Part shown: piece by piece, positions 1 through 64,000 of the stretch | Layout of the letters: each line of letters starts with the position of its first letter | How positions within the stretch are numbered: the stretch's first letter is position 1 | DNA from: Alkalinema sp. FACHB-956 | GTDB taxonomy: Bacteria; Cyanobacteriota; Cyanobacteriia; Leptolyngbyales; Leptolyngbyaceae | DNA length: 64,000 nt | Assembly: GCF_014697025.1 (NCBI RefSeq) | Contig: NZ_JACJRC010000008.1 | Span: 62,001 to 126,000 of the forward strand | Reading direction: 5' to 3' | The notes under the pieces: generated by a model | Seen by the model: the letters and a program-made list of their open reading frames with translations, nothing else | The model's database searches: none | What the model was told of the DNA's origin: nothing | Made by a program: the position numbers and the translations under genes

Positions 1-893
1 GAGCTCCCGGAAATCCCAGTGAGCATCTGGCCCAACCCACCGCCGGTGCAGGATTCAGCCACGGCCACTGTTTGCCCTCGATCCCTGAGTAAGGCCCCCA
101 CGACAGAGGCTAGGGAATCTTGATCTGCACCATAGCAATCGCTGCCTGCGATCGCGCGCAGTTGGGCTTCCACCGGGCTAATCAGAGCCTGTGCAGCGGT
201 CGTTGAATCCGCTTTAGCGGAAATTCTCAATTTGACTTCCCCCCAGTTGGCATAGGGTGCGACTGTGGGATTTGTCAACGCCAAAAATTCACTGACCCGT
301 TCAGCCAGACTGGACTCGGAAATGCCCCAAAACCTGAGGGTTCGGCTGACGATCGTGGCTGAAGTCCAGCCCTGGGCTTGGAGATAGGGAATGGCTGTCT
401 CCTGCCACATGGCTTTCATTTCCGTGGGCACTCCAGGGAACGTGAAAATTGTGACATTAGGCCGAGGCTGCCAAATCATGCCGGGGGCGGTACCGACGGG
501 ATTGGGCAAAATGGCTGATCCCTGGGGCCGGAGCGCCTGTTTCCGATTGTTGTCGGTCATGGTTCTGCCACGGGCTGCGAACTTTTGAGCGATGTCTGCA
601 ACCACTGCGGGATCTTCCACCAGAGGCGTTTCAAACGTTTGCGCGATCGTTTCTGTAGTTAAATCATCGGGAGTTGGCCCCAGGCCACCCGTGAAAATCA
701 GTAACTGTGCCCGACTCGCAGCAAGTTCGATCGCCCGTTTCAGTCGATCGGGATTATCGCCGACGGTGGTTTGGTAATAGTGAGCAATGCCTAACTGAGC
801 CAACTGTTGGGCTAAAAATTGCGCATTGGAATTCAGAATGTCGCCCAGCAATAACTCGGTGCCGACACTCAACACTTCTGCAACGATCGTCAT
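1..893 (-). CDS. cinA: CinA-family protein (competence/damage-inducible), 3' end outside window
   Basis: About the first 297 codons of a CinA protein are visible; the family is usually about 410-420 residues, so the rest lies left of the window. The protein starts [18 protein letters not shown] at the ATG read from 893. It shows the MoaB/MoCF-like nucleotide-binding fold ([13 protein letters not shown] near residues 68-79, [12 protein letters not shown] near 152-163). The start of the C-terminal PncC nicotinamide-nucleotide amidase domain (AESCTGG near residue 280) falls just at the edge. Family members act in NAD by-product recycling, and the competence link is historical. The truncation is an edge effect, not a broken gene. 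Confidence 0.93.
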
Positions 894-1022
894 GGATTTT
901 TAACCTAGGGTTCTAAGGCGATTGGTTGGGGCGGGATTACTGCGGGAGAGAAATCGGGTAGATTACTAGGCTGCGCTAGATCACCAGGCTGCATTTTTCC
1001 ACTCAGTCCCTCGGCCTAGTCT

Positions 1023-2072
1023 CTAAGCTTGCTTGGCAATTCTCCAAACTCGCCAGGTCGCAAAGCTGAGAATCAACGTGGCCGAAATGGCGTAGGCAAA
1101 GCCACTGGGAACCCCCGAAAAGGCTAGGGCTAAGCTCCCAACCCAGAGGGTCAGAGAATAGATAAACAGAACCGTCCGGCGGTGGGAAAGTCCAGCATTG
1201 AGCAAGCGGTGGTGTAGGTGGCGCTTGTCCGCAATGAAGGGCGATTTGCCGTTGCGTAATCGATCGAGAATAACCGCCGACATATCGAGAATGGGTACCG
1301 CCAGAATCAGATAGGGCAATAGGACTGCCACGGTGGTAACGCCTTTGACAAGGCCGATCGCGCCAATACCCGCTAAGGTAAATCCAATAAAGTAGGATCC
1401 ACCATCCCCCATAAAAATTTGGGCTGGGTTAAAGTTGTACCGAAGGAACCCGAGGGAAGACCCTGCAAGCGCGGCGGCAATCAGCGCTGCTGCCGGTTGC
1501 TTCATGAAAATACAAGTCAGCAGCATGACCACGGCTGCAATACCGGAGACCCCAGCCGCCAAGCCATCTAAGCCATCAATCCAATTAATGGCATTGGTCA
1601 TGCCCACCAGCCACAGCACCGTAATGGTCAGACTGATTGGATCGGGAAGCTGGAGAAGTCCCAAGCCAGGAATGGTAATAAAGTCAATTTGTACGCCCGC
1701 CGACCAAGCCGCGATCGCGACAATAACTTGCATAATCAGTCGGCTCAGGGGCGACAAATTAAACAGGTCGTCGAGCAAGCCAATACCAAAATAAGCCAAG
1801 GCTCCCAGAGCGACCCCCCAGGCTTCGTATTCTTTGACTTGCGGCAGTTGCCCGAAGCCCCCTGTCCACCAAACTGTGAGCAGCGCGAGAGAAAACCCCG
1901 CAAACATCGCCACCCCGCCCAACCGTACCATGGGACGATTGTGAACCTTCCGGGGATCGGGGCGATCGACGAACCCCAAACGGAGTGCCGTCTTCTTGAT
2001 CAAGGGGGTGGTAACAATGACCGTTAGAGCAGCAATGAGAAAAGCAGCCAAGGGATAGAGAAGGGACAGCAT
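1023..2072 (-). CDS. WecA/TagO-type polyprenyl-phosphate GlcNAc-1-phosphate transferase (MraY family)
   Basis: A polytopic membrane protein of 349 residues in the MraY/WecA/TagO superfamily, which transfers a sugar-1-phosphate from a UDP-sugar to undecaprenyl phosphate on the cytoplasmic face. Visible signatures are VDRPDPRKVHNRP in the first cytoplasmic loop, NAINWIDGLDGLAAG (the Asp-rich catalytic motif), FMGDGGS, and the HHRLLNAGLSHRRT loop typical of the WecA/TagO branch rather than MraY itself. Reading starts at the ATG at 2072 (MLSLLYPLAAF), because the membrane segments begin there; an in-frame ATG at 2129 would add 19 unusual residues. Likely role: first step of O-antigen, exopolysaccharide or cell-wall glycan synthesis. 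The exact sugar is not readable. Confidence 0.9.
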   Translation of the reverse strand: MLSLLYPLAAFLIAALTVIVTTPLIKKTALRLGFVDRPDPRKVHNRPMVRLGGVAMFAGFSLALLTVWWTGGFGQLPQVKEYEAWGVALGALAYFGIGLLDDLFNLSPLSRLIMQVIVAIAAWSAGVQIDFITIPGLGLLQLPDPISLTITVLWLVGMTNAINWIDGLDGLAAGVSGIAAVVMLLTCIFMKQPAAALIAAALAGSSLGFLRYNFNPAQIFMGDGGSYFIGFTLAGIGAIGLVKGVTTVAVLLPYLILAVPILDMSAVILDRLRNGKSPFIADKRHLHHRLLNAGLSHRRTVLFIYSLTLWVGSLALAFSGVPSGFAYAISATLILSFATWRVWRIAKQA

Positions 2073-2447
2073 CTGGAAGTGCAGTGAAGTTTCTTTGGAC
2101 AGACGTTGCCAGCAGGGTGAGCCTACCACATACTGATGTTACTCAGCAAAGATTTATTAAGACCGATCGGGTTTGCTTGTTTCTTCGATAGTTTTGCGGG
2201 AGTTCCGTCAAGTTTCAGCGAAGATTAGCTTAACCGATCGAAATTCGTGCTTAAGGTGCCTCAGCATACACGCAAAATTGCCAAAGTGAGGAAATCTTTT
2301 GCAGCAAGGTGCCTGCTGAGCCAAGGGGATTTCAGCTTGTTGCCCAGACTGTTTGCGTCCTAGATTGCTTGTTTTCCAGATTGCTTAATGGGTCTTGCGG
2401 AGGAGATCGGGCAGCGGGCCTCGATCTCCTCTGGTGGTAGGAAATGC
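2073..2447. other. intergenic region between glyA and the WecA-like gene
   Basis: This stretch separates two genes read leftwards, so it should hold the glyA 3' end and the promoter of the WecA-like gene. The only clear structure is a perfect 10-bp inverted repeat just after glyA, listed separately. No ORF with a ribosome binding site, tRNA or repeat was seen. Confidence 0.6.
2400..2431 (-). terminator. strong hairpin just after glyA, possible terminator without a U-tract
   Basis: GAGGAGATCG (2400-2409) and CGATCTCCTC (2422-2431) are perfect inverted repeats with a 12-nt loop, 17 nt beyond the glyA stop. No T-run follows on the minus strand, so it may be an mRNA 3'-end stabiliser or a weak terminator rather than a classical one. 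Confidence 0.45.
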
Positions 2448-3743
2448 CTACACGAGGGCGGGTTCTTCAGCGACTACTTCAGCAGCACCCAGATGGGCAT
2501 AGAGCGGAAAGCGCTCACACAGGGCTGCTACACGATCGCGGCAGGATTGGGCGATCGCGGCATCTTCCGGGTTCAGCAAACGATCGGCAATGATGTTGGC
2601 AATTTCCGTAAACTCAGCGGTTCCCATACCCCGGCTCGTCATGGCTGCTGTACCCAGCCGTAAACCACTGGTGACAAAGGGCGATTCTGGATCAAAGGGA
2701 ACGGTGTTTTTGTTGGCAGTGATGTTGACTTCGCTGACCAGGGCATCGGCAATTTTACCTGTCATCCCGATCGATCGCAGATCCACCAGCAATAGATGGT
2801 TATCGGTGCCGCCGGAAACGATCTTGAAGCCCCGTGCTTGCAGTTGGGCTGCTAAAGTTTGGGCGTTGGCAATGACTTGGGCGCAATAGGTCTTGAACTC
2901 AGGCTTGAGGGCTTCGCCAAAGGCAACGGCTTTTGCCGCGATGACATGCTCCAGAGGCCCGCCTTGGGTTCCAGGGAACACCGCCTTATCGAACAATTTG
3001 CCCAGGTCTGCATCGCGGGTCATGATCAATCCACCGCGCGGCCCCCGCAGAGTCTTGTGGGTGGTGGTGGTGACCACATCGCAGTAGGGCAGGGGATTGG
3101 GATGGTGGCCCGTGGCAACAAGCCCAGCAATGTGGGCGATATCTGCCATGAGGTAAGCACCCACTTCATCGGCGATCGATCGGAATTTGTCGAAGTGGAT
3201 CGTCCGGGGATAGGCTGAGTAGCCACAGATGATCAGCTTAGGCTTGTGTTGTTTGGCCAGTTCCCGAATTTGCTCGTAGTCTAGTTGCTCAGTTTCTTGA
3301 CTGACGCCATATTGCACGACGTTGAACCACTTCCCGGAAACGTTCACCGGAGATCCGTGGGTTAGGTGACCGCCATGGGACAGATCCATCCCCAAAATGG
3401 TATCACCCGGTTTGAGGAGCGCTAAAAACACAGCAAAGTTGGCCTGGGCACCGGAGTGGGGTTGCACGTTGGCATGGGCTGCGCCAAAAAGTTCCTTGAT
3501 GCGATCGATGGCAATTTGTTCAATCTGATCCACAAACTCGCAGCCGCCGTAGTAGCGCTTGCTGGGCAGGCCTTCAGCATATTTGTTGGTCAACACCGAG
3601 CCCTGGGCTGCCATGACAGCGGGGGAGGTAAAGTTCTCGCTAGCAATCAGTTCCAAGTGATCCCGTTGACGCTTCAGTTCCTGGTTAATCAATGCAGCAA
3701 CTGCTGGATCCTGTTTGGAGAGGAAATCAGAGTTCGTAGTCAC
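2448..3743 (-). CDS. glyA: serine hydroxymethyltransferase
   Basis: PLP enzyme that interconverts serine and glycine and feeds one-carbon units to tetrahydrofolate. The reading gives about 431 residues, normal for the family. Visible hallmarks are [12 protein letters not shown] near the N-terminus, [37 protein letters not shown], and the PLP-lysine motif [11 protein letters not shown]. The start is chosen as the GTG at 3743: an AGGA sequence lies 8 nt upstream and cyanobacterial GlyA proteins begin with a TTNSDFLS-like sequence. An ATG at 3761 would add six residues. The gene stands alone, with a hairpin after it. Confidence 0.97.
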
Positions 3744-4132
3744 AGTTTCAGTCCTATGCAAATGTAGTGAATGGGAAAACGTCAGAGACGTGCTTTGATG
3801 TCCTGGTTTAGCGGTACGACATTGCTAGCCTAGCCGCTGCGGTCGCTTGGCAGATTGTTCGCTCAAGCTCCTTTTTAGTTCAGTCAGATTTCAAATCATA
3901 CTGCGTTGAGAAGTCTGACGCATTGGGCAACTTGAGAGGAAACCAAAATTTTTAATCTTACGTCAGAGTTTTTGTGTCAAGTGCAGTGGCCTGTCTCATG
4001 GGTTACGACTTCAAAATGAGCCAGCGTTTAAACTGTCTATAAAGTTTGCAACGATCGTCCTTATCTCTCGCCTACAATAAAGTCAAGACAATATGGTCAA
4101 GAGACACAGGCGAATCACTGGAGGTGGCAGCA
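3744..4132. other. divergent intergenic region, glyA and the small four-Cys gene
   Basis: This 389-nt gap lies between the glyA start (leftward) and a small rightward gene, so promoters for both are expected. A TACAAT hexamer at 4073-4078 could be the -10 element for the rightward gene, but no convincing -35 is seen. No riboswitch or RNA gene was recognised. Confidence 0.4.
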
Positions 4133-4330
4133 ATGTTAGTGGTTCTAGTCGGTGATCAACTGATTTCTCCTCAGCAAGTTTGTCAAAACTGCCTTATGGC
4201 TGATCAAAGTGGTCAACCCCGTTGGCAAGGGGGACGACTGCGATGTGGTCAGGCGATCGCTAAAACGGTTGATCAGCAACCCCGTCAGTTTGAATGTCAG
4301 ATGGGCTTCAAAATTTTAAACGTTGAGTAA
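4133..4330 (+). CDS. small conserved cyanobacterial protein with four cysteines
   Basis: A 65-residue protein beginning MLVVLVGDQLISPQQ. The start is the ATG at 4133, which has a GGAGG Shine-Dalgarno about 8 nt upstream; the reading frame also opens earlier at 4046, but without such a site. Cysteines are at residues 17, 20, 38 and 55, in the settings VCQNC, RCG and ECQMGF, a spacing that could bind zinc or an iron-sulfur centre. I recall similar short unannotated proteins in other cyanobacteria, but no function is known to me. It sits alone between divergent glyA and the Tic20 homologue, with no obvious operon partner. Confidence 0.7.
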   Translation: MLVVLVGDQLISPQQVCQNCLMADQSGQPRWQGGRLRCGQAIAKTVDQQPRQFECQMGFKILNVE

Positions 4331-4484
4331 CGGGGCTTCATCTTTAGTCATCCGATACCCTCCCTATCATCACTTAATGGTTCGAACCTTCTAGCGGGTA
4401 CTGAAGGCTGACGCTCGTCAATCCGATAGGTTTGCTAAAGTATGCTGGTGCATAGCCTGTTGTATTTCGTTGGAGAATCTGCTC

Positions 4485-4982
4485 ATGACTGGCCGTGGGT
4501 CTGTTAGTCCATCCGATCGCTTTTTTTCTTGCTTGGTCTACATCTTGCCCTTGATGGAAACCCTGGTTTTAGTCAGTCAAGGAATTACTGGTGGTTCATT
4601 ACTAGCCCCTGTGTTTGCCCTGTTAGTGGTGCCCTTGAGTCCAATCATTAGCATTTACTACGGTTTTGGGGGCTTGCTTTCCTTTGCCGTATTTTTAGCC
4701 CTTTATATGTTGGTGGTGCGGAACTCGGAACTGTCCCACTTCCTCCGCTACAACGTCATGCAAGCCATTCTGTTCGGCATCGTCCTGAGTCTCATGGGGA
4801 TTGTCTGGCAGTACTTCCTCGAGGCGATTTTCAAAAACACGATCGTTGCAGAGACGTTGTTCAACACAATTTTTCTGGGTGGCTTAGTGGCGGTCGGCTA
4901 TTCAGTGGTTCAGACGGCCTTGGGGCGATATGCGGAAATTCCAGCCATTTCTGAGGCGGTGTCCAACCAAGTGCGTTACTAG
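4485..4982 (+). CDS. Tic20 family membrane protein
   Basis: About 165 residues with four hydrophobic segments, matching the Tic20 family. In plants Tic20 is an inner-envelope translocon component; cyanobacterial members are plasma or thylakoid membrane proteins of unclear role. Supporting features are SDRFFSCLVYILPLMETL at the N-terminus, a central FLRYNVMQAILFGIVLSLMG stretch (the conserved RxNxxQA signature of the family), and a C-terminal helix ending in YSVVQTALGRYAEIP. The start is taken at the ATG at 4485 (MTGRGSVSPSDRF); an upstream in-frame ATG at 4470 adds only five residues. It is monocistronic. Confidence 0.85.
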   Translation: MTGRGSVSPSDRFFSCLVYILPLMETLVLVSQGITGGSLLAPVFALLVVPLSPIISIYYGFGGLLSFAVFLALYMLVVRNSELSHFLRYNVMQAILFGIVLSLMGIVWQYFLEAIFKNTIVAETLFNTIFLGGLVAVGYSVVQTALGRYAEIPAISEAVSNQVRY

Positions 4983-5000
4983 GGCTGCTGCGCTAGGGCT

Positions 5001-5059
5001 GTTAGGACTGGGCTGATTAGGACTAGTGAGGACTAGGTTGGTTAGGACTGGGCTTGTTA
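5001..5059. repeat. short imperfect tandem repeat, GTTAGGACTGGGCT unit
   Basis: GTTAGGACTGGGCT occurs at 5001-5014 and again at 5041-5054, with degenerate GGACTAG copies between. It lies just after the Tic20 stop. It is one of many short tandem repeats in this window, each with a different unit. Confidence 0.75.
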
Positions 5060-5120
5060 CTCACAGTGGATTCCTAGCAGCGCATGTTTAAAGCGAAGTC
5101 TGGGTGGAAAGGTTTTGGGG

Positions 5121-5900
5121 TCATTCAGGACTAATCCGTTTATGAACGGTGTTTTCTAGAAATCCGATTCCCTCGATCGAGACTCGTACTCGATCGCCCA
5201 CTTGCATGGGGCCAACGCCCTCAGGAGTGCCGGTGAGAATCACATCTCCCGGTAACAAGGTCATGATGTGGCTAATGTATGACACCAACGCCGCAGGCGA
5301 GAAAACCATTTCGCTGACAGAGGCTGATTGAACATTCGTCTCATTCAAGAGCGTTGTGACTTGGGCATCCGGACTAATTTCCCGCACAATCCAGGGGCCG
5401 ATCGGACAAAAGGTGTCAAACCCCTTGGCCCGAGTCCATTGGCCGTCTTTTTGCTGAAGGTCGCGGGCTGTGACATCGTTGGCGATCGTGTACCCCCAAA
5501 TTTTGGTTTCCGCCTCAGCCAAAGAACAATCCACGGCACGATCGCCCATGACCAGCGCCAATTCTCCTTCGTAATCTACTCGATCGGACTGGGGCGGATA
5601 CAGAATGGATCCGCAATGGGGAATAATTGTGGTGGTGGGTTTCAAAAACAACAAGGGTTCCGGTGGCAGAACACCACCCATTTCGGCGGCATGTTTCGCG
5701 TAATTCTTACCCACGGCCACAATTTTTGAGGGGGCACAGGGCGCTAGTAGTTGGTAATCCGTTTCCGGAAAGGTCAGATCCATCGGCTGTCCATGCAACC
5801 AAGGAGGAGCGTCGAGCACCTGCACGGTGCGATCGAGGTGGAGCAACCCATAAAAAATGCGTTGATCAGGGGCTTGGATGCGGACATAGCGCTGTGCCAT
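5121..5900 (-). CDS. fumarylacetoacetate hydrolase family protein
   Basis: A 259-residue FAH-fold hydrolase or isomerase. Members are metal-dependent enzymes acting on acylpyruvates, oxaloacetate or 2-hydroxy-hepta-dienedioates; the substrate cannot be read here. Visible hallmarks are VGKNYAKHAAEMGG near residue 63, LFLKPTTTI, DYEGELALVMG (metal-binding acidic residues), GYTIANDVTARDLQ, and ILTGTPEGVGPM near the C-terminus. The catalytic domain is complete. It starts at the ATG at 5900, divergent from rpsF, and is not clustered with tyrosine- or aromatic-degradation genes, so the likely role is general metabolite repair (oxaloacetate tautomerase or acylpyruvase-like); that is inference. Confidence 0.9.
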   Translation of the reverse strand: MAQRYVRIQAPDQRIFYGLLHLDRTVQVLDAPPWLHGQPMDLTFPETDYQLLAPCAPSKIVAVGKNYAKHAAEMGGVLPPEPLLFLKPTTTIIPHCGSILYPPQSDRVDYEGELALVMGDRAVDCSLAEAETKIWGYTIANDVTARDLQQKDGQWTRAKGFDTFCPIGPWIVREISPDAQVTTLLNETNVQSASVSEMVFSPAALVSYISHIMTLLPGDVILTGTPEGVGPMQVGDRVRVSIEGIGFLENTVHKRISPE

Positions 5901-5918
5901 AGGACTTTGTGCTCAAAC

Positions 5919-5927
5919 TGGTATAAA
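5919..5927 (+). promoter_or_regulatory. possible extended -10 promoter of rpsF
   Basis: TGGTATAAA has the TGn extension plus a TATAAA -10 hexamer, about 110 nt upstream of the rpsF start. No good -35 is visible, which fits an extended -10 promoter. Position and sequence only; no transcript data. Confidence 0.4.
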
Positions 5928-5964
5928 ATTGTAGATCCTTGCTTTTTTGGTGGCAGCGTCATGG

Positions 5965-6018
5965 AGTACTGGATCAGGTTCAGTACTGAATGAGCGACTG
6001 GTACTGGAGAAAGCCAGT
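5965..6018 (+). promoter_or_regulatory. two hairpins in the rpsF leader, possible autoregulatory site
   Basis: AGTACTG (5965-5971) pairs with CAGTACT (5981-5987), and ACTGG (5997-6001) pairs with CCAGT (6014-6018), giving two adjacent stem-loops directly before the rpsF ribosome binding site (AAGGAG at about 6027). In other bacteria an S6:S18 leader RNA controls this gene. I cannot show that these hairpins are that element. Confidence 0.35.
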
Positions 6019-6039
6019 TAGTCCAAAAGGAGAAAACCC

Positions 6040-6357
6040 ATGGCTAAGAACTTTATCTACGAAACAATGTACATTCTGCGCCCTGACCTGGGGGATGAAT
6101 CTGTCGATCAAGCGATCGAAAAATACCAAGGCATCCTCAAGGATAATGGGGCAGAAATTCTCGAAACTCAACACCGGGGTAAGCGTCGTCTGGCCTACGA
6201 AATCGATCGTCACCGTGAAGGCATCTACATTCAGATGAATTACCGGGTGACGGGCGCAGCGATCGCAGCCATGGAGCGGGCCATGCGTCTGAACGAAGAT
6301 GTGATTCGCTACCTCACCGTCAAGCAAACCGTTGAAGCTGAAGAAGCGCAAGCTTAA
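6040..6357 (+). CDS. rpsF: 30S ribosomal protein S6
   Basis: A 105-residue S6 protein, which binds 16S rRNA with S18 in the platform of the small subunit. The sequence begins [17 protein letters not shown] and has the family's [21 protein letters not shown]-type central strand region and the ending [13 protein letters not shown]. The ATG at 6040 has a clear AAGGAG about 8 nt upstream. It is a single-gene unit here, with no ssb or rpsR adjacent. A hairpin terminator follows at 6419. Confidence 0.98.
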
Positions 6358-6365
6358 GCTATCAA

Positions 6366-6406
6366 TTCATCACAAGCTAACGATTTCATCACAAGCTAAA
6401 CGATTT
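6366..6406. repeat. tandem duplication, unit TTCATCACAAGCTAACGAT
   Basis: Two nearly identical copies of about 20 nt (6366-6384 and 6385-6404) lie between the rpsF stop and its terminator. Confidence 0.8.
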
Positions 6407-6418
6407 AGTGTGAGTTCC

Positions 6419-6450
6419 GGGGCAGTTGATTAAGACTGCCTCGTTTTTTT
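6419..6450 (+). terminator. rho-independent terminator of rpsF
   Basis: GGCAGT and ACTGCC form the stem core (6421-6426 with 6435-6440), followed by a run of seven T at 6444-6450. Confidence 0.85.
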
Positions 6451-6681
6451 TAGGACCGTTGGGTGACTGAAGGCATTTCAACCAGCCTTGGATTGACAAA
6501 TTTGGAGAGTCTTGGTTGAGTGATTCTCAACGGGGACAATAGTGAGTTGGTTAAGTTTGCTGAGAAGTTTCTGAGAACAGTGTGTCATCTTGCCGATCGC
6601 TGATTAAAATAGCCAGCATCCTTGATTAATCAATTTCTTGTCCATCGAATTATCCGCGTTAGTTAACGGAGCTACGAAGTC

Positions 6682-7248
6682 GTGTCCCAAGCTGAAATTC
6701 CTACTCTCCAGCAGCTTCAGGCTGAAGTTGTCCATCTCAAAGAAGAGTTGCAAACCCGTGACCAGTTGGTACAGCAGCTCTCCCAGGAACTATTTCGGCT
6801 GGTCAAGGGAAATAGTCGTCAGCCCCTACAGCAAGTGACAACTGAACGCGACTTGGCGGAAATGCGAGCCCTGCGGGAACAGTTGCAAGGCATGGAAGAA
6901 CAGGTCAGCTTTTACCAGGATCAAATTGCTGAACGTGATACTCGGATTTGCTCTCTGGAGCAGTCAGTACAGGAGCTGAGCGATCGGTCACAAATGCTAG
7001 AACAGGTGGTTCAGGAACTGCCGAATCTCTATCGCCAAAAGTTTGCTGAACGGATGGCTCCTGTCAAGGAAAAAGTAGCCCAAATTCAGCAGGAAAATCG
7101 CAAACTCCATGCCGAGTTACAAAGTGTCAGCTATCGCTTGGCGGTGCGGAGTCGTAAGGCGGGACAACTGGATTTACCCAGCTTTGCCCGTGGTGAAGAC
7201 GAAGTTGATTTGTCTGCACCAGGGCTATCTCCCTTAGAAAATGTCTAA
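6682..7248 (+). CDS. coiled-coil protein of unknown function
   Basis: A 188-residue soluble, Gln- and Glu-rich protein that starts at a GTG at 6682 (VSQAEIPTLQQLQ). No ATG is better placed, and a GGAG lies about 14 nt upstream. Heptad patterns of Leu, Val and charged residues run from about residue 5 to 150 (for example LQAEVVHLKEELQTRDQLVQ and MLEQVVQELPNLYRQKF), so it is mostly coiled coil. The C-terminal 30 residues are non-helical. No enzymatic motif was seen and I do not recognise the family by name; a structural or scaffolding role would be a guess. It is monocistronic, with a hairpin downstream. Confidence 0.7.
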   Translation: MSQAEIPTLQQLQAEVVHLKEELQTRDQLVQQLSQELFRLVKGNSRQPLQQVTTERDLAEMRALREQLQGMEEQVSFYQDQIAERDTRICSLEQSVQELSDRSQMLEQVVQELPNLYRQKFAERMAPVKEKVAQIQQENRKLHAELQSVSYRLAVRSRKAGQLDLPSFARGEDEVDLSAPGLSPLENV

Positions 7249-7301
7249 TCCAGGCTGGATCCGCGACTCGCTAGCTGTAAGTTTGACAAGAATAACGAAC
7301 A

Positions 7302-7352
7302 GGACACCCCGCTCACGGCATATCAGCTCGACATAGCAGGGTGTCCCGTTTG
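7302..7352 (+). terminator. long-loop hairpin after the coiled-coil gene
   Basis: GGACACCC (7302-7309) and GGGTGTCC (7339-7346) are perfect inverted repeats around a 29-nt loop, followed by CGTTTGGTTT. The U-tract is weak. It lies between convergent genes, so it may serve either strand. Confidence 0.55.
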
Positions 7353-7437
7353 GTTTGCTGGGTTGTTAGCCAGGTTGCTTGTTCCTGGTGTTGAGATTCC
7401 AAATCCTTGGAAAGTGAAGGATTGGATCTGCCACAGG

Positions 7438-7785
7438 TTAGCAATCTTGGACAAGACCTTCATAGGTTTCCACGATCGGCAATACGTTGTCTAAACGAGA
7501 AATTTCCAAAATTAATCGCATTGACGGACTAAGGCCACAAATCACCATTCTGGCCCCGTGGTGTTTGGCCATGCGTACCCCAGAGGCGAGGGCAACTAAG
7601 CCGGTACTATCCAATGAATCGATCGCGGATAGGTCTAACACCCAAAGCTGTTGAACCTGAGTCTGCTCAGGCCCGTTCGATCGATGGCGGGAAACCTGCT
7701 TCATTTGAGCAGCTAACCACTGTTCATCAAACTGAAACTGGGGTTGTAAAAGGACTAAACCTTTGGTCTCTATTTGAACTGTCAT
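7438..7785 (-). CDS. STAS-domain protein (anti-anti-sigma factor-like)
   Basis: About 115 residues forming one STAS domain, the fold of SpoIIAA-type anti-sigma antagonists. The phosphoacceptor loop is visible as LDLSAIDSLDSTGLVAL, with Ser-Thr where the regulated Ser usually sits, followed by GARMVICGLSPSMRLILE. The start is the ATG at 7785 (MTVQIETKGLVLLQPQ), preceded by AAGGGGTGTG as a ribosome binding site. A longer frame up to 7929 exists, but its extra 48 residues look like leader DNA. No kinase (SpoIIAB/RsbW type) or PP2C phosphatase gene is adjacent, so its partner must lie elsewhere. It resembles cyanobacterial STAS proteins used in slow stress or motility switches. Confidence 0.85.
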   Translation of the reverse strand: MTVQIETKGLVLLQPQFQFDEQWLAAQMKQVSRHRSNGPEQTQVQQLWVLDLSAIDSLDSTGLVALASGVRMAKHHGARMVICGLSPSMRLILEISRLDNVLPIVETYEGLVQDC

Positions 7786-8272
7786 ACCACACCCCTTGAT
7801 TAAATTCTTTTGACTAAGATTTTCTTGACTAAGATGCATGGATTGAAAATACATGGATCGAGCGATCGTGACCTGTATCGTTCTGGTATCGTTCTGGTCT
7901 CCAGCAGGCATTAGGTCACCAATTTTCACAGTATGGGTTGAGAATACAGCGGACTCCCTCGGTGAAACACCTAGAAATTTTTTCCCACAAAGTCTGTAAT
8001 TCTACGGAATTTAGATAGCTTCAATATAGAAACCCCGATCGGAGGAACCCGTCTATTTTGTCAGGGTTTCATTAAATCTTGACCTTAGGGCAGAAAGCAA
8101 GCCTAGTTTCTTAAAGAAATCTTTGAACAGTGATAATAATTTCTTCAATTGAAAATTGTGATGGCCTATGGTTGGCCTCTAGACTTTTGGGCAGCCATCA
8201 AGACTTGATTGACAGTCTGGATAGCTGCACGCCAAGATAGATGGGTGCATGAAGGATTGTAAAGGACGTCTA
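7786..8272. other. divergent intergenic region, STAS gene and DedA gene
   Basis: A 487-nt AT-richer region that must hold both promoters. GAAACCC (about 8030) and GGGTTTC (about 8064) form an inverted repeat that could be a leader structure. No ORF with a ribosome binding site, tRNA or long repeat was seen. Confidence 0.45.
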
Positions 8273-8923
8273 ATGTCATTGGACTTCATTTCGCCAGAGC
8301 TAATTGAAGACATTGCCCAGAAGTATGGCTACTGGGCAGTTTTTGTGGGGATCTTGCTGGAAAATCTGGGGTTACCCATTCCTGGCGAAACGGTGACGAT
8401 CGTCGGCGGTTTTTTGGCGGGCAGTGAGCAGTTGAAATATCACTGGGTGCTCCTGGATGCGGCAGGGGGAGCGGCCCTGGGTGGTACGGCGGGCTATTGG
8501 ATTGGCCGTGCAGGGGGTTGGCCTCTGCTGTTGAACCTAGGAAAGCTCCTGCGTTTTCAAGAATCTCAATTAGAAGATTTACGCCAACAGTTTAGTTCTA
8601 GTGCTGGTAAAGCTGTCTTTTTTGGGCGCTTTATTGCGCTTTTGCGGGTTTTTGCCAGTCCACTGGCGGGCATTGCTGAAATGCCCTTTTGGAAATTCAC
8701 AGCCTACAACGTTGCGGGAGCATTGACTTGGGCCACGGTAATGGTCAGTCTTGCCTTCTTTGCGGGACAATTAGTGCCTCTAGAAAAGCTCATCAGTCTA
8801 GCGTCCCAGTTTGCCTTGATTGCCCTCGCGATCGTGGTGGCTGTGATTGCGATTCCCCTGTGGTTGGAGTCGCGCAAGCACAAGCCGATCGTGACCCCTC
8901 AACATTCTGCTGAAGGGGAATAA
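8273..8923 (+). CDS. DedA family membrane protein
   Basis: About 216 residues with a SNARE-associated (VTT/DedA) domain. The family includes polyprenyl-phosphate and phospholipid flippases that recycle lipid carriers. Signatures are ENLGLPIPGETVTIVGG near the N-terminus, the GGTAGYWIGRAGG segment, and the FFGRFIALLRVFASPLAG motif with the essential Arg residues, plus C-terminal transmembrane segments. The ATG at 8273 (MSLDFISPEL) is preferred because AAAGGA lies about 7 nt upstream; an in-frame ATG at 8249 adds eight residues. It is monocistronic and shares a bidirectional terminator with convergent argG. Confidence 0.92.
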   Translation: MSLDFISPELIEDIAQKYGYWAVFVGILLENLGLPIPGETVTIVGGFLAGSEQLKYHWVLLDAAGGAALGGTAGYWIGRAGGWPLLLNLGKLLRFQESQLEDLRQQFSSSAGKAVFFGRFIALLRVFASPLAGIAEMPFWKFTAYNVAGALTWATVMVSLAFFAGQLVPLEKLISLASQFALIALAIVVAVIAIPLWLESRKHKPIVTPQHSAEGE

Positions 8924-8989
8924 TTCTCCATCCGTTTTCCTTGGAGTGCGCGATCGTTCAACCCGCGCTTGTTGCATAACTCGCTTCAT

Positions 8990-9031
8990 AAAAATAGCGA
9001 TCGTCTTTACCATGAGACGATCGCTATTTTG
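8990..9031. terminator. bidirectional terminator between the DedA gene and argG
   Basis: A perfect 16-bp stem, 8991-9006 with 9015-9030, with an 8-nt loop (TTACCATG). A runs on the left and T runs on the right give U-tracts for both strands. The stem contains a GCGATCG core. Confidence 0.9.
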
Positions 9032-9088
9032 TTGGAATTGATTTGGAAGCTGACTTGGGCTAACCTTTAGCAAAATGGCTACAAACGC

Positions 9089-10291
9089 CTAGCCACGAAC
9101 TTTTTGAGACCAGACGCGCGTAGGCAAGCCCCACACATAGATAAAGCCTTCTGCGGCCTTGTGGTCGAACTGATCGCCCGATCCGTAGGTTGCCAGATCT
9201 TCGTTATAGAGAGAGTTGGCGGATTTACGACCGACGATCGTAGCGTTGCCCTTGAACAACTTCACCCGCACGGTACCTGTTACCCGCTCCTGGGTCTTCT
9301 GGATAAAGGCATCGAGGGCTTCTTTCAAGGGGCTATACCATAACCCGTTGTAAACCATTTGGCCGTAGGTTTCTTCCAAGCCCCGTTTGTATTGGGTGAC
9401 ATCCTTGGTTAGGGTGAGGCTTTCCAAATCCCGGTGGGCGTGGATCAGAACTAACAAACCAGGCGTTTCGTAAATTTCGCGGGATTTAATACCGACCAAG
9501 CGGTTTTCCAGCATATCGATCCGCCCGATGCCATGGTTGCCCACCCGCTGGTTGAGGTGGATGAACAGGTCGACTGGATCAAAGGCTTGGCCATCGATCG
9601 CCACGGGAACGCCCTGCTCAAAGCTAATTTCTACGTATTCAGGTTCGTTGGGGGTATCAGCGATCGCCTTGGTCAAGACAAAGACTTCTTCCGTCGGTTC
9701 ATAGTAAGGATCTTCCAGCGGGCCTGCTTCGATACTACGGCCCAGCAAATTGAGATCCACACTGTAGGGAGAGGACTTTTTCACCGGAGATGGAATGCCA
9801 AACTTTTCACCGTAGGCGATCGTCTCTTCACGGCTCATGCCCCATTCCCGTGCCGGAGCGAGGACCTTGAGATTGGGATTGAGGGCCGCGATCGCGACAT
9901 CAAAGCGCACTTGGTCGTTGCCTTTCCCCGTACAGCCATGGGCTACGGCATCTGCACCATGCTCCGCTGCGGCATCCACAAGCAACTTGGCAATCAAGGG
10001 CCGTGCTAGGGCCGTAGACAAAGGATAGCGATTTTCGTAGAGGGCGTTGGCTTGAATGGCTGGGAAGGCATAATTTTTCACGAAGTCAGCCTTGGCATCG
10101 GCCACTAGGGAAACGGCAGCCCCAGAATTCAACGCTTTCTGGCGGATAGGTTCCAGCTCATCACCCTGTCCTAGGTCAGCCGCCAGGGTAATGACTTCTT
10201 CGACGCCCCATTCCTGTTTGAGGTAAGGAATGCAAACGGAGGTATCCACACCGCCGGAATAGGCCAACACAACCTTCTTTGCTCGCCCCAT
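9089..10291 (-). CDS. argG: argininosuccinate synthase
   Basis: Joins citrulline and aspartate with ATP to give argininosuccinate, the penultimate step of arginine synthesis. About 400 residues, the full family length. The N-type ATP pyrophosphatase loop [15 protein letters not shown] is at the N-terminus; further signatures are [14 protein letters not shown] and the citrulline/aspartate region [15 protein letters not shown]. The start is taken at the ATG at 10291 ([14 protein letters not shown]); an in-frame ATG at 10303 adds four residues. It is monocistronic and convergent with the DedA gene. argH is not nearby. Confidence 0.98.
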
Positions 10292-10567
10292 GATGTCTCT
10301 CATTGCTAATTAACAAGTTTTCTATTATCTGGCAAAGTGGGGTTGCAGGGGACGATCGACCGGAAGAATCCCCAGGAAGTTGAGGGTTTCTCAACAGAAT
10401 CGGTACACTGGAACTCAGTCAAGGGTCTAGTTCCAACCTACGGACGATGCTAGCAATGCAAGATATGGGGGTAGAACAACTACTCTGACAATTCTGACCA
10501 TCGTCCCGATCGAAGCCAATTGATTACAGCGATCGAGGGAAAACCCAAGGAAAAACGAGGGAAAACT

Positions 10568-11368
10568 ATGGTTACCCAACTGACCAAGCCCGATGAAATT
10601 TTCTACCCAGAATCGGATGGAGAACCGTTGGCCAATAGTACGATTCAGTTTGATTGGATTGTTCTGATCAAAGAAAATTTAGAGATTTTCTACCGAAATC
10701 AGAATGATGTCTTTATTGCAGGGGATTTATTTTGGTATCCGGTGGAGGGAGACCCTACGATTCGCTGTGCACCGGATGTCTTAGTTGTTTTGGGGCGACC
10801 CAAGCATAGCCGCAAGTCCTACAAACAGTGGGAGGAGGGGCAGATTCCGCCGCAAATCATCTTTGAAATCCTCTCCGATAGTAATACTTCTGATGAAATG
10901 GATCGGAAGCTCCGATTCTATGATCGCTATGGCGTGGAGGAGTATTACGTTTATGACCCTCGGGTTGCGACGTTACAGATTTTTCTGCGCGGGCAACGGG
11001 GCTTGGAACCTGTGACGATCGGATCGGACTGGGTAAGTCCCCGTTTACAAATTCGTTTTTGCTTGACTGAAGATGACCTAGAACTCTATCAACCCAATGG
11101 AGAGCGCTTTCTCAACCCAGTGGAACTGCGCGAACTGGCTGAGCAAGAGCGGCAACGGGCTGAGTCTGAAAAGCAGCGGGCTGAGTCTGAAAAGCAACGG
11201 GCTGAGTCTGAAAAGCAACGGGCTGAGTCTGAAAAACAACGGGCCGATCGCGCTGAAGCTCAACTGATCCAAGCGGTGCTAAAACTCGCAGAATTGGGAC
11301 TGAGCCCTGAACAGATTGCCACTACCTTGGCGCTAGAGGTGGAAACGGTTGCTGGTATTGTGGGTTAA
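10568..11368 (+). CDS. Uma2 family (DUF820) endonuclease-like protein with C-terminal heptapeptide repeats
   Basis: About 266 residues. The N-terminal 190 are a Uma2/DUF820 domain, a PD-(D/E)XK nuclease-like family greatly expanded in cyanobacteria. Candidate catalytic residues are in APDVLVVLG and IIFEILSDSN, followed by KLRFYDRYGVEEYYVYDP. Residues about 190-230 hold a helical linker with four exact copies of QRAESEK, and the last 30 residues (LAELGLSPEQIATTLALEVE) look like a small helical tail of the kind often seen on Uma2 proteins. The start at 10568 has AGGG about 9 nt upstream. Natural role and substrate are unknown. It is a single gene, not obviously part of a defence locus. Confidence 0.88.
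   Translation: MVTQLTKPDEIFYPESDGEPLANSTIQFDWIVLIKENLEIFYRNQNDVFIAGDLFWYPVEGDPTIRCAPDVLVVLGRPKHSRKSYKQWEEGQIPPQIIFEILSDSNTSDEMDRKLRFYDRYGVEEYYVYDPRVATLQIFLRGQRGLEPVTIGSDWVSPRLQIRFCLTEDDLELYQPNGERFLNPVELRELAEQERQRAESEKQRAESEKQRAESEKQRAESEKQRADRAEAQLIQAVLKLAELGLSPEQIATTLALEVETVAGIVG
11153..11236 (+). repeat. in-frame 21-nt tandem repeat in the Uma2 gene
   Basis: Four consecutive copies of a 21-nt unit encode QRAESEK. Copies differ only at one or two third positions, which indicates recent slippage expansion. Confidence 0.95.
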
Positions 11369-11433
11369 CGCGAATTCGATCGCACCAGTCGCCACGATAG
11401 ACTGAAGGGAATCCCATTGCCAGGAGTTGTTGA

Positions 11434-12360
11434 GTGTTTAGTGTTGTCATTCCGACCTACAACCGCAAGCCCATTCTTGAAAAGTGTCTGCGGGCACTGG
11501 AGAAGCAGGCTTGGAGCGAACCCTATGAAGTCGTAGTGGTGGATGATGGCTCAACCGATGGCACGGTGGATTGGTTACGCGATCGATCGGCGGAATTTCC
11601 CCATGTCAACCTCTTTTGCCAAAACCACCTTGGCCCCTCGGCAGCAAGAAACTTGGGGGTGGAAAAGGCCCAAGGAGACATGATTATTTTTATTGACAGT
11701 GATTTAGTGGTGCTGTCTACGTTTCTCCAGTCCCATGGGGCTGCGTTGGCAAAAGGGCGTCAGGAATTGGGCAGCGATCGCTTTTTTACCTATGGCCGCG
11801 TGATTAACACCTGCAACTTTGATCAACCCACGGCGGAACCCTACAAAGTCACGGATTTCTCGGCGGCGTTTTTTGCAACGGGCAATGTGGCGATTCCCAA
11901 GCACTGGTTACTGGAAGCGGGCTTGTTCGATACGGGGTTTCAACTCTACGGCTGGGAGGATTTGGAACTGGGAGTGCGGCTGAAAAATTTGGGGCTGAAG
12001 CTGATTAAGGCTCCGGAAGCCGTGGGCTATCATTGGCATCCGCCGTTTAGCTTGGCCCAGATTCCCAACCTAATTGACAAGGAAATTCAGCGCGGGCGGA
12101 TGGGCGTGTTGTTTTACCAAAAGCACCCCACTTGGGAAGTGCGGATGATGATCCAAATGACCTGGATTCATAAGGTTCTCTGGGGGTTGCTGTCCCTAGG
12201 GGGTTTGCTGAATGAAAAGACGATGGCTCCGCTGCTGCAATGGTTGATCGATCGCGGGCAACCTCAATTAGCGTTGGAAGCGGCCCGGATTTTCCTCAAT
12301 TGGTACAACGTGCGTGGGGTCTATGATGCCTACGCTGAACTCAAGGCGCAAAGCTGTTAA
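11434..12360 (+). CDS. family 2 glycosyltransferase
   Basis: A 308-residue GT-A fold enzyme that should transfer a sugar from a nucleotide-sugar. It starts at a GTG at 11434, with CAGGAG 7 nt upstream, giving MFSVVIPTYNRK. Motifs are VVDDGSTDGT (nucleotide binding), IIFIDSDLVVL (the metal-binding DxD variant), AARNLGVEKAQG, and GWEDLELGVRLKNLG (the ED acceptor-side motif). There is no membrane segment except a possible amphipathic C-terminal helix. It stands alone, not in a polysaccharide cluster, so its acceptor is unknown. The galactosyltransferase-like C-terminal region (GWEDLELG) resembles the Glyco_tranf_2 / Glyco_transf_7C arrangement. Confidence 0.92.
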   Translation: MFSVVIPTYNRKPILEKCLRALEKQAWSEPYEVVVVDDGSTDGTVDWLRDRSAEFPHVNLFCQNHLGPSAARNLGVEKAQGDMIIFIDSDLVVLSTFLQSHGAALAKGRQELGSDRFFTYGRVINTCNFDQPTAEPYKVTDFSAAFFATGNVAIPKHWLLEAGLFDTGFQLYGWEDLELGVRLKNLGLKLIKAPEAVGYHWHPPFSLAQIPNLIDKEIQRGRMGVLFYQKHPTWEVRMMIQMTWIHKVLWGLLSLGGLLNEKTMAPLLQWLIDRGQPQLALEAARIFLNWYNVRGVYDAYAELKAQSC

Positions 12361-12390
12361 GCCGAATTAGCGATTAGGCCAGATGGGCGG

Positions 12391-13599
12391 TTAAACCAAA
12401 CTGAGTTTGGAGGGTGGAGTAATCGATTGGGAAGCCAACAGTGGGTTTATGCTGGATAACCGTTGGGAACTGCTGCTGAGCAGGGTGGTAAATGCCGATC
12501 GCAGGGCACTGCCATTACTGCTATTGAGTAAGCTGATCGCGGTGTTTAAGCTAGTTTCCAGTACTCGGCTGGGCGTCGGAGCAGACAACGCATGCTCAAA
12601 GGTTTTCGCAATCACATTGTGGAAGGCTTGAGTGGGATGGAACTCGTCCCAGAAAAGATAGGTATCCGGGTTGATGGTTGGGAGTTTCGCGATCGCTGGC
12701 TCAGTGATATTCGTGAAGCCAAACTTGCTGGGATTGGCCGCGATCGCTTCTCCGAGCGAAAAGGTATCCAGTTCTACGATGTCGGCTTTGAGGTAGCGAT
12801 CGAGTTTGGCCAAGGTAAAGGAGAGGGTGATGTTAAACGCCAAACTATAGAGGGTGCTTTCCGTGGAAATATTGCGGATGGTGGCGAAGGGGGTGCGGCC
12901 TAGGTTGGGCAAGTTGGCAACCGCGATCGTATTGGCTCCCAGATCCGACAACTTCATCACCGATCGGGCAATGTTGGTTACGCCTTGGACAATGTCATTG
13001 GCGGCATTGGCAAACTGGCTTTGCAACGAAAAGAGATAATCATTGGCTCCGCCCCAAACGAAATATAGGGCATTGGGATTAGCCCGTTGTCCCGCCAAAC
13101 TGAGTTGGAAGGTATCTACTTCCTGCTGGATGCCGGGAAAGATATCGGGTAAGGCTTGGCCTAAGGTTAATGAAGCTACATTCTGTGTTCCAGTGGTCGC
13201 TCCGATGTAGGCAAAATTGGACACCTTCGTGATACCGAGATCCTTCGCCAGGGACTCAACCCACAGGGCTCCGTTGGAAAGACGACCGGGGGCATAGGGT
13301 GGGCTGGGCGGAAACGGAATGCCAAAGGCCCTAGAAAAGTCGCGAGAAAAATTTCCGGTATCCGTCAAACTGTCACCAAAGGCCACAATTTGGTCGTATT
13401 GTCGGCGATGTAGCGTATTTTTCGGTGAGATCGCTAGCAGATACCGATCGTCAAATAGATCATGAATAAGAGACTTGATCCACCGGGTCGATCGCGATCG
13501 ACGACTCAGAGCACTGGAGTAATTGGAGAGAAAATTGGCAAAATCGTAATTATCTTTAACAGCGCTTTTATCAGTGGATGCTAGCGGGGCCTGGGGCAT
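12391..13599 (-). CDS. SGNH/GDSL-family esterase or lipase
   Basis: A 402-residue protein with a GDSL hydrolase domain from about residue 70 to 330. Block I is IVAFGDSLTDTGNFSRDF (nucleophile Ser), block III is VWGGANDYLF, and block V is WDEFHPTQAFH (Asp and His of the triad). This matches the lipase_GDSL/thermolabile-hemolysin-like group. The first 65 residues are polar and basic, with no clear signal peptide. The last 60 residues are Ser/Leu rich and lack family similarity that I recognise. Cyanobacterial relatives are often exported or cell-associated. It is convergent with the glycosyltransferase and no accessory gene is adjacent. Confidence 0.9.
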   Translation of the reverse strand: MPQAPLASTDKSAVKDNYDFANFLSNYSSALSRRSRSTRWIKSLIHDLFDDRYLLAISPKNTLHRRQYDQIVAFGDSLTDTGNFSRDFSRAFGIPFPPSPPYAPGRLSNGALWVESLAKDLGITKVSNFAYIGATTGTQNVASLTLGQALPDIFPGIQQEVDTFQLSLAGQRANPNALYFVWGGANDYLFSLQSQFANAANDIVQGVTNIARSVMKLSDLGANTIAVANLPNLGRTPFATIRNISTESTLYSLAFNITLSFTLAKLDRYLKADIVELDTFSLGEAIAANPSKFGFTNITEPAIAKLPTINPDTYLFWDEFHPTQAFHNVIAKTFEHALSAPTPSRVLETSLNTAISLLNSSNGSALRSAFTTLLSSSSQRLSSINPLLASQSITPPSKLSLV

Positions 13600-13852
13600 G
13601 GCTTGACTCCTGGATCAGTTCAGAGCACTAAATTTTCTTGAGCTGATGCACACCGGATGCGGGGGAGCTATACAACTAATTAAGACGAGCTAATAAGTCA
13701 AGGCAGATTAATCAGACAACCTAATAATCCGCATAGAGTGATGGGCCGCATAGAGTTGGTTATAGCGACTTGGCTAGAGAGAATGTTGCCCAGGAAATAA
13801 ATTGTTATCTGAACTTGTGCAATCCCCCATTTGCGCAGATTGCCGAGGATGG

Positions 13853-15358
13853 TTAGCGTTTGGCTTGTGAGGTGAGCGTTTTGGCGTGCGATCGCTGCAC
13901 AAAAAGAAAAACACCCTCCTTTTCAAACTGCAACTGCAACTGGCGATCGGCCTTGAGCTGGTTCAGCCAGCGGGTCGCTAGAGCGGGATTCTTCCGGAAG
14001 GCGGGGTAGTGCTGATTGATCAACACATAATCCATTGCGGCAAAACTCTGGGGCGGTTGATTTGGCGTAATTTGATAAATCCCAGGACGGTGGGTCAGGT
14101 GGGGAATCAGTTCGTGGGTCGTGAGTACGGTGCCCTGGTGGGCCGGAATTTGGGCGATCGCCTCCCGTCGTGCCTGCCATGTCTCAAATCCATCCAAATA
14201 TTTACCCGTAAATTGCCCATACTTCGCCATAGCCAGAAAGCTGACGATCGCCCAAACCCAGATCCAGCGCCGTGATGGGATGCTCCCTTTGCCCTCGGCC
14301 AAGATTGCGATTACGGTTAACAGCAGAAAGGGCAGAATCGGCAATGAGTATTGATGGATGATATTGCGCATCAAATCATTCTCAGACAGCAGATTCATCG
14401 CCAATTGGGGAATGGCCGCGACCAAGGGGACTAACGGCTTCCAGGAACGTAACCCCACCAGTCCCCAGGCCAGCGGAATCAGCAGCACAAACAGATAATT
14501 CAGCGTTTCCAGGGAAACAATATGTTCCAGCCAGAGCCAAGGTTTAAAGAAAATATTGAAGACAATTTCGTTAAGGGATTGGCCGAGATAGCCGTAGCGC
14601 ACCACTGACTCCACGCCATGGGGTCGGAATGCCGGAATCACCACTTTTGTCGCCAGAAGAAACCAAAGGGTGCCGGAAAAGAGCGCGATCGCACCGCAGA
14701 CTCGGCGCTTTTCCCAGACGATCAACCACAGCCCCATGGCCGCGATCGTCAACGCCAAAGCATCTCGGCAACCCAGGGCGAGAAAAATTGCGCTACCAAA
14801 CCAGCCGATACGATTGGCCCGAGCGGCCCAAAGGGCGGTCAGAATTGCGGGAAAGGCCAACACTTCCGGATGAAAGTCCGACAGATTCAGGTTAAACAGC
14901 AGGGGATACAGCAGGGTTGTTCCCGCGATCGTGCTGGCTTGAGCCGTGGTCAATCCCGCTTGCCGTGCCAAGGCCCAGACGGGCCAGGGGCTGAGACTGA
15001 GGGCGATCGCTTGCAGCCCCAACAACCAGTACACCGTGGGATACAGTTTGTAGAGGATCGCCACAAAATACATAATCCAGTCCGCATGGCCGCCCATAAA
15101 GTGGTAGCCCCAGAAGGACACGATCGGCACTTCCCCCTGGCTAAGCAGATAGGCCGCTTGGTCGAAGTATCCAAGGTCGAGGGATCCCGATCGCAACAGG
15201 AGATGGCGAACCGTGCTGCATCCCATCAAAATCAACATGCTGATTCCCATCAGCCACTGCAACGGCTTGGGCGGGAGATCGACGGGGAGAGCTGCTGGAG
15301 ACTCAAGTGGGAGCCATTTCACTGCACGCATAGGGCGATCGCACCACAATATCAGCAC
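13853..15358 (-). CDS. DUF2079 polytopic membrane protein
   Basis: About 490-501 residues with roughly ten membrane segments. The region LDLGYFDQAAYLLSQGEVP followed by GHADWIMY, and the later DFHPEVLAFPAI, match the DUF2079 family, thought to be GT-C-like membrane glycosyltransferases related to PMT/ArnT. No substrate is known. The first codon is uncertain: the frame opens with a GTG at 15358, and an ATG at 15331 (MRAVKWLPLES) is equally possible. The cytoplasmic C-terminal tail is basic. It is a single gene in a leftward direction, next to the GDSL esterase gene. Confidence 0.85.
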   Translation of the reverse strand: MLILWCDRPMRAVKWLPLESPAALPVDLPPKPLQWLMGISMLILMGCSTVRHLLLRSGSLDLGYFDQAAYLLSQGEVPIVSFWGYHFMGGHADWIMYFVAILYKLYPTVYWLLGLQAIALSLSPWPVWALARQAGLTTAQASTIAGTTLLYPLLFNLNLSDFHPEVLAFPAILTALWAARANRIGWFGSAIFLALGCRDALALTIAAMGLWLIVWEKRRVCGAIALFSGTLWFLLATKVVIPAFRPHGVESVVRYGYLGQSLNEIVFNIFFKPWLWLEHIVSLETLNYLFVLLIPLAWGLVGLRSWKPLVPLVAAIPQLAMNLLSENDLMRNIIHQYSLPILPFLLLTVIAILAEGKGSIPSRRWIWVWAIVSFLAMAKYGQFTGKYLDGFETWQARREAIAQIPAHQGTVLTTHELIPHLTHRPGIYQITPNQPPQSFAAMDYVLINQHYPAFRKNPALATRWLNQLKADRQLQLQFEKEGVFLFVQRSHAKTLTSQAKR

Positions 15359-15593
15359 CCCTCATTATCCAGTACCCCGTAAATTCCAGATCGAGTCAAT
15401 CCCTAGAGTGGCCCGCTTATGCTAGGCTAGAAAAGCTGTAAAAACCACACATTCAGGGTTTCGGGTGCTTCCAGAATTGTGCAGGAACGGACGGGAATTG
15501 AACGCTTGTATGTCTTCCTGGATCTCGCTTTCCCATCAATTCGCCCTATGAAGTACGCCTGAATGGAGGATTAACCCGAAAGGAGAAAATTTA

Positions 15594-16367
15594 ATGCCAG
15601 TTGTATCTTTGGCTCAACTGTTGGAATCTGGAGTTCACTTCGGTCACCAAACCCGTCGTTGGAACCCCAAAATGAAGCCGTACATCTTTACCTCGCGTAA
15701 TGGTGTGCACATTATCGACTTGGTGCAAACCGCTGAGTTGATGGATGGCGCGTACAACTTTGTGCGGACGGCTTCTGAGCAGGGCAAAAAGTTTCTGTTT
15801 GTGGGCACTAAGCGTCAAGCTGCTGGCATTGTGGCCCAAGAAGCGGCCCGTTGCGGAGCTTACTATGTGAACCAGCGCTGGCTCGGTGGAATGCTGACCA
15901 ACTGGACAACCATCAAAACCCGGGTCGATCGCCTGAAGGAACTGGAGCGTCTGGAAGAAACGGGAGCACTGGATCTGCGGCCTAAGAAGGAAGCAGCGGT
16001 TCTCCGTCGGGAGTTGGATAAACTGCAAAAGTACCTCGGCGGTATCAAGAACATGCGGAAGATCCCCGATGTGGTGATCATGGTGGATCAACGTCGGGAA
16101 TATAACGCAGTGCAAGAGTGCCAAAAGCTGAATATTCCGATCGTGGCGCTGCTGGATACCAACTGTGATCCCGATACGGTGGATGTGCCTATCCCTGCAA
16201 ACGATGATGCGATTCGCTCCATCAAGCTGATTGTGGGTCGTTTGGCAGATGCGATCTATGAAGGTCGCCATGGTCAAGTTAACGCCGAGGAAGACTACGA
16301 AGATTACGAAGGCGCAGAGTACGAAGACGATTACGAAGAAGCGAGTGAAGAAGGCGGCGAAGAATAA
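15594..16367 (+). CDS. rpsB: 30S ribosomal protein S2
   Basis: A 257-residue S2 protein, needed for S1 docking on the 30S subunit. It begins [27 protein letters not shown]-type, with the family signatures [38 protein letters not shown] and the [19 protein letters not shown] block. Residues from about 230 are a strongly acidic Glu/Asp/Tyr tail, an extension typical of cyanobacterial S2. AAAGGAG precedes the ATG. It is followed after 160 nt by tsf, the conserved bacterial pair, so the two are probably cotranscribed. Confidence 0.98.
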
Positions 16368-16527
16368 ACCTTCTCCTGCGATCGCGTGATCGTATACGTG
16401 TTCTCGATCGTCTAGTCAAATTCCAGTTCGCCTAGTTTCGAGTCCGTAGCACTGTATTTGAGGAGACGCGATCGATCGCGTCTCCAACCGCATAATCAAT
16501 CATTGACGCAGATTCAGGAATAAAAAA

Positions 16528-17190
16528 ATGGCTGAAATTTCCGCACAGGCAGTAAAGGAACTGCGCGAAAAAACGGGCGCAGGCATGATGGACTGCAAAA
16601 AAGCTCTGAAAGAAAACGACGGCGACATGGAGAAGTCCATTGATTGGCTGCGTAAGAAGGGCATTGCATCCGCTGAGAAGAAAGCTGGCAAAGTGGCAGC
16701 TGAAGGACTGGTGGGTCAGTACATCCACACCGGTGGTCGGATTGGTGTGCTGGTAGAAGTCAACTGCCAAACTGACTTCGTGGCGCGTAACGAAGCCTTC
16801 AAAGAGTTGGTCACCAACATTGCGATGCAAATCGCGGCTTGCCCCAACGTGGAGTACGTGAAGGTGGAAGACGTTCCCGCCGACTTCATCGAGAAGGAAA
16901 AAGCTGTGGAAATGGGCAAGGAAGATCTGGCGAACAAGCCTGCCGATAAGCGCGAAATGATCGTTAAGGGTCGTTTAGAGAAGCGTTTGAAGGAACTGTG
17001 CCTGCTGGATCAGCCCTACATCAAGGATCAAAATATCACCGTTGCCGAATTGGTGAAGCAACAGGTGGCAGCCCTGGGTGAAAACATCCAAGTGCGTCGC
17101 TTTGTGCGCTTTGTCCTGGGTGAGGGCATTGAAATTGAGCAAACCGACTTTGCAGCAGAAGTAGCCGCTCAAATATCAGGTCAAGCGTAA
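16528..17190 (+). CDS. tsf: translation elongation factor Ts
   Basis: A 220-residue nucleotide exchange factor for EF-Tu. The N-terminal UBA-like domain reads [22 protein letters not shown]. The core contains the conserved [16 protein letters not shown], which contacts EF-Tu, and the C-terminal part ends in [15 protein letters not shown]. This is the short EF-Ts type with one core subdomain, as in other cyanobacteria, thermophiles and plastids, compared with about 280 residues in Escherichia coli. It lies 160 nt after rpsB, and a terminator follows. Confidence 0.98.
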
Positions 17191-17315
17191 GCTGTGATTT
17201 CAGTGGTGATTGTGATTTCAGTTGTAATTTTGCTGAGTCCCATTATCCTAGCTAGTCACAACATGAGAACCTCAGTTTGAGAGCTTCAGTAATTTGAGAG
17301 AAGTAGTAGGTGGGT

Positions 17316-17349
17316 TTCTGACTGAAACCTGCCTTTTTTCGTTGTAAGA
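17316..17349 (+). terminator. rho-independent terminator of rpsB-tsf
   Basis: AGGTGGGTTTC (17318-17328) pairs with GAAACCTGCCT (17334-17344) apart from one mismatch or G-U, followed by a T run to 17349. Confidence 0.85.
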
Positions 17350-17411
17350 TTTGCGTCCTACAACATTTGTGTCCTACAAGATTTGCGTTGTTTTGGATGA
17401 AAAATAGCGAC

Positions 17412-17445
17412 GAAAAAACGGGAGTATTGTATTCAACACTCCCGT
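17412..17445 (-). terminator. rho-independent terminator of the TerB-like gene
   Basis: On the minus strand, a 12-bp stem with an ACGGGAGT core (17418-17429 with 17434-17445) is followed by a six-U run from the A tract at 17413-17418. The 4-nt loop and stem are almost perfect. Confidence 0.9.
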
Positions 17446-17538
17446 GGGATTTAACCAAGCTTATAGCCAACGACATGAGGCCGATCATCTTGCAGTCATT
17501 CTATTTGCCAGAATGGGCAACCTCATCATTTAGTAGAT

Positions 17539-18012
17539 TTAACCCCGACTTTTAATCATCATCACTTCAACGATTTTGAGTGCAGTTGTCTGGGAGATTT
17601 CCAGAATGCGGCATAAATCATTGAGAAATCCTTGCTCGTCTTGCGTCATGATGCCGTCGGACAGTACCAAGTCCGTTGCAACGGCAAAAGCGGCTTCCCG
17701 CAGTTCACAGGGCAATGACTCCTTCGCAGCTTGTAGCAATATAGAAATACCGTCTTGCCGCATAATGCCGAATAATTTGTCATACATGTGGCGCATGGTT
17801 TCCGTAGGAGTATTGCGGAACAAGTGCATTCGAGCAAGGCTTGCAGTGATGGTATCAATCTCTTCATCCGCTAGATAGCCATCGGAAGAAATGGCCACGA
17901 TCGTAATGGCTGCAAAGGCCTCCGCAGGACTTAAGGCGATGGGTCGTGCCGTGATCGGGCAGGCTATGACGGTGGAATTGGGTGAACTGCAAGGCACATC
18001 GAACAGAACCAT
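17539..18012 (-). CDS. TerB-like (tellurite resistance family) protein
   Basis: About 157 residues, all-helical, matching the TerB domain. The two diagnostic acidic stretches are ISSDGYLADEEIDTI and LVLSDGIMTQDEQGFL, which resemble divalent-metal-binding DG loops. The fold covers residues about 35-150. The start is the ATG at 18012 (MVLFDVPCSS), which has GGAG about 8 nt upstream; the frame extends to 18048 without a good site. In cyanobacteria, stand-alone TerB proteins occur away from ter operons, so tellurite resistance should not be assumed. It lies divergent from the helicase gene. Confidence 0.85.
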   Translation of the reverse strand: MVLFDVPCSSPNSTVIACPITARPIALSPAEAFAAITIVAISSDGYLADEEIDTITASLARMHLFRNTPTETMRHMYDKLFGIMRQDGISILLQAAKESLPCELREAAFAVATDLVLSDGIMTQDEQGFLNDLCRILEISQTTALKIVEVMMIKSRG

Positions 18013-18138
18013 ACACCGATCTCCTGATGGCAGGGGGGACTGTAGCATTTCTCGATCATCTTTTTCTTTAGTCAGACTGCCCGGAAGTCTGCTAGAGTGA
18101 ACGCGCCAACGATGGGTTCAGTCATTTGGCGGAATTAG

Positions 18139-20343
18139 ATGAGTATGAAATCGCGTCTTGCTCCTTTTATCCAGGAATATATCTACCAGCAGGGTTGGGC
18201 GGATTTACGTCCAATTCAGGCGGAGGCTTGCCGGGTGGTTTTTGATACGGAAGATCACCTGTTGGTTGCGGCAGGAACCGCTGCAGGCAAGACAGAAGCG
18301 GCTTTTTTACCCGTTCTGACGCGATTGTATGAACGCCCGTCAGCATCGATCGGCGCATTGTATATCGGCCCAATTAAAGCGTTGATCAACGATCAATTTG
18401 AACGGCTGAATGATTTGCTGCAATTTGCGGACATCCCAGTTCACATGTGGCATGGGGATGTCACACAAAGCAAAAAGGCTCAGGTCTTGCGCCACCCCCA
18501 AGGCATTTTACAAATTACGCCGGAATCACTAGAAAGTTTGTTGGTCAATAAAGCCAGCGATCTCCAGCGATTATTAGGTGAATTACAATTCGTTGTCATT
18601 GATGAAGTCCATGCCTTTATCGGGAGCGATCGCGGGGATCAAATTCTTTGTCAACTGACTCGATTAGCGCAGTTAACCCGTAACGAAGCGCGTCGCATTG
18701 GTTTATCTGCTACCCTGGGTGATTACGATTTGGCTGAACGTTGGATGGCAGCAGGCACCCAGCGCCGGGTCGTCACGCCGAAAATGGCTGGGGCCGATCG
18801 TAAAATTCAACTGTCCCTAGAACATTTCTATGATCCAGGGCTGGTGGTACGGGCCAAGGAAGACACGCGGGATCAGGCGTTTAATCCCTACCATTTACAT
18901 TTGTTGAACCAGAGTTTGGGTAAAAAATGTTTGATTTTTGCCAATGGGCGCACGGCGACGGAAGAGGCGATCGCGGGGATTCGCTCGATTGCCCAAGCCA
19001 AGGGCTATCCGGACATTTACCACGTGCACCACGGCAGCATTTCCGCTGATTTGCGTCAGGTAGCAGAGGCGGCCATGCGAGAACCCGATCGACCCGCTGT
19101 TACTGCCGCTACGGTGACGTTTGAAATGGGGATTGATTTGGGACAACTCGATCGGGTGATTCAACTGGAATCGCCCTCATCGGTGGCCAGCTTTTTGCAA
19201 CGATTGGGACGATCGGGACGGCGGGGAGGCGTGGCGGAAATGCGCTTCGTTTGTGCGGAGGAGAAACCCACGGGGGAAGAAACCCTACCGGAACAACTGC
19301 CTTGGCAACTGCTGCAAGCGATCGCGATTATTCAACTCTATCTAGAAGAACAGTGGATTGAGCCACCGCAGTTTGTGCAGTATCCCTATAGTTTGCTCTA
19401 TCACCAAACCATGAGTACCTTGGCCTCCCTGGGTGAATTAACTCCGGCCATCCTTGCCCAGCAGGTTTTACCCTTGCCCCCCTTCCAGAAGATTACTCAG
19501 GCCGATTATCGTGATTTGTTGCGCCACTGGATTGAGTTAGAGCATATTGAGGTGACAGAAACGAAGACCTTAATTATTGGGTTGAAGGGTGAGAAAATTG
19601 CCCGGAATTTTAAGTTCTACGCCATCTTTGCAGACAACGAAGAATACATCATCAAGTGCAATCAAAAAATTGTCGGTTCGATTATGGTGCCGCCCAGTGA
19701 AGGCGATCGCATCTCCCTAGCGGGTCAGGTGTGGGAGGTGCTGCAGGTGGATAGCCAACGCAAGGCCATTAAAGTGCGGCCCACCCAGCAAGCCGCGAAT
19801 GCCAGCTCTTGGCGGGGCACCACGGGCGATATCCATACAAGGGTGTTGCAACGGATGCGGCAGGTATTGCAAGAGGATACGGTTTATCCCTACCTGCACC
19901 CCAGCGCCCAAGCACGACTTCAGACGGCACGACAGTTTGCCCGTAGTCACGGAATTTTAAACAGTCCGATCGTGTTACTCGAAGAGGGCTATGCCTGTAT
20001 TTTTCCCTGGATCGGGACCAAGGCATTTCGCACACTGGAACGATTTCTGCGGCTGTACTGTCGGCCTTTGTTGAATATCAAAGGGGTGAAGGGTCGATCG
20101 CCCTATTTTTTAGTGGTGAATTTAGGGAAATGCCCGATCGAGAATCTACGCTATGAAATTCAAGCCCTGGGAGAACGGCCCTTATCAGCGGAGGAACTCA
20201 TGGAAGCAGAAGAAGCTCCAAAAATTCAGAAATATGATGCCTATATTCCCGATGAATTTCTGCGCAAAGCCTTTGCTGCCGATGGGTTAGCGATCGAAGA
20301 TTTAAAATCTGCCATCGCCCACGGATTTCCTGCCTTGGCTTGA
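18139..20343 (+). CDS. Lhr-like superfamily 2 DEAD/DEAH-box helicase
   Basis: A 734-residue ATP-dependent helicase. RecA1 contains LRPIQAEACRVV (Q-motif side), VAAGTAAGKTEAAFLP (Walker A), VIDEVHAF (DEVH box) and GLSATLGD (motif III). RecA2 contains ATVTFEMGIDLGQLDRVIQ and QRLGRSGRRGG (motif VI). Residues about 400-720 match the winged-helix plus beta-barrel Lhr core (DRISLAGQVWEVLQVD). At 734 residues it is about half the size of Escherichia coli Lhr and lacks its long C-terminal extension. It is probably a DNA repair or RNA helicase. It stands alone, not beside a nuclease or defence gene, and is convergent with atpC. Confidence 0.93.
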   Translation: MSMKSRLAPFIQEYIYQQGWADLRPIQAEACRVVFDTEDHLLVAAGTAAGKTEAAFLPVLTRLYERPSASIGALYIGPIKALINDQFERLNDLLQFADIPVHMWHGDVTQSKKAQVLRHPQGILQITPESLESLLVNKASDLQRLLGELQFVVIDEVHAFIGSDRGDQILCQLTRLAQLTRNEARRIGLSATLGDYDLAERWMAAGTQRRVVTPKMAGADRKIQLSLEHFYDPGLVVRAKEDTRDQAFNPYHLHLLNQSLGKKCLIFANGRTATEEAIAGIRSIAQAKGYPDIYHVHHGSISADLRQVAEAAMREPDRPAVTAATVTFEMGIDLGQLDRVIQLESPSSVASFLQRLGRSGRRGGVAEMRFVCAEEKPTGEETLPEQLPWQLLQAIAIIQLYLEEQWIEPPQFVQYPYSLLYHQTMSTLASLGELTPAILAQQVLPLPPFQKITQADYRDLLRHWIELEHIEVTETKTLIIGLKGEKIARNFKFYAIFADNEEYIIKCNQKIVGSIMVPPSEGDRISLAGQVWEVLQVDSQRKAIKVRPTQQAANASSWRGTTGDIHTRVLQRMRQVLQEDTVYPYLHPSAQARLQTARQFARSHGILNSPIVLLEEGYACIFPWIGTKAFRTLERFLRLYCRPLLNIKGVKGRSPYFLVVNLGKCPIENLRYEIQALGERPLSAEELMEAEEAPKIQKYDAYIPDEFLRKAFAADGLAIEDLKSAIAHGFPALA

Positions 20344-20648
20344 CCGAATTCCTGTTAACGTGCGTTCGACAAGCCAAATTGTCCCTCACAAATCTCCTGT
20401 GCTGGGACGGAGAATTCACTTGGGTGTCGGGGGAGTAGAGTCCCCTGACATCGCAGGGGGGTGGGGAGAAGGTCCCCGATCTTCGCTGCGCAGCAGCCCT
20501 GACGATCGAACTGCACCACGAATTGATCGAACTCACGGCCTGTTAACGTGACCAAATTTCCATTAAAAAAGAGAAGCTCCAAACAGGAACTTCCCTTCGT
20601 TAATTCAGCAAATCACAACCTCTGTAGGGCAAAGCGAACAAAGCAAAT
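20344..20648. other. intergenic region between the helicase gene and atpC (convergent)
   Basis: It contains the atp terminator (listed) and a short inverted repeat CCCCTG...CAGGGG at 20442-20459 without a T-tract that could end the helicase transcript. Nothing else was recognised. Confidence 0.5.
20563..20593 (-). terminator. rho-independent terminator of atpD-atpC
   Basis: On the minus strand, GAAGTTCC pairs with GGAGCTTC (20586-20593 with 20573-20580, one G-U pair), then U-rich sequence including six U from the A-run at 20565-20570. It lies about 55 nt after the atpC stop. Confidence 0.92.
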
Positions 20649-21059
20649 TTAGGCGTTTCCACCCGCAGCTTGAACGCGCGCGCGCGCCCGCTTAAATGCT
20701 TGGCTTGCCTGAAGCAATTCTTGGCGATCGGTGCCACTTTGAGCCTTGTTATAGCGAACTTCCGCTTCCCCAAAGGCTTTGCGGGCTTCATCCAGATTAA
20801 TATCCGCCCCGCGTTCTGCACCATTCACCAGAACCGTGACTTCGTTGCTTTCAACTTCAGCAAAGCCACCCATCAAGGCGATCGGGGTCCAGTTTTTGTC
20901 TGCCCGAACCCGCATTACCCCAGTTTCCAATGCGGTTAACAGGGGTGCGTGGCCGGTCAAGATTCCCAACTGGCCGGTTGTGCTGGGCAGAATCACTTCT
21001 TCAGCCGTTGCATCCCAGACAGTTTTATCGGGTGCAATCACACGAACAGTTAAAGACAT
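20649..21059 (-). CDS. atpC: F0F1 ATP synthase epsilon subunit
   Basis: A 136-residue epsilon subunit of the rotary ATP synthase, an intrinsic regulator of ATPase activity on the central stalk. It begins [16 protein letters not shown] and shows the beta-sandwich motifs [18 protein letters not shown] and [22 protein letters not shown], then a two-helix C-terminal domain. The C-terminal coding region includes a run of alternating CG dinucleotides at about 20676-20690. It is cotranscribed after atpD with a 117-nt spacer, the standard beta-epsilon pair of cyanobacteria and plastids. Confidence 0.98.
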
Positions 21060-21176
21060 GGCAGTTCTCCGAGCAGTTCTTCAAGTCGTTCTCCAAAGGA
21101 TTGCCAGGATTGGCTCAGGAGCTAGGGGCGAGCTGAGGACAGGCCGTTTAGCTCACCCCTAGACTCGAATCACTGA

Positions 21177-22637
<1,461 letters not shown>

Positions 22638-22867
22638 CTACTGTAGGTATTCAGCTTACTTCAAAAACGAATGTGCTCTGAAAGCTATCCCGACTAGGAT
22701 CCCAGCAGTCAGGGCTAGTCGTATTTGAGATCACTTTCAAGCAGGCTAAATTGCCAAATCCCAGATTACCACTGAAGGGTTACGGATGATTAAGAAGTTC
22801 TAAAGTCCGTAGGAAATTTTGCTTAGTGGAGACTGCTGAGGCTGGGATCGCGGTGGAACTGGGGATC

Positions 22868-24178
22868 CTAGGGTTCGCTGCTGAGATCGATCGCCGATCG
22901 CACCTGATGGCCGATGTCTCGACGGTAGTACATCCCCTGGAACTGGATTTCCCCTAGGGCCTGGTAGGCTTTGGCAAAGGCCGCATCGAAGGTATCTCCA
23001 AGGGCGGTGACCCCTAGGACGCGCCCACCATCGGTGACGAGGCCCGTTTTCTTCCGGTAGGTTCCCGCATGAAAGACCGTGGCTCCCCAGCCTTCGGCAT
23101 CGGAAATGCCAGTGATGGGATAGTCTTTTTTGTACTTGCCGGGATAGCCACCGGAGGCTGCAACGACGCAGGCGGATACTTGAGGTTTCCAGCGGAGGGG
23201 ATCGACATCTTCCAGCTCCCCATTGACGCAGGCGAGCATGAGTTTTTCCAGGGGCATGTCCAGGAGGGGCAGGACGGCTTGGGTTTCTGGATCGCCGAAG
23301 CGACAGTTAAATTCGATGACTTTGGGGTCGCCCTCCGGGGTGATCATTAACCCCGCGTAGAGAATGCCACAGTAGTCAATGCCCCGTTGCTTCAGGGTTG
23401 CGATCGTCGGTTCCAGGATTTCCCGTTGGACTCGTTCCATCAACTCCGGGGTGACGATCGGAGCGGGGGCGTAGACTCCCATGCCGCCGGTGTTTTCTCC
23501 GGTGTCCCCTTCGCCGATGCGTTTGTGATCCTGGGCTGGCAGTAAGGGGCGGATAGTGTTGCCGTCGGTAATGGCTAGGACAGAGGCTTCCTGACCGAAG
23601 AGGCATTCTTCGATTACCACCTGCTTACCAGCGTCGCCAAATTGACCGCTGAAGCAGGCATCGATCGCGGTGAGGGCTTGGCCAACGGTTTCTGCGACGG
23701 TCACGCCTTTCCCAGCAGCGAGGCCATCGGCTTTGATGACGATCGGGGCTCCCTCCGCTTCCACATAGGCCTTAGCATCGGCGGCATTGTCAAACACAGC
23801 GGATTTGGCCGTGGGAATACCTGCTTCTACCATCAACGCCTTGGCCCAAGCTTTGCTGGATTCAATTTGCGCTCCGGCACGGGTGGGGCCGAAGACTTTC
23901 AGCCCTTTGCCCCGCATATAGTCGGTAATGCCTTCCGCTAAAGGAGCTTCTGGCCCAATCACCACTAACTTAACGTTATTGACCAAACAGAACCGAGTAA
24001 TGCCCTCAAAGTCGTTTTGGGTCATTTCCATATTGCGGCATTGGGGCAGGGTTGCTGTGCCGCCATTCCCCGGAACGCAGGTGACCTCCACATTGTCCGA
24101 CTGCACCAGTTTCCAAGCGATCGCGTGTTCGCGCCCACCATTGCCAACCACCAAAACTTTCACAGCAGCCTCACTCAA
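22868..24178 (-). CDS. purD: phosphoribosylamine-glycine ligase (GAR synthetase)
   Basis: Ligates glycine to phosphoribosylamine with ATP, step two of purine synthesis. The 436 residues have an ATP-grasp fold. Signatures are VLVVGNGGREHAIAWKL at the N-terminus, VVIGPEAPLAEGI, KADGLAAGKGVTVA (ATP binding), AQDHKRIGEGDTGENTGGMG and FNCRFGDPETQAVLP. It starts at the ATG at 24178. The gene is transcribed away from the TPR gene, and the shared upstream interval is only about 130 nt. Confidence 0.98.
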   Translation of the reverse strand: MSEAAVKVLVVGNGGREHAIAWKLVQSDNVEVTCVPGNGGTATLPQCRNMEMTQNDFEGITRFCLVNNVKLVVIGPEAPLAEGITDYMRGKGLKVFGPTRAGAQIESSKAWAKALMVEAGIPTAKSAVFDNAADAKAYVEAEGAPIVIKADGLAAGKGVTVAETVGQALTAIDACFSGQFGDAGKQVVIEECLFGQEASVLAITDGNTIRPLLPAQDHKRIGEGDTGENTGGMGVYAPAPIVTPELMERVQREILEPTIATLKQRGIDYCGILYAGLMITPEGDPKVIEFNCRFGDPETQAVLPLLDMPLEKLMLACVNGELEDVDPLRWKPQVSACVVAASGGYPGKYKKDYPITGISDAEGWGATVFHAGTYRKKTGLVTDGGRVLGVTALGDTFDAAFAKAYQALGEIQFQGMYYRRDIGHQVRSAIDLSSEP

Positions 24179-24311
24179 CTTGATAGAATCCAGAGCTGGG
24201 GTAGATGTCGAGTCGATTTGCCCACTTGCGGGAACTTTTGACTATAAAACTTTTGACTATAACCCAAGGATCAACAATACCATTCTGGGTGGTGAGATGA
24301 GGACGATCGTG

Positions 24312-25739
24312 ATGAGTCGATGGCAGCAGCACAGCAGGATGCAAGGCGGGATCCCCAGAGGTGTGACCAGTGGATTGGCGGGGATCGCACTGGGACTATT
24401 CGCGATCGCCTTACCCAGTTCAGCCCAACTCCCAACCCGAGTGCTTGGCCCGCAGATTAAAACGCCGCCGAAAACCCAAGCTTCTCCCCCCAAGCCCCAG
24501 GAAGATCGATTTCCCCCGAATCCCTTGGAAATCCAAGAACCCGATCCTCTCTTGCCAAAAGGTAAACAACCCCTATCTGCGGCAGAGCGCGATCGCCTGC
24601 GGACAGCCTTAGATGCACTATCGCTGCAAGGAATGGCCAAGCTCCAAGAAGGGAAACCCCAGGAAGCCTTTGACCTTTGGAATCGGGAGTTGCGCTTGCG
24701 ACGGGCGCTGGGCTATCGGGAAGAGGTGATTGCCCTGGGCCGTGTGGGGGAAACGGCGTGGCAGCAGAGCCAGACCCAGGAAGTTCGCTACATTAGCCAA
24801 CGCTTGCAGCAAATCCAGGCCGAAATTCAGAAGCCCCCTATTCCCACCGATCGCGCCGAACTGATAGAACTGCTGGGACTCGCCTATCAATTAATTCGAT
24901 CGCCGGATTTGGCTTTGAGTGTGTACGAGCCGAAGTTGGCCCAAGCCCGACAACGGAAGAATGCGCTGGAGGAATTTAATGCCCTCAACGAAATTGGGTT
25001 ACTGCATCTCAACTGGTTTCGCTATCCCAATGCGGCGCAAACCTATCGGGATTTACTAGCGATCGCCCGTCAAAACCAGGATCTCACCAGTGAGGTACTC
25101 TACCTGATCCAACTAACCTATGTGCATGAGCAGGCAAAACAACCAGAACAAGCCGTGCCCTATCTGGAAGCCCTGCTGCAAATCTATCAAGATCAGCCAG
25201 AAGTTCTGCCAGCCTTGACCTTGCGGTTGGCGGAAAACTATGACGCCGCGAAAAACGTTGAAAAAGCGGAGCAAAATTACCAAGCGGCTTATACCCTGTC
25301 CCAAGCGATTACTCAGTCTTCCTATGGTGGAGATGCATTACAGAAACTAGGTCTTCTCTATCGTCGTCACGATCGCATTGATGCCGCAGTACAGGTGTAT
25401 GACTTTCTGGTGGATTATGGGCAGACGATCAATGATCTGTATCTCTCCATGAATGCGGCGGATCAGCTCGGTCAGTTACGACTTTTGCAGAAAGACACGC
25501 AGGGAGCGATCGCGGCATTCCAGCAAGGCTTGCAATTTGCCCAAGTGTTGCAACTACGGCCTGAATATTTCACCCAACGCATTGAGAAAGCGCAGAAACC
25601 TTCGAACTCGCAAGGCCAACCCTTGGATAGTCCATCGAGTGGCCCCAAAGTAGCACCTCAAATAGCGCCTCAAGTAGCGCCTCAAGTAGCGCCGACACCC
25701 ATGCCGCCTGCGATCGAAGGGAAACCAAAAGCGTCCTAG
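24312..25739 (+). CDS. secreted or membrane-anchored TPR-repeat protein
   Basis: About 475 residues. The frame continues upstream through purD antisense DNA, so the start is set near 24312 (ATG preceded by GAGG, MSRWQQHSRMQGG) or at 24297, five codons earlier. A basic N-terminus plus a hydrophobic stretch (GLAGIALGLFAIALPSSAQ) look like a signal peptide. After a Pro-rich spacer, residues about 95-420 are tetratricopeptide-like helical pairs (for example GMAKLQEGKPQEAFDLWNRE and NAAQTYRDLLAIARQNQDL). The C-terminal tail is Pro/Val/Ala rich with a VAPQ repeat. It is a probable periplasmic scaffold; the partner is unknown. Confidence 0.8.
   Translation: MSRWQQHSRMQGGIPRGVTSGLAGIALGLFAIALPSSAQLPTRVLGPQIKTPPKTQASPPKPQEDRFPPNPLEIQEPDPLLPKGKQPLSAAERDRLRTALDALSLQGMAKLQEGKPQEAFDLWNRELRLRRALGYREEVIALGRVGETAWQQSQTQEVRYISQRLQQIQAEIQKPPIPTDRAELIELLGLAYQLIRSPDLALSVYEPKLAQARQRKNALEEFNALNEIGLLHLNWFRYPNAAQTYRDLLAIARQNQDLTSEVLYLIQLTYVHEQAKQPEQAVPYLEALLQIYQDQPEVLPALTLRLAENYDAAKNVEKAEQNYQAAYTLSQAITQSSYGGDALQKLGLLYRRHDRIDAAVQVYDFLVDYGQTINDLYLSMNAADQLGQLRLLQKDTQGAIAAFQQGLQFAQVLQLRPEYFTQRIEKAQKPSNSQGQPLDSPSSGPKVAPQIAPQVAPQVAPTPMPPAIEGKPKAS
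25654..25698 (+). repeat. 12-nt in-frame tandem repeat at the end of the TPR gene
   Basis: CCTCAA(A/G)TAGCG is repeated about three times and encodes PQ(I/V)AP. It is a short slippage-type expansion within coding DNA. Confidence 0.8.
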
Positions 25740-25906
25740 TCAGCGATCGAGGCTGCGGGTCAGGAAACATCTCAAAACATGTCAAACTCCGCCTATTGCG
25801 ATTGTGTCTGATTACACTGAAGGTAAATCTTCAGTCAACGCTAGATTACACAGCGGTTGTGTAACAGTTTTTCGTTGTTTCGCTGCCTCAGGAAGGCTAG
25901 AGGACT

Positions 25907-26434
25907 ATGTTTCGGCGGATTCTTGTCGCGTTAGATCGTTCTGACAGTAGCTCAGCAATTTTTCATGAAGCCCTGACATTAGCGCGATCGATGGGGGCAG
26001 CCCTGATGCTGTTGCATGTTGCCAGCGTCTTTGAAGAGGGGTATAGTGCACCGTTTTATCCTGGGGTGGACGGGATCTATTCCACGCTCCATGATGAAGT
26101 GATCAAAAGCTATCTGGCCCATTGGGAAGAAATGCAGGCAGAAAGCTTGAATTGGTTGCGATCGCTCTGCGACCAAGCGACGGAGGCCGGGGTTCCGACG
26201 GAATTTTCCCAGGCAGTCGGCGATCCGGGACAAGTGATTTGTCAGCAGGCCCGATTTTGGAATGCAGATTTGATTTTGGTGGGGCGTCGAGGGCGCAAAG
26301 GCTTCACCGAGTTGCTGTTGGGGAGTGTTAGCAATTATGTCCTCCACCATGCGCCCTGTTCGATTCTGACGGTGCAGGGTTCCACTATTTGTGCACATGA
26401 GCAACCCATAATACAGGAATCGCCAGTCGTGTGA
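25907..26434 (+). CDS. universal stress protein (UspA family)
   Basis: A 175-residue single Usp domain. It opens with MFRRILVALDRSDSSSAIF, the conserved first strand and Asp. The ATP-binding motif G-x2-G-x9-G-S is present as GRRGRKGFTELLLGS near residue 126, so it belongs to the ATP-binding class. The end CSILTVQ matches the family's last strand, followed by a short extra tail. A clear terminator follows. It is convergent with the response regulator gene; no operon is apparent. Confidence 0.93.
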   Translation: MFRRILVALDRSDSSSAIFHEALTLARSMGAALMLLHVASVFEEGYSAPFYPGVDGIYSTLHDEVIKSYLAHWEEMQAESLNWLRSLCDQATEAGVPTEFSQAVGDPGQVICQQARFWNADLILVGRRGRKGFTELLLGSVSNYVLHHAPCSILTVQGSTICAHEQPIIQESPVV

Positions 26435-26474
26435 TGACCAGCGTGTGATTCCCTAAAGTGTGATTCCTAACAAA

Positions 26475-26516
26475 TTAAGGGAAGGTGGCTGAAAAGCTAC
26501 CTTCCCTTAATTTTTT
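26475..26516. terminator. strong terminator after the universal stress protein gene
   Basis: TTAAGGGAAGGTGGC (26475-26489) pairs with GCTACCTTCCCTTAA (26496-26510) except for one G-U, with loop TGAAAA, then six T. The flanking A/T runs also suit the convergent leftward gene, so it may work on both strands. Confidence 0.9.
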
Positions 26517-26624
26517 CATTGAGATATATGGACGGGATACATGGGTGGAATACATGGGCGATCGTGGCAACGAGACTTCTCATACAAGATAGAGACCCGC
26601 TGCCCACGATCGATAGGCAGGATC

Positions 26625-27275
26625 TTATGCCATATTATTTTCCAAGGCCCACCGTGCGAGTTCAGTCCGGTTGTGTAAGCCCGTTTTGCCTAGCATATTG
26701 CTAACGTGACTTTCGATCGTCCGTTGGCTGACGTTCATTTCTTCAGCAATTTCGCGATTAGCACGCCCCCGAGCGACAAATTGAACGACCCGCAGTTCAG
26801 TCGGCGTCAGTTCCACATCAAAGGGCACTTGAATCTTGGGAGACCCGTCTCCACCTTTGGACTCCTTGTGTTGGATCAGTCGGGATGCTTGTTTGAGGGA
26901 CGATTCCACTTGAGCCACCAATTCTTCTGGCTCAAAGGGCTTGACCATATAGACATCCGCCCCAATGTTTAACCCTTTAACGCGGTCTTGGCTTTGGCCC
27001 TTGGCGGAGAGAAAGAGAACAGGAATCCAGTTAGTTTTGGGATCATTGCGAATGGCACTCACGAGCGAATATCCATCCATCTCGGGCATCATGACATCGC
27101 AAATAATCATGTCCGGTGTGTGCCCTTCTAAAACCTCTAGGGCCTCTCGACCGTTCTCAGCGGTAATCACCTCATAGCCACGAAACTCCAGGTAGTCCTT
27201 AACCAACAAGATGAGGTTAGGGTCATCGTCAATGAGGAGTAACTTTTTTGGGATGATGTTAGTAGCTTCCTTCAT
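26625..27275 (-). CDS. NarL/LuxR-type response regulator
   Basis: A 216-residue two-component regulator. The receiver domain spans residues 10-130, with acidic pocket DDDPN, phosphoacceptor Asp60 in IICDVMMPEMDG, the conserved FLSAKGQ and VKPFEPEEL. The C-terminal LuxR HTH spans residues about 150-212 (LTPTELRVVQFVARG and REIAEEMNVSQRTIESHVSNML). This layout resembles the conserved cyanobacterial/plastid Ycf29 (Rre1) group, but I cannot separate it from other NarL-type regulators by reading. No histidine kinase gene is adjacent, so it is an orphan here. Confidence 0.9.
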   Translation of the reverse strand: MKEATNIIPKKLLLIDDDPNLILLVKDYLEFRGYEVITAENGREALEVLEGHTPDMIICDVMMPEMDGYSLVSAIRNDPKTNWIPVLFLSAKGQSQDRVKGLNIGADVYMVKPFEPEELVAQVESSLKQASRLIQHKESKGGDGSPKIQVPFDVELTPTELRVVQFVARGRANREIAEEMNVSQRTIESHVSNMLGKTGLHNRTELARWALENNMA

Positions 27276-27382
27276 ATTGACTCGTATTGCCTGGATGTCG
27301 ATAAGGTGAACTCGTTAATCGGTGCTGGGTGGAACCCAAGGAACCTGCCCATCGTTAATGAACCTGCCGTAGGAGATTACGG

Positions 27383-27460
27383 ATGCAAGATTCATTGATT
27401 TCTGCCATGCTGGGTGGATACAGTGAATATTCCCAAATGAACTGCAAAACTATCGGTTGA
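27383..27460 (+). CDS. candidate very small ORF, 25 codons
   Basis: An ATG at 27383 with AGGAG about 8 nt upstream opens a 25-residue frame beginning MQDSLISAMLGGYSEYSQMN and ending TGA at 27460. It runs against the flanking genes. The only support is the well-placed ribosome binding site; I do not recognise the peptide and it may be chance. Confidence 0.2.
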   Translation: MQDSLISAMLGGYSEYSQMNCKTIG

Positions 27461-27618
27461 AGGCAGGAACCTTCGGATTATTTTGCACCGGGTTCTCGAT
27501 CGGTTCACTGAGTGCCATTTTACTTAGTGACATTGTATACGACCCCCTAAAAAAGTTACCTTGGAAAGCTTGAAGATTGTGAGTTGAGGTTCCAGGAACT
27601 GAAGGACGCTCACAATGT

Positions 27619-27662
27619 AAGTTCCGAGCAAGTTCCGAGCAAGTTCCGAGTAAGTTCCGAGC
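27619..27662. repeat. 11-nt tandem repeat, AAGTTCCGAGC x4
   Basis: Four head-to-tail copies of AAGTTCCGAGC (one has T at the last position) lie just downstream of the ferredoxin-like gene stop. Confidence 0.95.
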
Positions 27663-27688
27663 ACAGGGTACAGAGTTTAGGAAATGCC

Positions 27689-28189
27689 CTAGGGCGCTGC
27701 TTGTGAGTCAGGAGACTGGAGACTCGCTTCCTGGCTGGTCTGAGTACTGAGGTTCTGAGTGTTAAGGTTCTGAGTGCTGAGGTTCTGAGTGCTAAGCTTC
27801 TGGGGTCTCGGGGTTAAGGGATGCTCCAAAAAAGCATACTCTTGGACAACTTGCCCACCAATGAGATGCTGCTGAATAATCTGTTCAATGACCTCAGGTG
27901 TTGCACATCGGTACCACACCCCCTCAGGATACACCACGAGGATGGGGCCTTGTTGACACACTCGTAAACAGTTGGCTTTCGTACGAAAGATACAGGTGGG
28001 CCGATCGGGTTGAGGTTGATCTAGCTTCAATTCGCTGAGGCGTCGCTTGAGATAGTTCCAAGCTTCTAATCCCACTTCCTGGCTACAGCACAGGGGTTTG
28101 GTTTGATCTGCACAGATGAGAAGGTGACGCTCGATGGTGCGTAAACCAAGGGTGCGAATACAAGCGTCTAAGGAATTCTCTTGAGACAT
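27689..28189 (-). CDS. thioredoxin-like [2Fe-2S] ferredoxin domain protein
   Basis: A 166-residue protein with a thioredoxin-like [2Fe-2S] fold (residues about 18-115), the fold of NuoE and shethna-type ferredoxins. Cluster cysteines are visible in [11 protein letters not shown] and CLRVCQQGP; the segment [11 protein letters not shown] and the ending [13 protein letters not shown] are typical. The C-terminal 35 residues are a low-complexity tail made of LSTQN repeats that correspond to a 15-nt DNA tandem repeat (about 27735-27795). The tail is probably disordered and of recent origin. It is monocistronic. A redox partner cannot be inferred from the neighbours. Confidence 0.88.
27737..27795 (-). 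repeat. 15-nt in-frame tandem repeat encoding LSTQN
   Basis: Roughly four copies of a GAGGTTCTGAGTGCT-like unit are read on the minus strand as LSTQN or NLNTQ in the protein's C-terminal tail. Confidence 0.9.
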
Positions 28190-28203
28190 CTAGTTTAGGC
28201 AAT

Positions 28204-28260
28204 ACACGGGAGACACAGCACACGGGAGGCACAGCACACGGGAGGCACAGCACACGGAAG
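28204..28260. repeat. 16-nt tandem repeat upstream of the ferredoxin-like gene
   Basis: About three and a half copies of GCACAGCACACGGGAG lie within 60 nt of the ferredoxin-like gene start, in its promoter region. Confidence 0.93.
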
Positions 28261-28426
28261 ACAACACCTGCGGAATGCTTACTTAAGGATAGCCTTTACA
28301 GATAGAGATTAGTGGCCATTCCCCACGTTCTAGGATTAGGGATTCTGGAGTTTAAGATTAGGACGCATACAATTTGATGATTGAGTAATGGTTGAGATGA
28401 TTCAGCGGGGATGATTTCGATGGAGA

Positions 28427-29152
28427 TTATTCGATCGGACTGACCTTTGCCCGATAGAGCAATTTTTCTCCCTGCCGATAGCCAGAATATCGGATCCGTA
28501 CCTGATCACCTGGATTGGCGCTCCCTGCCATTAATTGATGTTGGTGCGGATCAAACGGAATTTCGTCCCCTACCGTTCCGATGGGGAGAAGTCCCCACTG
28601 TTGAAGCAGCGTTTCCACCGGGCGTACTAGGGGAATCAAATTAACAGCAGGTAATTGGGGATTTTTCTGGGCGGCATGAACAGCAGCAGACCATTGCAAT
28701 AACCAAGGTTCCAGCGTTTGTAGACTGGTTTGCTGAAATTCTTGCCACAGTTGTTCCCGTTGTTGCTGTAACTGCTGCACGAGTCGATCGTATTCCCCTT
28801 GCAGATTGTTGGAGGGCGGTAAATGATGGGCTGGCGGTGCGGTCGGTTCCTGGGAAAACTGCTGGAATAGCGCTTCGATCGAGATCTCTAAAGCACTAGC
28901 TAACCGGGTTAATGTCCTAATTTTCATCAGCGGAAGATGACCGCGCCGTAGACGGGTAATCGCTTTTTCCGAAATGCCTGCCCGCTGACTGAGGTTGCGA
29001 AAACTGGGAATGCCTTGAGCCTGCATCAACGCTTGTAAACGCGCTGTGTATTCCGGTGACTGGGTGGGATGCGGTGAGGGGGTAGATGGAGCGCTAGAAG
29101 ACTGGCTAACGGATGGATGGGACGATGGGTTGACCGATGGATGGAACGACAT
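28427..29152 (-). CDS. XRE-type HTH protein fused to a GrpE-like C-terminal domain
   Basis: A 241-residue protein with three parts. Residues 1-32 are a Ser/Pro-rich tail. Residues about 33-95 are an XRE/Cro HTH (NLSQRAGISEKAITRLRRG and LTRLASALEISIEALF). Residues about 115-165 are a Gln-rich helix. Residues about 175-241 resemble the GrpE head: LIPLVRPVETLLQQWG, then GLLPIGTVGDEIPFDP, H in HQHQL, PGDQVRIRYSGY and GEKLLYRAKV, matching the GrpE beta-domain pattern. This suggests a regulator linked to DnaK-type chaperone exchange. No dnaK or dnaJ is adjacent. It is read leftwards, divergent from the DUF486 gene. Confidence 0.78.
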   Translation of the reverse strand: MSFHPSVNPSSHPSVSQSSSAPSTPSPHPTQSPEYTARLQALMQAQGIPSFRNLSQRAGISEKAITRLRRGHLPLMKIRTLTRLASALEISIEALFQQFSQEPTAPPAHHLPPSNNLQGEYDRLVQQLQQQREQLWQEFQQTSLQTLEPWLLQWSAAVHAAQKNPQLPAVNLIPLVRPVETLLQQWGLLPIGTVGDEIPFDPHQHQLMAGSANPGDQVRIRYSGYRQGEKLLYRAKVSPIE

Positions 29153-29234
29153 AGTTTACCTTGAGCACGACCCCAGTTTTAAATATCCCATACGGACGAT
29201 CGATCATAGGGTAAACGTTTGTTGAGGAAGCGGT

Positions 29235-29579
29235 ATGTTGCAGCCGATCGTGTTGTTGATGATTTCCAATGTGTTTATGACCTTTGCCTGGTACGGGCAT
29301 TTAAAGGATCTCAAAACTGCGCCTCTCTGGGTCGCGATCGGGGTGAGTTGGGCGATCGCGTTTTTTGAGTATTGCTTTCAGGTTCCTGCAAATCGGCTTG
29401 GCAATGCTTATTTCAGTCTGCCGCAGCTCAAAGTGCTCCAGGAAATTATCACGATGGTCATCTTTGCTGGATTCAGTGTGATCTATATGAAAGTTCCCAT
29501 TACCCGCAATTACATGGTGGCCGCGATGCTATTAGCTGGAGCCGCCTACCTGATTTTTAGCGAGAACCAGACGCGATGA
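29235..29579 (+). CDS. DMT/DUF486 family small membrane protein
   Basis: A 114-residue protein with four predicted membrane helices, full length for the DUF486 (SugE/EamA-related) family. Signatures are VFMTFAWYGHLK near the N-terminus, FFEYCFQVPANRLGNAYFS, and FAGFSVIYMKVPITRNYMVA, ending LIFSENQ. Function is unknown; DMT relatives are small-molecule exporters. The ATG at 29235 follows GAGGAAG. A clean hairpin terminator lies downstream. Confidence 0.92.
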   Translation: MLQPIVLLMISNVFMTFAWYGHLKDLKTAPLWVAIGVSWAIAFFEYCFQVPANRLGNAYFSLPQLKVLQEIITMVIFAGFSVIYMKVPITRNYMVAAMLLAGAAYLIFSENQTR

Positions 29580-29749
29580 GGAAATTACGATCTCTACCGA
29601 TCGAATTAGACCATGCGTGAAGAACTCGGGGAGAAAATATCACTTACAACAGATTTGCAGCCCTATTGGATGATTTTGTCTCAGTTTTTTCCTGATTGAA
29701 TTGGATGGCTGCGGTATAGGGGAATGGTAGATGCACCCTGACAAATTTG

Positions 29750-29782
29750 ACCTCCCAAGCTCCCGGCCTGGGAGGTTTTTTA
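29750..29782 (+). terminator. rho-independent terminator, rightward
   Basis: ACCTCCCA (29750-29757) pairs with TGGGAGGT (29769-29776), followed by a six-T run. It lies 170 nt after the DUF486 gene and 45 nt before the convergent gene's stop. Confidence 0.88.
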
Positions 29783-29825
29783 TGGGCTCTCTGTTCTTTG
29801 ATGACCGGAACGATCGCGGGTTCGG

Positions 29826-30431
29826 CTAACGCATCGCCGCAACGGTATTTCGCCATGCCAAGTCTTTGGACAATACAATCAGGGCCCGTTCCTCAGGGCC
29901 TGTAAACATTTGGGCTTTGATCAGTTCAGTCAGTACTTGGTACGTTAGTTGTTTCGCAAAGGTGCCCCCCGCCTGTAGTAGATGACTGTAGTAAGTGAAC
30001 TGCGATCGGCCTTGGGGGTCCAGGTGAAATTGATGGATTTCATCGTGCGTCATTTTGACGACGGGGGTATCCACGGGAACGACAACGCGGGGAATCCCTT
30101 GCAGCCCATAGGCGGGCGTCGTTGTGGAGACCAAGCTACCAATGAGAACTGTCCACAATAAGGTGCGCGTCTCAGTAATCAGATCGGGCGCAAAAACGGG
30201 GTCAGGTTCGCTAGTGAGGCGGGGGCCGAGGTTGTTGAAGTTGGGATTGAGCAATTGGGAGTTGTACACTAAACCCACTGCCCAGTGCCGACCGTGGCTT
30301 TCTTCCAGCTTGACAAAGGTGCCAAATCCATAGTCATCGGCCTTGGGCGCATCGAGAAATTCGGTTTCATCATCGACTTGGACGATGTAATCGCAGTGGG
30401 AGTTGGATTTGACGACTTTGCCCAAACGCAT
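29826..30431 (-). CDS. conserved cyanobacterial protein with N-terminal HAS-barrel-like region
   Basis: About 201 residues. The start is taken at the ATG at 30431 (MRLGKVVKSNSHCDYIVQV); an earlier ATG at 30476 adds 15 residues. The first 70 residues (GKVVKSNSHCDYIVQVDD, FGTFVKLE, WAVGLVYNSQLLN) look like the HAS barrel found at the N-terminus of HerA-type ATPases. The middle (LLWTVLIGSLVS, GIPRVVVPVDTPV) and the helical end do not match a family I can name, and there is no Walker motif, so it is not itself an ATPase. It lies divergent from the Nudix gene. No function can be assigned. Confidence 0.75.
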   Translation of the reverse strand: MRLGKVVKSNSHCDYIVQVDDETEFLDAPKADDYGFGTFVKLEESHGRHWAVGLVYNSQLLNPNFNNLGPRLTSEPDPVFAPDLITETRTLLWTVLIGSLVSTTTPAYGLQGIPRVVVPVDTPVVKMTHDEIHQFHLDPQGRSQFTYYSHLLQAGGTFAKQLTYQVLTELIKAQMFTGPEERALIVLSKDLAWRNTVAAMR

Positions 30432-30520
30432 GTTTAGTGCCTGCTTGAGGGTTAATGAATAGTTCTTCTGTTCCAAATGGGATTATTGTAATACCATTTG
30501 CAAATTTGCAAACAATAGAA

Positions 30521-30574
30521 CTCTGTACAGTCACTAAACTCTGTACAGTCACTAAACTCTGTACAGTCACCAAA
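30521..30574. repeat. 18-nt tandem repeat (x3) in the HAS-barrel/Nudix divergent promoter
   Basis: Three copies of CTCTGTACAGTCACTAAA (third copy one mismatch) occupy the 160-nt interval between two divergent genes. Each copy contains the palindrome CTGTACAG, so the array could be a set of protein-binding sites as well as a slippage product. Confidence 0.93.
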
Positions 30575-30591
30575 CTCATGCTGGAGGATTT

Positions 30592-31071
30592 ATGGCAAAG
30601 GTTATTCAGGGCGATCGAATTGGCAAGACAGGTCAAATTACGTTGGGGTGTTCAGCGGTTTTATTCGACCCCGATGGCCAACGGATCTTGATGACGCGGC
30701 GCACGGATAACGATCGCTGGTGTTTGCCGGGAGGGCGGGTTGATCCGGGGGAATCCGTAGCGGAAGCCTGCCTGCGGGAAATGGTGGAGGAAACAGGGCT
30801 GTTAGTGGAAATTGTGCGCTTCTTAGGCGTGTATAGTGATCCCAATTATTTGATTGAATATGCCAGTGGTAACCGCTGCCAGATTGTGGCGTTGAATTTT
30901 GAAGTTAAACAGGTGGGCGGTGAATTGGGGTTGAGCGATGAAACCAACGCCTATGGCTATTACACGCGATCGGAGATTCGATCGATGGATGTCATGGATC
31001 ACCAACGACAACGTATTGAAGATGCATTTGACAGTCTAGAAAATGCAACAGAAGGTCCTTGGATTCGATGA
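30592..31071 (+). CDS. Nudix hydrolase
   Basis: A 159-residue Nudix-fold pyrophosphatase. The Nudix box is complete (GESVAEACLREMVEETG near residues 52-68, with catalytic Glu residues), preceded by MTRRTDNDRWCLPGGRVDPG. Substrate type cannot be read; the general layout suits an ADP-ribose or nucleotide-sugar/NTP hydrolase. GGAGG about 5-8 nt upstream supports the ATG at 30592. A hairpin terminator follows at 31198, beyond a 20-nt repeat array. Confidence 0.94.
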   Translation: MAKVIQGDRIGKTGQITLGCSAVLFDPDGQRILMTRRTDNDRWCLPGGRVDPGESVAEACLREMVEETGLLVEIVRFLGVYSDPNYLIEYASGNRCQIVALNFEVKQVGGELGLSDETNAYGYYTRSEIRSMDVMDHQRQRIEDAFDSLENATEGPWIR

Positions 31072-31094
31072 TTCTTGAATCAGAAAAAGTAACA

Positions 31095-31194
31095 CTTGCT
31101 CTAGAAAGGTAAGGCTTGCTCTAGAAAGGTAAGGCTTGTTTTAGAAAAGTAAGACTTGTTTTAGAAAAGTAAGGCTTATTTTAAACAAGTAAGA
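31095..31194. repeat. 20-nt tandem repeat, five copies
   Basis: Five head-to-tail degenerate copies of CTTGCTCTAGAAAGGTAAGG lie directly after the Nudix stop. Copies drift progressively (GCTCTAG to GTTTTAG to ATTTTAA), so the array is older than the other repeats. Confidence 0.93.
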
Positions 31195-31197
31195 CTG

Positions 31198-31233
31198 GCT
31201 CCAAGGAAGAAAAAAATAACTTGGAGCAATTTT
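31198..31233 (+). terminator. terminator after the Nudix gene and repeat array
   Basis: GCTCCAAG (31198-31205) pairs with CTTGGAGC (31220-31227), followed by AATTTT. The loop is a 14-nt purine-rich stretch. Confidence 0.8.
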
Positions 31234-31579
31234 ATGCTGTCAATGCTTAAAGGTGAAAGGTGGAGGTCAAGCCTCGGGTTGCGGCTGCCCAAAAATGCAA
31301 GATATTGTCCCAGACAAGGGCTCCCCGTAGAACTTTAAACTTCCTTCAAAGAAAGACCACGGTTTTTAGAGATTTGTCTCTGGCACCATCATTTGTCCGG
31401 AATTTTACTGAGGTTAGAGAAACCTGAGTCATTCACTGAACAAAAATTTGCGTACTCATCAGGATGTCACCCTTGCTTGCTTGTGAAAGAAGCAGGCGAT
31501 TTGTCTTCCCATCGTTTTTCGGTGTCTGCTTGCCTCTTGTGCTTAGAACCCTGGTTTCTCTTCCAACGGAACATGTGCT

Positions 31580-34500
31580 ATGAATCCTGATTTTTTTGCT
31601 GCGGCTTCGGCGATCGCGCCGTTGACCGATCATTTGTCCCTATCGACCAGTCCCCTAGACCTACCCCCATTCTCTGGGGCGACGACTGGGCGATCGCTCG
31701 TTTTTATCGATGGGGGGGTGGAAAACTACCAGCAACTTCTGACGGGACTGAATGCGGGAAGTTCTGCATACTTTATTGATCCCCAGCAGAACGGGATTGA
31801 TCAGATTAGCCAGGTTCTCGCTGGATTGAGTGACGTTGCTGCCATTCATATTGTTTCCCACGGCAATGTTGGCAGGCTCAAACTGGGGAATGCGGATCTG
31901 AGCGGCGATACCCTCGGACTCTACGCCGATCGCCTGCATCAGTGGGCGACACATTTAACCGAAGATGCCGATATCTTCCTCTATGGCTGTGATGTAGCCC
32001 AAGGGGATTTGGGAACCACCTTTGTGCAACAATGGGCAACCCTAACAGGGGCAGATATTGCGGCTTCTAATAACCTCACGGGGAATTCCGACCTAGGGGG
32101 TGATTGGACCCTAGAAGTTAACACAGGTGCGATCGCGACCAACCTCGCCTTTCAATCAACCACCCTAACGCAGTATCAAAACACGCTGCTTACACCGATT
32201 AGTACAGCAGAATATAACAGCTTTAAAGCTGGGGTTAATGATTTTCTAGCACTGGCGCAAACGGGAATTGATACGATCGCCTTTGCCCAACGCTTACCCC
32301 TGGTTGGCAGTCAATTAGCCAGTACCGCAAAATTTTTCCAAACGCTGAAGAACGATTTAGCAACCGCCTGGGCCACGCTAGAAGCGATTCCTGTGGCTGA
32401 TTTAGATAGCGAAGATATCCGCAGCACGATCGCGACTGCTTTAGCGCCCTACCTACCCAGCGGCGTTACGGTGACTGAAAATGCGAGCCAGGTTGTCTTT
32501 AACTTAGATCTGAGTCGAGTGGTGAATTCTAACCTGGACTTTGATCTGGGCTTAGATGCGATCGGGCTGAGTGTTGGCAGCAGCGGCAATATCAATACTC
32601 AATTAGGGTATACCTTGCCGCTTAAGTTTGGCGTTGATTTAACTAGCAGTGAATTTTTTGTTGATACCAGTGCGCTGAATGAACTCGCGATCGGCTTAAC
32701 GGTCACCACACCGGGACTCAGCGCCACCGGACGACTAGGCTTTTTGCAAGTCAATGTGGCTGGGCAAGATAGCCAAGGCAACGCCACCAATTTTGCGGGA
32801 CAGTTTCAGGTTGACCTGCGCGATCCCAACAGCGACGGACGCCTCACCGCCAGCGAACTCGCCGGACTCAGCGCAACCCAACTACTCAGCTCCAAACTCC
32901 AAGCCAATGCGGATCTGAACTTAGGGCTAACCACGAGCTTTGGTGGTTCTGCGGCGTTCCCTTCTTTGAAAGCGGATTTGAATATTGATTGGGCCTTTGA
33001 TCCCAATAATCTCAATCTCCTCCCCACCGCAGCTTTTAATAATGCGCGTTTGAATCTGGGTGAGTTTTTTAGTGAATTTGTTAATCCCATCTTTTCAGAA
33101 ATTCAAAAAGTTTTAAAACCGATTCAGCCGGTTTTTGATGTTCTGAATACCCGTATGCCCGTCCTATCAGATATTGGGCCACTGCGGGATATTTATGATT
33201 TGGATGGGAATGGCACCGTCACGCTATTAGAATTCGTCGGCAAGTCTAGCGGCAATGAAAGTGCTGCAAAATTCCTCAGTGCGGTCACTCAAATTGCGCA
33301 ATTTATTAACAGCATTCCCACGGGCGTGGGGGATGTCTATATTCCCCTAGGTAATCTGCGGTTAAACGACAGTCCCACAGCGGATTTGCGCACAGCAGGT
33401 TTACTGAATAGTCTCAATTTAAATAACGCGAGCTTGGTCGATGACTTAACGAATCTGTTACCCGGTGTTGATAATGCAACTCGCAATATTCTAAACAACT
33501 TTAAGAGCAGTACTAGCAACGCGAACTTCAGCGGGGGCCTAGCCTTTCCGTTATTGCAAAATCCAACCACTGCCTTGGGGTTACTTCTAGGTCGGAACGT
33601 TTCGCTCTTTACCTTAGACTTACCGGCCCTAGGCACCAACTTTAACGTTAGTCAATTTTTCCCCATCCTCGGCCCCTTGGGCGTACGCTTAAGTGGCAGT
33701 TTTGACTTCCAGGCCGACTTTAACTTTGGCTACGACACCGAAGGCTTCAAACAATTTGCTACAGCGTTGGACGGCGGATCGATCGACCCCAGTTTGATTT
33801 TCAACGGTTTCTACATCAGTGATACCGCATCCCCCGATGGCAACGGCCCTGATATCCCCGAAGTCAAGATTAATGCCAGCGTTCAGGCATCTGGGGAAAT
33901 TAATGTCATCGTTGCAGCGGCTGGCGTGGGCGGCGGACTATTTGCCACAGTGAACCTCGACCTGCGCGATCGCGATCCTGCCACAGGCAATTCCGTACCC
34001 TATGCTGACGGCAAAATTCGCCTCGATGAATTAGGCAAAAACTTCGCAGCGAATGGCCCCCTTGGGATTTTCACCGCATCGGGTAAGTTGACTGCGGGGT
34101 TAAATGCCTACATTAAAGTCGGCGTTGACTTACCCTTTGTCGGTTTTGTTGGCTGGCAGGATTCCTTTGACATTGCCACTGCCACCCTCCTTGACTTTGA
34201 TACAGACACCTCAAAACTTGCTCCTAATCCTGTCTTAGCAGAATTCGATCCGACCTTAGGCGCTAACGTCCTGCGACTCAACATGGGGCCTAATGCAGCG
34301 GCTCGGCTGGCAGGCAATCTAGATGATGCGAACGAAACGTTTAAAGTAACCCGATCGGCGGATGGCAGTAAATTACTCGTCACAGCCTTTGGCTATACCC
34401 AGGAATTTGACGCTAGTACCGTCGCTAAGATTTACGCAGAGGGAGGCGCTGGAGATGATGTAATCGACATCGCTGAGGATGTAGCAATTCCAGCAGAACT

Positions 34501-37500
34501 GTGGGGCGACTTTAATCCAGCACGCAACCCAGGCCGCAGTGAATTTGGCAATGACAAGATTTTCGCAGGAGGAGCCGCTGCCATTCTCCATGGTGGGGCT
34601 GGGAACGACGAATTAACCGCTCGATCGGGGGATTCCCAACTGTTTGGGGAAGCGGGCAACGATAAGCTATTTGGGGGCACCGGCAACGATACAATGCTCG
34701 GCGGCGAAGGAGACGATCGTCTCTACGCTAATGATGGCAACGACACTCTAGAAGGTAATCAAGGCGACGATTACCTTGAGGCGGGCAAAGGCAACGATAC
34801 CGTCTACGGCGGCGATGGCAACGATCGCATCAAAGGTGGGGACGGGAACGATACACTCTACGGCAATGATGGCACCGACATTATCGAAGCGGGGCAAGGC
34901 GATGATACGGCCTACGGTGGAGCAGGCAATGATTACATCTTAGATGAGGGAGAAATCGTCATTGTCAACAGCACGGATTCCCCTTCGCTTCCCCCCGGTG
35001 GCCCAGTGCTCGACAATGTGGTTGTGAAAAACAAACCAGGTTTATTGATTCAAGTCAATCTCTCCGCCGGTGGTGGCAACGATACCTTCTACGGTGAAAC
35101 AGGCAATGATGTCTTGTTTGGTCAAGCAGGTGTCGATATCCTCTACGGACAGGAAGGCGATGATTGGCTGGATGGGGGAGCCGATCGGGATTTCCTATTG
35201 GGTGATTTAGGCAGCGTCGATCGGGCAACGGAAACCGTCACACTCACACCGGGCAGTGGCGGCAATGATAAGCTCTTCGGCGGTAGTGGCAATGACGAAC
35301 TCTACGGGCAAGCAGGTGATGATGAACTCTACGGGCAATCCGGCGATGATGTCTTGATTGGTGGATTGGGCAATGATCTAGCGGATGGTGGAGCCGATCG
35401 AGATTGGGTACTGGGGGATGAAGGAAGTGTTAATCGTACGACCAACACTGTCACCCTGGGTGCAGGCAATGGTAACGATATGCTTTTTGGTGGTTCAGGC
35501 AACGATGATCTCTACGGTCAATTAGGTGATGATTTACTTTTTGGCGATAGTGCTCAAATCGTTAGCGTCAATGGTTCTACGGAACGAGTCGAATCGATCG
35601 ACACGACCAATGGTGGAAACGATCGCCTCTTCGGTGGCTTAGGACGGGATGTCTTGCTGGGTGGAACCGGGGACGATCGGCTATTTGGCAGTGACGAAAC
35701 TTACAGCGAAGTTGGAGCCGCCAATCTTCTCTTTGGCGATAATGGGGCCGTGCTGCGACGTAAGTCCGATTTGTTTATCACTGAAGTTGCGTCCACCAAT
35801 CCGGCCAACGGCGGACGTGACGAGATTCAAGCGCAAATCAGTGATGTCATTGTGGGCGGTTCCGGCGGTTTGGATGCCCCTGGTCTAGGAGGCGATCGTC
35901 TCTTCGGCAGTACAGGGAATGACATTATTCTGGGCGATAACGGTCGGGTAGTTCGCCGCAATGATGGTCAAGTCGATCGTATTGACCTACTGTTTAACGA
36001 TCAAGGGGGCGATGATCTGATTGAAGGTCGCGCAGGCAGCGATATTTTACTGGGCGGCGGCGGCAACGATCGCATCATTGGCGGCAGTCAGATTGCCAAT
36101 GCCAGCGATGGCGTCGATTACATCTTCGGTGGTGGGGGTGATGACGCGATCGCCGGGGGCAACGCCACCATTACAGACAATGCCAACCCAGCGGCGCGGG
36201 TGATTACTAATCTTGACAGTAGCGCGATCGTCAATTGGCTGTTTGGCGACTACGGTTTATTGACCTTTATCGGCATTGGCGATGATTTAAATAGCCGCTT
36301 GGGCTTTAAAGTGCTGGATTACTTTGCAGCCACCCTGACCAAAGCCCAAAGTATTCTAGGCGAAGCAGAAGGCAACGATCGGATCGTCGGTAATTTAGGT
36401 GCCGATCCCCTCTTCGGCGGTGGCGGCAATGACACGATCAGCGGCGGCGAAAACGACGATCGCATCTTGGCTGACTACGGTGTAATTGAACTGACGAACG
36501 GGAGTCCAACCCGCCTAGCCAGCACAGAGCCAAGCGTTGGCGGCAACGACATTGTCGAAGGCAGTAATGGTAAAGATTGGATCATTGGGGGAGCTGGAAA
36601 CGAAATCAACCTTGACGGCAGCAGCGGTCAAGACATCATTTTGGGTGACAACGGCGAAATTCTAATCAATAACGGAATCGTTACCCAAACCCGATCAACC
36701 AATCCAGAATTTGGCGGTAATGATGTTATCAACGGTGGCAATCAATCGGATATCATCATCGGGGGCAGCGGCAACGACCAAATGGATGGCGGTGCTGATG
36801 AGGCTTCAGATATTCTGCTAGGTGACAACGGCATTGTCTACGGTAATACTGCTAACCCCAATACTGCCAATGATATTGTTTCCACCGATCCCACCTTTGG
36901 CGGTCGTGACCAAATCTCAGGAGGTGCGGGCGATGACATCATCTTGGGCGGTTCTGGAGGCGGTGATATTGCGGGACAACTCGGCGATACAATTTTGGGA
37001 GGACTCGGCGACGATATCTTGCTAGGTGATGGGGGGCGCATTACTCGTAACAGCAATAACGAAGTCGAAAAAATTGAAACGCTCTTCCCCAGCAATGGCG
37101 GCAACGACATCATTAATGGCAATGAAGGTCGTGATATTGCGCTGGGTGGTGCCGGGGACGATACGATTTCCGGCGATGCAGGCAATGATATTTTGCTAGG
37201 CGATCAGGGTGTCGTTGACTTCAGTCTGGATGAAGATCTAGAAACGTTGGATGTGATTCGATCGATCGACCCCAGTTTAGGCGGTAAAGATACCATTTTC
37301 GGTAACGATGGTGATGATATCGCCTTTGGGGGCGCAAATGATGACACGATCGACGGCAATAACGGGAATGACATTTTGCTAGGTGATAATGGCAAAATCA
37401 CCTTGGATAGCAATCAGTTCATTACCCAAATCACAACCACCGATGGCCAAATCGGTGGCAACGATCGCATCAAAGGTTCCGCAGGCAACGATCGGGTACT

Positions 37501-40500
37501 AGGTGGATTTGGAAATGACGATCTCCAGGGCAACGCAGGCGAAGATATCCTACTGGGCGATAACGGCACTCTGGAATACGCCCTCGATAACAACCCAGAA
37601 ACCTTAGATTTAATTGCCACGATCGACCCCGAATTTGGTGGCAATGATGTCATTCAAGGCAACGACGATCGAGACATTGCCCTCGGCGGTGCGCAGAACG
37701 ATACGATTAACGGCAATGGAGGCGATGACATCCTCCTGGGTGATAACGGTCGCATTACCTATAGCAATGGCAAAATCCGTTTGATTGAAACCACCGATCC
37801 CACGATCGGCGGCCAAGATAATATTTTTGGCGATGATGGCAATGACATTATTTTAGGTGGTGCAGAAGCCGATTACCTCCGAGGCAATCATGGCAATGAC
37901 ACGATTCTAGGCGATCACGGAAAACTCGATTACGCCTATGCTGGCGATGACAAAGTTGCCGCTGATAGTAATCTCGACACCTTAGATTTCGTCACCACCA
38001 CCCATCCCACCTTGGGCGGCAATGATTTAATCTTCGGCGATCGGGGCAGCGATAATCTCCTAGGTGGCACCGGCAGCGATCGCATCTATGGAGACGAAGG
38101 ACTAGATACCCTGGATGAAGAATGGCAAGTCGTGGGTAATGCTGATTTGAACGGAGACGGCGCAAACGATCTCCTCTGGCGTAATCAAATCACCGGGCAA
38201 AATCTGCTCTGGGTAACCCGAGATGGCAAATTCTCGGAAGCCGTTCCCCTACCAGATGTTAACGATTTAAGTTGGCAAGTGGCAGGCATCTTTGATCTCA
38301 ATGGTGATGGCAAAAAAGACATTCTTTGGCGGCACAGCAACGGTACTCTAGTTGCCTGGAAAATGAATGGCATTACCTACGATTCCGGTTACTGGTTTAA
38401 TAATTCACCCGACAGTAACTGGCAGTTATTAAGCATTGCTGATCTAGCGGGTAATGGAACTCCCTATTTTGTTTGGCGACATATCACTGGCCCTATGGTG
38501 CTTTGGCAAATCCAAAATTTCCAACGAGTCAATGGATTCACCCTAGCCTATGCACCAGATGCTAGTTGGCAAGTGGAAAAAATCGCTGATGTCACCAATG
38601 ATGGTAAAGCTGATTTGGTATGGCGACATACCGCAGCCAACCTGGTTGTAATTTGGGCAATGGATAGGGACAAGGTGATTAATAGTAATGTTTTCACCCA
38701 TGTTACGGACTCCAATTGGATGATTGCGGGCTTTGCAGACTTCAACAAGGATGGTAAAACAGATTGGCTCTGGCGGCACAGAATATCTGGTGGAGCAGTA
38801 ATTTGGCAAATGAATGGGGTTAACCTTATCGGAGGCCAAGTATTTAATAATGCTCCGGCGCTCAGTTGGCAGATTGCTAGTCTAAGTGACTATACAGGGG
38901 ATGGCCAAGCAGATGTAGTCTGGCGGCATCAAGCATTAGGATTAACCGCTTTCTGGCAGCTAGAGGGTGCCAACTTGAAGCAGGGATGGTTTCTGCCCCA
39001 TGCCGATGAAAAGGTCTTTGATTCTACTTCGGCAGATCTCATTCTGGGTGACCATGGCAAATTCTACCCCGCCCTACTGCGCGATCGTAATTACGTCTCG
39101 ATCGACACCGCAGCTAACCAAGGCGGCGGCAACGACATTCTCTTTGGAAACCAAGGAGATGACACCATCCTAGGACAACAGGGACAGGATATTATCTACG
39201 GTGGTTCCGGTGAGGATGATATTCTCGGGGGCCATAATGTGCGCGGAGGAGCCGATGGTGACGATCAGGTCGATGGAGGCGCGAATTCGGATGTTGTGTT
39301 GGGTGATAACGGCCAAATTACCCGGCGACCTCTCGCAAACGGCAGTTGGCAGAAATACCCGGCCCCCTTTGCCGATACGATTCGCGATGTGATTCGCTTT
39401 GACGATGTCGATCGGGTTGGCGGTAACGATACTCTACGCGGCAGTGCAGGCGATGATATTTTGCAAGGACAACGGGGCAATGATTGGATTGATGGGGGTA
39501 AGGGCGATGATGAATTAATTGGGCAACTGGGCAATGATTTTCTGCTGGGTCGATCGGGTCAAGATTTTGCTCTGGGCGATACGGGCATTATTCTGCGGGA
39601 CTACAATCCCGATGGTACCCCACGCTTAAATCGTAATCAGTCCTGGCATCGGGATGCGCTGCTGCTGGATGTAGCCAATTTAGTCGATAGCTACAATCTT
39701 AATGCCATCCCCAATAGTGCCTTCCAGGATGCCAATATCGATAGTCTGCTCTTCACTGCTGCCAACGGACAGGGGGGGGTAGACAGTCAAGTGCAGGCCC
39801 TCAGCTTCTTCGATGATGGGCATGATTATCTTGATGGAGGGACAGGGGACGATAGCCTCTTTGGACAGCGGGGGAATGATTCGATGTTTGGGGGGGAAGG
39901 GAATGACTACGCTGAAGGGAATGCCGGTGATGACACGATCGAGGGTGGTTCCGGTGATGACTTCATCGTGGGTGATAATGCAACGAACATTGCACCCTTT
40001 AATCGGGAATTACCCACCGTCTTCCGAGGCATTCATCTAATTCAACAAGGAACTGGCTTGAACTTTGAGTTGGGTGAATTTGGCACGATCGTCATTCCCA
40101 ACCTGAGTCTGCACCCCCAAACCAATGATGGGCTTCTGACTACCGTAAGTTTGACGGAACCGATTACGTTTGACACCGCCCCCCAAGCCCCGATCTCACC
40201 CTTAATGCGTAATGGCAAAACCTGGCGACCCTTAATTTCCCTCATCCCCAACTTGACCCATCACTTAGATTTGCTATCAGGCAACGATCGCTTGAGTGAT
40301 GTGAGTGGTAACAATACGTTGATTGGGGATAACTACGCCAGCTTCCTACCCCTACGCACAGGTAATGCCGAGGTTGATAACAACTTGGATGACCTAGACA
40401 CGCTCATGCACCATGTCACCTACGATCTGCACGATCTGGAACTGACGCTACGGAATGGGCAACCGAAACAGACTCTGAGCATGGCCAACGATCAAATCTT

Positions 40501-41641
40501 CGGCGGCAGCGATCGCGATTTAATCTACGGGGATGACTTGACGCTCTACAGTCCCTTCCTAGTTCGATCGCCCAGTCAAATTGCAACGTTAGGCAGCACT
40601 GTTAATGCCCTCAAACAGGTACTTGGTCAGTTAGGAACTAGCTTGAATGCCAAGTTATTGAATGTTCCTAGCGCCTTACCGAATACCACGCTGTCCTGGA
40701 AAAATGATGTGATTCGCGGTGGCAATGGAGATGATTCTATTTTTGGCGGCGATGCCATGATGTTTGCGCCGTTGTTGAATAACTTTGATTACAACTTTGG
40801 TGATTTCTGGCGTTATGGCTATCGTCCTGTGAATAAAGCAGTACGACCTACCTTCCAAGAATTTGACTGGTATTTGAATAATGACAATATTCAGGGTGAT
40901 GATGGTCATGACTTTATGATTGGTGGCTATGCCAACTTAATTAGCCCGATCGTCACGCAAACTCCTACCACTGCGGATCAGGTTGTCAAATTCCGTAGCA
41001 GTTTGAATACCCTCATTGCAGATATTGAGAATGTCTGGATTCGGGAATTACATAACCGCACCTACGGCATTGATTACGCAAATCGTAACCGTAGCAATCA
41101 GTTAGTAGCTGGGAATACCATGATGAATGGTGGTAATGGCAATGATGTCATGATTGGGGATAATGCATCCATTCGTCTACCTATCCTGAATGGACAGGTC
41201 AGCCTGGGAATCCAGATTCAAGGCGGTGATTTGGATGTCACAGAGGAAGGTCACAATTTCTTTGGTAAGCTGCCCCACGCCTATGACACGCAAAATCGTA
41301 ATCTCGATAGTGGATTTGGCCAAGACCAAATGTTTGGCGGCAGTGGTACGGATGTCATGCTGGGTGAGCAGTTCTTTGATTGGCTCTACGGTCAGGAAAA
41401 TTATGATTATCTGTTTGCAGGTCGCGGCATTGATTTTGTGGATGGGGGAAGTGATAGCGATAACCTGATTCGCTACTATGCCAATCCCAGCCCCGATGAT
41501 GTCACCGCGATTACGCCCTACATTCGACCCAAGTTGCAATTACTCTTAAGCCCCCACCTATTGCAATATTTCCAAGAAATTGCCGCGAATCGCAACACCT
41601 TAGCTTTAGACGGGGAATTGCTGATGCAGTATCCCAATTAG
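31580..41641 (+). CDS. giant DUF4347 / RTX-repeat / FG-GAP surface or secreted protein (3353 aa)
   Basis: Domains in order: DUF4347 at residues about 38-195 (SLVFIDGG, HIVSHGNVGRLKLG, IFLYGCDVAQGDLG). Then about 750 residues of non-repetitive beta-rich sequence with EF-hand-like Ca sites (DPNSDGRLTASEL near 415, DLDGNGTVTLLEF near 539). RTX nonapeptides (GGxGxDxLx) run from about 950 to 2175, arranged as 60-100-residue super-units ending ILLGDNG. Six FG-GAP/VCBS-type repeats of about 50 residues (W..AG..D.NGDGK.D..WRH) occupy about 2180-2478. More RTX units continue to about 3290, then a short C-terminal tail. There is no N-terminal signal peptide, which suits type I secretion; no ABC/HlyD/TolC genes adjoin. 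Start is the ATG at 31580, with only a weak upstream CGGA. Probable Ca-dependent exoprotein or adhesin. Confidence 0.9.
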   Translation: MNPDFFAAASAIAPLTDHLSLSTSPLDLPPFSGATTGRSLVFIDGGVENYQQLLTGLNAGSSAYFIDPQQNGIDQISQVLAGLSDVAAIHIVSHGNVGRLKLGNADLSGDTLGLYADRLHQWATHLTEDADIFLYGCDVAQGDLGTTFVQQWATLTGADIAASNNLTGNSDLGGDWTLEVNTGAIATNLAFQSTTLTQYQNTLLTPISTAEYNSFKAGVNDFLALAQTGIDTIAFAQRLPLVGSQLASTAKFFQTLKNDLATAWATLEAIPVADLDSEDIRSTIATALAPYLPSGVTVTENASQVVFNLDLSRVVNSNLDFDLGLDAIGLSVGSSGNINTQLGYTLPLKFGVDLTSSEFFVDTSALNELAIGLTVTTPGLSATGRLGFLQVNVAGQDSQGNATNFAGQFQVDLRDPNSDGRLTASELAGLSATQLLSSKLQANADLNLGLTTSFGGSAAFPSLKADLNIDWAFDPNNLNLLPTAAFNNARLNLGEFFSEFVNPIFSEIQKVLKPIQPVFDVLNTRMPVLSDIGPLRDIYDLDGNGTVTLLEFVGKSSGNESAAKFLSAVTQIAQFINSIPTGVGDVYIPLGNLRLNDSPTADLRTAGLLNSLNLNNASLVDDLTNLLPGVDNATRNILNNFKSSTSNANFSGGLAFPLLQNPTTALGLLLGRNVSLFTLDLPALGTNFNVSQFFPILGPLGVRLSGSFDFQADFNFGYDTEGFKQFATALDGGSIDPSLIFNGFYISDTASPDGNGPDIPEVKINASVQASGEINVIVAAAGVGGGLFATVNLDLRDRDPATGNSVPYADGKIRLDELGKNFAANGPLGIFTASGKLTAGLNAYIKVGVDLPFVGFVGWQDSFDIATATLLDFDTDTSKLAPNPVLAEFDPTLGANVLRLNMGPNAAARLAGNLDDANETFKVTRSADGSKLLVTAFGYTQEFDASTVAKIYAEGGAGDDVIDIAEDVAIPAELWGDFNPARNPGRSEFGNDKIFAGGAAAILHGGAGNDELTARSGDSQLFGEAGNDKLFGGTGNDTMLGGEGDDRLYANDGNDTLEGNQGDDYLEAGKGNDTVYGGDGNDRIKGGDGNDTLYGNDGTDIIEAGQGDDTAYGGAGNDYILDEGEIVIVNSTDSPSLPPGGPVLDNVVVKNKPGLLIQVNLSAGGGNDTFYGETGNDVLFGQAGVDILYGQEGDDWLDGGADRDFLLGDLGSVDRATETVTLTPGSGGNDKLFGGSGNDELYGQAGDDELYGQSGDDVLIGGLGNDLADGGADRDWVLGDEGSVNRTTNTVTLGAGNGNDMLFGGSGNDDLYGQLGDDLLFGDSAQIVSVNGSTERVESIDTTNGGNDRLFGGLGRDVLLGGTGDDRLFGSDETYSEVGAANLLFGDNGAVLRRKSDLFITEVASTNPANGGRDEIQAQISDVIVGGSGGLDAPGLGGDRLFGSTGNDIILGDNGRVVRRNDGQVDRIDLLFNDQGGDDLIEGRAGSDILLGGGGNDRIIGGSQIANASDGVDYIFGGGGDDAIAGGNATITDNANPAARVITNLDSSAIVNWLFGDYGLLTFIGIGDDLNSRLGFKVLDYFAATLTKAQSILGEAEGNDRIVGNLGADPLFGGGGNDTISGGENDDRILADYGVIELTNGSPTRLASTEPSVGGNDIVEGSNGKDWIIGGAGNEINLDGSSGQDIILGDNGEILINNGIVTQTRSTNPEFGGNDVINGGNQSDIIIGGSGNDQMDGGADEASDILLGDNGIVYGNTANPNTANDIVSTDPTFGGRDQISGGAGDDIILGGSGGGDIAGQLGDTILGGLGDDILLGDGGRITRNSNNEVEKIETLFPSNGGNDIINGNEGRDIALGGAGDDTISGDAGNDILLGDQGVVDFSLDEDLETLDVIRSIDPSLGGKDTIFGNDGDDIAFGGANDDTIDGNNGNDILLGDNGKITLDSNQFITQITTTDGQIGGNDRIKGSAGNDRVLGGFGNDDLQGNAGEDILLGDNGTLEYALDNNPETLDLIATIDPEFGGNDVIQGNDDRDIALGGAQNDTINGNGGDDILLGDNGRITYSNGKIRLIETTDPTIGGQDNIFGDDGNDIILGGAEADYLRGNHGNDTILGDHGKLDYAYAGDDKVAADSNLDTLDFVTTTHPTLGGNDLIFGDRGSDNLLGGTGSDRIYGDEGLDTLDEEWQVVGNADLNGDGANDLLWRNQITGQNLLWVTRDGKFSEAVPLPDVNDLSWQVAGIFDLNGDGKKDILWRHSNGTLVAWKMNGITYDSGYWFNNSPDSNWQLLSIADLAGNGTPYFVWRHITGPMVLWQIQNFQRVNGFTLAYAPDASWQVEKIADVTNDGKADLVWRHTAANLVVIWAMDRDKVINSNVFTHVTDSNWMIAGFADFNKDGKTDWLWRHRISGGAVIWQMNGVNLIGGQVFNNAPALSWQIASLSDYTGDGQADVVWRHQALGLTAFWQLEGANLKQGWFLPHADEKVFDSTSADLILGDHGKFYPALLRDRNYVSIDTAANQGGGNDILFGNQGDDTILGQQGQDIIYGGSGEDDILGGHNVRGGADGDDQVDGGANSDVVLGDNGQITRRPLANGSWQKYPAPFADTIRDVIRFDDVDRVGGNDTLRGSAGDDILQGQRGNDWIDGGKGDDELIGQLGNDFLLGRSGQDFALGDTGIILRDYNPDGTPRLNRNQSWHRDALLLDVANLVDSYNLNAIPNSAFQDANIDSLLFTAANGQGGVDSQVQALSFFDDGHDYLDGGTGDDSLFGQRGNDSMFGGEGNDYAEGNAGDDTIEGGSGDDFIVGDNATNIAPFNRELPTVFRGIHLIQQGTGLNFELGEFGTIVIPNLSLHPQTNDGLLTTVSLTEPITFDTAPQAPISPLMRNGKTWRPLISLIPNLTHHLDLLSGNDRLSDVSGNNTLIGDNYASFLPLRTGNAEVDNNLDDLDTLMHHVTYDLHDLELTLRNGQPKQTLSMANDQIFGGSDRDLIYGDDLTLYSPFLVRSPSQIATLGSTVNALKQVLGQLGTSLNAKLLNVPSALPNTTLSWKNDVIRGGNGDDSIFGGDAMMFAPLLNNFDYNFGDFWRYGYRPVNKAVRPTFQEFDWYLNNDNIQGDDGHDFMIGGYANLISPIVTQTPTTADQVVKFRSSLNTLIADIENVWIRELHNRTYGIDYANRNRSNQLVAGNTMMNGGNGNDVMIGDNASIRLPILNGQVSLGIQIQGGDLDVTEEGHNFFGKLPHAYDTQNRNLDSGFGQDQMFGGSGTDVMLGEQFFDWLYGQENYDYLFAGRGIDFVDGGSDSDNLIRYYANPSPDDVTAITPYIRPKLQLLLSPHLLQYFQEIAANRNTLALDGELLMQYPN
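38121..39014 (+). other. FG-GAP/VCBS propeller module inserted in the RTX region
   Basis: Six repeats, each starting WQV, WQL, WMI or similar, with a NGDG-like Ca loop and a WRH end, encode a probable six- or seven-blade beta-propeller. The flanking RTX sequence (YGDEGLDT before, SADLILGDHGKF after) would join as one normal super-unit if the module were removed. No CGATCG occurs from about 38084 to 39081, although the site is common on both sides. Confidence 0.8.
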
Positions 41642-41730
41642 ATCTCAGGTGGCTTGCAAGTTTGCTAGTTTTCAAGGTTTCAATTTCAGAGTGCAGATCA
41701 CCAAAATGAACGATCGAGGAGAAGATTGAA

Positions 41731-43389
41731 ATGAAGGAAATCACATTGGGTGTAGCAGTAACCTTAACCGCAACGTTAACGTCAATGATGGGTGCCCAGG
41801 CCGCCCAAGCACAGGAAACATCAGAATCGATCGATCGTCCCGAATCTGACTTGTCTTCGGAGGTTATGCCAGTGCAAACTAAGCGCTCCAATGTATCTAA
41901 TGGGGTGTTAGCGCAGCCTTCCCAGCAGATTGCCCGTGCGACGGTGGAAGTTGCAGAACCCACGATCGAATTTTCAGCGGAAACGCCTGCACCGATTATT
42001 GCCCTTGCCGATAAACCAACGACAACAGTTGAGTCACTAACGCCTCAATCATCGCTCAAAACAACGTCAGTCATTCCAGAAAAAGTAGTAACCTCAGCAA
42101 CAGCAGGAGTCCCCGATCGTGCGGCCCTATCTACGACTGCTACTGCCGTTACTACTGCTACACCTGCTGCGGCGAGGTCAGTTACCGTCAGTTCCTCGGA
42201 TGCAAAGCCAGTCGCCGCGATCGCGCCTCCCGTCAGAACGGTTTCTCCCTTAGCAACGGATACCTTAGCAACGGGTAATCCATCCATGGCGTCGATCGGA
42301 ACTAGAGCCAATCCCACGGTCACTGCTCCGCCGGAACCGACTGTGATTGCAGATAGCGTCCAGGAGAAAATTCAACAACTTGAACAGCAACAACTGAAAT
42401 TACAACAAGAGTTAAATCTTCTACGCCAACAGGTTAGTGAGAGTAAAGCCCAAAATTTAGAAATCACCCGTGAAGATTTGCCGGAAGGATTAACGGTCAC
42501 GGGGCAAGCACTGTTCCTCAAGCCGCGTAATAGTAATATTATGGATTTCGCGCGGGTGAACGATTCGTTCAATACCGCAGTGGGTGGACGGTTGGCGACG
42601 GTGGACTATGACCAATCTACTGCTTGGCGAGTTGGGGTGAACTATGCTCCCAAACCGAGTCCTTGGGAATTGGGTGCCACCTATACGTTCTTCAGTGCTG
42701 ATGACCAAGCTACGGCTACGGAACCGCTTCGGACGGATGGAACCCCTGGCCGTTTGCTAGCCACCTACGCCCACCCATTCCAAAATCAACGGGCAGCTAG
42801 TGCCAGCGCAGAAGCCAACTTAGACTACGATCTCGTAGATCTGGACGTTGCCTACAATTTGCGGCCTAGCAAAAATTTGAATATTAAACTCTTTACTGGA
42901 TTGCAAATTGCCAATCTCGATCAGGCTATGGCGATTCGCTATGACGGTCAAGATTTTTCTCCTAATGGTGGCACAGTGAATTTGGTGAATGACTTCGATG
43001 GAATTGGTCCAAAATTGGGGGCAGAAATGCGTCTGATGCTGGGTAGTGGGTTTAGTGTGTATGGTCGGGGTTCGGCTGCCCTCCTGTTTGGGAATGCAAA
43101 ATTCCGTTATCAGGAAACCTTTGGTTCAGAAACGGTGGCGGATTTGAATTTCGATCGTAAACAAACGCTCCCAACGGTCAATTTTGCGGTGGGGGTAGAT
43201 TGGACGAGCCAACTGAGCAAGACGGCTAAACTCTCGATCGGGGCGGGCTATGAATATCAGCATTGGTTTAATGCCACCCGTGATATTCGCTTTGTGGACG
43301 ATGCCAGTCCAGCCATTTTTGCTGAACGTCAAGGAGACCTCAGTATGCAAGGCTTCTTTGTCAAGGCGGGCATATCCTTTGTGTTCTAA
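41731..43389 (+). CDS. Lpg1974-type pore-forming outer-membrane barrel protein
   Basis: A 552-residue outer-membrane protein. Residues 1-29 are a signal peptide (MKEITLGVAVTLTATLTSMM then AQAAQAQE). Residues about 30-205 are Ala/Thr/Val-rich low complexity. Residues about 210-250 form a coiled coil (QQLEQQQLKLQQELNLLRQQ). The barrel is residues about 260-552: it opens LPEGLTVTGQALFLKPRNS, contains WRVGVNYAPKPSPWELGATY and KLGAEMRLMLGSG, and ends GFFVKAGISFVF with the terminal Phe expected for BAM insertion. This fits the Lpg1974 (Legionella OMP) family. It follows the giant gene by 89 nt, so a shared transcript is possible. Confidence 0.87.
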   Translation: MKEITLGVAVTLTATLTSMMGAQAAQAQETSESIDRPESDLSSEVMPVQTKRSNVSNGVLAQPSQQIARATVEVAEPTIEFSAETPAPIIALADKPTTTVESLTPQSSLKTTSVIPEKVVTSATAGVPDRAALSTTATAVTTATPAAARSVTVSSSDAKPVAAIAPPVRTVSPLATDTLATGNPSMASIGTRANPTVTAPPEPTVIADSVQEKIQQLEQQQLKLQQELNLLRQQVSESKAQNLEITREDLPEGLTVTGQALFLKPRNSNIMDFARVNDSFNTAVGGRLATVDYDQSTAWRVGVNYAPKPSPWELGATYTFFSADDQATATEPLRTDGTPGRLLATYAHPFQNQRAASASAEANLDYDLVDLDVAYNLRPSKNLNIKLFTGLQIANLDQAMAIRYDGQDFSPNGGTVNLVNDFDGIGPKLGAEMRLMLGSGFSVYGRGSAALLFGNAKFRYQETFGSETVADLNFDRKQTLPTVNFAVGVDWTSQLSKTAKLSIGAGYEYQHWFNATRDIRFVDDASPAIFAERQGDLSMQGFFVKAGISFVF

Positions 43390-43441
43390 TCGCGTGGTTT
43401 GATCGCAAACTCATTCTTTCAAAGACAATACTGGTAGAGAA

Positions 43442-43501
43442 AATCTTTTCAACAAAAATCTTTTCAACAAGAATCCTTTCCACGAGAATCCTTTCCACGA
43501 G
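43442..43501. repeat. 15-nt tandem repeat, four copies
   Basis: AATCTTTTCAACAAA/G twice, then AATCCTTTCCACGAG twice, directly before the gamma-glutamylcyclotransferase gene. The two pairs suggest two rounds of duplication. Confidence 0.93.
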
Positions 43502-43567
43502 AATAGCGGATTAAGAAGCTATGGAGAAATATCCAGGCTTCTTTTGCGATCGCATTCCTCTAAAACA

Positions 43568-44134
43568 ATGCTGAACCCGTCTGCTATCAACGTTTTTGTC
43601 TACGGCACGCTTAAACCAGGGCACGCGGCCTACGATCGCTTCTGCGCCGGAAAAACGATCGCAGAGGTTGCCGCGATCGTGCCAGGTCGTCTCTATCATC
43701 TCCCTTTGGGTTATCCTGCCATGACTTTAGAACCCACCAGGGAACCGCCAGAACCCACCAGGGAACCGCCGGAAAATGCATCCACACCAGCCGCGATCGC
43801 GGGTTTTCCCGCACCTATTGCTCTACCGATGACTCTACCTGAATTGCTGCTTACTCAAAATGATGGGCAGAGTTGCGTACAGGGGTACTGCTTAACGTTT
43901 CATGACCCCGAGATTTTAGCCGTGCTGGATGACTATGAAAGTCATGATTGGGAAGAGTTGCTGCGATTGTATCCCCAAGCGCCCGACGGCAATGACTATC
44001 AAAGGATCCAGCATCGAGTTTATACCCCGTTGGGACAGCCATTAGATCTAGCCTGGATGTATGTTATGACGCCGACTCAGATCGATCGGCTCCAAGGTGA
44101 ACTGATCCCCAACGGTAACTGGCTCAAGCCCTAG
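43568..44134 (+). CDS. gamma-glutamylcyclotransferase-fold protein (AIG2-like)
   Basis: About 188 residues of the GGCT fold. The substrate loop is NVFVYGTLKPGHAAYDR, and the catalytic Glu lies in ILAVLDDYESHDWEE. Members release 5-oxoproline from gamma-glutamyl compounds or trim other amide-linked groups. Residues about 57-75 contain a duplicated EPTREPP heptapeptide encoded by a 21-nt tandem repeat at about 43730-43771, an insertion that most relatives lack. The ATG at 43568 is preferred (MLNPSAINVFVYGTL); an upstream ATG at 43544 adds eight residues. It ends close to the convergent anti-sigma gene. Confidence 0.88.
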   Translation: MLNPSAINVFVYGTLKPGHAAYDRFCAGKTIAEVAAIVPGRLYHLPLGYPAMTLEPTREPPEPTREPPENASTPAAIAGFPAPIALPMTLPELLLTQNDGQSCVQGYCLTFHDPEILAVLDDYESHDWEELLRLYPQAPDGNDYQRIQHRVYTPLGQPLDLAWMYVMTPTQIDRLQGELIPNGNWLKP

Positions 44135-44178
44135 CCAACGGAGTGAAGGGCTGATGGACGATCAATCATCGTCCCCCT

Positions 44179-44718
44179 CTAGCGGATATCAGCATTTCTC
44201 ACCGAGCCATTGCCGTTATCGTCAGCTACGGCACTCTTGGAAATCACCAATACGGGTTGATCTAAGGCAACCAATAGACCATTGTCGCTGGGAGCCGCAG
44301 GAGAAGATGTCGTTTCTGCCACCGATGGAGATTGGGGAGCAACCTTAGCAACTTCAGTCTTGCCAGTTTTGTTCGCGTTATTGGCCATTTGGGGGCTATA
44401 TCCCATCGGAGTCAGGTTAGAGACCATGGCCACTGCAACCGCAGCCGCAGCCGCCATCCCCCCGCCCCACAGGACAGTTAAACGAGGTCGCCGATCGACC
44501 TTCTGCATGACTTGTTCAATGGTTTGATCAATCGGTTGCACAGGTTGAGGCGCAGGCAACGATTGAAATCCTTGACGGAGCTTGACTAATCGCTGATGGA
44601 GTTGCTGCATCTTGGCATCTTCCGCCAGCCAGCTCTCCACCTGACGCCGCTCATCAGCGGTGACTTCACCGTCTAAGTAAGCACTGAGGAGTTCAAAGCG
44701 ATCGCGCTGGATATTCAT
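44179..44718 (-). CDS. anti-sigma factor, probable SigG partner
   Basis: About 179 residues. The cytoplasmic N-terminal anti-sigma domain is MNIQRDRFELLSAYLDGEVTADERRQVESWL-like, the LSAYLDGE pattern typical of cyanobacterial anti-sigma proteins. It has no CxxC zinc motif, so it is the zinc-free class. A single hydrophobic helix follows (VLWGGGMAAAAAVAVAMVSNL near residues 95-115), then a variable Ser/Pro-rich outer part. The ATG at 44718 is chosen over 44763, which adds 15 poorly conserved residues. It lies 228 nt downstream of sigG in the same direction, the arrangement known for SigG and its antagonist in Anabaena. Confidence 0.82.
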   Translation of the reverse strand: MNIQRDRFELLSAYLDGEVTADERRQVESWLAEDAKMQQLHQRLVKLRQGFQSLPAPQPVQPIDQTIEQVMQKVDRRPRLTVLWGGGMAAAAAVAVAMVSNLTPMGYSPQMANNANKTGKTEVAKVAPQSPSVAETTSSPAAPSDNGLLVALDQPVLVISKSAVADDNGNGSVRNADIR

Positions 44719-44946
44719 CACACCACGACCCGATTCTGGAAATTCATTGGGGGCGGACAGCATAAACTTTTTCGCGGATCAGAAGCTAAACAACAAGTAC
44801 ACAAAATTGATTCTAAACTAGGATGCCCGTTCAGCCCGTTCATCAAGAACCCTCCTAGGAAATTGGGTAATCCATTGGGTAATCCTATGAGTGATTTCTA
44901 GATGTCGTGTAGGGACAACTCATCCTATCAAAGCCCTCTCGAATCT

Positions 44947-45603
44947 TCATCCCTCTAAATAAGGTTGAAGTTGTTCTTGTAGGCGAAGGCGAGCACGGGC
45001 GATGCGAGATTTCACGGTCCCGAGAGAAACTCCAGTGATTTCAGCAATTTCTTCATAGGCCATCCCTTCAATCTCCCGTAGGACAATGGTGGTGCGAAAC
45101 ACCTCCGGTAAATCTGCGATCGCTAGTTTTAGCTGATCATAGAATTCCCGACTGGTCATCTCTTCGACAGGCCCCGGTGCATCGGAGGCAATTTCCCAGT
45201 CCACCTCTCCATCTTCCACGGATAAGGGGGCATCTAGGGATAGGGGGGCCGCATTCCGTTTCCGCTTGCGCAACTCGTCGTAGAACAAGTTAGTGGCAAT
45301 CCGACTCAGCCAACCCCGAAATTTAACGGGTTCTTGCAGTCGCTTGATGTTGCGATAGACACGGATCCAAACTTCCTGGGCTAAGTCCGACCGATCCTGC
45401 CAGTCCGGTGCCAAATGGTACAGTACTTTGTCCACATGGGATTGATGCCGACGCATCAATTCGGCAAACGCAGCTCGCTCTGGGCGATGCCCCGTTTGGC
45501 ATTGCAGCACCAAATCGTAGTTAGAGAGTTTATCGACTTGCACAGACGTTTGAGGAACCATGACCTCAACCGCAGACCAGGACGCAGAAATAGGCTGACT
45601 CAT
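44947..45603 (-). CDS. sigG: group 3 ECF-type RNA polymerase sigma factor SigG
   Basis: A 218-residue extracytoplasmic-function sigma factor. Region 2 reads AFAELMRRHQSHVDKVLYHL followed by RSDLAQEVWIRVYRNIKRL, and region 4 reads EIEGMAYEEIAEITGVSLG followed by TVKSRIARARLRLQEQL. The overall sequence closely follows cyanobacterial SigG, including the LSLDAPLSVEDGEVDWEI linker between regions 2 and 4. In Anabaena and Synechocystis SigG responds to envelope stress. An anti-sigma gene follows it. Confidence 0.9.
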   Translation of the reverse strand: MSQPISASWSAVEVMVPQTSVQVDKLSNYDLVLQCQTGHRPERAAFAELMRRHQSHVDKVLYHLAPDWQDRSDLAQEVWIRVYRNIKRLQEPVKFRGWLSRIATNLFYDELRKRKRNAAPLSLDAPLSVEDGEVDWEIASDAPGPVEEMTSREFYDQLKLAIADLPEVFRTTIVLREIEGMAYEEIAEITGVSLGTVKSRIARARLRLQEQLQPYLEG

Positions 45604-45870
45604 AGGAAGAAACGAGCTACAACACGGTCTTAAAACGACAACGACGGTCTAACGACGGTTTAAAACGTGGATAACGCTTTCTTCTAGTGACCCCACCCCG
45701 ATCCAAAAAGTTCCCGATGGTCTGGCAACTGGCTGATCTGCATCAGCCGCTACCCCCTGTCTGAACTGCTTACCTGAGTCTGAGTTGATTGAATACAGTG
45801 GATTGAAGACAACAGATTGCCGACTCGATCGCGACAGTCTGTACCAGGAATACACCATACATCAGGATAG

Positions 45871-45902
45871 ACGTTCTGGCGCATCGACGTTCTGGCGCAT
45901 CG
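45871..45902. repeat. 16-nt tandem duplication, ACGTTCTGGCGCATCG
   Basis: Two exact copies (45871-45886 and 45887-45902) followed by a partial third, upstream of sigG. Confidence 0.93.
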
Positions 45903-45918
45903 ACGTTTTACCCATAAG

Positions 45919-45943
45919 AAAAGGCACCCTGCGAGGTGCCTTC
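45919..45943 (-). terminator. leftward rho-independent terminator
   Basis: AAGGCACC (45921-45928) pairs with GGTGCCTT (45934-45941). On the minus strand the stem is followed by TTTTCTT. It ends transcription coming from the small membrane protein gene at 46181-46327. Confidence 0.82.
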
Positions 45944-46096
45944 AGTACTGGAAAGATTATTGCTTGAAATCCTTAGAGCACAGGAGATCTGACCATACTG
46001 GTAATTGAACCGAAGCTGACAACCGAGTGAGCCTCGTTGAACTGAATCTTGAATTGAACCGAATCTATAGCTGAAGGAAACGGCTGCATCCTCACC

Positions 46097-46163
46097 CTGT
46101 ATAAAGAGCAGTACTGTATAAAGAGCAGCACTGTGTAGAGAACACACTGTGTAGAGAGCAGCA
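46097..46163. repeat. 17-nt tandem repeat, four copies
   Basis: Four copies of CTGTATAAAGAGCAGCA or the CTGTGTAGAG variant lie just downstream of the 48-residue gene, within its likely 3' untranslated RNA. Confidence 0.92.
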
Positions 46164-46180
46164 CTATCAGGCTGGAAGTG

Positions 46181-46327
46181 CTATGCAGATGGGACTAGGG
46201 TGGGTAACGCAGCCTTGTAGGGTGATAAGGTCACTGCCCCAGCCTTTTGCACGGGCACGGAGGGCAGTTTCATGAGTAAGTAGAGTGAGATGGTCAGGAT
46301 CGTGGCTAGGATAAATTTTTCGACCAT
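46181..46327 (-). CDS. 48-residue single-pass membrane protein
   Basis: Starts MVEKFILATILTISLYLLMK, i.e. one short N-terminal hydrophobic helix, then a polar tail with VTLSPYKAALPTL. The ATG at 46327 has a near-perfect AAAGGAGGG Shine-Dalgarno about 7 nt upstream, the strongest in the area. A hairpin terminator for this strand lies at 45919-45943. Both signs support a real gene. It could be a lipid- or complex-associated small subunit; I do not recognise the family. The frame extends further upstream, but only through AT-rich leader DNA. Confidence 0.65.
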   Translation of the reverse strand: MVEKFILATILTISLYLLMKLPSVPVQKAGAVTLSPYKAALPTLVPSA

Positions 46328-46491
46328 ATGTCTTCCCTCCTTTAACTCTGCATAACAGTAAATGCAGCCTAAACCCAATGGATTCCGTATAAAAAATTCA
46401 TAAGTTTCTTGCTGTTTTGTCAAAATCTTTTTTGTCTAAGTTGCGCTAAGTTTGGAAAGGACTGTCGGGTCACAGGACTGCCCTTGTAGGT

Positions 46492-47064
46492 ATGGTTGTT
46501 AAGGCACAAAAATCAAGTCTGACTCGCCATTTGATGCTGGTATTCATGGTGGGTGGGGTGATCGTTGGATTAGGCCAGCGGGGAGATATCAACCGCTATG
46601 CCCAGGCTCTCCAATCGACGATTCCATCCAATCCAGCCCCGGTTTCCCACAGCCAGGACATGGGGCCTCGTGCCTATGACACGCGCTTAGTGGTGGATCT
46701 GAGCGATCGCGTCGTCTATCTCTACCACCACGACAAAATTAAGGCAAGCTATCGCGTTGCGATCGGTCAAAAAGGCTGGGAAACGCCGACCGGCAATTTT
46801 CGCATTCAGCAAATGATCCCGAATCCCACCTGGCAGCATCCACTCACGGACGAAATTTTTCCACCAGGATTAAAAAATCCCCTCGGCGATCGCTGGATTG
46901 GGTTTGCTGCCGATGCCACGATGAAAATTGGCTTCCATGGCACTCGCGAAGAAAAAACGATTGGGCAGGCGGTTTCCCATGGGTGCCTGCGGATGACGAA
47001 TCGAGATGTGCGGACGCTCTACGATGCAGTCTCCCTGGGAACCTTGGTCACCGTCCGTCCCTAA
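46492..47064 (+). CDS. L,D-transpeptidase (YkuD domain)
   Basis: A 190-residue YkuD enzyme for peptidoglycan 3-3 crosslinks or anchoring. A hydrophobic N-terminal segment (LMLVFMVGGVIVGLG) acts as signal or anchor. The catalytic domain from about residue 62 begins RLVVDLSDRVVYLYHHDK and contains the active-site motif GQAVSHGCLRMTNRDVRTL, with nucleophile Cys and preceding His. GFHGT before it fits the family's substrate strand. It is monocistronic, divergent from the small membrane protein gene. No penicillin-binding protein gene is adjacent. Confidence 0.93.
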   Translation: MVVKAQKSSLTRHLMLVFMVGGVIVGLGQRGDINRYAQALQSTIPSNPAPVSHSQDMGPRAYDTRLVVDLSDRVVYLYHHDKIKASYRVAIGQKGWETPTGNFRIQQMIPNPTWQHPLTDEIFPPGLKNPLGDRWIGFAADATMKIGFHGTREEKTIGQAVSHGCLRMTNRDVRTLYDAVSLGTLVTVRP

Positions 47065-47177
47065 TTGCTGCCCGCAAGCCTTCGATCGTGACGCCGCCTC
47101 GATGATGAGAATCGTCAATGGAAAGGATAAGGGATTGCGTTAGCGCTGGAATCTTCTAGGGCATTCTCCATACATGG

Positions 47178-47244
47178 CTTAATCCCATGACTTAATCCCA
47201 TGACTTAATCCATAGTGCAACTAAGCATTAGTGCAACTAAGTAT
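47178..47244. repeat. two adjacent short tandem duplications
   Basis: CTTAATCCCATGA is duplicated (47178-47203) and then TAGTGCAACTAAGYAT is duplicated (about 47213-47244), in the region upstream of the phycobilisome-domain gene. Confidence 0.85.
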
Positions 47245-47352
47245 CCTGCAATAAACCGCCCAACGATGGTGGCAGGGTCTTGGTAGCAGGTTATCCGATT
47301 AAGGGGGAAAGTCGATTCAAGTTGATCGCCGATTGCCTACCGAGGAAGTCCC

Positions 47353-47826
47353 ATGCTAAGTCAGATGCAGCGTCTGAGCGTTGAGGCCGATGGTCGTTAC
47401 GCGACCGATGAAGAACTCAAATTTTTAGCGACCTATTTGAGGTCTTACGATCAGCGCTTACAAACCTATCAGAAACTGCAAAGTGCAGAAACTCCCCTGA
47501 TTCAGCAGGTTTACGATCGTGTGCGCGAAAAGGATCCAAGCACATTCCGGAATGGGAATACCGATTACACCCAGATCTGCAAGCGTGATATGGCGATGAA
47601 CTTGCGGTACGCAGCGCTAGCGATGCTCCTCGATGACACAGATACCCTGCGAGAAAAGCATCTGTTTTGGTGCCAAACCATTATGCGAGCCTGCGGGATT
47701 CAACGGAAGTGCAACTTGATCTATTCAACGATGCAAGAGGTCACCCAAAAGCAGATCGACCCTGCTCAAGCTCGTTTGATTAACGTCGTCCTCGAACAAA
47801 CGCAGCGATTGCTAGGTGGCGTTTAA
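47353..47826 (+). CDS. phycobilisome-domain protein retaining a bilin-type Cys
   Basis: A 157-residue member of the phycobilisome globin-fold family, shorter than phycocyanin or allophycocyanin subunits (about 161-172). Cys76 lies in ICKRDMAMNLRYAALAML, which aligns with the C-x-R-D-x4-L-R-Y chromophore segment of phycobiliproteins, so covalent bilin binding is possible. Two further Cys lie later (near 120 and 127). The ATG at 47353 has GAGGAAG upstream. It is the first gene of the cluster with V4R and phycobilisome-like genes. It is not a normal antenna subunit; a role in pigment delivery or photosystem II assembly is inference from context. Confidence 0.85.
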   Translation: MLSQMQRLSVEADGRYATDEELKFLATYLRSYDQRLQTYQKLQSAETPLIQQVYDRVREKDPSTFRNGNTDYTQICKRDMAMNLRYAALAMLLDDTDTLREKHLFWCQTIMRACGIQRKCNLIYSTMQEVTQKQIDPAQARLINVVLEQTQRLLGGV

Positions 47827-47959
47827 TTGACCTCGCAGCCCCAGCGCATTTCCCAGCGTTTACTCTACTGATCTTTCTTCGCACATGACTTGCTTGAAGT
47901 CCATTGCTTTTTAGCAAATTCTGCGGCCATATTCTGCGGCACTACTCTGAGGCATTACG

Positions 47960-48640
47960 ATGACTGTGACACTGATTCACCAAAGTTCTGCGAAACACGC
48001 CAATCCTAAAAAACATAACCACTACGGATTCCAGGATTTCTTTCAGTTTGATCCCGATAAAGGCACGATCGTGGATTGGAACAATAGCCAAAACATCATG
48101 GCAACCGAAGATTTTATCATCGGGTTAGTGGAGGGATTGGAAGAAGAAGTGGGAACGGCGTCCGCTGCAACCATGTACACGATCGGTTGTGAATGGGGGC
48201 AAAAAGATGCGTTCTTTTTTGAAAAGTGGTTCGAGAAGGAATTCGATCGGCCCGTTCGGCAAACTAGCTTAATGTTCCTGTTAGAAACCTGGTGGTGGCC
48301 GTTTACGGCCCAGGGCTGGGGGCGTTGGGAAGTGGATCTGGGCGATCGTCGCCAAGGCTTTATGTTCATCAACCTCTTTGATTCTGCCGTGGCCCGCACA
48401 CTTGGGGATGTCGGTAAACCCGTTTGTTTTCTCTACGCAGGGTTGTTTGCTGGCTTTTTTACCGAAATGGTGAAAAAGCAACTCAGTTGCATTGAAATCC
48501 AATGCTATTCCATGGGTGAAACCTATTGCAAATTTTTGCTGGGTGGGAAGGAACGCATTGACGCAGCAGCCTTTTGGATGAATGAAGGTGCAACGGCTAA
48601 GGACATTGAAAAACGTCTGCGTTCAGGAGAATTGAAATGA
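47960..48640 (+). CDS. V4R-domain protein, Slr0144-like
   Basis: A 226-residue protein with a V4R (4-vinyl reductase) domain over most of its length, a fold thought to bind small hydrophobic or tetrapyrrole-like ligands. Supporting segments are ATMYTIGCEWGQKDAFFFE, LLETWWWPFTAQGWGRWE, LYAGLFAGFFTEMV and the Cys-rich end (LSCIEIQCYSMGETYCKFLL) typical of V4R. In Synechocystis the neighbouring slr0144-slr0147 genes include two V4R proteins of the photosystem II assembly (Pap) operon. Its stop overlaps the next gene's start (ATGA at 48637-48640), so the two are translationally coupled. Confidence 0.85.
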   Translation: MTVTLIHQSSAKHANPKKHNHYGFQDFFQFDPDKGTIVDWNNSQNIMATEDFIIGLVEGLEEEVGTASAATMYTIGCEWGQKDAFFFEKWFEKEFDRPVRQTSLMFLLETWWWPFTAQGWGRWEVDLGDRRQGFMFINLFDSAVARTLGDVGKPVCFLYAGLFAGFFTEMVKKQLSCIEIQCYSMGETYCKFLLGGKERIDAAAFWMNEGATAKDIEKRLRSGELK

Positions 48641-48981
48641 TGGTAGATTTCGTGGCTCCGACAGTTCCGAAAGACTGGCTGCTCACCTCCGTACACCAGT
48701 TCTTGAGTCAAGTGAACTGGGAAGGCATTGAAGCCCAGCCGGAAACCCTAACATCGGCTGGCTTGAGTCAATCCACCACCGTTGATCCCAACGCTCCACT
48801 ACCCCTGACCCTCACCGTGAGCCAGTTTATGACGGCAGTCAATTGGGAAGGTGCTGTCATGGTGGATGTAAATGCCCGACCGACTGATCTAGCAACCCTG
48901 GATGATCTGCTGGGGGATGTGGGTGAATCCAACAATCAAGCACCGGGGTTTACCCTGACAGATTTTTCAGATTTGTTTTAA
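48637..48981 (+). CDS. small repeat protein of the Pap-like cluster (Slr0145 position)
   Basis: A 114-residue acidic protein that starts within the ATGA overlap with the V4R gene, a sign of coupling. Two similar segments, VHQFLSQVNWEGIE (near residue 20) and VSQFMTAVNWEGAV (near residue 67), form an internal duplication. The end LTDFSDLF is also amphipathic. There is no known domain. Its place matches slr0145 in the Synechocystis operon, but that is inference from gene order. Thirteen nucleotides separate it from the next gene. Confidence 0.75.
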   Translation: MMVDFVAPTVPKDWLLTSVHQFLSQVNWEGIEAQPETLTSAGLSQSTTVDPNAPLPLTLTVSQFMTAVNWEGAVMVDVNARPTDLATLDDLLGDVGESNNQAPGFTLTDFSDLF

Positions 48982-48994
48982 AGGAGTTTGAGCC

Positions 48995-49492
48995 ATGCAT
49001 CCTGTGATTGAATCGCTATTTGACGGAGCAGAAAATGGATATATTCCGTCAGAAACGTTGGCAGAGGTGAATCAGTATATGAAATCTTTGCCAGAGCGGC
49101 TGGCTGCCTACCGCACCCTGCGCGATCGCGAAATTCAAGTCATGCAAAAGGTGGCGGATGAGCTAGAAAAGCAATTGACTGGGGAATCCGTGGAACGATT
49201 GGAACAAAGCTTGAAAACCGGAATTCTGGCAATCCGACACTGCGCCATGGCAATGCTGATGCAGGACGATCGCTACCTAGAGGAGCGCCTGCTGTCCTGG
49301 CTCGAGGAAACTACCCAGATTTACAACACACAGTCGATCGATCGTATCCTTTATCCCCTGATCCGAGATCACCTCGGTCAACTGTTGAACGCAAATCAAA
49401 TGCGCTTATTGGAGCCTTTCTTGGCCAAAGTACAACATCACTGTGGGGCTAGCGAAGAGGATTCTTTGTTAACCGTAGCCGGGATTTTTTAG
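48995..49492 (+). CDS. phycobilisome-domain protein lacking the bilin Cys (Slr0146-like)
   Basis: A 165-residue phycobilisome-fold paralogue of the gene at 47353. The chromophore position is Ser72 in LEQSLKTGILAIRHCAMAML: aligning the LRYAALAML segment of the first protein with IRHCAMAML here, the attachment Cys is replaced. A Cys instead occurs at residue 83. It therefore probably does not carry a thioether-linked bilin at the standard site. AAAGGAG lies about 8 nt upstream of the ATG. It sits in the Pap-like cluster between the small repeat protein and a second V4R gene. Confidence 0.83.
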   Translation: MHPVIESLFDGAENGYIPSETLAEVNQYMKSLPERLAAYRTLRDREIQVMQKVADELEKQLTGESVERLEQSLKTGILAIRHCAMAMLMQDDRYLEERLLSWLEETTQIYNTQSIDRILYPLIRDHLGQLLNANQMRLLEPFLAKVQHHCGASEEDSLLTVAGIF

Positions 49493-49581
49493 GTTAGAAA
49501 ATTTCGGCTAGATGGCCTTGTTGGTGTCATCCATGCATGGTTTGCGATTGCCCACTCCTACACTACAAACATCTATCAGCC

Positions 49582-50241
49582 ATGATTTCTGTTGAGGATC
49601 TACTGGTCAAGAACACACTGCCAGGAAGTTACTACGCCCATCAAGCTTATTTCCGGGGTGACTTGGAAATGGGATTGCTGGAAAATCGACGGGGCGATCG
49701 ACTTCTGGCCATTCCGAAGAGTTTGATCCAAGCGATTTACTCCGGCCTGAACCAAGAAACGGGACAAGCCTCTCGCCTAGTTTTATTTAACTGTGGCCGC
49801 TGGTGGGGCAAAAACTTCTACAACCGCTTTCGGGATGAAGTCTCTAACTACTACAGTGTGCCGATCGCGGATATGCGCATGGCCGAATTCTTGCAATGCC
49901 TAAGACATTGCTGGGCCACCTACGGTTGGGGCAAATTGGAATTCGATCAAACCTACCATCAGCGTGGATTTCTAGTCATTAAGACGCAGAACTCTAGCTT
50001 TGTAGACCATGGCCTAGAAGGGCAATCTTTGCCAGTCTGTTCCCTGGAAGCCGGGGTCTTATCGGCCTTTTTTAGCCAACTGACAGGGCGGGATCTCCAT
50101 TGCGTGCAAACCGATTGTGAATCCTTGGGTGCTGAGTCCAACACCTTTGTAATTGGGTTGCGGAAACGCTTAGAACCCGCAGAAGCCATGGTAGAAAACG
50201 GTCTTGACCACAACTCCATCATGCCTCGTCTATGCGCCTAA
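49582..50241 (+). CDS. V4R-domain protein, Slr0147-like
   Basis: About 219 residues of a second V4R-type protein. The start is the ATG at 49582 (MISVEDLLVKNTLPGSYY); the frame opens at 49537 without a better site. Matching segments are RLVLFNCGRWWGKNFYNRF, HCWATYGWGKLEF, SLEAGVLSAFFSQLTGRDL and the Cys-containing CVQTDCESLGAE, the same core as the first V4R gene. It begins with a conserved LPGSYY segment that the other copy lacks. It is the fifth gene of the cluster; 134 nt separate it from the kinase. Confidence 0.83.
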   Translation: MISVEDLLVKNTLPGSYYAHQAYFRGDLEMGLLENRRGDRLLAIPKSLIQAIYSGLNQETGQASRLVLFNCGRWWGKNFYNRFRDEVSNYYSVPIADMRMAEFLQCLRHCWATYGWGKLEFDQTYHQRGFLVIKTQNSSFVDHGLEGQSLPVCSLEAGVLSAFFSQLTGRDLHCVQTDCESLGAESNTFVIGLRKRLEPAEAMVENGLDHNSIMPRLCA

Positions 50242-50285
50242 GTGGGTGCGCCGTCGATCGTTGCCTAGGGTAACTCTAGGGAATC

Positions 50286-50327
50286 AATTCGGTGTGCAAT
50301 GAATTCGGTGTGTAATGAATTCGGTGT
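50286..50327. repeat. 16-nt tandem repeat, AATTCGGTGTGYAATG
   Basis: Two full copies and a partial third (50286-50331) lie between the last V4R gene and the kinase gene. Confidence 0.9.
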
Positions 50328-50375
50328 TTTGTCCAAACTGAGTGTATTCCCCAATATGCTTGAGGAGCGTTAATT

Positions 50376-51935
50376 GTGGCTACGCAAAAAAAAAGCTCCA
50401 AATACCGACTCCTTGGGCTAATTGGTCGGGGGCAGTTTGGTCGTGTCCACTGTGCAATGCATCGATCGACGGGGCAGTTGGTTGCCCTGAAGGAGTTGGA
50501 TCCTATTCGTTTTCCGACTCACCAATTTTTGCGGGAATTACGCTTTCTACTAACACTTCACCATCCCAACATTGTGACGTGCTGGGCCTGTGAGCATTCT
50601 CCCACCGGGCGCTACCTGGTGATGGATTACTGTGAAGGGGGCACGCTGCGCAATCTGTTGGATGCCTACGGTGCCTTGCCTCCGATTCTTGCATTTTCGA
50701 TCGTTCAGGATATTTTGGCGGGCTTGGCCCATGCCCATAGCTGTGGCATTATCCACTGCGATATCAAGCCCGAAAATATTTTGCTGCATCTCCATCACCA
50801 AGGCTGGACTGCCAGACTTTCCGACTTTGGCATTGCGCGATTAAGCCAAGAGTTTACTTGTCATAGTGGCTTGACAGGGTCTCCGGCCTACATGGCTCCT
50901 GAGCGCTTTTATGGCCAGCAATCGATGACGGTGGATACCTATGCGGTCGGGATCTTGCTCTATGAAATGTTGGTGGGCGATCGACCCTTTCGGGGAACTC
51001 CAGGAGAACTGATGGCCGCCCATTTCAGTCAACCCATTGTGTTACCCGCACAAATTCCTGAAAACTTACAAACCTTCCTACGCAAAGCGCTAGCGAAGCT
51101 ACAAGCCCAGCGGTTCCAGTCCGCAGGGGATATGCTGTCAGCACTCCAACATATTCAACAGGCGAATTCTGCACAATCCCATCATTTAGATAATTTAGAT
51201 CATGGAGCTGATCATCACCCCCTAGTCTGGCTCGCACAGCTCGTGGCAGGGCAAAGCATTGCATGGCAGACACTGCCCACCATTAACTGGGTTCCGCCCA
51301 CTCCGCTCCCGTTGAGTCCGCCTGCACTAGCGGGGGATGCGCCCCAAACGCTCTGCGCCACTTCCCCCCAAGGCAATTGGAGGGCAACCCTAGAAATCAC
51401 CACTGGGCAGCTCGAAATTCGATCGGGGAACCATCATCCATCCCGCTACAGCCTCAAACTGCCCACCCCGATCGCCCCGGAATCCCTGGTGCAACTCATT
51501 CCAATCAGCAGCAAACATTTAGCGATCGTGATGCGGAGTCCGGGGCAACCGCAAGAACCTGGGACCAGTCCCACCACACGACTCCTGATCGTCAATCGGC
51601 GGGGCAAGCGCTTGGGCGATCTCCAGCTAGACCTCAATCTCCAGCAGCTTTGGCCGGGATCCAAACCCTATCAAGTCTGGGCTACTGAGGCAGGCGATCG
51701 AACCAGCCTCCTATTAATTCAGTTCAAACCGCTTAAGATTCGTCGCATTGTGCTCAACACTAGTCCCCATTGCGTGATCAATACGGATCAAGGGACGATC
51801 GTGCTCAACCTGCAAGGCCAGGGCTGCTTGTTGGACGAGACAGGGGAATTCCGGTCTACCCTGCAAATCCCGATCGAGGCTCAATCTCCCGCTGCCCAAG
51901 TTGAGCTATCTGCTTCCGTGAGCCAGCCCATCTGA
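50376..51935 (+). CDS. eukaryote-type Ser/Thr protein kinase, SpkG-like
   Basis: A 519-residue protein. The kinase domain covers residues about 10-270: G-loop GLIGRGQFGRVH, Lys39 in LVALKE, catalytic loop HCDIKPENIL (HCD in place of HRD), DFG in RLSDFGIARL, APE in YMAPERFYG. The C-terminal 230 residues are beta-rich with no identified family. The start is the GTG at 50376, with GAGGAG upstream, followed by a run of nine A in codons 4-6. It ends the Pap-like cluster; in Synechocystis the analogous position is slr0152 (SpkG). Identity with SpkG is inferred from position and type, not proven. Confidence 0.87.
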   Translation: MATQKKSSKYRLLGLIGRGQFGRVHCAMHRSTGQLVALKELDPIRFPTHQFLRELRFLLTLHHPNIVTCWACEHSPTGRYLVMDYCEGGTLRNLLDAYGALPPILAFSIVQDILAGLAHAHSCGIIHCDIKPENILLHLHHQGWTARLSDFGIARLSQEFTCHSGLTGSPAYMAPERFYGQQSMTVDTYAVGILLYEMLVGDRPFRGTPGELMAAHFSQPIVLPAQIPENLQTFLRKALAKLQAQRFQSAGDMLSALQHIQQANSAQSHHLDNLDHGADHHPLVWLAQLVAGQSIAWQTLPTINWVPPTPLPLSPPALAGDAPQTLCATSPQGNWRATLEITTGQLEIRSGNHHPSRYSLKLPTPIAPESLVQLIPISSKHLAIVMRSPGQPQEPGTSPTTRLLIVNRRGKRLGDLQLDLNLQQLWPGSKPYQVWATEAGDRTSLLLIQFKPLKIRRIVLNTSPHCVINTDQGTIVLNLQGQGCLLDETGEFRSTLQIPIEAQSPAAQVELSASVSQPI

Positions 51936-52027
51936 GACGCTCTTCAACAAAGATGAAGAAATATGACGAAATAGGACTGCCCATGCTCTAAACTAGATCC
52001 CCGAACTCATTTACTCAACACACCTCC

Positions 52028-52741
52028 ATGGCCTTGGATTGGTTAACGCCTAGCCACTTTGTGATTCTGGGATTTCTAGTTTGCTTTGCGATCGTCCACA
52101 GTGGGTTGGCAGCCCTCAGACCGATCGGAGAAGCCAAGATTGGCGCAAGGGCCTATCGGATTGTGTTCGCCTTAGCCAGCTTGGGGTTGGCCGTGCCCAT
52201 GGTGATTTATTTTTTCAATCACCGTTACGACGGGGCACAACTTTGGAATCTGCAAGGGGTTCCTGGCGTGCAGACGACGATCTGGATTTTATCGGCCATT
52301 TCCTTCCTATTCCTCTATCCTGCAACCTTTAATCTGCTGGAAGTCGCGGCCATTCAAAAGCCCCAGGTACACCTCTACGAAACCGGTATTATCCGCATTA
52401 GCCGCCATCCCCAAATGGTGGGCCAAGTCATCTGGTGTTTTGCCCATTTACTCTGGTTAGGAACGAGTTTCATGGTCGTCACCTGTGCTGGGTTGGTCGC
52501 GCACCATCTCTTTGCAGTCTGGCATGGCGATCGACGCCTGACCCAGCGCTACGGTGATGCCTTCACTCAGGTCAAGGCCCGTACTTCTGTGGTTCCCTTT
52601 TTAGCAATTGTTCAGGGTCGCCAAAGTCTGAAATTGCAGGAATTTTTGCGGCCTGCTTACCTAGGGGTAAGCGGATTTGTTCTCCTGTTCTGGTGGTTGC
52701 ATCCACTACTGATCCAGGGAACGAGTCGCTTGTACTGGTAA
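52028..52741 (+). CDS. NnrU-family membrane protein (Z-ISO-like, 15-cis-zeta-carotene isomerase candidate)
   Basis: A 237-residue polytopic membrane protein of the NnrU family, which includes the plant and cyanobacterial heme-dependent 15-cis-zeta-carotene isomerase Z-ISO. Supporting segments are LVCFAIVHSGLAALRPIGE (with the conserved His), RIVFALASLGLAVPM, and RISRHPQMVGQVIWCFAHLLWLG, whose His residues would ligate heme b. The ending is a Trp-rich hydrophobic tail. Isomerase activity is inferred by homology within the family. The stop codon overlaps the first copy of a 19-nt repeat. Confidence 0.82.
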   Translation: MALDWLTPSHFVILGFLVCFAIVHSGLAALRPIGEAKIGARAYRIVFALASLGLAVPMVIYFFNHRYDGAQLWNLQGVPGVQTTIWILSAISFLFLYPATFNLLEVAAIQKPQVHLYETGIIRISRHPQMVGQVIWCFAHLLWLGTSFMVVTCAGLVAHHLFAVWHGDRRLTQRYGDAFTQVKARTSVVPFLAIVQGRQSLKLQEFLRPAYLGVSGFVLLFWWLHPLLIQGTSRLYW

Positions 52742-52803
52742 ACCTGAGTTGGATTAGTAAACCCGAGTTGGATTAGTAAACCTGAGTTGGATTAGTAAAC
52801 CTG
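52739..52803. repeat. 19-nt tandem repeat, three copies plus a partial
   Basis: TAAACCTGAGTTGGATTAG units occur at 52739-52757, 52758-52776 and 52777-52795, with a partial fourth. The first copy contains the stop codon of the NnrU-like gene, so the duplicated unit carries extra in-frame stop triplets. Confidence 0.95.
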
Positions 52804-52964
52804 CATCCTTTCTTTGCGATTTTTCAGGGATCTGATGACGAACTAACTACGATCGGGGCTTCCGTGTTGCTTGTCATCGAACAGACCTCGAATTCTACGT
52901 AGCGAAAGTGGGAACCACCCTGGTAGACTGATCCCTAAGGAATAGTAAAAGTGCTTAATAAGCT

Positions 52965-53294
52965 ATGCCATCGGTTATTAATGAACAGGCATTTGCCCAA
53001 GAGGTTCTCCAGTCTTCAACCCCTGTTTTAGTACACTTTTGGGCACCGTGGTGTGGGGTCTGTCGCATGATTGAACCTGCCCTAGAGCGCGTTCGATCGG
53101 AGTTTGGTGAATCCCTCAAGCTGGTGGGGATCAATGCCGATGAAAACCTCAAACTGACGAGTAACTATCGGATTACAAATTTACCAACTGTCCTGGTTTT
53201 TAAGGAAGGACGCCTATTACATCGACTTGAGAAGCTTCATCGCAAAGATGAAGTGAAGTCTTCCCTAGAGAAGGTTATATCCCTCATCCATTAG
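52965..53294 (+). CDS. thioredoxin-fold protein with WCGVC active site
   Basis: A 109-residue single thioredoxin domain. The active site is VLVHFWAPWCGVCRMIEP, so the usual CGPC is changed to CGVC. The cis-Pro loop is present (NLPTVLVFKEG). The change of Pro to Val is known in some cyanobacterial atypical thioredoxins and should alter the redox potential. The ATG at 52965 opens MPSVINEQAFAQEV. It is monocistronic, with a strong terminator after it. Confidence 0.92.
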   Translation: MPSVINEQAFAQEVLQSSTPVLVHFWAPWCGVCRMIEPALERVRSEFGESLKLVGINADENLKLTSNYRITNLPTVLVFKEGRLLHRLEKLHRKDEVKSSLEKVISLIH

Positions 53295-53304
53295 CCATAT
53301 ACGA

Positions 53305-53346
53305 TCACAAAAATAAGGTGGGCAAGATTGCCTACCTTATTTTGTG
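53305..53346. terminator. long bidirectional terminator after the thioredoxin gene
   Basis: AATAAGGTGGGCA (53312-53324) pairs with TGCCTACCTTATT (53329-53341), with one mismatch and a 4-nt loop, and outer TCACAAAA/TTTTGTGA pairing extends the stem. A and T runs on both sides would serve both strands. Confidence 0.9.
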
Positions 53347-53407
53347 ATGTGGGATAGGCTATTAAGGGTATGTATGGAAGAATAGTCACTTCAATTAGGC
53401 GTGAGTA

Positions 53408-55468
53408 ATGGAACCGATCTATGAGTACGCCTGGATCATTCCAGTGTTGCCTCTAATGGGAGCAATGCTGGTGGGTCTGGGCCTAATCTCCTTCAACAAA
53501 GACATGAACCGTCTGCGGAAGGCGACCTCCACGTTTATCGTGTCGCTGATCGGCACAGCGATGGTTCTGTCCTTCAGTATTTTGTGGAGCCAGTGGCAGG
53601 GCCATGCTCCCTACACCCGCATGATTGAATGGGCCGCAGCGGGGGATTTTCGCCTGCAGATGGGCTACACGATCGATGCCCTCACCTCAATGATGCTGGT
53701 GGTGGTGACGACCGTAGCCTTTTTGGTGATGATCTACACCGATGGCTACATGTCCCACGACCCCAGCTATGTGCGGTTTTATGCCTATTTAAGTTTGTTT
53801 AGTTCCTCGATGCTGGGTTTGGTAATCAGCCCAAACCTAGTGCAGGTCTACGTCTTCTGGGAACTGGTGGGGATGTGTTCCTACCTGCTGATTGGCTTTT
53901 GGTACGATCGCAAGCCCGCAGCGGATGCTTGCCAAAAGGCATTTGTTACGAACCGGGTGGGCGACTTTGGCCTGTTGCTGGGGATCCTCGGGCTGTACTG
54001 GTGCACCCGTAGCTTTGACTTTGGCACGATCGGCGAGCGCCTCCAGGATCTTGTCGCCAATGGCACCATCAGCGGTGGACTCGCTGCCCTGTTAGCCATC
54101 CTGGTCTTTCTCGGCCCCGTCGCCAAGTCGGCCCAATTCCCCCTCCATGTTTGGCTACCAGACGCCATGGAAGGCCCCACTCCGATTTCTGCGCTGATTC
54201 ACGCAGCAACGATGGTGGCCGCCGGTGTGTTTTTGATTGCCCGCATGTTCCCCGTCTTCGAGCACATTCCCGTTGCTATGGATGTGATTGCTTGGACGGG
54301 TGCGATTACGGCATTTATTGGAGCCACCACCGCGATTACGCAAAACGATATCAAGAAGGGCCTAGCCTACTCCACCATGTCGCAGTTGGGGTACATGGTG
54401 ATGGCCATGGGCGTTGGAGCCTACAGTGCTGGGTTATTTCACCTGATGACCCATGCTTACTTCAAAGCCATGCTGTTCTTGGGATCGGGTTCCGTGATCC
54501 ATGGGATGGAAGGCGTGGTCGGTCACAATCCGGCCTATGCCCAAGACATGCGACTGATGGGCGGGTTACGGAAATACATGCCCATCACCGCGATTACCTT
54601 TTTGATTGGAACCCTGGCCATTTGTGGGATTCCCCCCTTCGCCGGATTCTGGTCCAAGGATGAAATCCTACACCAAGCCTACGAAGCCAATCCTGCTCTC
54701 TGGGGTGTTGGGTTTGTCACGGCTGGCATCACAGCGTTCTATATGTTCCGCATGTACTTCAGCACCTTTGAGGGCGAGTTCCGGGGCCAAGATGCGGCGG
54801 TACTCAACCTAATTGAAGGGGAACAACTGCGCCGCATGGGCATTGCCGCTGGCCCCGGTGCGATGCATTCCAAGGAACTGAGCGCTAAGGCGGATCATGG
54901 CCACGATCACGATGATCACCATGCCAGCGAACCCCACGAATCGCCCATTACAATGACGCTGCCGTTGATGGTGTTGGCCGTGCCTTCGATCGGCATTGGT
55001 TTGCTAGGTACGCCCTTTGCCAACTACTTTGAAGCCTTTGTCCATGCACCGGGCGAAGTCTTCCATCAAGAAGCGGTGGATCTCCCGGAATTCTTGATCA
55101 TGGGCGGTAGCTCGGTGGGCATTGGCCTGATTGGCATTACGATCGCGCTGATGATGTATCTCCAGAAGAAGATCGATCCTGCTAGCATCGCCGAAAAATT
55201 CCCCAGCTTGTATAACCTGTCTAAGAACAAGTGGTACTTTGACGAAATCTACGACGCAGTCTTTGTGAAAGGATCCCGTCGGATTGCCCGCCAAGTCTTA
55301 GAAGTGGACTACAAGGTTGTGGATGGTGTGGTTAACCTGACCGGCTTGGTGACGCTGTTGACAGGGGAAGGTCTGAAATACTTTGAAAATGGTCGGGCTC
55401 AATTCTATGCGCTGATCATTTTTGGTGCCGTTCTGGGCTTTGTCATTGTTTCAGGCGTTACGGGCTAG
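53408..55468 (+). CDS. ndhF: NAD(P)H-quinone oxidoreductase subunit 5 (NdhF1-type)
   Basis: A 686-residue proton-pumping subunit of the thylakoid NDH-1 complex, homologous to NuoL. It has 15 or more membrane segments. Antiporter-like signatures are VQVYVFWELVGMCSYLLIGF, HVWLPDAMEGPTPISALIHA and FLIGTLAICGIPPFAGFWSK. The C-terminal region has the amphipathic lateral-helix sequence expected of NuoL/NdhF (KKIDPASIAEKFPSLYNL). A His-rich loop (GHDHDDHH near residue 500) lies between segments. The typical ndhF1-ndhD1 gene pair follows, so this is the respiratory and cyclic-electron-flow type rather than the CO2-uptake NdhF3/F4. Confidence 0.96.
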   Translation: MEPIYEYAWIIPVLPLMGAMLVGLGLISFNKDMNRLRKATSTFIVSLIGTAMVLSFSILWSQWQGHAPYTRMIEWAAAGDFRLQMGYTIDALTSMMLVVVTTVAFLVMIYTDGYMSHDPSYVRFYAYLSLFSSSMLGLVISPNLVQVYVFWELVGMCSYLLIGFWYDRKPAADACQKAFVTNRVGDFGLLLGILGLYWCTRSFDFGTIGERLQDLVANGTISGGLAALLAILVFLGPVAKSAQFPLHVWLPDAMEGPTPISALIHAATMVAAGVFLIARMFPVFEHIPVAMDVIAWTGAITAFIGATTAITQNDIKKGLAYSTMSQLGYMVMAMGVGAYSAGLFHLMTHAYFKAMLFLGSGSVIHGMEGVVGHNPAYAQDMRLMGGLRKYMPITAITFLIGTLAICGIPPFAGFWSKDEILHQAYEANPALWGVGFVTAGITAFYMFRMYFSTFEGEFRGQDAAVLNLIEGEQLRRMGIAAGPGAMHSKELSAKADHGHDHDDHHASEPHESPITMTLPLMVLAVPSIGIGLLGTPFANYFEAFVHAPGEVFHQEAVDLPEFLIMGGSSVGIGLIGITIALMMYLQKKIDPASIAEKFPSLYNLSKNKWYFDEIYDAVFVKGSRRIARQVLEVDYKVVDGVVNLTGLVTLLTGEGLKYFENGRAQFYALIIFGAVLGFVIVSGVTG

Positions 55469-55537
55469 CCTCCGTACGTCATCTCCCAGGCGAGAGGCTC
55501 TAGTCATTTCAGTACGGTAAGACTCATTACGGTAAAA

Positions 55538-55572
55538 CGAACGATCGCTGAATCAGCGATCGTTCTGCATTT
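55538..55572 (+). terminator. hairpin with HIP1 core after ndhF
   Basis: GAACGATCGCTGA (55539-55551) pairs with TCAGCGATCGTTC (55552-55564), a nearly loopless perfect palindrome centred on AT, followed by TGCATTTTG. The T-tract is weak, so termination may be partial, allowing ndhF-ndhD read-through. Confidence 0.55.
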
Positions 55573-55745
55573 TGAGCAAACATTAAATTTTACGGAAGTT
55601 TCAGCGATCGCTGGATCGCTGGATCACAGTCATACCAGCCCACGGAGTTGATGAAGTTCTGTAAAACTTGAAGAAGTACTGCAATTTTCTAGCCTTTCGT
55701 TTCTGAGTGTTTAGAATTTTCCTAACAGGCGGTAAAAGCTTGTTA

Positions 55746-55759
55746 TAGATTGCAATCTA
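55746..55759. promoter_or_regulatory. 14-bp perfect palindrome before ndhD, possible operator
   Basis: TAGATTGCAATCTA is a perfect palindrome about 95 nt upstream of the ndhD start. Its size and place suit a dimeric regulator site, but no known consensus matched. Confidence 0.3.
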
Positions 55760-55853
55760 ACTATTAGCGAGCAGGTTTCTAAACTGCAAGCTCAGGCTTT
55801 CTACTGACGGACTTTCTGCCGCTAATAGGCTCACATCGAACCCGAAGACTCCC

Positions 55854-57446
55854 ATGTTGACAGCTAACTTTCCCTGGCTGACGACAATCATTCTGTTTCC
55901 GATCGCGGCCTCGCTGCTGATCCCCTTCATCCCAGACAAAGACGGTAAAACTGTCCGCTGGTATGCACTGATTGTCGGGCTGATTGATTTTGTATTGACC
56001 GTCGCAGCCTTCTACCTGGGGTACGACCTCAACAACCCAGACCTGCAACTCTTCGAGCGCTATGCTTGGGTGCCGCAACTGGATCTCAACTGGTCGGTGG
56101 GAGCGGATGGCCTGTCCATGCCACTGATTCTGCTGACAAGCTTCATCACCACCTTGGCGATTCTGGCGTCTTGGCCCGTCAGCTTTAAGCCCAAGCTGTT
56201 TTATTTCCTCATGCTCATCATGTACGGCGGCCAAATCATGGTGTTTGCTGTGCAGGATATGCTGCTATTTTTCCTAGCTTGGGAAATGGAGCTGATTCCC
56301 GTTTACCTCATGCTCTCCATTTGGGGTGGGAAAAAACGGCTCTATGCCGCCACCAAGTTCATTCTCTACACGGCAGGCGGATCCCTCTTCATCCTGGTCG
56401 CTGCCCTGGCAATGGCCTTCTATGGCGATACCGTTACCTTTGACATGCGATCGCTCATGGCCAAGGACTTGCCTGTCAACTTCCAATTGTGGATGTATGG
56501 GGCTTTTTTAATTGCCTATGCGGTCAAACTGCCCATCATTCCCCTGCATACTTGGCTGCCGGATGCCCACGGTGAGGCAACGGCCCCCGTTCACATGTTG
56601 TTGGCGGGCATTCTGCTCAAAATGGGTGGCTATGCGATCGTCCGAATGAACGCAGAAATGCTCCCCGGTGCCCATGGCATTATTGCCCCGGTGCTCGTCA
56701 TTCTGGGGGTGGTGAATATTATCTACGCCGCCCTCACCTCCTTTGCCCAACGCAACCTAAAACGCAAAATTGCCTATTCGTCGATTTCCCACATGGGATT
56801 TGTGACGATCGGCATCGCCTCATTTACCGACCTGGGCCTCAGCGGTGCGGTGCTGCAAATGGTTTCCCACGGGTTGATCGGAGCGAGTCTCTTCTTCCTG
56901 GTGGGTTCCACCTACGATCGCACCCATACCCTGATGCTGGATGAAATGGGGGGCGTCGGCCAGAAAATGCCGAAAATTTTCTCCATGTTCACGGCCTGTT
57001 CCTTGGCCTCCTTGGCCTTACCTGGCATGAGCGGCTTTGTGGCGGAACTGATGGTCTTCGTTGGCTTTGCGACCAGCGATGCCTACTCGCTGACCTTCCG
57101 CATCATTATCGTGCTGTTGGCGGCGATCGGGGTTATCCTGACCCCCGTTTACCTGCTCTCCATGCTACGGGAGATTTTCTACGGCCCAGAAAACAGTGAA
57201 CTCACCTCCCACCAGGTTCTAATTGACGCCGAACCTCGGGAAGTGTTCATCATTGCTTGTTTGCTTGTACCGATTATCGGCATTGGCTTTTATCCCAAGC
57301 TGCTGACCCAAATCTACGACTCTAAAACAGTGCAACTGACGGAAAAACTGCGGAGCAATGTGCCAGCGCTGGCCCAAGGCAGCAGTCAGGAACCGTTGGC
57401 GTTACGGGAAGCGATCGTGCAACCTGCACCGATTGTGCTTCAGTGA
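55854..57446 (+). CDS. ndhD: NAD(P)H-quinone oxidoreductase subunit 4 (NdhD1-type)
   Basis: A 530-residue proton-pumping NDH-1 subunit, homologous to NuoM, with about 14 membrane helices. It starts [20 protein letters not shown] and contains [43 protein letters not shown] and [15 protein letters not shown], the conserved Lys/Glu/His antiporter-like signature. Normal family length. It follows ndhF in the same direction, the usual ndhF1-ndhD1 order in cyanobacteria. A strong hairpin terminator follows. Confidence 0.97.
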
Positions 57447-57837
57447 TTCCTAGGGATTCAGTCATTTCTATTACCTTGAAAAGACTGTGAAAAACGAGGG
57501 GGATGAGACCAACTCATCCCCCTTTACTTTTCCCCTTTACTTTTGAAGGGAACTAGGGATTGAGGGATGGTTGTGGCGGGACAAACTCCATGCAGTCACC
57601 ACTCCAAGGGCTGACGCACCCTGAAAATGTCCGACCTGAAAGGGATCAGAAGACTTTCCAGAGGGGCTGTTATAAACGTCAAGAAATTGGCAAGACTATA
57701 CAATAAGGGATCTTGACTAGGGAATCTCGACGATAGGTTACCCTATCACTAGTGACTTTCGATTGATTTACTAGGATAGATAGATGGACGGATCAGGCTT
57801 TGCCCTGATTCCAGTGTTGCCAAGGAGAAAGACTGTA
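57447..57837. other. intergenic region, ndhD to the REC-GAF gene
   Basis: A 391-nt region holding the ndhD terminator (listed) and then the upstream region of the REC-GAF gene. No further ORF, tRNA or repeat was recognised. Confidence 0.6.
57497..57523 (+). terminator. rho-independent terminator of ndhD
   Basis: AGGGGGATGAG (57497-57507) pairs perfectly with CTCATCCCCCT (57513-57523), followed by TTACTTTTCCCC. Confidence 0.85.
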
Positions 57838-58800
57838 ATGGAATATACAATTCCAGACCTAGAGAGCGTCAGTCGCCAATTTATGAACCTCCATCGGCCT
57901 AAGAAGGCCAAGATGCTCGTGGTTGACGATGAGCCAGATAATTTAGATTTGCTGTATCGTACATTTCGCCGTGACTTTCAGGTTCTCAAGGCAGAAAGTG
58001 GAATCAAAGCCCTAGAAGTCCTCGCCCGTGAAGGAGAGGTTGCTGTCATCATCTCTGACCAGAGAATGCCAGAAATGAAAGGGACAGAATTTCTCAGTCG
58101 CACAGTGCCAGAATTTCCAGATACTGTGCGGATTATTCTCACGGGGTTTACAGATGTAGAAGATTTGGTCGAAGCAATTAACTCAGGCCAAGTGTATAAG
58201 TACATCACTAAGCCTTGGGATCCTGAAGAACTCAAAACTGTGGTACAAAGAGCCGCAGAAACCTATGAATTGTTAAAACAACGGACGGAGGAACTTCGAC
58301 GATCGCAGGCGCAAACGGCGCTCCTAGCAACGATCGTTCGGGTGGCTCAAGATGCTACGAGTTTAGACAGCACCCTGACCCCGATCGCAGAAGCCTTTGG
58401 CATGAGTTTCCATGCCGATGCCACCGTTTTACAGTTAGTGGATGGCTCTGTTTTAGCGGAGGGGAGCGATCGCTATAGTAGTTATGGCACCTCTGAAAAT
58501 TGGCTTGCCCAAGATGCGTTAGTTCAGATGGCACTGTCCACGGGTAAGATCCAAGTGGCAGCCAATATTGCAGCGGATGAAGCCTTATCGGCTCAGCCCC
58601 ACTACGTTAGCTCAGGAACTCAGTCCCATATTGTGGTTCCCATTGCGTTGCGGAACCAAATCCTAGCGATCTTATCTCTGCAATGGCTTCAGCCTGCGAA
58701 TCTGCGTCAAGATGAGTTGATCCTTCTACATCTCTCTGCCCAGCAAGTTGCTTTGGCATTAAGCTGTAGCCAATACACTCGCTTCTTGGCTAATGTTTAG
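57838..58800 (+). CDS. response regulator with REC and GAF domains
   Basis: About 320 residues. The receiver domain spans residues about 25-140, with acidic pocket Asp30-Asp31 (VVDDEPDN) and phosphoacceptor Asp74 in VIISDQRMPEMKG; the ITKPWDPEEL end is typical of the RpfG-like receivers. A helix (residues 140-170) leads to a GAF sensor domain (about 175-315; LATIVRVAQDATSLDSTL, HIVVPIALRNQILAILSL). There is no output domain, so signals likely pass by protein contact or the GAF senses a ligand. The start at the ATG 57838 has AAGGAG upstream; an upstream ATG at 57784 adds 18 residues. No histidine kinase gene is nearby. Confidence 0.9.
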   Translation: MEYTIPDLESVSRQFMNLHRPKKAKMLVVDDEPDNLDLLYRTFRRDFQVLKAESGIKALEVLAREGEVAVIISDQRMPEMKGTEFLSRTVPEFPDTVRIILTGFTDVEDLVEAINSGQVYKYITKPWDPEELKTVVQRAAETYELLKQRTEELRRSQAQTALLATIVRVAQDATSLDSTLTPIAEAFGMSFHADATVLQLVDGSVLAEGSDRYSSYGTSENWLAQDALVQMALSTGKIQVAANIAADEALSAQPHYVSSGTQSHIVVPIALRNQILAILSLQWLQPANLRQDELILLHLSAQQVALALSCSQYTRFLANV

Positions 58801-59096
58801 GGCTATCTTTTGAGCCCCAATCTAGCGGCGCAATCTGCGAGCATGTTTTGGGTCAGCGAATAGGCGCTGATTTTGCTGAGTCGGTTAACGGGCTCAGATC
58901 TCTAGGATAATTTCGATTCTCCATCCACCCTAGGTTGGTAGAAGTGACTGAAAGGAACGAACCCGTGAGAGCAGGACTGACCTCTCCCAGTTCATTCTTT
59001 TCAGTCTTTTTTTGTGGAATCCCCCATCGATCGAACTTTCCCCATGAGCCGTCATGGCGCACAATGCTGATAGGGAAAAAACAGGTAATTTTCAGC

Positions 59097-60080
59097 ATGG
59101 ACATCAAGAAAGGATTCGTTGGCACTGTGGGTAACACGCCGCTAATTCGTCTCAATAGTGTGAGTGATGAAACGGGGTGCGAAATTCTAGGCAAAGCCGA
59201 GTTCTTGAATCCAGGAGGATCGGTGAAGGATCGCGCGGCCCTTTACATTATTGAAGATGCCGAACGCAAAGGATTGCTTAAACCTGGGGGCACTGTGGTG
59301 GAAGGAACCGCAGGCAATACTGGAATTGGACTGGCCCACATTTGCAATGCGAAGGGCTATAAATGCTTAATCATCATTCCAGAAACGCAGTCCCAGGAAA
59401 AAATTGATCTGCTGCGTACCTTGGGGGCTGAAGTCCGCACAGTGCCCGCTGTCCCTTACAAAGATCCCAACAACTACGTCCATCTATCGGGTCGGGTGGC
59501 AGCGGAGTTAGACAATGCGATTTGGGCAAATCAATTTGACAATTTAGCAAATCGCTTAGCGCATTATGAAACCACGGGAGCCGAAATTTGGCAGCAAACC
59601 GATGGTCAAGTGGATGGATGGGTGGCTGCAACGGGAACTGGGGGAACCTATGCCGGTGTTGCGATGTATTTGAAGGATCAAAATCCTCAGGTCCGGTGTG
59701 TGGTGGCAGATCCGATGGGAAGTGGTCTCTACAGTTATGTCAAAACTGGCGAGATTAAGTTAGAAGGCAATTCAGTTACTGAAGGCATTGGTAACAGTCG
59801 GATTACGGGCAATATGGAAGGGGCTCCGATCGATGATGCGATTCAGGTTCACGATCGCGAAGCCATTCGGATTATCTATCAACTGCTGCAAAAAGACGGT
59901 TTATTTGTCGGCGGATCTGTTGGGATTAATGTGGGTGCAGCGGTTGCACTCGCGAAACAAATGGGGCCGGGACATACGATCGTCACTGTGCTGTGCGATG
60001 GTGGTAGCCGCTATCAGTCCAAGTTGTTTAACCGTGAGTGGCTAGCCTCCAAAGATTTATTGGTCGAGGGCGTTGTCTAG
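59097..60080 (+). CDS. cysK: cysteine synthase A
   Basis: PLP-dependent O-acetylserine sulfhydrylase, last step of cysteine synthesis. Taking the ATG at 59097 gives about 327 residues (MDIKKGFVGTVGNTPLIRL), the usual family length; the frame extends upstream to 58935 without family similarity. The PLP lysine is Lys44 in LNPGGSVKDRAALYI, the substrate loop is EGTAGNTGIGLA, and GTGGTYAGVAMYLKDQNP binds the PLP phosphate. VDGWVAATGTGGT and FVGGSVGINVGAAV complete the fold. It is monocistronic. Confidence 0.95.
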   Translation: MDIKKGFVGTVGNTPLIRLNSVSDETGCEILGKAEFLNPGGSVKDRAALYIIEDAERKGLLKPGGTVVEGTAGNTGIGLAHICNAKGYKCLIIIPETQSQEKIDLLRTLGAEVRTVPAVPYKDPNNYVHLSGRVAAELDNAIWANQFDNLANRLAHYETTGAEIWQQTDGQVDGWVAATGTGGTYAGVAMYLKDQNPQVRCVVADPMGSGLYSYVKTGEIKLEGNSVTEGIGNSRITGNMEGAPIDDAIQVHDREAIRIIYQLLQKDGLFVGGSVGINVGAAVALAKQMGPGHTIVTVLCDGGSRYQSKLFNREWLASKDLLVEGVV

Positions 60081-60685
60081 CATTGTCATTTATTTTTATC
60101 GACTCCAGGAAATTCCATTGCACAATTTCACCATATGTTCACTTTTGCAAGCCAAGATTAGAAAAGAACTCGAAGAGTACTTGCTAACTCATTTACTCCA
60201 CTAGGTTTGCAGGATAGTGTGGGCATATCACTTCTTCGTTTGGGGAAAACTTTGCTCACACTATATCACTCACTCAGGAGAGTAGAGTTATCCAGTATTC
60301 AGCTAGATTTTTGCTGACTTCCGATGTAATTTTCTTGCTTGAGTTCAATTGGTTTAATTTATTGAGTCCATTTCGTTGTTAGGAGTAGGCTGGGGTGAAC
60401 TTCCCATTCATCGTTTTCAGCTGCTTATGCATCGAAGGATCAGTTGGCTAGATTGTGTGTTCCTGAAATCTTGAGTGATGTTTTCAAAAATATTTTGAAA
60501 TGTAACCAGCGATTCGTGCATGAGGATTAAACTCATCAGCTCAAGCGAAACGATATTGTTGCATTTTTATTGCTGAAGTTGATCTATTAAGACATAACAA
60601 CTGGGTTAATTGAGCTTTCACTTAACTTAGCTTTTAAGTTCCCTGTCCTTCCACTATTTACAATTTACAACTCTGTTAGGTAAAT
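60081..60685. other. 605-nt intergenic region, cysK to the DUF4388 gene
   Basis: The longest gene-free stretch of this window. It is AT-rich and without convincing ORFs. An imperfect inverted repeat (listed separately) is the only structure seen. It could house a small RNA or a long regulated leader of the DUF4388 gene. Confidence 0.5.
60214..60264. other. 12-bp inverted repeat with 27-nt loop, function unknown
   Basis: ATAGTGTGGGCA (60214-60225) and TGCTCACACTAT (60253-60264) pair with one mismatch. There is no T-tract immediately after. It could be a cysK 3' hairpin, a small RNA element or an operator. Confidence 0.4.
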
Positions 60686-61516
60686 ATGGATTTTGAAGGT
60701 TCTCTCGCATCTTATTCTTTGGTGCAGGTGCTTCGTTTCTTGCATCAGCATCGTCAATCTGGGCTTTTGACCATTTCCCTAGATGATCATGATAGCAATC
60801 ATAGTGCTCATCATCTGGGAATGAATACTACAGATATGTCCTGCTGTATCTGGTTATCCTACGGAAGAATTGTTGCAGTTTCCGATGATCAGGAAGTTGG
60901 CTGTTTATTGGGCATGCTATCGCAGCGGCGTTGGCTCAGTCCGGCCACCATTGCCCGACTTCAGCAATTTTCCAAGCTTGATAAGCCGTTGGGGCTATTT
61001 CTCAAATCAAAGGGCATCTTGCAAGCGGAGCAAATTAAGCTTCTATTCCACGCACAAGTTTTACAGCGTATTGGCACGCTGTTTAAGTATCAGTTGGGAT
61101 CGTTCAACTTTACCCAAGGTGTGGAAGCTTCAGTGATGGAAATGACTGGGTTGAGCATTTCCGTGGCGGAAGCGTTGCTACTGGGATTGCGGGTTCTGCG
61201 CGATCGGGATTGGGCTGCCTTTGAGGATAAACTGCCACAAGCCACTTCTGCATTAGTCCGTTGCGAAACCCAAAACCATCCATTCGTGCTAGATAGTTTA
61301 GAACGGAAAGTATGGGATACGGCTTCCGGTGGCTTATCGATCGTTGAACAGGCCAAACTGTTAAACAAACCCGTGGCTTGCATTCAACAGGTGGCCTATC
61401 GGCTAATCATGGTTGAAATTTTGAAAGAAGTCACTGAGGCAGAGCGCATCGCAATGGCTCCGTCACCCCAGTTCCAGCCCGCCCCCCACCAACCCTTCCA
61501 AATGATGATTGCCTAA
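60686..61516 (+). CDS. DUF4388 domain protein
   Basis: A 276-residue protein with an N-terminal DUF4388 (PatA-N-like) domain, found in cyanobacterial signalling proteins: it starts MDFEGSLASYSLVQVLRFL and continues HRQSGLLTISL, then LSYGRIVAVSDDQEVGCLL. A helical stretch follows (LGLFLKSKGILQAEQIKLLF), and a C-terminal region beginning near residue 150 that includes a winged-helix-like segment (GLSIVEQAKLLNKPVACIQQ). There is no receiver or kinase domain, so it is a stand-alone version of the PatA N-terminal module. No partner gene is adjacent; it is convergent with the YgfZ-like gene. Confidence 0.85.
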   Translation: MDFEGSLASYSLVQVLRFLHQHRQSGLLTISLDDHDSNHSAHHLGMNTTDMSCCIWLSYGRIVAVSDDQEVGCLLGMLSQRRWLSPATIARLQQFSKLDKPLGLFLKSKGILQAEQIKLLFHAQVLQRIGTLFKYQLGSFNFTQGVEASVMEMTGLSISVAEALLLGLRVLRDRDWAAFEDKLPQATSALVRCETQNHPFVLDSLERKVWDTASGGLSIVEQAKLLNKPVACIQQVAYRLIMVEILKEVTEAERIAMAPSPQFQPAPHQPFQMMIA

Positions 61517-61584
61517 GCGGAGCCATTCTGAGGAATGGCCTGATCGGAAACGCGATCTTCAGTGCCCTGATCTTAAACGTGTTC

Positions 61585-62634
61585 TTAAAGCTGTTTTGCG
61601 CGAGTCAAGTAAGGTAAATCCAGCAAATCCACCATTTCCTCCCCAATCGTCACCCGCAGACCCGCTCCACCAGCTTTTGTGCGCACATAGACCAGTCCCC
61701 GATAGTTCCCTGATGGCTCTGCAATGACACTCGTGACCCGGCCAACTTTCTCTTCATTGATACAGACTGGCGTGTCTACCGTTACCGGGTGGGCTAGCTG
61801 CACCCCCCAGAGTTGTTGTTTGACGCCATTGTAGGTATCCAGTCGTGCGATCGTTTCTTGGCCGATGTAACAGCCTTTGTTGAATGAAATGAGGTGCCAG
61901 AGTCCTGCTTCTAAGGGATTGTAGTCTTCCGTTAACTCATGCCCGATCGCGGGACGACCCTGTTGGATGCGCAACTGTTCCCAAACGCGATCGCCCAGGG
62001 GGGTGATCGCCATGTCGGTTAGATAAGCCCACACGGTTGCTGCGACATGCGCTGGCATCCAGATGGTATATCCCGGCGTGGCTAAACCGCTCCCGACCGC
62101 AATTCTCACATCACAATCGGCAATGCGGGCAGTCTGGTGGGAGCCGTAGGGTTGTCCAAGCAATTCCGATGCACCGATCGCCTGTACAATTTCATGGCTG
62201 GTTGGCCCGATTAAACTAAACATGGCCGTTTGCTGAGTGAGGTCAGCGAGTTTAACTTTATCGGCAAAGAAGATGTAGCGATCGAGGAATTGCATTAAAC
62301 GATCGGTGTTTTGGGGCGAAACAGTTAATAGCACCGATTGCTCCAACAGATAAGCCGTGGCCAGATCGATCGTCCGGGCAGTGGAGGTCACAAAAACAGT
62401 ATCGCAGCCTTCACCGGGCTGGCGTAGTTTGAGGGTATGGGTGCTTTGGTTGTGGAGAAAGTTGAGCCGATCGGCATCGCTTACTTCAATGCGACCCCAA
62501 TGGCTGCGATCGTAGAGGGCGACGCTGGCTTGGGCCGCTGCGATCGCGGCGGCATCTTGGCCAAAACTAACGGGCACTTGATCTTCGAAAATGGCCCCTT
62601 GCTGGGTTTGTAATTGGCGTAGATCTTGAAGCAT
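61585..62634 (-). CDS. YgfZ/GcvT folate-binding protein
   Basis: About 349 residues, of the GcvT-like fold with a C-terminal beta-barrel. YgfZ proteins bind tetrahydrofolate and help repair or assemble iron-sulfur clusters. The family signature KGCYIGQETIARLDTYNGVK (K-G-C-Y-x-G-Q-E) is present near residue 260. The N-terminal region (ALYDRSHWGRIEVSDADRL) fits the GcvT aminomethyltransferase fold. The start is taken at the ATG 62634 (MLQDLRQLQTQQG); the frame runs to 62685 with a weak upstream site. It is leftward, convergent with the DUF4388 gene. Confidence 0.9.
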   Translation of the reverse strand: MLQDLRQLQTQQGAIFEDQVPVSFGQDAAAIAAAQASVALYDRSHWGRIEVSDADRLNFLHNQSTHTLKLRQPGEGCDTVFVTSTARTIDLATAYLLEQSVLLTVSPQNTDRLMQFLDRYIFFADKVKLADLTQQTAMFSLIGPTSHEIVQAIGASELLGQPYGSHQTARIADCDVRIAVGSGLATPGYTIWMPAHVAATVWAYLTDMAITPLGDRVWEQLRIQQGRPAIGHELTEDYNPLEAGLWHLISFNKGCYIGQETIARLDTYNGVKQQLWGVQLAHPVTVDTPVCINEEKVGRVTSVIAEPSGNYRGLVYVRTKAGGAGLRVTIGEEMVDLLDLPYLTRAKQL

Positions 62635-62798
62635 GGGGCTGTATTCACTCCCGTTGTCAAACGTGATTGAGCAATAATTGAGCAATGTGACTCTACAAAA
62701 TCGTAATGTAGATCGAACATAGATTGAATGACGTGCGATCGAACTGATGATTCAGCCACCAACCCCAGGGAGTGGGCGGTACTCGATCAGGAGCAATC

Positions 62799-63326
62799 CT
62801 AGGCAATGGGCGGGAGTTGGGCAAACATTTGATGGATAATCTGTTTAGTTTTTTCATCTAGGGCGATCCAGTCTACATCGCCATCTTCTAACAGCGTGGT
62901 ATCCACTTCCACAGGAATATCGGTGGGGTTTGGGTCGCTGGAGCCATTGCTGGACCCACTAGCCCCTTCCTGGAAACAGATGCGGTAACACAGATCCCAC
63001 AAATCCCAGATAACGACCTGATCACCGTGGCTCAGGTGGAGTTCATAGATGATTTCTGGGGTGGGCAGTTCAGCCAGAACGTCTTCCAGTTCTAGAATGC
63101 GATCGACCGATCGGGTGTTTTTCAATTCTTGCTGGAGCAGGGCAAAGCGGCTCTTGGCTTCGTCGGAAACGTCGTCATCCCAAACCAAGGTTTCGCGGTA
63201 ATCCCCCTTCCAATCCGAGGTCTCTAAGGATTTGCGGAGGTTGTCAATCAGCCGGATAAAGACGGGCTGCATCAGGATTTCGGCTTGGGCCCAGGCGGCT
63301 TGGTCGGCAAAGGTTGGCTTCTTCAT
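62799..63326 (-). CDS. conserved cyanobacterial hypothetical protein
   Basis: A 175-residue, acidic, soluble protein beginning [20 protein letters not shown]. The N-terminal two thirds are helical ([14 protein letters not shown], then [20 protein letters not shown]); the [13 protein letters not shown] segment is hydrophobic and conserved-looking. The C-terminal part is Asp/Gly/Ser rich (residues 120-150), probably flexible, ending in an amphipathic helix ([14 protein letters not shown]). I do not recognise a named domain. It is read leftwards, divergent from fmt. Confidence 0.75.
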
Positions 63327-63427
63327 GGGGGACTGATCTCGACTCGCACCTGTTCACCGTACACCGGAGATGGGATAATCTGTACCCGTTTGTAACGTTT
63401 TCGCTACAATCCCCAAAGGCTCAAACC

Positions 63428-64000
63428 ATGATCAAAGTTGTCTTTTTTGGAACCCCCCAGTTCGCTGTTCCGAGTTTGGAGGCGTTGATTGCCCATCCAG
63501 ACTTTGAGGTTTTGGCGGTGGTGACGCAGCCGGACAAGCGCCGGGGGCGAGGCAATGATCTGTCGCCTTCGCCCGTCAAGTCGATCGCGCTGACGCACAA
63601 TCTGACCGTGTGGCAGCCAAAGAGTATTAAGAAGGATCAGGAAACGCTGGCGAGTTTGCGGGCGTTAGAGGCGGATATTTTTGTAGTGGTGGCCTATGGG
63701 CAGATTTTATCCCAGGAAATTCTGGATATGCCGAAGTATGGCTGTGTGAATGGGCATGGGTCACTGTTGCCGAAGTACCGTGGGGCTGCGCCGATTCAAT
63801 GGTGTCTTTACCACGGGGAGCCGGAAACTGGGATGACGACCATGCTGATGGATATTGGCATGGATACGGGGGCGATGCTGCTGAAGTCGAAATTACCGAT
63901 CGACCTCTTGCAGAATGCCCAAGCGTTGGCGATCGCGTTGTCGCAACAGTCAGCAGCGTTATTGCTGGAAACGTTGCCCCCGTTGGTGGCGGGAACCTTG
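63428..64000 (+). CDS. fmt: methionyl-tRNA formyltransferase, 3' end outside window
   Basis: Formylates initiator Met-tRNA. The first 191 codons are visible; the family is about 310-340 residues, so the rest lies to the right. It begins [20 protein letters not shown]. The formyl-transfer domain motifs [19 protein letters not shown] and [17 protein letters not shown] (active-site Asn-x-His region in the form NGHGSLLP) are present. Truncation is due to the window edge only. Confidence 0.97.

Follow-up and report, generated by a model that had tools for sequence, protein, structure and literature searches.

Known Hsp70/GrpE systems

GrpE (PF01025) is the nucleotide exchange factor of DnaK, and the usual view is that one general exchange factor serves each bacterial cell. 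A study of the chaperones of Nostoc punctiforme counted "a single GrpE homolog" (PMC9239167). In the GrpE of M. tuberculosis, basic residues of the stalk touch both the NBD and the SBD of DnaK, and mutating a conserved stalk patch strongly cuts DnaK binding (PMC10803776). The DnaK1-DnaJ3-GrpE system of N. punctiforme is a specialised cyanobacterial Hsp70 system; it uses the single canonical GrpE, the DnaK1 gene lies beside the canonical grpE, and no HTH-GrpE is included (PMC9239167). A precedent for a dedicated Hsp70/GrpE pair away from the main dnaK operon is found in the GAP1-N2 GTPase conflict systems of Actinobacteria and Firmicutes, where HSP70 and GrpE pairs occur in about 14% of the neighbourhoods. 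Those systems, as described, differ from the present one in that they belong to other phyla, their partners are GTPases and FNIII proteins, and an HTH was not described (PMC7159879). A recent review of GrpE-like factors held nothing on cyanobacteria, fusions or DNA binding (PMC12987570), and searches of open-access literature did not turn up an HTH-GrpE with a lidless Hsp70. This fits the view, already taken in the original prediction, that such proteins are uncharacterised (PMC9239167, PMC12987570).

The window analysed here is a stretch of 64,000 nucleotides from Alkalinema sp. FACHB-956. It contains a real, conserved ORF on the minus strand (28427-29152), which encodes a protein of 241 amino acids from its ATG (P0001). 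The family of this protein shares with GrpE the stalk helix, the short helix and the beta-wing, the motifs FDPxxH and GY..G.[RK].L..A.V, and, in some branches, a position beside an Hsp70 gene. It differs from GrpE in carrying an N-terminal helix-turn-helix (HTH) or membrane anchor in place of the disordered tail and long stalk. The motifs N[FYL]RKR and DNxERA are gone from every member examined, and the associated Hsp70 belongs to a separate lidless clade. The gene appears to encode one partner of a second chaperone pair that has been overlooked. Its product is probably a divergent co-chaperone of the GrpE type whose dedicated partner is a second, lidless cyanobacterial Hsp70 and not DnaK1-3, with an HTH head that would address DNA. 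Set against the one general factor per cell, this would be a divergent GrpE paired with an Hsp70 of its own, and its head would be exchangeable: an HTH, a membrane anchor or no head at all. The features of the gene are as follows.

28427..29152, minus strand: whole gene for the HTH-GrpE-like protein P0001, 241 amino acids, with relatives in Cyanobacteriota
29054..29152, minus strand: residues 1-33, Ser/Pro-rich tail of low confidence (pLDDT 59-71 over residues 1-30; residues before 32 predicted without secondary structure)
28853..29053, minus strand: residues 34-100, Cro/C1 (XRE) helix-turn-helix, from Pfam HTH_26 and structural Z
28811..28852, minus strand: residues 101-114, variable linker (mean entropy 3.25 bits; pLDDT <50 at 104-106)
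28664..28810, minus strand: residues 115-163, GrpE-like stalk helix (predicted H115-163), which aligns to the canonical GrpE stalk
28595..28651, minus strand: residues 168-186, GrpE-like short helix (predicted H168-185; all 55 sequences have L182 and W186)
28436..28594, minus strand: residues 187-239, GrpE beta-wing, from predicted strands at 188-239 and Z to GrpE chains
28538..28555, minus strand: residues 200-205, FDPxxH motif, from strict [FY][DN]PxxH counts across the family
28442..28483, minus strand: residues 224-237, GY..GxK.L..A.V motif (G224 and V237 invariant; Y225, L231, L232, R234 and A235 nearly so)
29154-29160 and 29210-29216, no strand: exact 7-base inverted arms GTTTACC and GGTAAAC, in the gap to a divergent DMT_6 gene

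The GrpE body

Scanned singly, P0001 matched Pfam GrpE with 13.0 bits (E 0.083), below the curated cut-off of 25.8. The match was collinear, with residues 119-237 covering positions 39-161 of the 165 in the profile, and on its own it would be no more than suggestive. In a sequence search of the PDB, the best match of P0001 was the GrpE of T. thermophilus (residues 119-238, E 0.28); an NCBIfam scan of P0001 returned no GrpE match. The relatives showed that the signal did not arise by chance. In the A1 alignment of 55 A-type relatives, 48 matched Pfam GrpE at E<=0.1 when scanned singly, the best at 4e-11. Compared with the canonical cyanobacterial GrpE profile, the family profile aligned over 125-129 columns with a probability of 92-93% and E of 3e-7 to 6e-7, and the controls, eight column shuffles and one reversal, reached at most 0.26%. 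An HMM built from cyanobacterial GrpE alone found 18 of 69 family members at E<=0.01, being too narrow for most members taken singly.

The AlphaFold model of P0001 (pLDDT 88.7) comprised five HTH helices, a stalk helix at residues 115-163, a short helix at 168-185 and a beta-wing at 188-239. Foldseek against the PDB ranked first chain 8gb3_E, which is GrpE in the DnaK-GrpE complex from M. tuberculosis (E 4.7e-4), followed by the E. coli and Geobacillus GrpE structures (1dkg, 4ani). A second aligner (VIA) gave Z of 8.0-8.6 to GrpE chains for residues 101-241 (130-136 residues, rmsd 5.4-9.8), which is a middling Z alone. Residues ~115-239 are thus predicted to be a complete but divergent GrpE body with stalk, short helix and beta-wing.

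The fusion of an XRE-type HTH to GrpE that the original prediction proposed was borne out by Pfam HTH_26, the profile-profile comparison, AlphaFold and Foldseek. Whether the C-terminal region would be modelled as GrpE-like had been named as the deciding point, and AlphaFold returned a GrpE architecture with GrpE chains at the top of the Foldseek matches. The GrpE signature placed in the last 65 residues is real, but the homology is wider and spans residues 119-237. A "Gln-rich helix" had also been placed ahead of the GrpE domain. The helix is there, but, judging from the AlphaFold prediction and the structural matches to GrpE, it is part of the GrpE body and corresponds to the stalk (H115-163).

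N[FYL]RKR in the stalk and DNxERA in the bundle were both present in 31/31 canonical cyanobacterial GrpEs and in 0/69 family members (55 A, 10 B and 4 from the deep lineages and Pseudanabaena). The strict beta-wing motif [FY][DN]PxxH was found in 50/55 A members, 10/10 B members, all 4 members from the deep lineages and Pseudanabaena, and 31/31 canonical GrpEs. Because of the sub-threshold Pfam score and the absence of the stalk and bundle motifs, we classed P0001 as a divergent GrpE homologue and not as a canonical one. The window genome has one canonical GrpE (271 amino acids, E 8.6e-44), with DnaK ~1 kb downstream.

The helix-turn-helix head

The Pfam HTH_26 match in P0001 covered residues 38-95 with E 3.5e-8, which exceeds the curated cut-off, and 53 of the 55 A-type relatives, scanned singly, matched the same profile. 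In the predicted structure, the HTH resembled the 434 repressor, SinR and C-proteins with Z of about 8 and up to 8.8. The recognition segment is basic in the A family (mean charge +2.2 over residues 60-76), and Q64 (49/55) and R69 (45/55) are conserved. Over the whole A alignment, conservation was highest in the beta-wing and lowest in the linker. DNA tethering by this putative DNA-binding head is plausible.

A search for an operator upstream of the window gene and its relatives revealed no shared motif or dyad, and the recurrent upstream 8-mers seemed to fall inside the coding region of the upstream dps. The arms GTTTACC and GGTAAAC lie 49 bp apart between the window gene and the divergent DMT_6 gene. 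They showed no conservation upstream of the relatives, and for this reason they are not claimed as an operator.

The short Hsp70

The candidate partner is a short Hsp70. Two members matched Pfam HSP70 with E 2e-30 and 8e-30, and Pfam MreB matched as well. The ATPase landmarks DFGTxNT, DExTAAAxGY and DxGGGTxD are invariant or nearly so. AlphaFold predicted an NBD followed by a beta-rich C-terminal domain of ~145 residues, right after which the protein ends (~residue 535), and the long lid helices are absent. With phmmer, part of the ~145-residue domain aligned to the SBDbeta of DnaK, below significance, and DnaK constructs without SBDalpha were among the top Foldseek matches. From its sequence and its model, the partner is a predicted lidless Hsp70 that consists of NBD and SBDbeta and lacks the helical lid (SBDalpha).

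Distribution and linkage of the two genes

At E<1e-10, the GrpE-like family was detected in 130 of the 386 sampled Cyanobacteriota genomes, and a profile search added one further genome (G016). The survey in cyanobacteria that had been suggested at the outset thus gave 131/386 genomes with the family. Weak matches to P0001 in G004, G010, G018, G038 and G130 spanned the HTH alone and were excluded. Outside the picocyanobacterial family, most of the cyanobacteria sampled carry a member, and the absences, judging from genome size and family, largely concern the picocyanobacteria and the non-photosynthetic classes. Searches of plasmid and phage sequences with P0001 gave no match in either; with the short Hsp70, the plasmid search gave one informative plasmid, and the remaining matches were generic and DnaK-like.

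Both genes were found in 126 of the 386 genomes, the GrpE-like gene without an intact short Hsp70 in 5, the short Hsp70 without the GrpE-like gene in 1 (G241), and neither in 254. Two of the five (G051 and G305) had no short Hsp70, and the three others, all of one genus, had an Hsp70 pseudogene; with these five and G241, the link between the two genes is not absolute. In that genus, the pseudogene is riddled with stops and the HTH-GrpE-like ORF is intact (G147:C1:753061-754409, G183:C1:721847-723140, G268:C1:725312-726058). The Fisher p for the co-occurrence was 1e-94, which should not be read at face value, because the test ignores shared ancestry and this inflates the co-occurrence. Stronger evidence comes from the overlaps between the genes and from the agreement of the two tree topologies.

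The Hsp70 tree split into DnaK, deep, Hb (100/100) and Ha (99/98), and the GrpE-like tree split in the same way into GrpE, deep, B (100/98) and A (98/91). Some branches leading into these splits were weaker (89/92, 93/64), and long branches were present.

In the paralogous B branch, 9/10 members carry a hydrophobic N-terminal segment and 4/10 an HTH. Eight of the ten B genes examined share their strand with the short Hsp70 gene and either overlap it or lie at most 0.8 kb away. The overlap is 4 bp at loci L056, L063 and L073 and longer at L050 and L066, and gaps of 20-778 bp separate the genes at L057, L062 and L065. The B gene of G368 lies ~5 kb from the short Hsp70, and the B-type Hsp70 is absent from G121. 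In G177, an additional B-type HTH-GrpE gene and its Hsp70 gene share 1 nt. The deep lineages have a GrpE-like gene without HTH that overlaps Hsp70 by 1 nt (G044) or about 29 nt (G026); in G016 it lies ~50 bp ahead of a broken Hsp70. On the Pseudanabaena galeata plasmid pPg_01 (L183), a gene that RefSeq names grpE shares 16 bp with one for an "Hsp70 family protein", and its product matched Pfam GrpE with E 3.7e-11 and 43.4 bits, above the cut-off of 25.8. The window gene is a member of the A branch, in which Hsp70 was adjacent in only one of the genomes examined (G036), in the order dps, HTH-GrpE, Hsp70. The window genome encodes its A-type short Hsp70 (535 amino acids) on another contig (G000:C37:32560-34158).

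Further genes accompany some of the B-type pairs. On the plasmid (L183 5441-11385), the B-type GrpE-like and short Hsp70 genes are followed by DUF1257 (Ycf35-like), AAA ATPase (Ycf46-like) and DUF2997 genes, and at L062 (3007-5920) the pair occurs with DUF1257 (Ycf35-like) and AAA ATPase (Ycf46-like) genes. This arrangement suggests that the B-type pair is part of a larger module of functionally obscure genes, some of which are conserved in plastids. A suspected fusion of the Hsp70 and GrpE genes in G172 was rejected, since the additional segment resembles WD40 repeats; the protein (L186 1897-4446, 849 amino acids) is a short B-type Hsp70 with C-terminal WD40-type repeats.

Peroxide-stress context

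For 54 A loci, 1.2 kb or more of upstream sequence was available; a sulfiredoxin-like gene was upstream in 35 of them, and in 25 of these Dps was present too, on the same strand. Many cyanobacteria have, upstream of dps, a gene for a sulfiredoxin-like protein with a ParB_N fold and a GFSGCHR motif (L077 1839-2330). In Anabaena PCC 7120, asl4146 (SrxA) and all4145 (Dps) are strongly induced by H2O2 and top a table of H2O2-responsive genes, with printed values of 8.2 and 6.5 (PMC4518582). The srxA gene is a FurA target (PMC4788461), and FurC/PerR binds the region upstream of it (PMC10406281). The gene all4144 of the same strain is mentioned in one line as "probably a chaperon", taken from STRING (PMC8147232). 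It is probably the A-type orthologue by gene order, since the tags asl4146 (srxA), all4145 (Dps) and all4144 match the order srx-dps-HTH-GrpE. Another candidate orthologue in Anabaena, alr3809, was rejected because it is carB.

The upstream neighbour of the window gene is the divergent DMT_6 gene, and its downstream neighbour encodes a [2Fe-2S] ferredoxin-like protein. The srx-dps neighbourhood is absent from the window copy and from the other copies in its own genome, whose dps genes are on other contigs. The sensing of heat or misfolded protein put forward in the original prediction was not supported, and the gene context points instead to peroxide stress.

Proposed function of the protein and its head

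The short Hsp70 is the likely partner, and not DnaK, because the two genes co-occur, overlap and have trees that split alike, and because N[FYL]RKR and DNxERA have been lost. The canonical DnaK first proposed as partner is disfavoured: the family without these motifs tracks, and in one branch overlaps, the lidless Hsp70. In the proposed mechanism, the GrpE-like protein would form a dimer, the beta-wing of which would open the nucleotide cleft of Hsp70 and drive ADP/ATP exchange. The missing basic stalk patch would fit a partner without a helical lid. The HTH head may bind DNA as an address tag or as an operon-level regulator, and it would place Hsp70 action on the nucleoid or tie transcription to Hsp70 occupancy. 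The order sulfiredoxin-Dps-HTH-GrpE is consistent with a role mainly in the peroxide response. Because the head in the B branch is a predicted membrane anchor, whether an HTH is present or not, the family can be described as a localisation head plus a GrpE body; we favour a DNA address in A and a membrane address in B. An HTH is missing from the majority of B members and from every deep member, and it is therefore an add-on to the GrpE body and not its core.

The main alternative is that the protein acts mainly as a transcription factor, in which the GrpE-like body has lost its exchange activity and serves as a ligand-sensing and dimerisation domain that reads Hsp70 occupancy. This is conceivable, though we regard it as rather unlikely. 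It would agree with the Cro/C1 HTH and its basic recognition segment, with the loss of the canonical stalk and bundle motifs, and with the position in an srx-dps string that the protein might control, which is common for autoregulators. HspR with DnaK and HrcA with GroEL are chaperone-gated repressors and offer a likeness, namely a DNA-binding protein with chaperone-dependent activity, although theirs lack a GrpE domain. Against such a function, 6/10 of the B members examined dispense with the HTH yet retain the beta-wing and, in most cases, the linkage to Hsp70. In the deep lineages, an HTH could not be recognised in the members, and the beta-wing is the best conserved part of the protein.

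A less probable alternative takes the HTH as a protein-protein module that contacts the actin-fold NBD of Hsp70 or a client. The HTH of RodZ binds the actin-fold protein MreB in this way, Hsp70 and MreB have a common fold, and Pfam MreB matches the short Hsp70. At L056, L057 and L073, the HTH of the B protein follows a hydrophobic, probably membrane-spanning N-terminus, which is unusual for a transcription factor. However, the recognition-helix segment is basic and conserved, and the likely Hsp70-binding surface is already given by the GrpE body.

Slightly less probable again is an accessory GrpE that serves the canonical DnaK proteins and is targeted to DNA. The retained FDPxxH of the beta-wing and the fold, which resembles that of GrpE bound to DnaK, would suit such a factor. 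It would also predict genes without an intact short Hsp70, as were seen in five genomes. On the other side, N[FYL]RKR and DNxERA are universal in the 31 canonical GrpEs and absent from all 69 members here, the GrpE of M. tuberculosis needs the equivalent stalk region to bind DnaK (PMC10803776), and the genomic linkage is to the short Hsp70. That the GrpE resemblance is convergent or spurious and P0001 an ordinary XRE regulator with a coiled coil might be argued from its own sub-threshold Pfam score and from the 18/69 members found by the cyanobacterial profile, but this is very improbable and strongly disfavoured by the Pfam GrpE matches in relatives (to 4e-11), the profile-profile controls, the predicted structure, the Hsp70 linkage and the RefSeq name "grpE" of one relative.

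We return to the dedicated GrpE-type co-chaperone of the lidless Hsp70 as the preferred reading. Weighing against it are the rarity of an adjacent Hsp70 gene among the A members examined, the genomes in which one gene occurs without the other, the inflation of the co-occurrence by common descent, the missing srx-dps neighbourhood of the window copy, and the lack of a shared operator motif. The fullest form of this reading is tentative, and we place it at somewhat under even chances: cyanobacteria would have an unrecognised second Hsp70/GrpE pair in which the exchange factor itself binds DNA and, in peroxide stress, delivers the lidless Hsp70 to the nucleoid or makes transcription depend on Hsp70 occupancy, and a paralogous pair would act at the membrane near the Ycf46-type AAA ATPase and DUF1257 genes. 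If confirmed, this would be a simple bacterial means of placing Hsp70 action at DNA or membrane, and it would tie proteostasis to the Srx-Dps peroxide response. It would also provide a natural test of the roles of the canonical GrpE stalk and the Hsp70 lid, both of which are altered here, and give hypothetical genes such as Anabaena all4144 a testable role.

Other genes in the window

The [2Fe-2S] ferredoxin-like gene downstream of the window gene (27689-28189) encodes 166 amino acids with partial NCBIfam ferredoxin matches and a repetitive, NLSTQ-rich C-terminal tail. On the other side of the window gene, an ORF of 3353 amino acids (31580-41641) reads as an RTX/haemolysin-type calcium-binding repeat protein.
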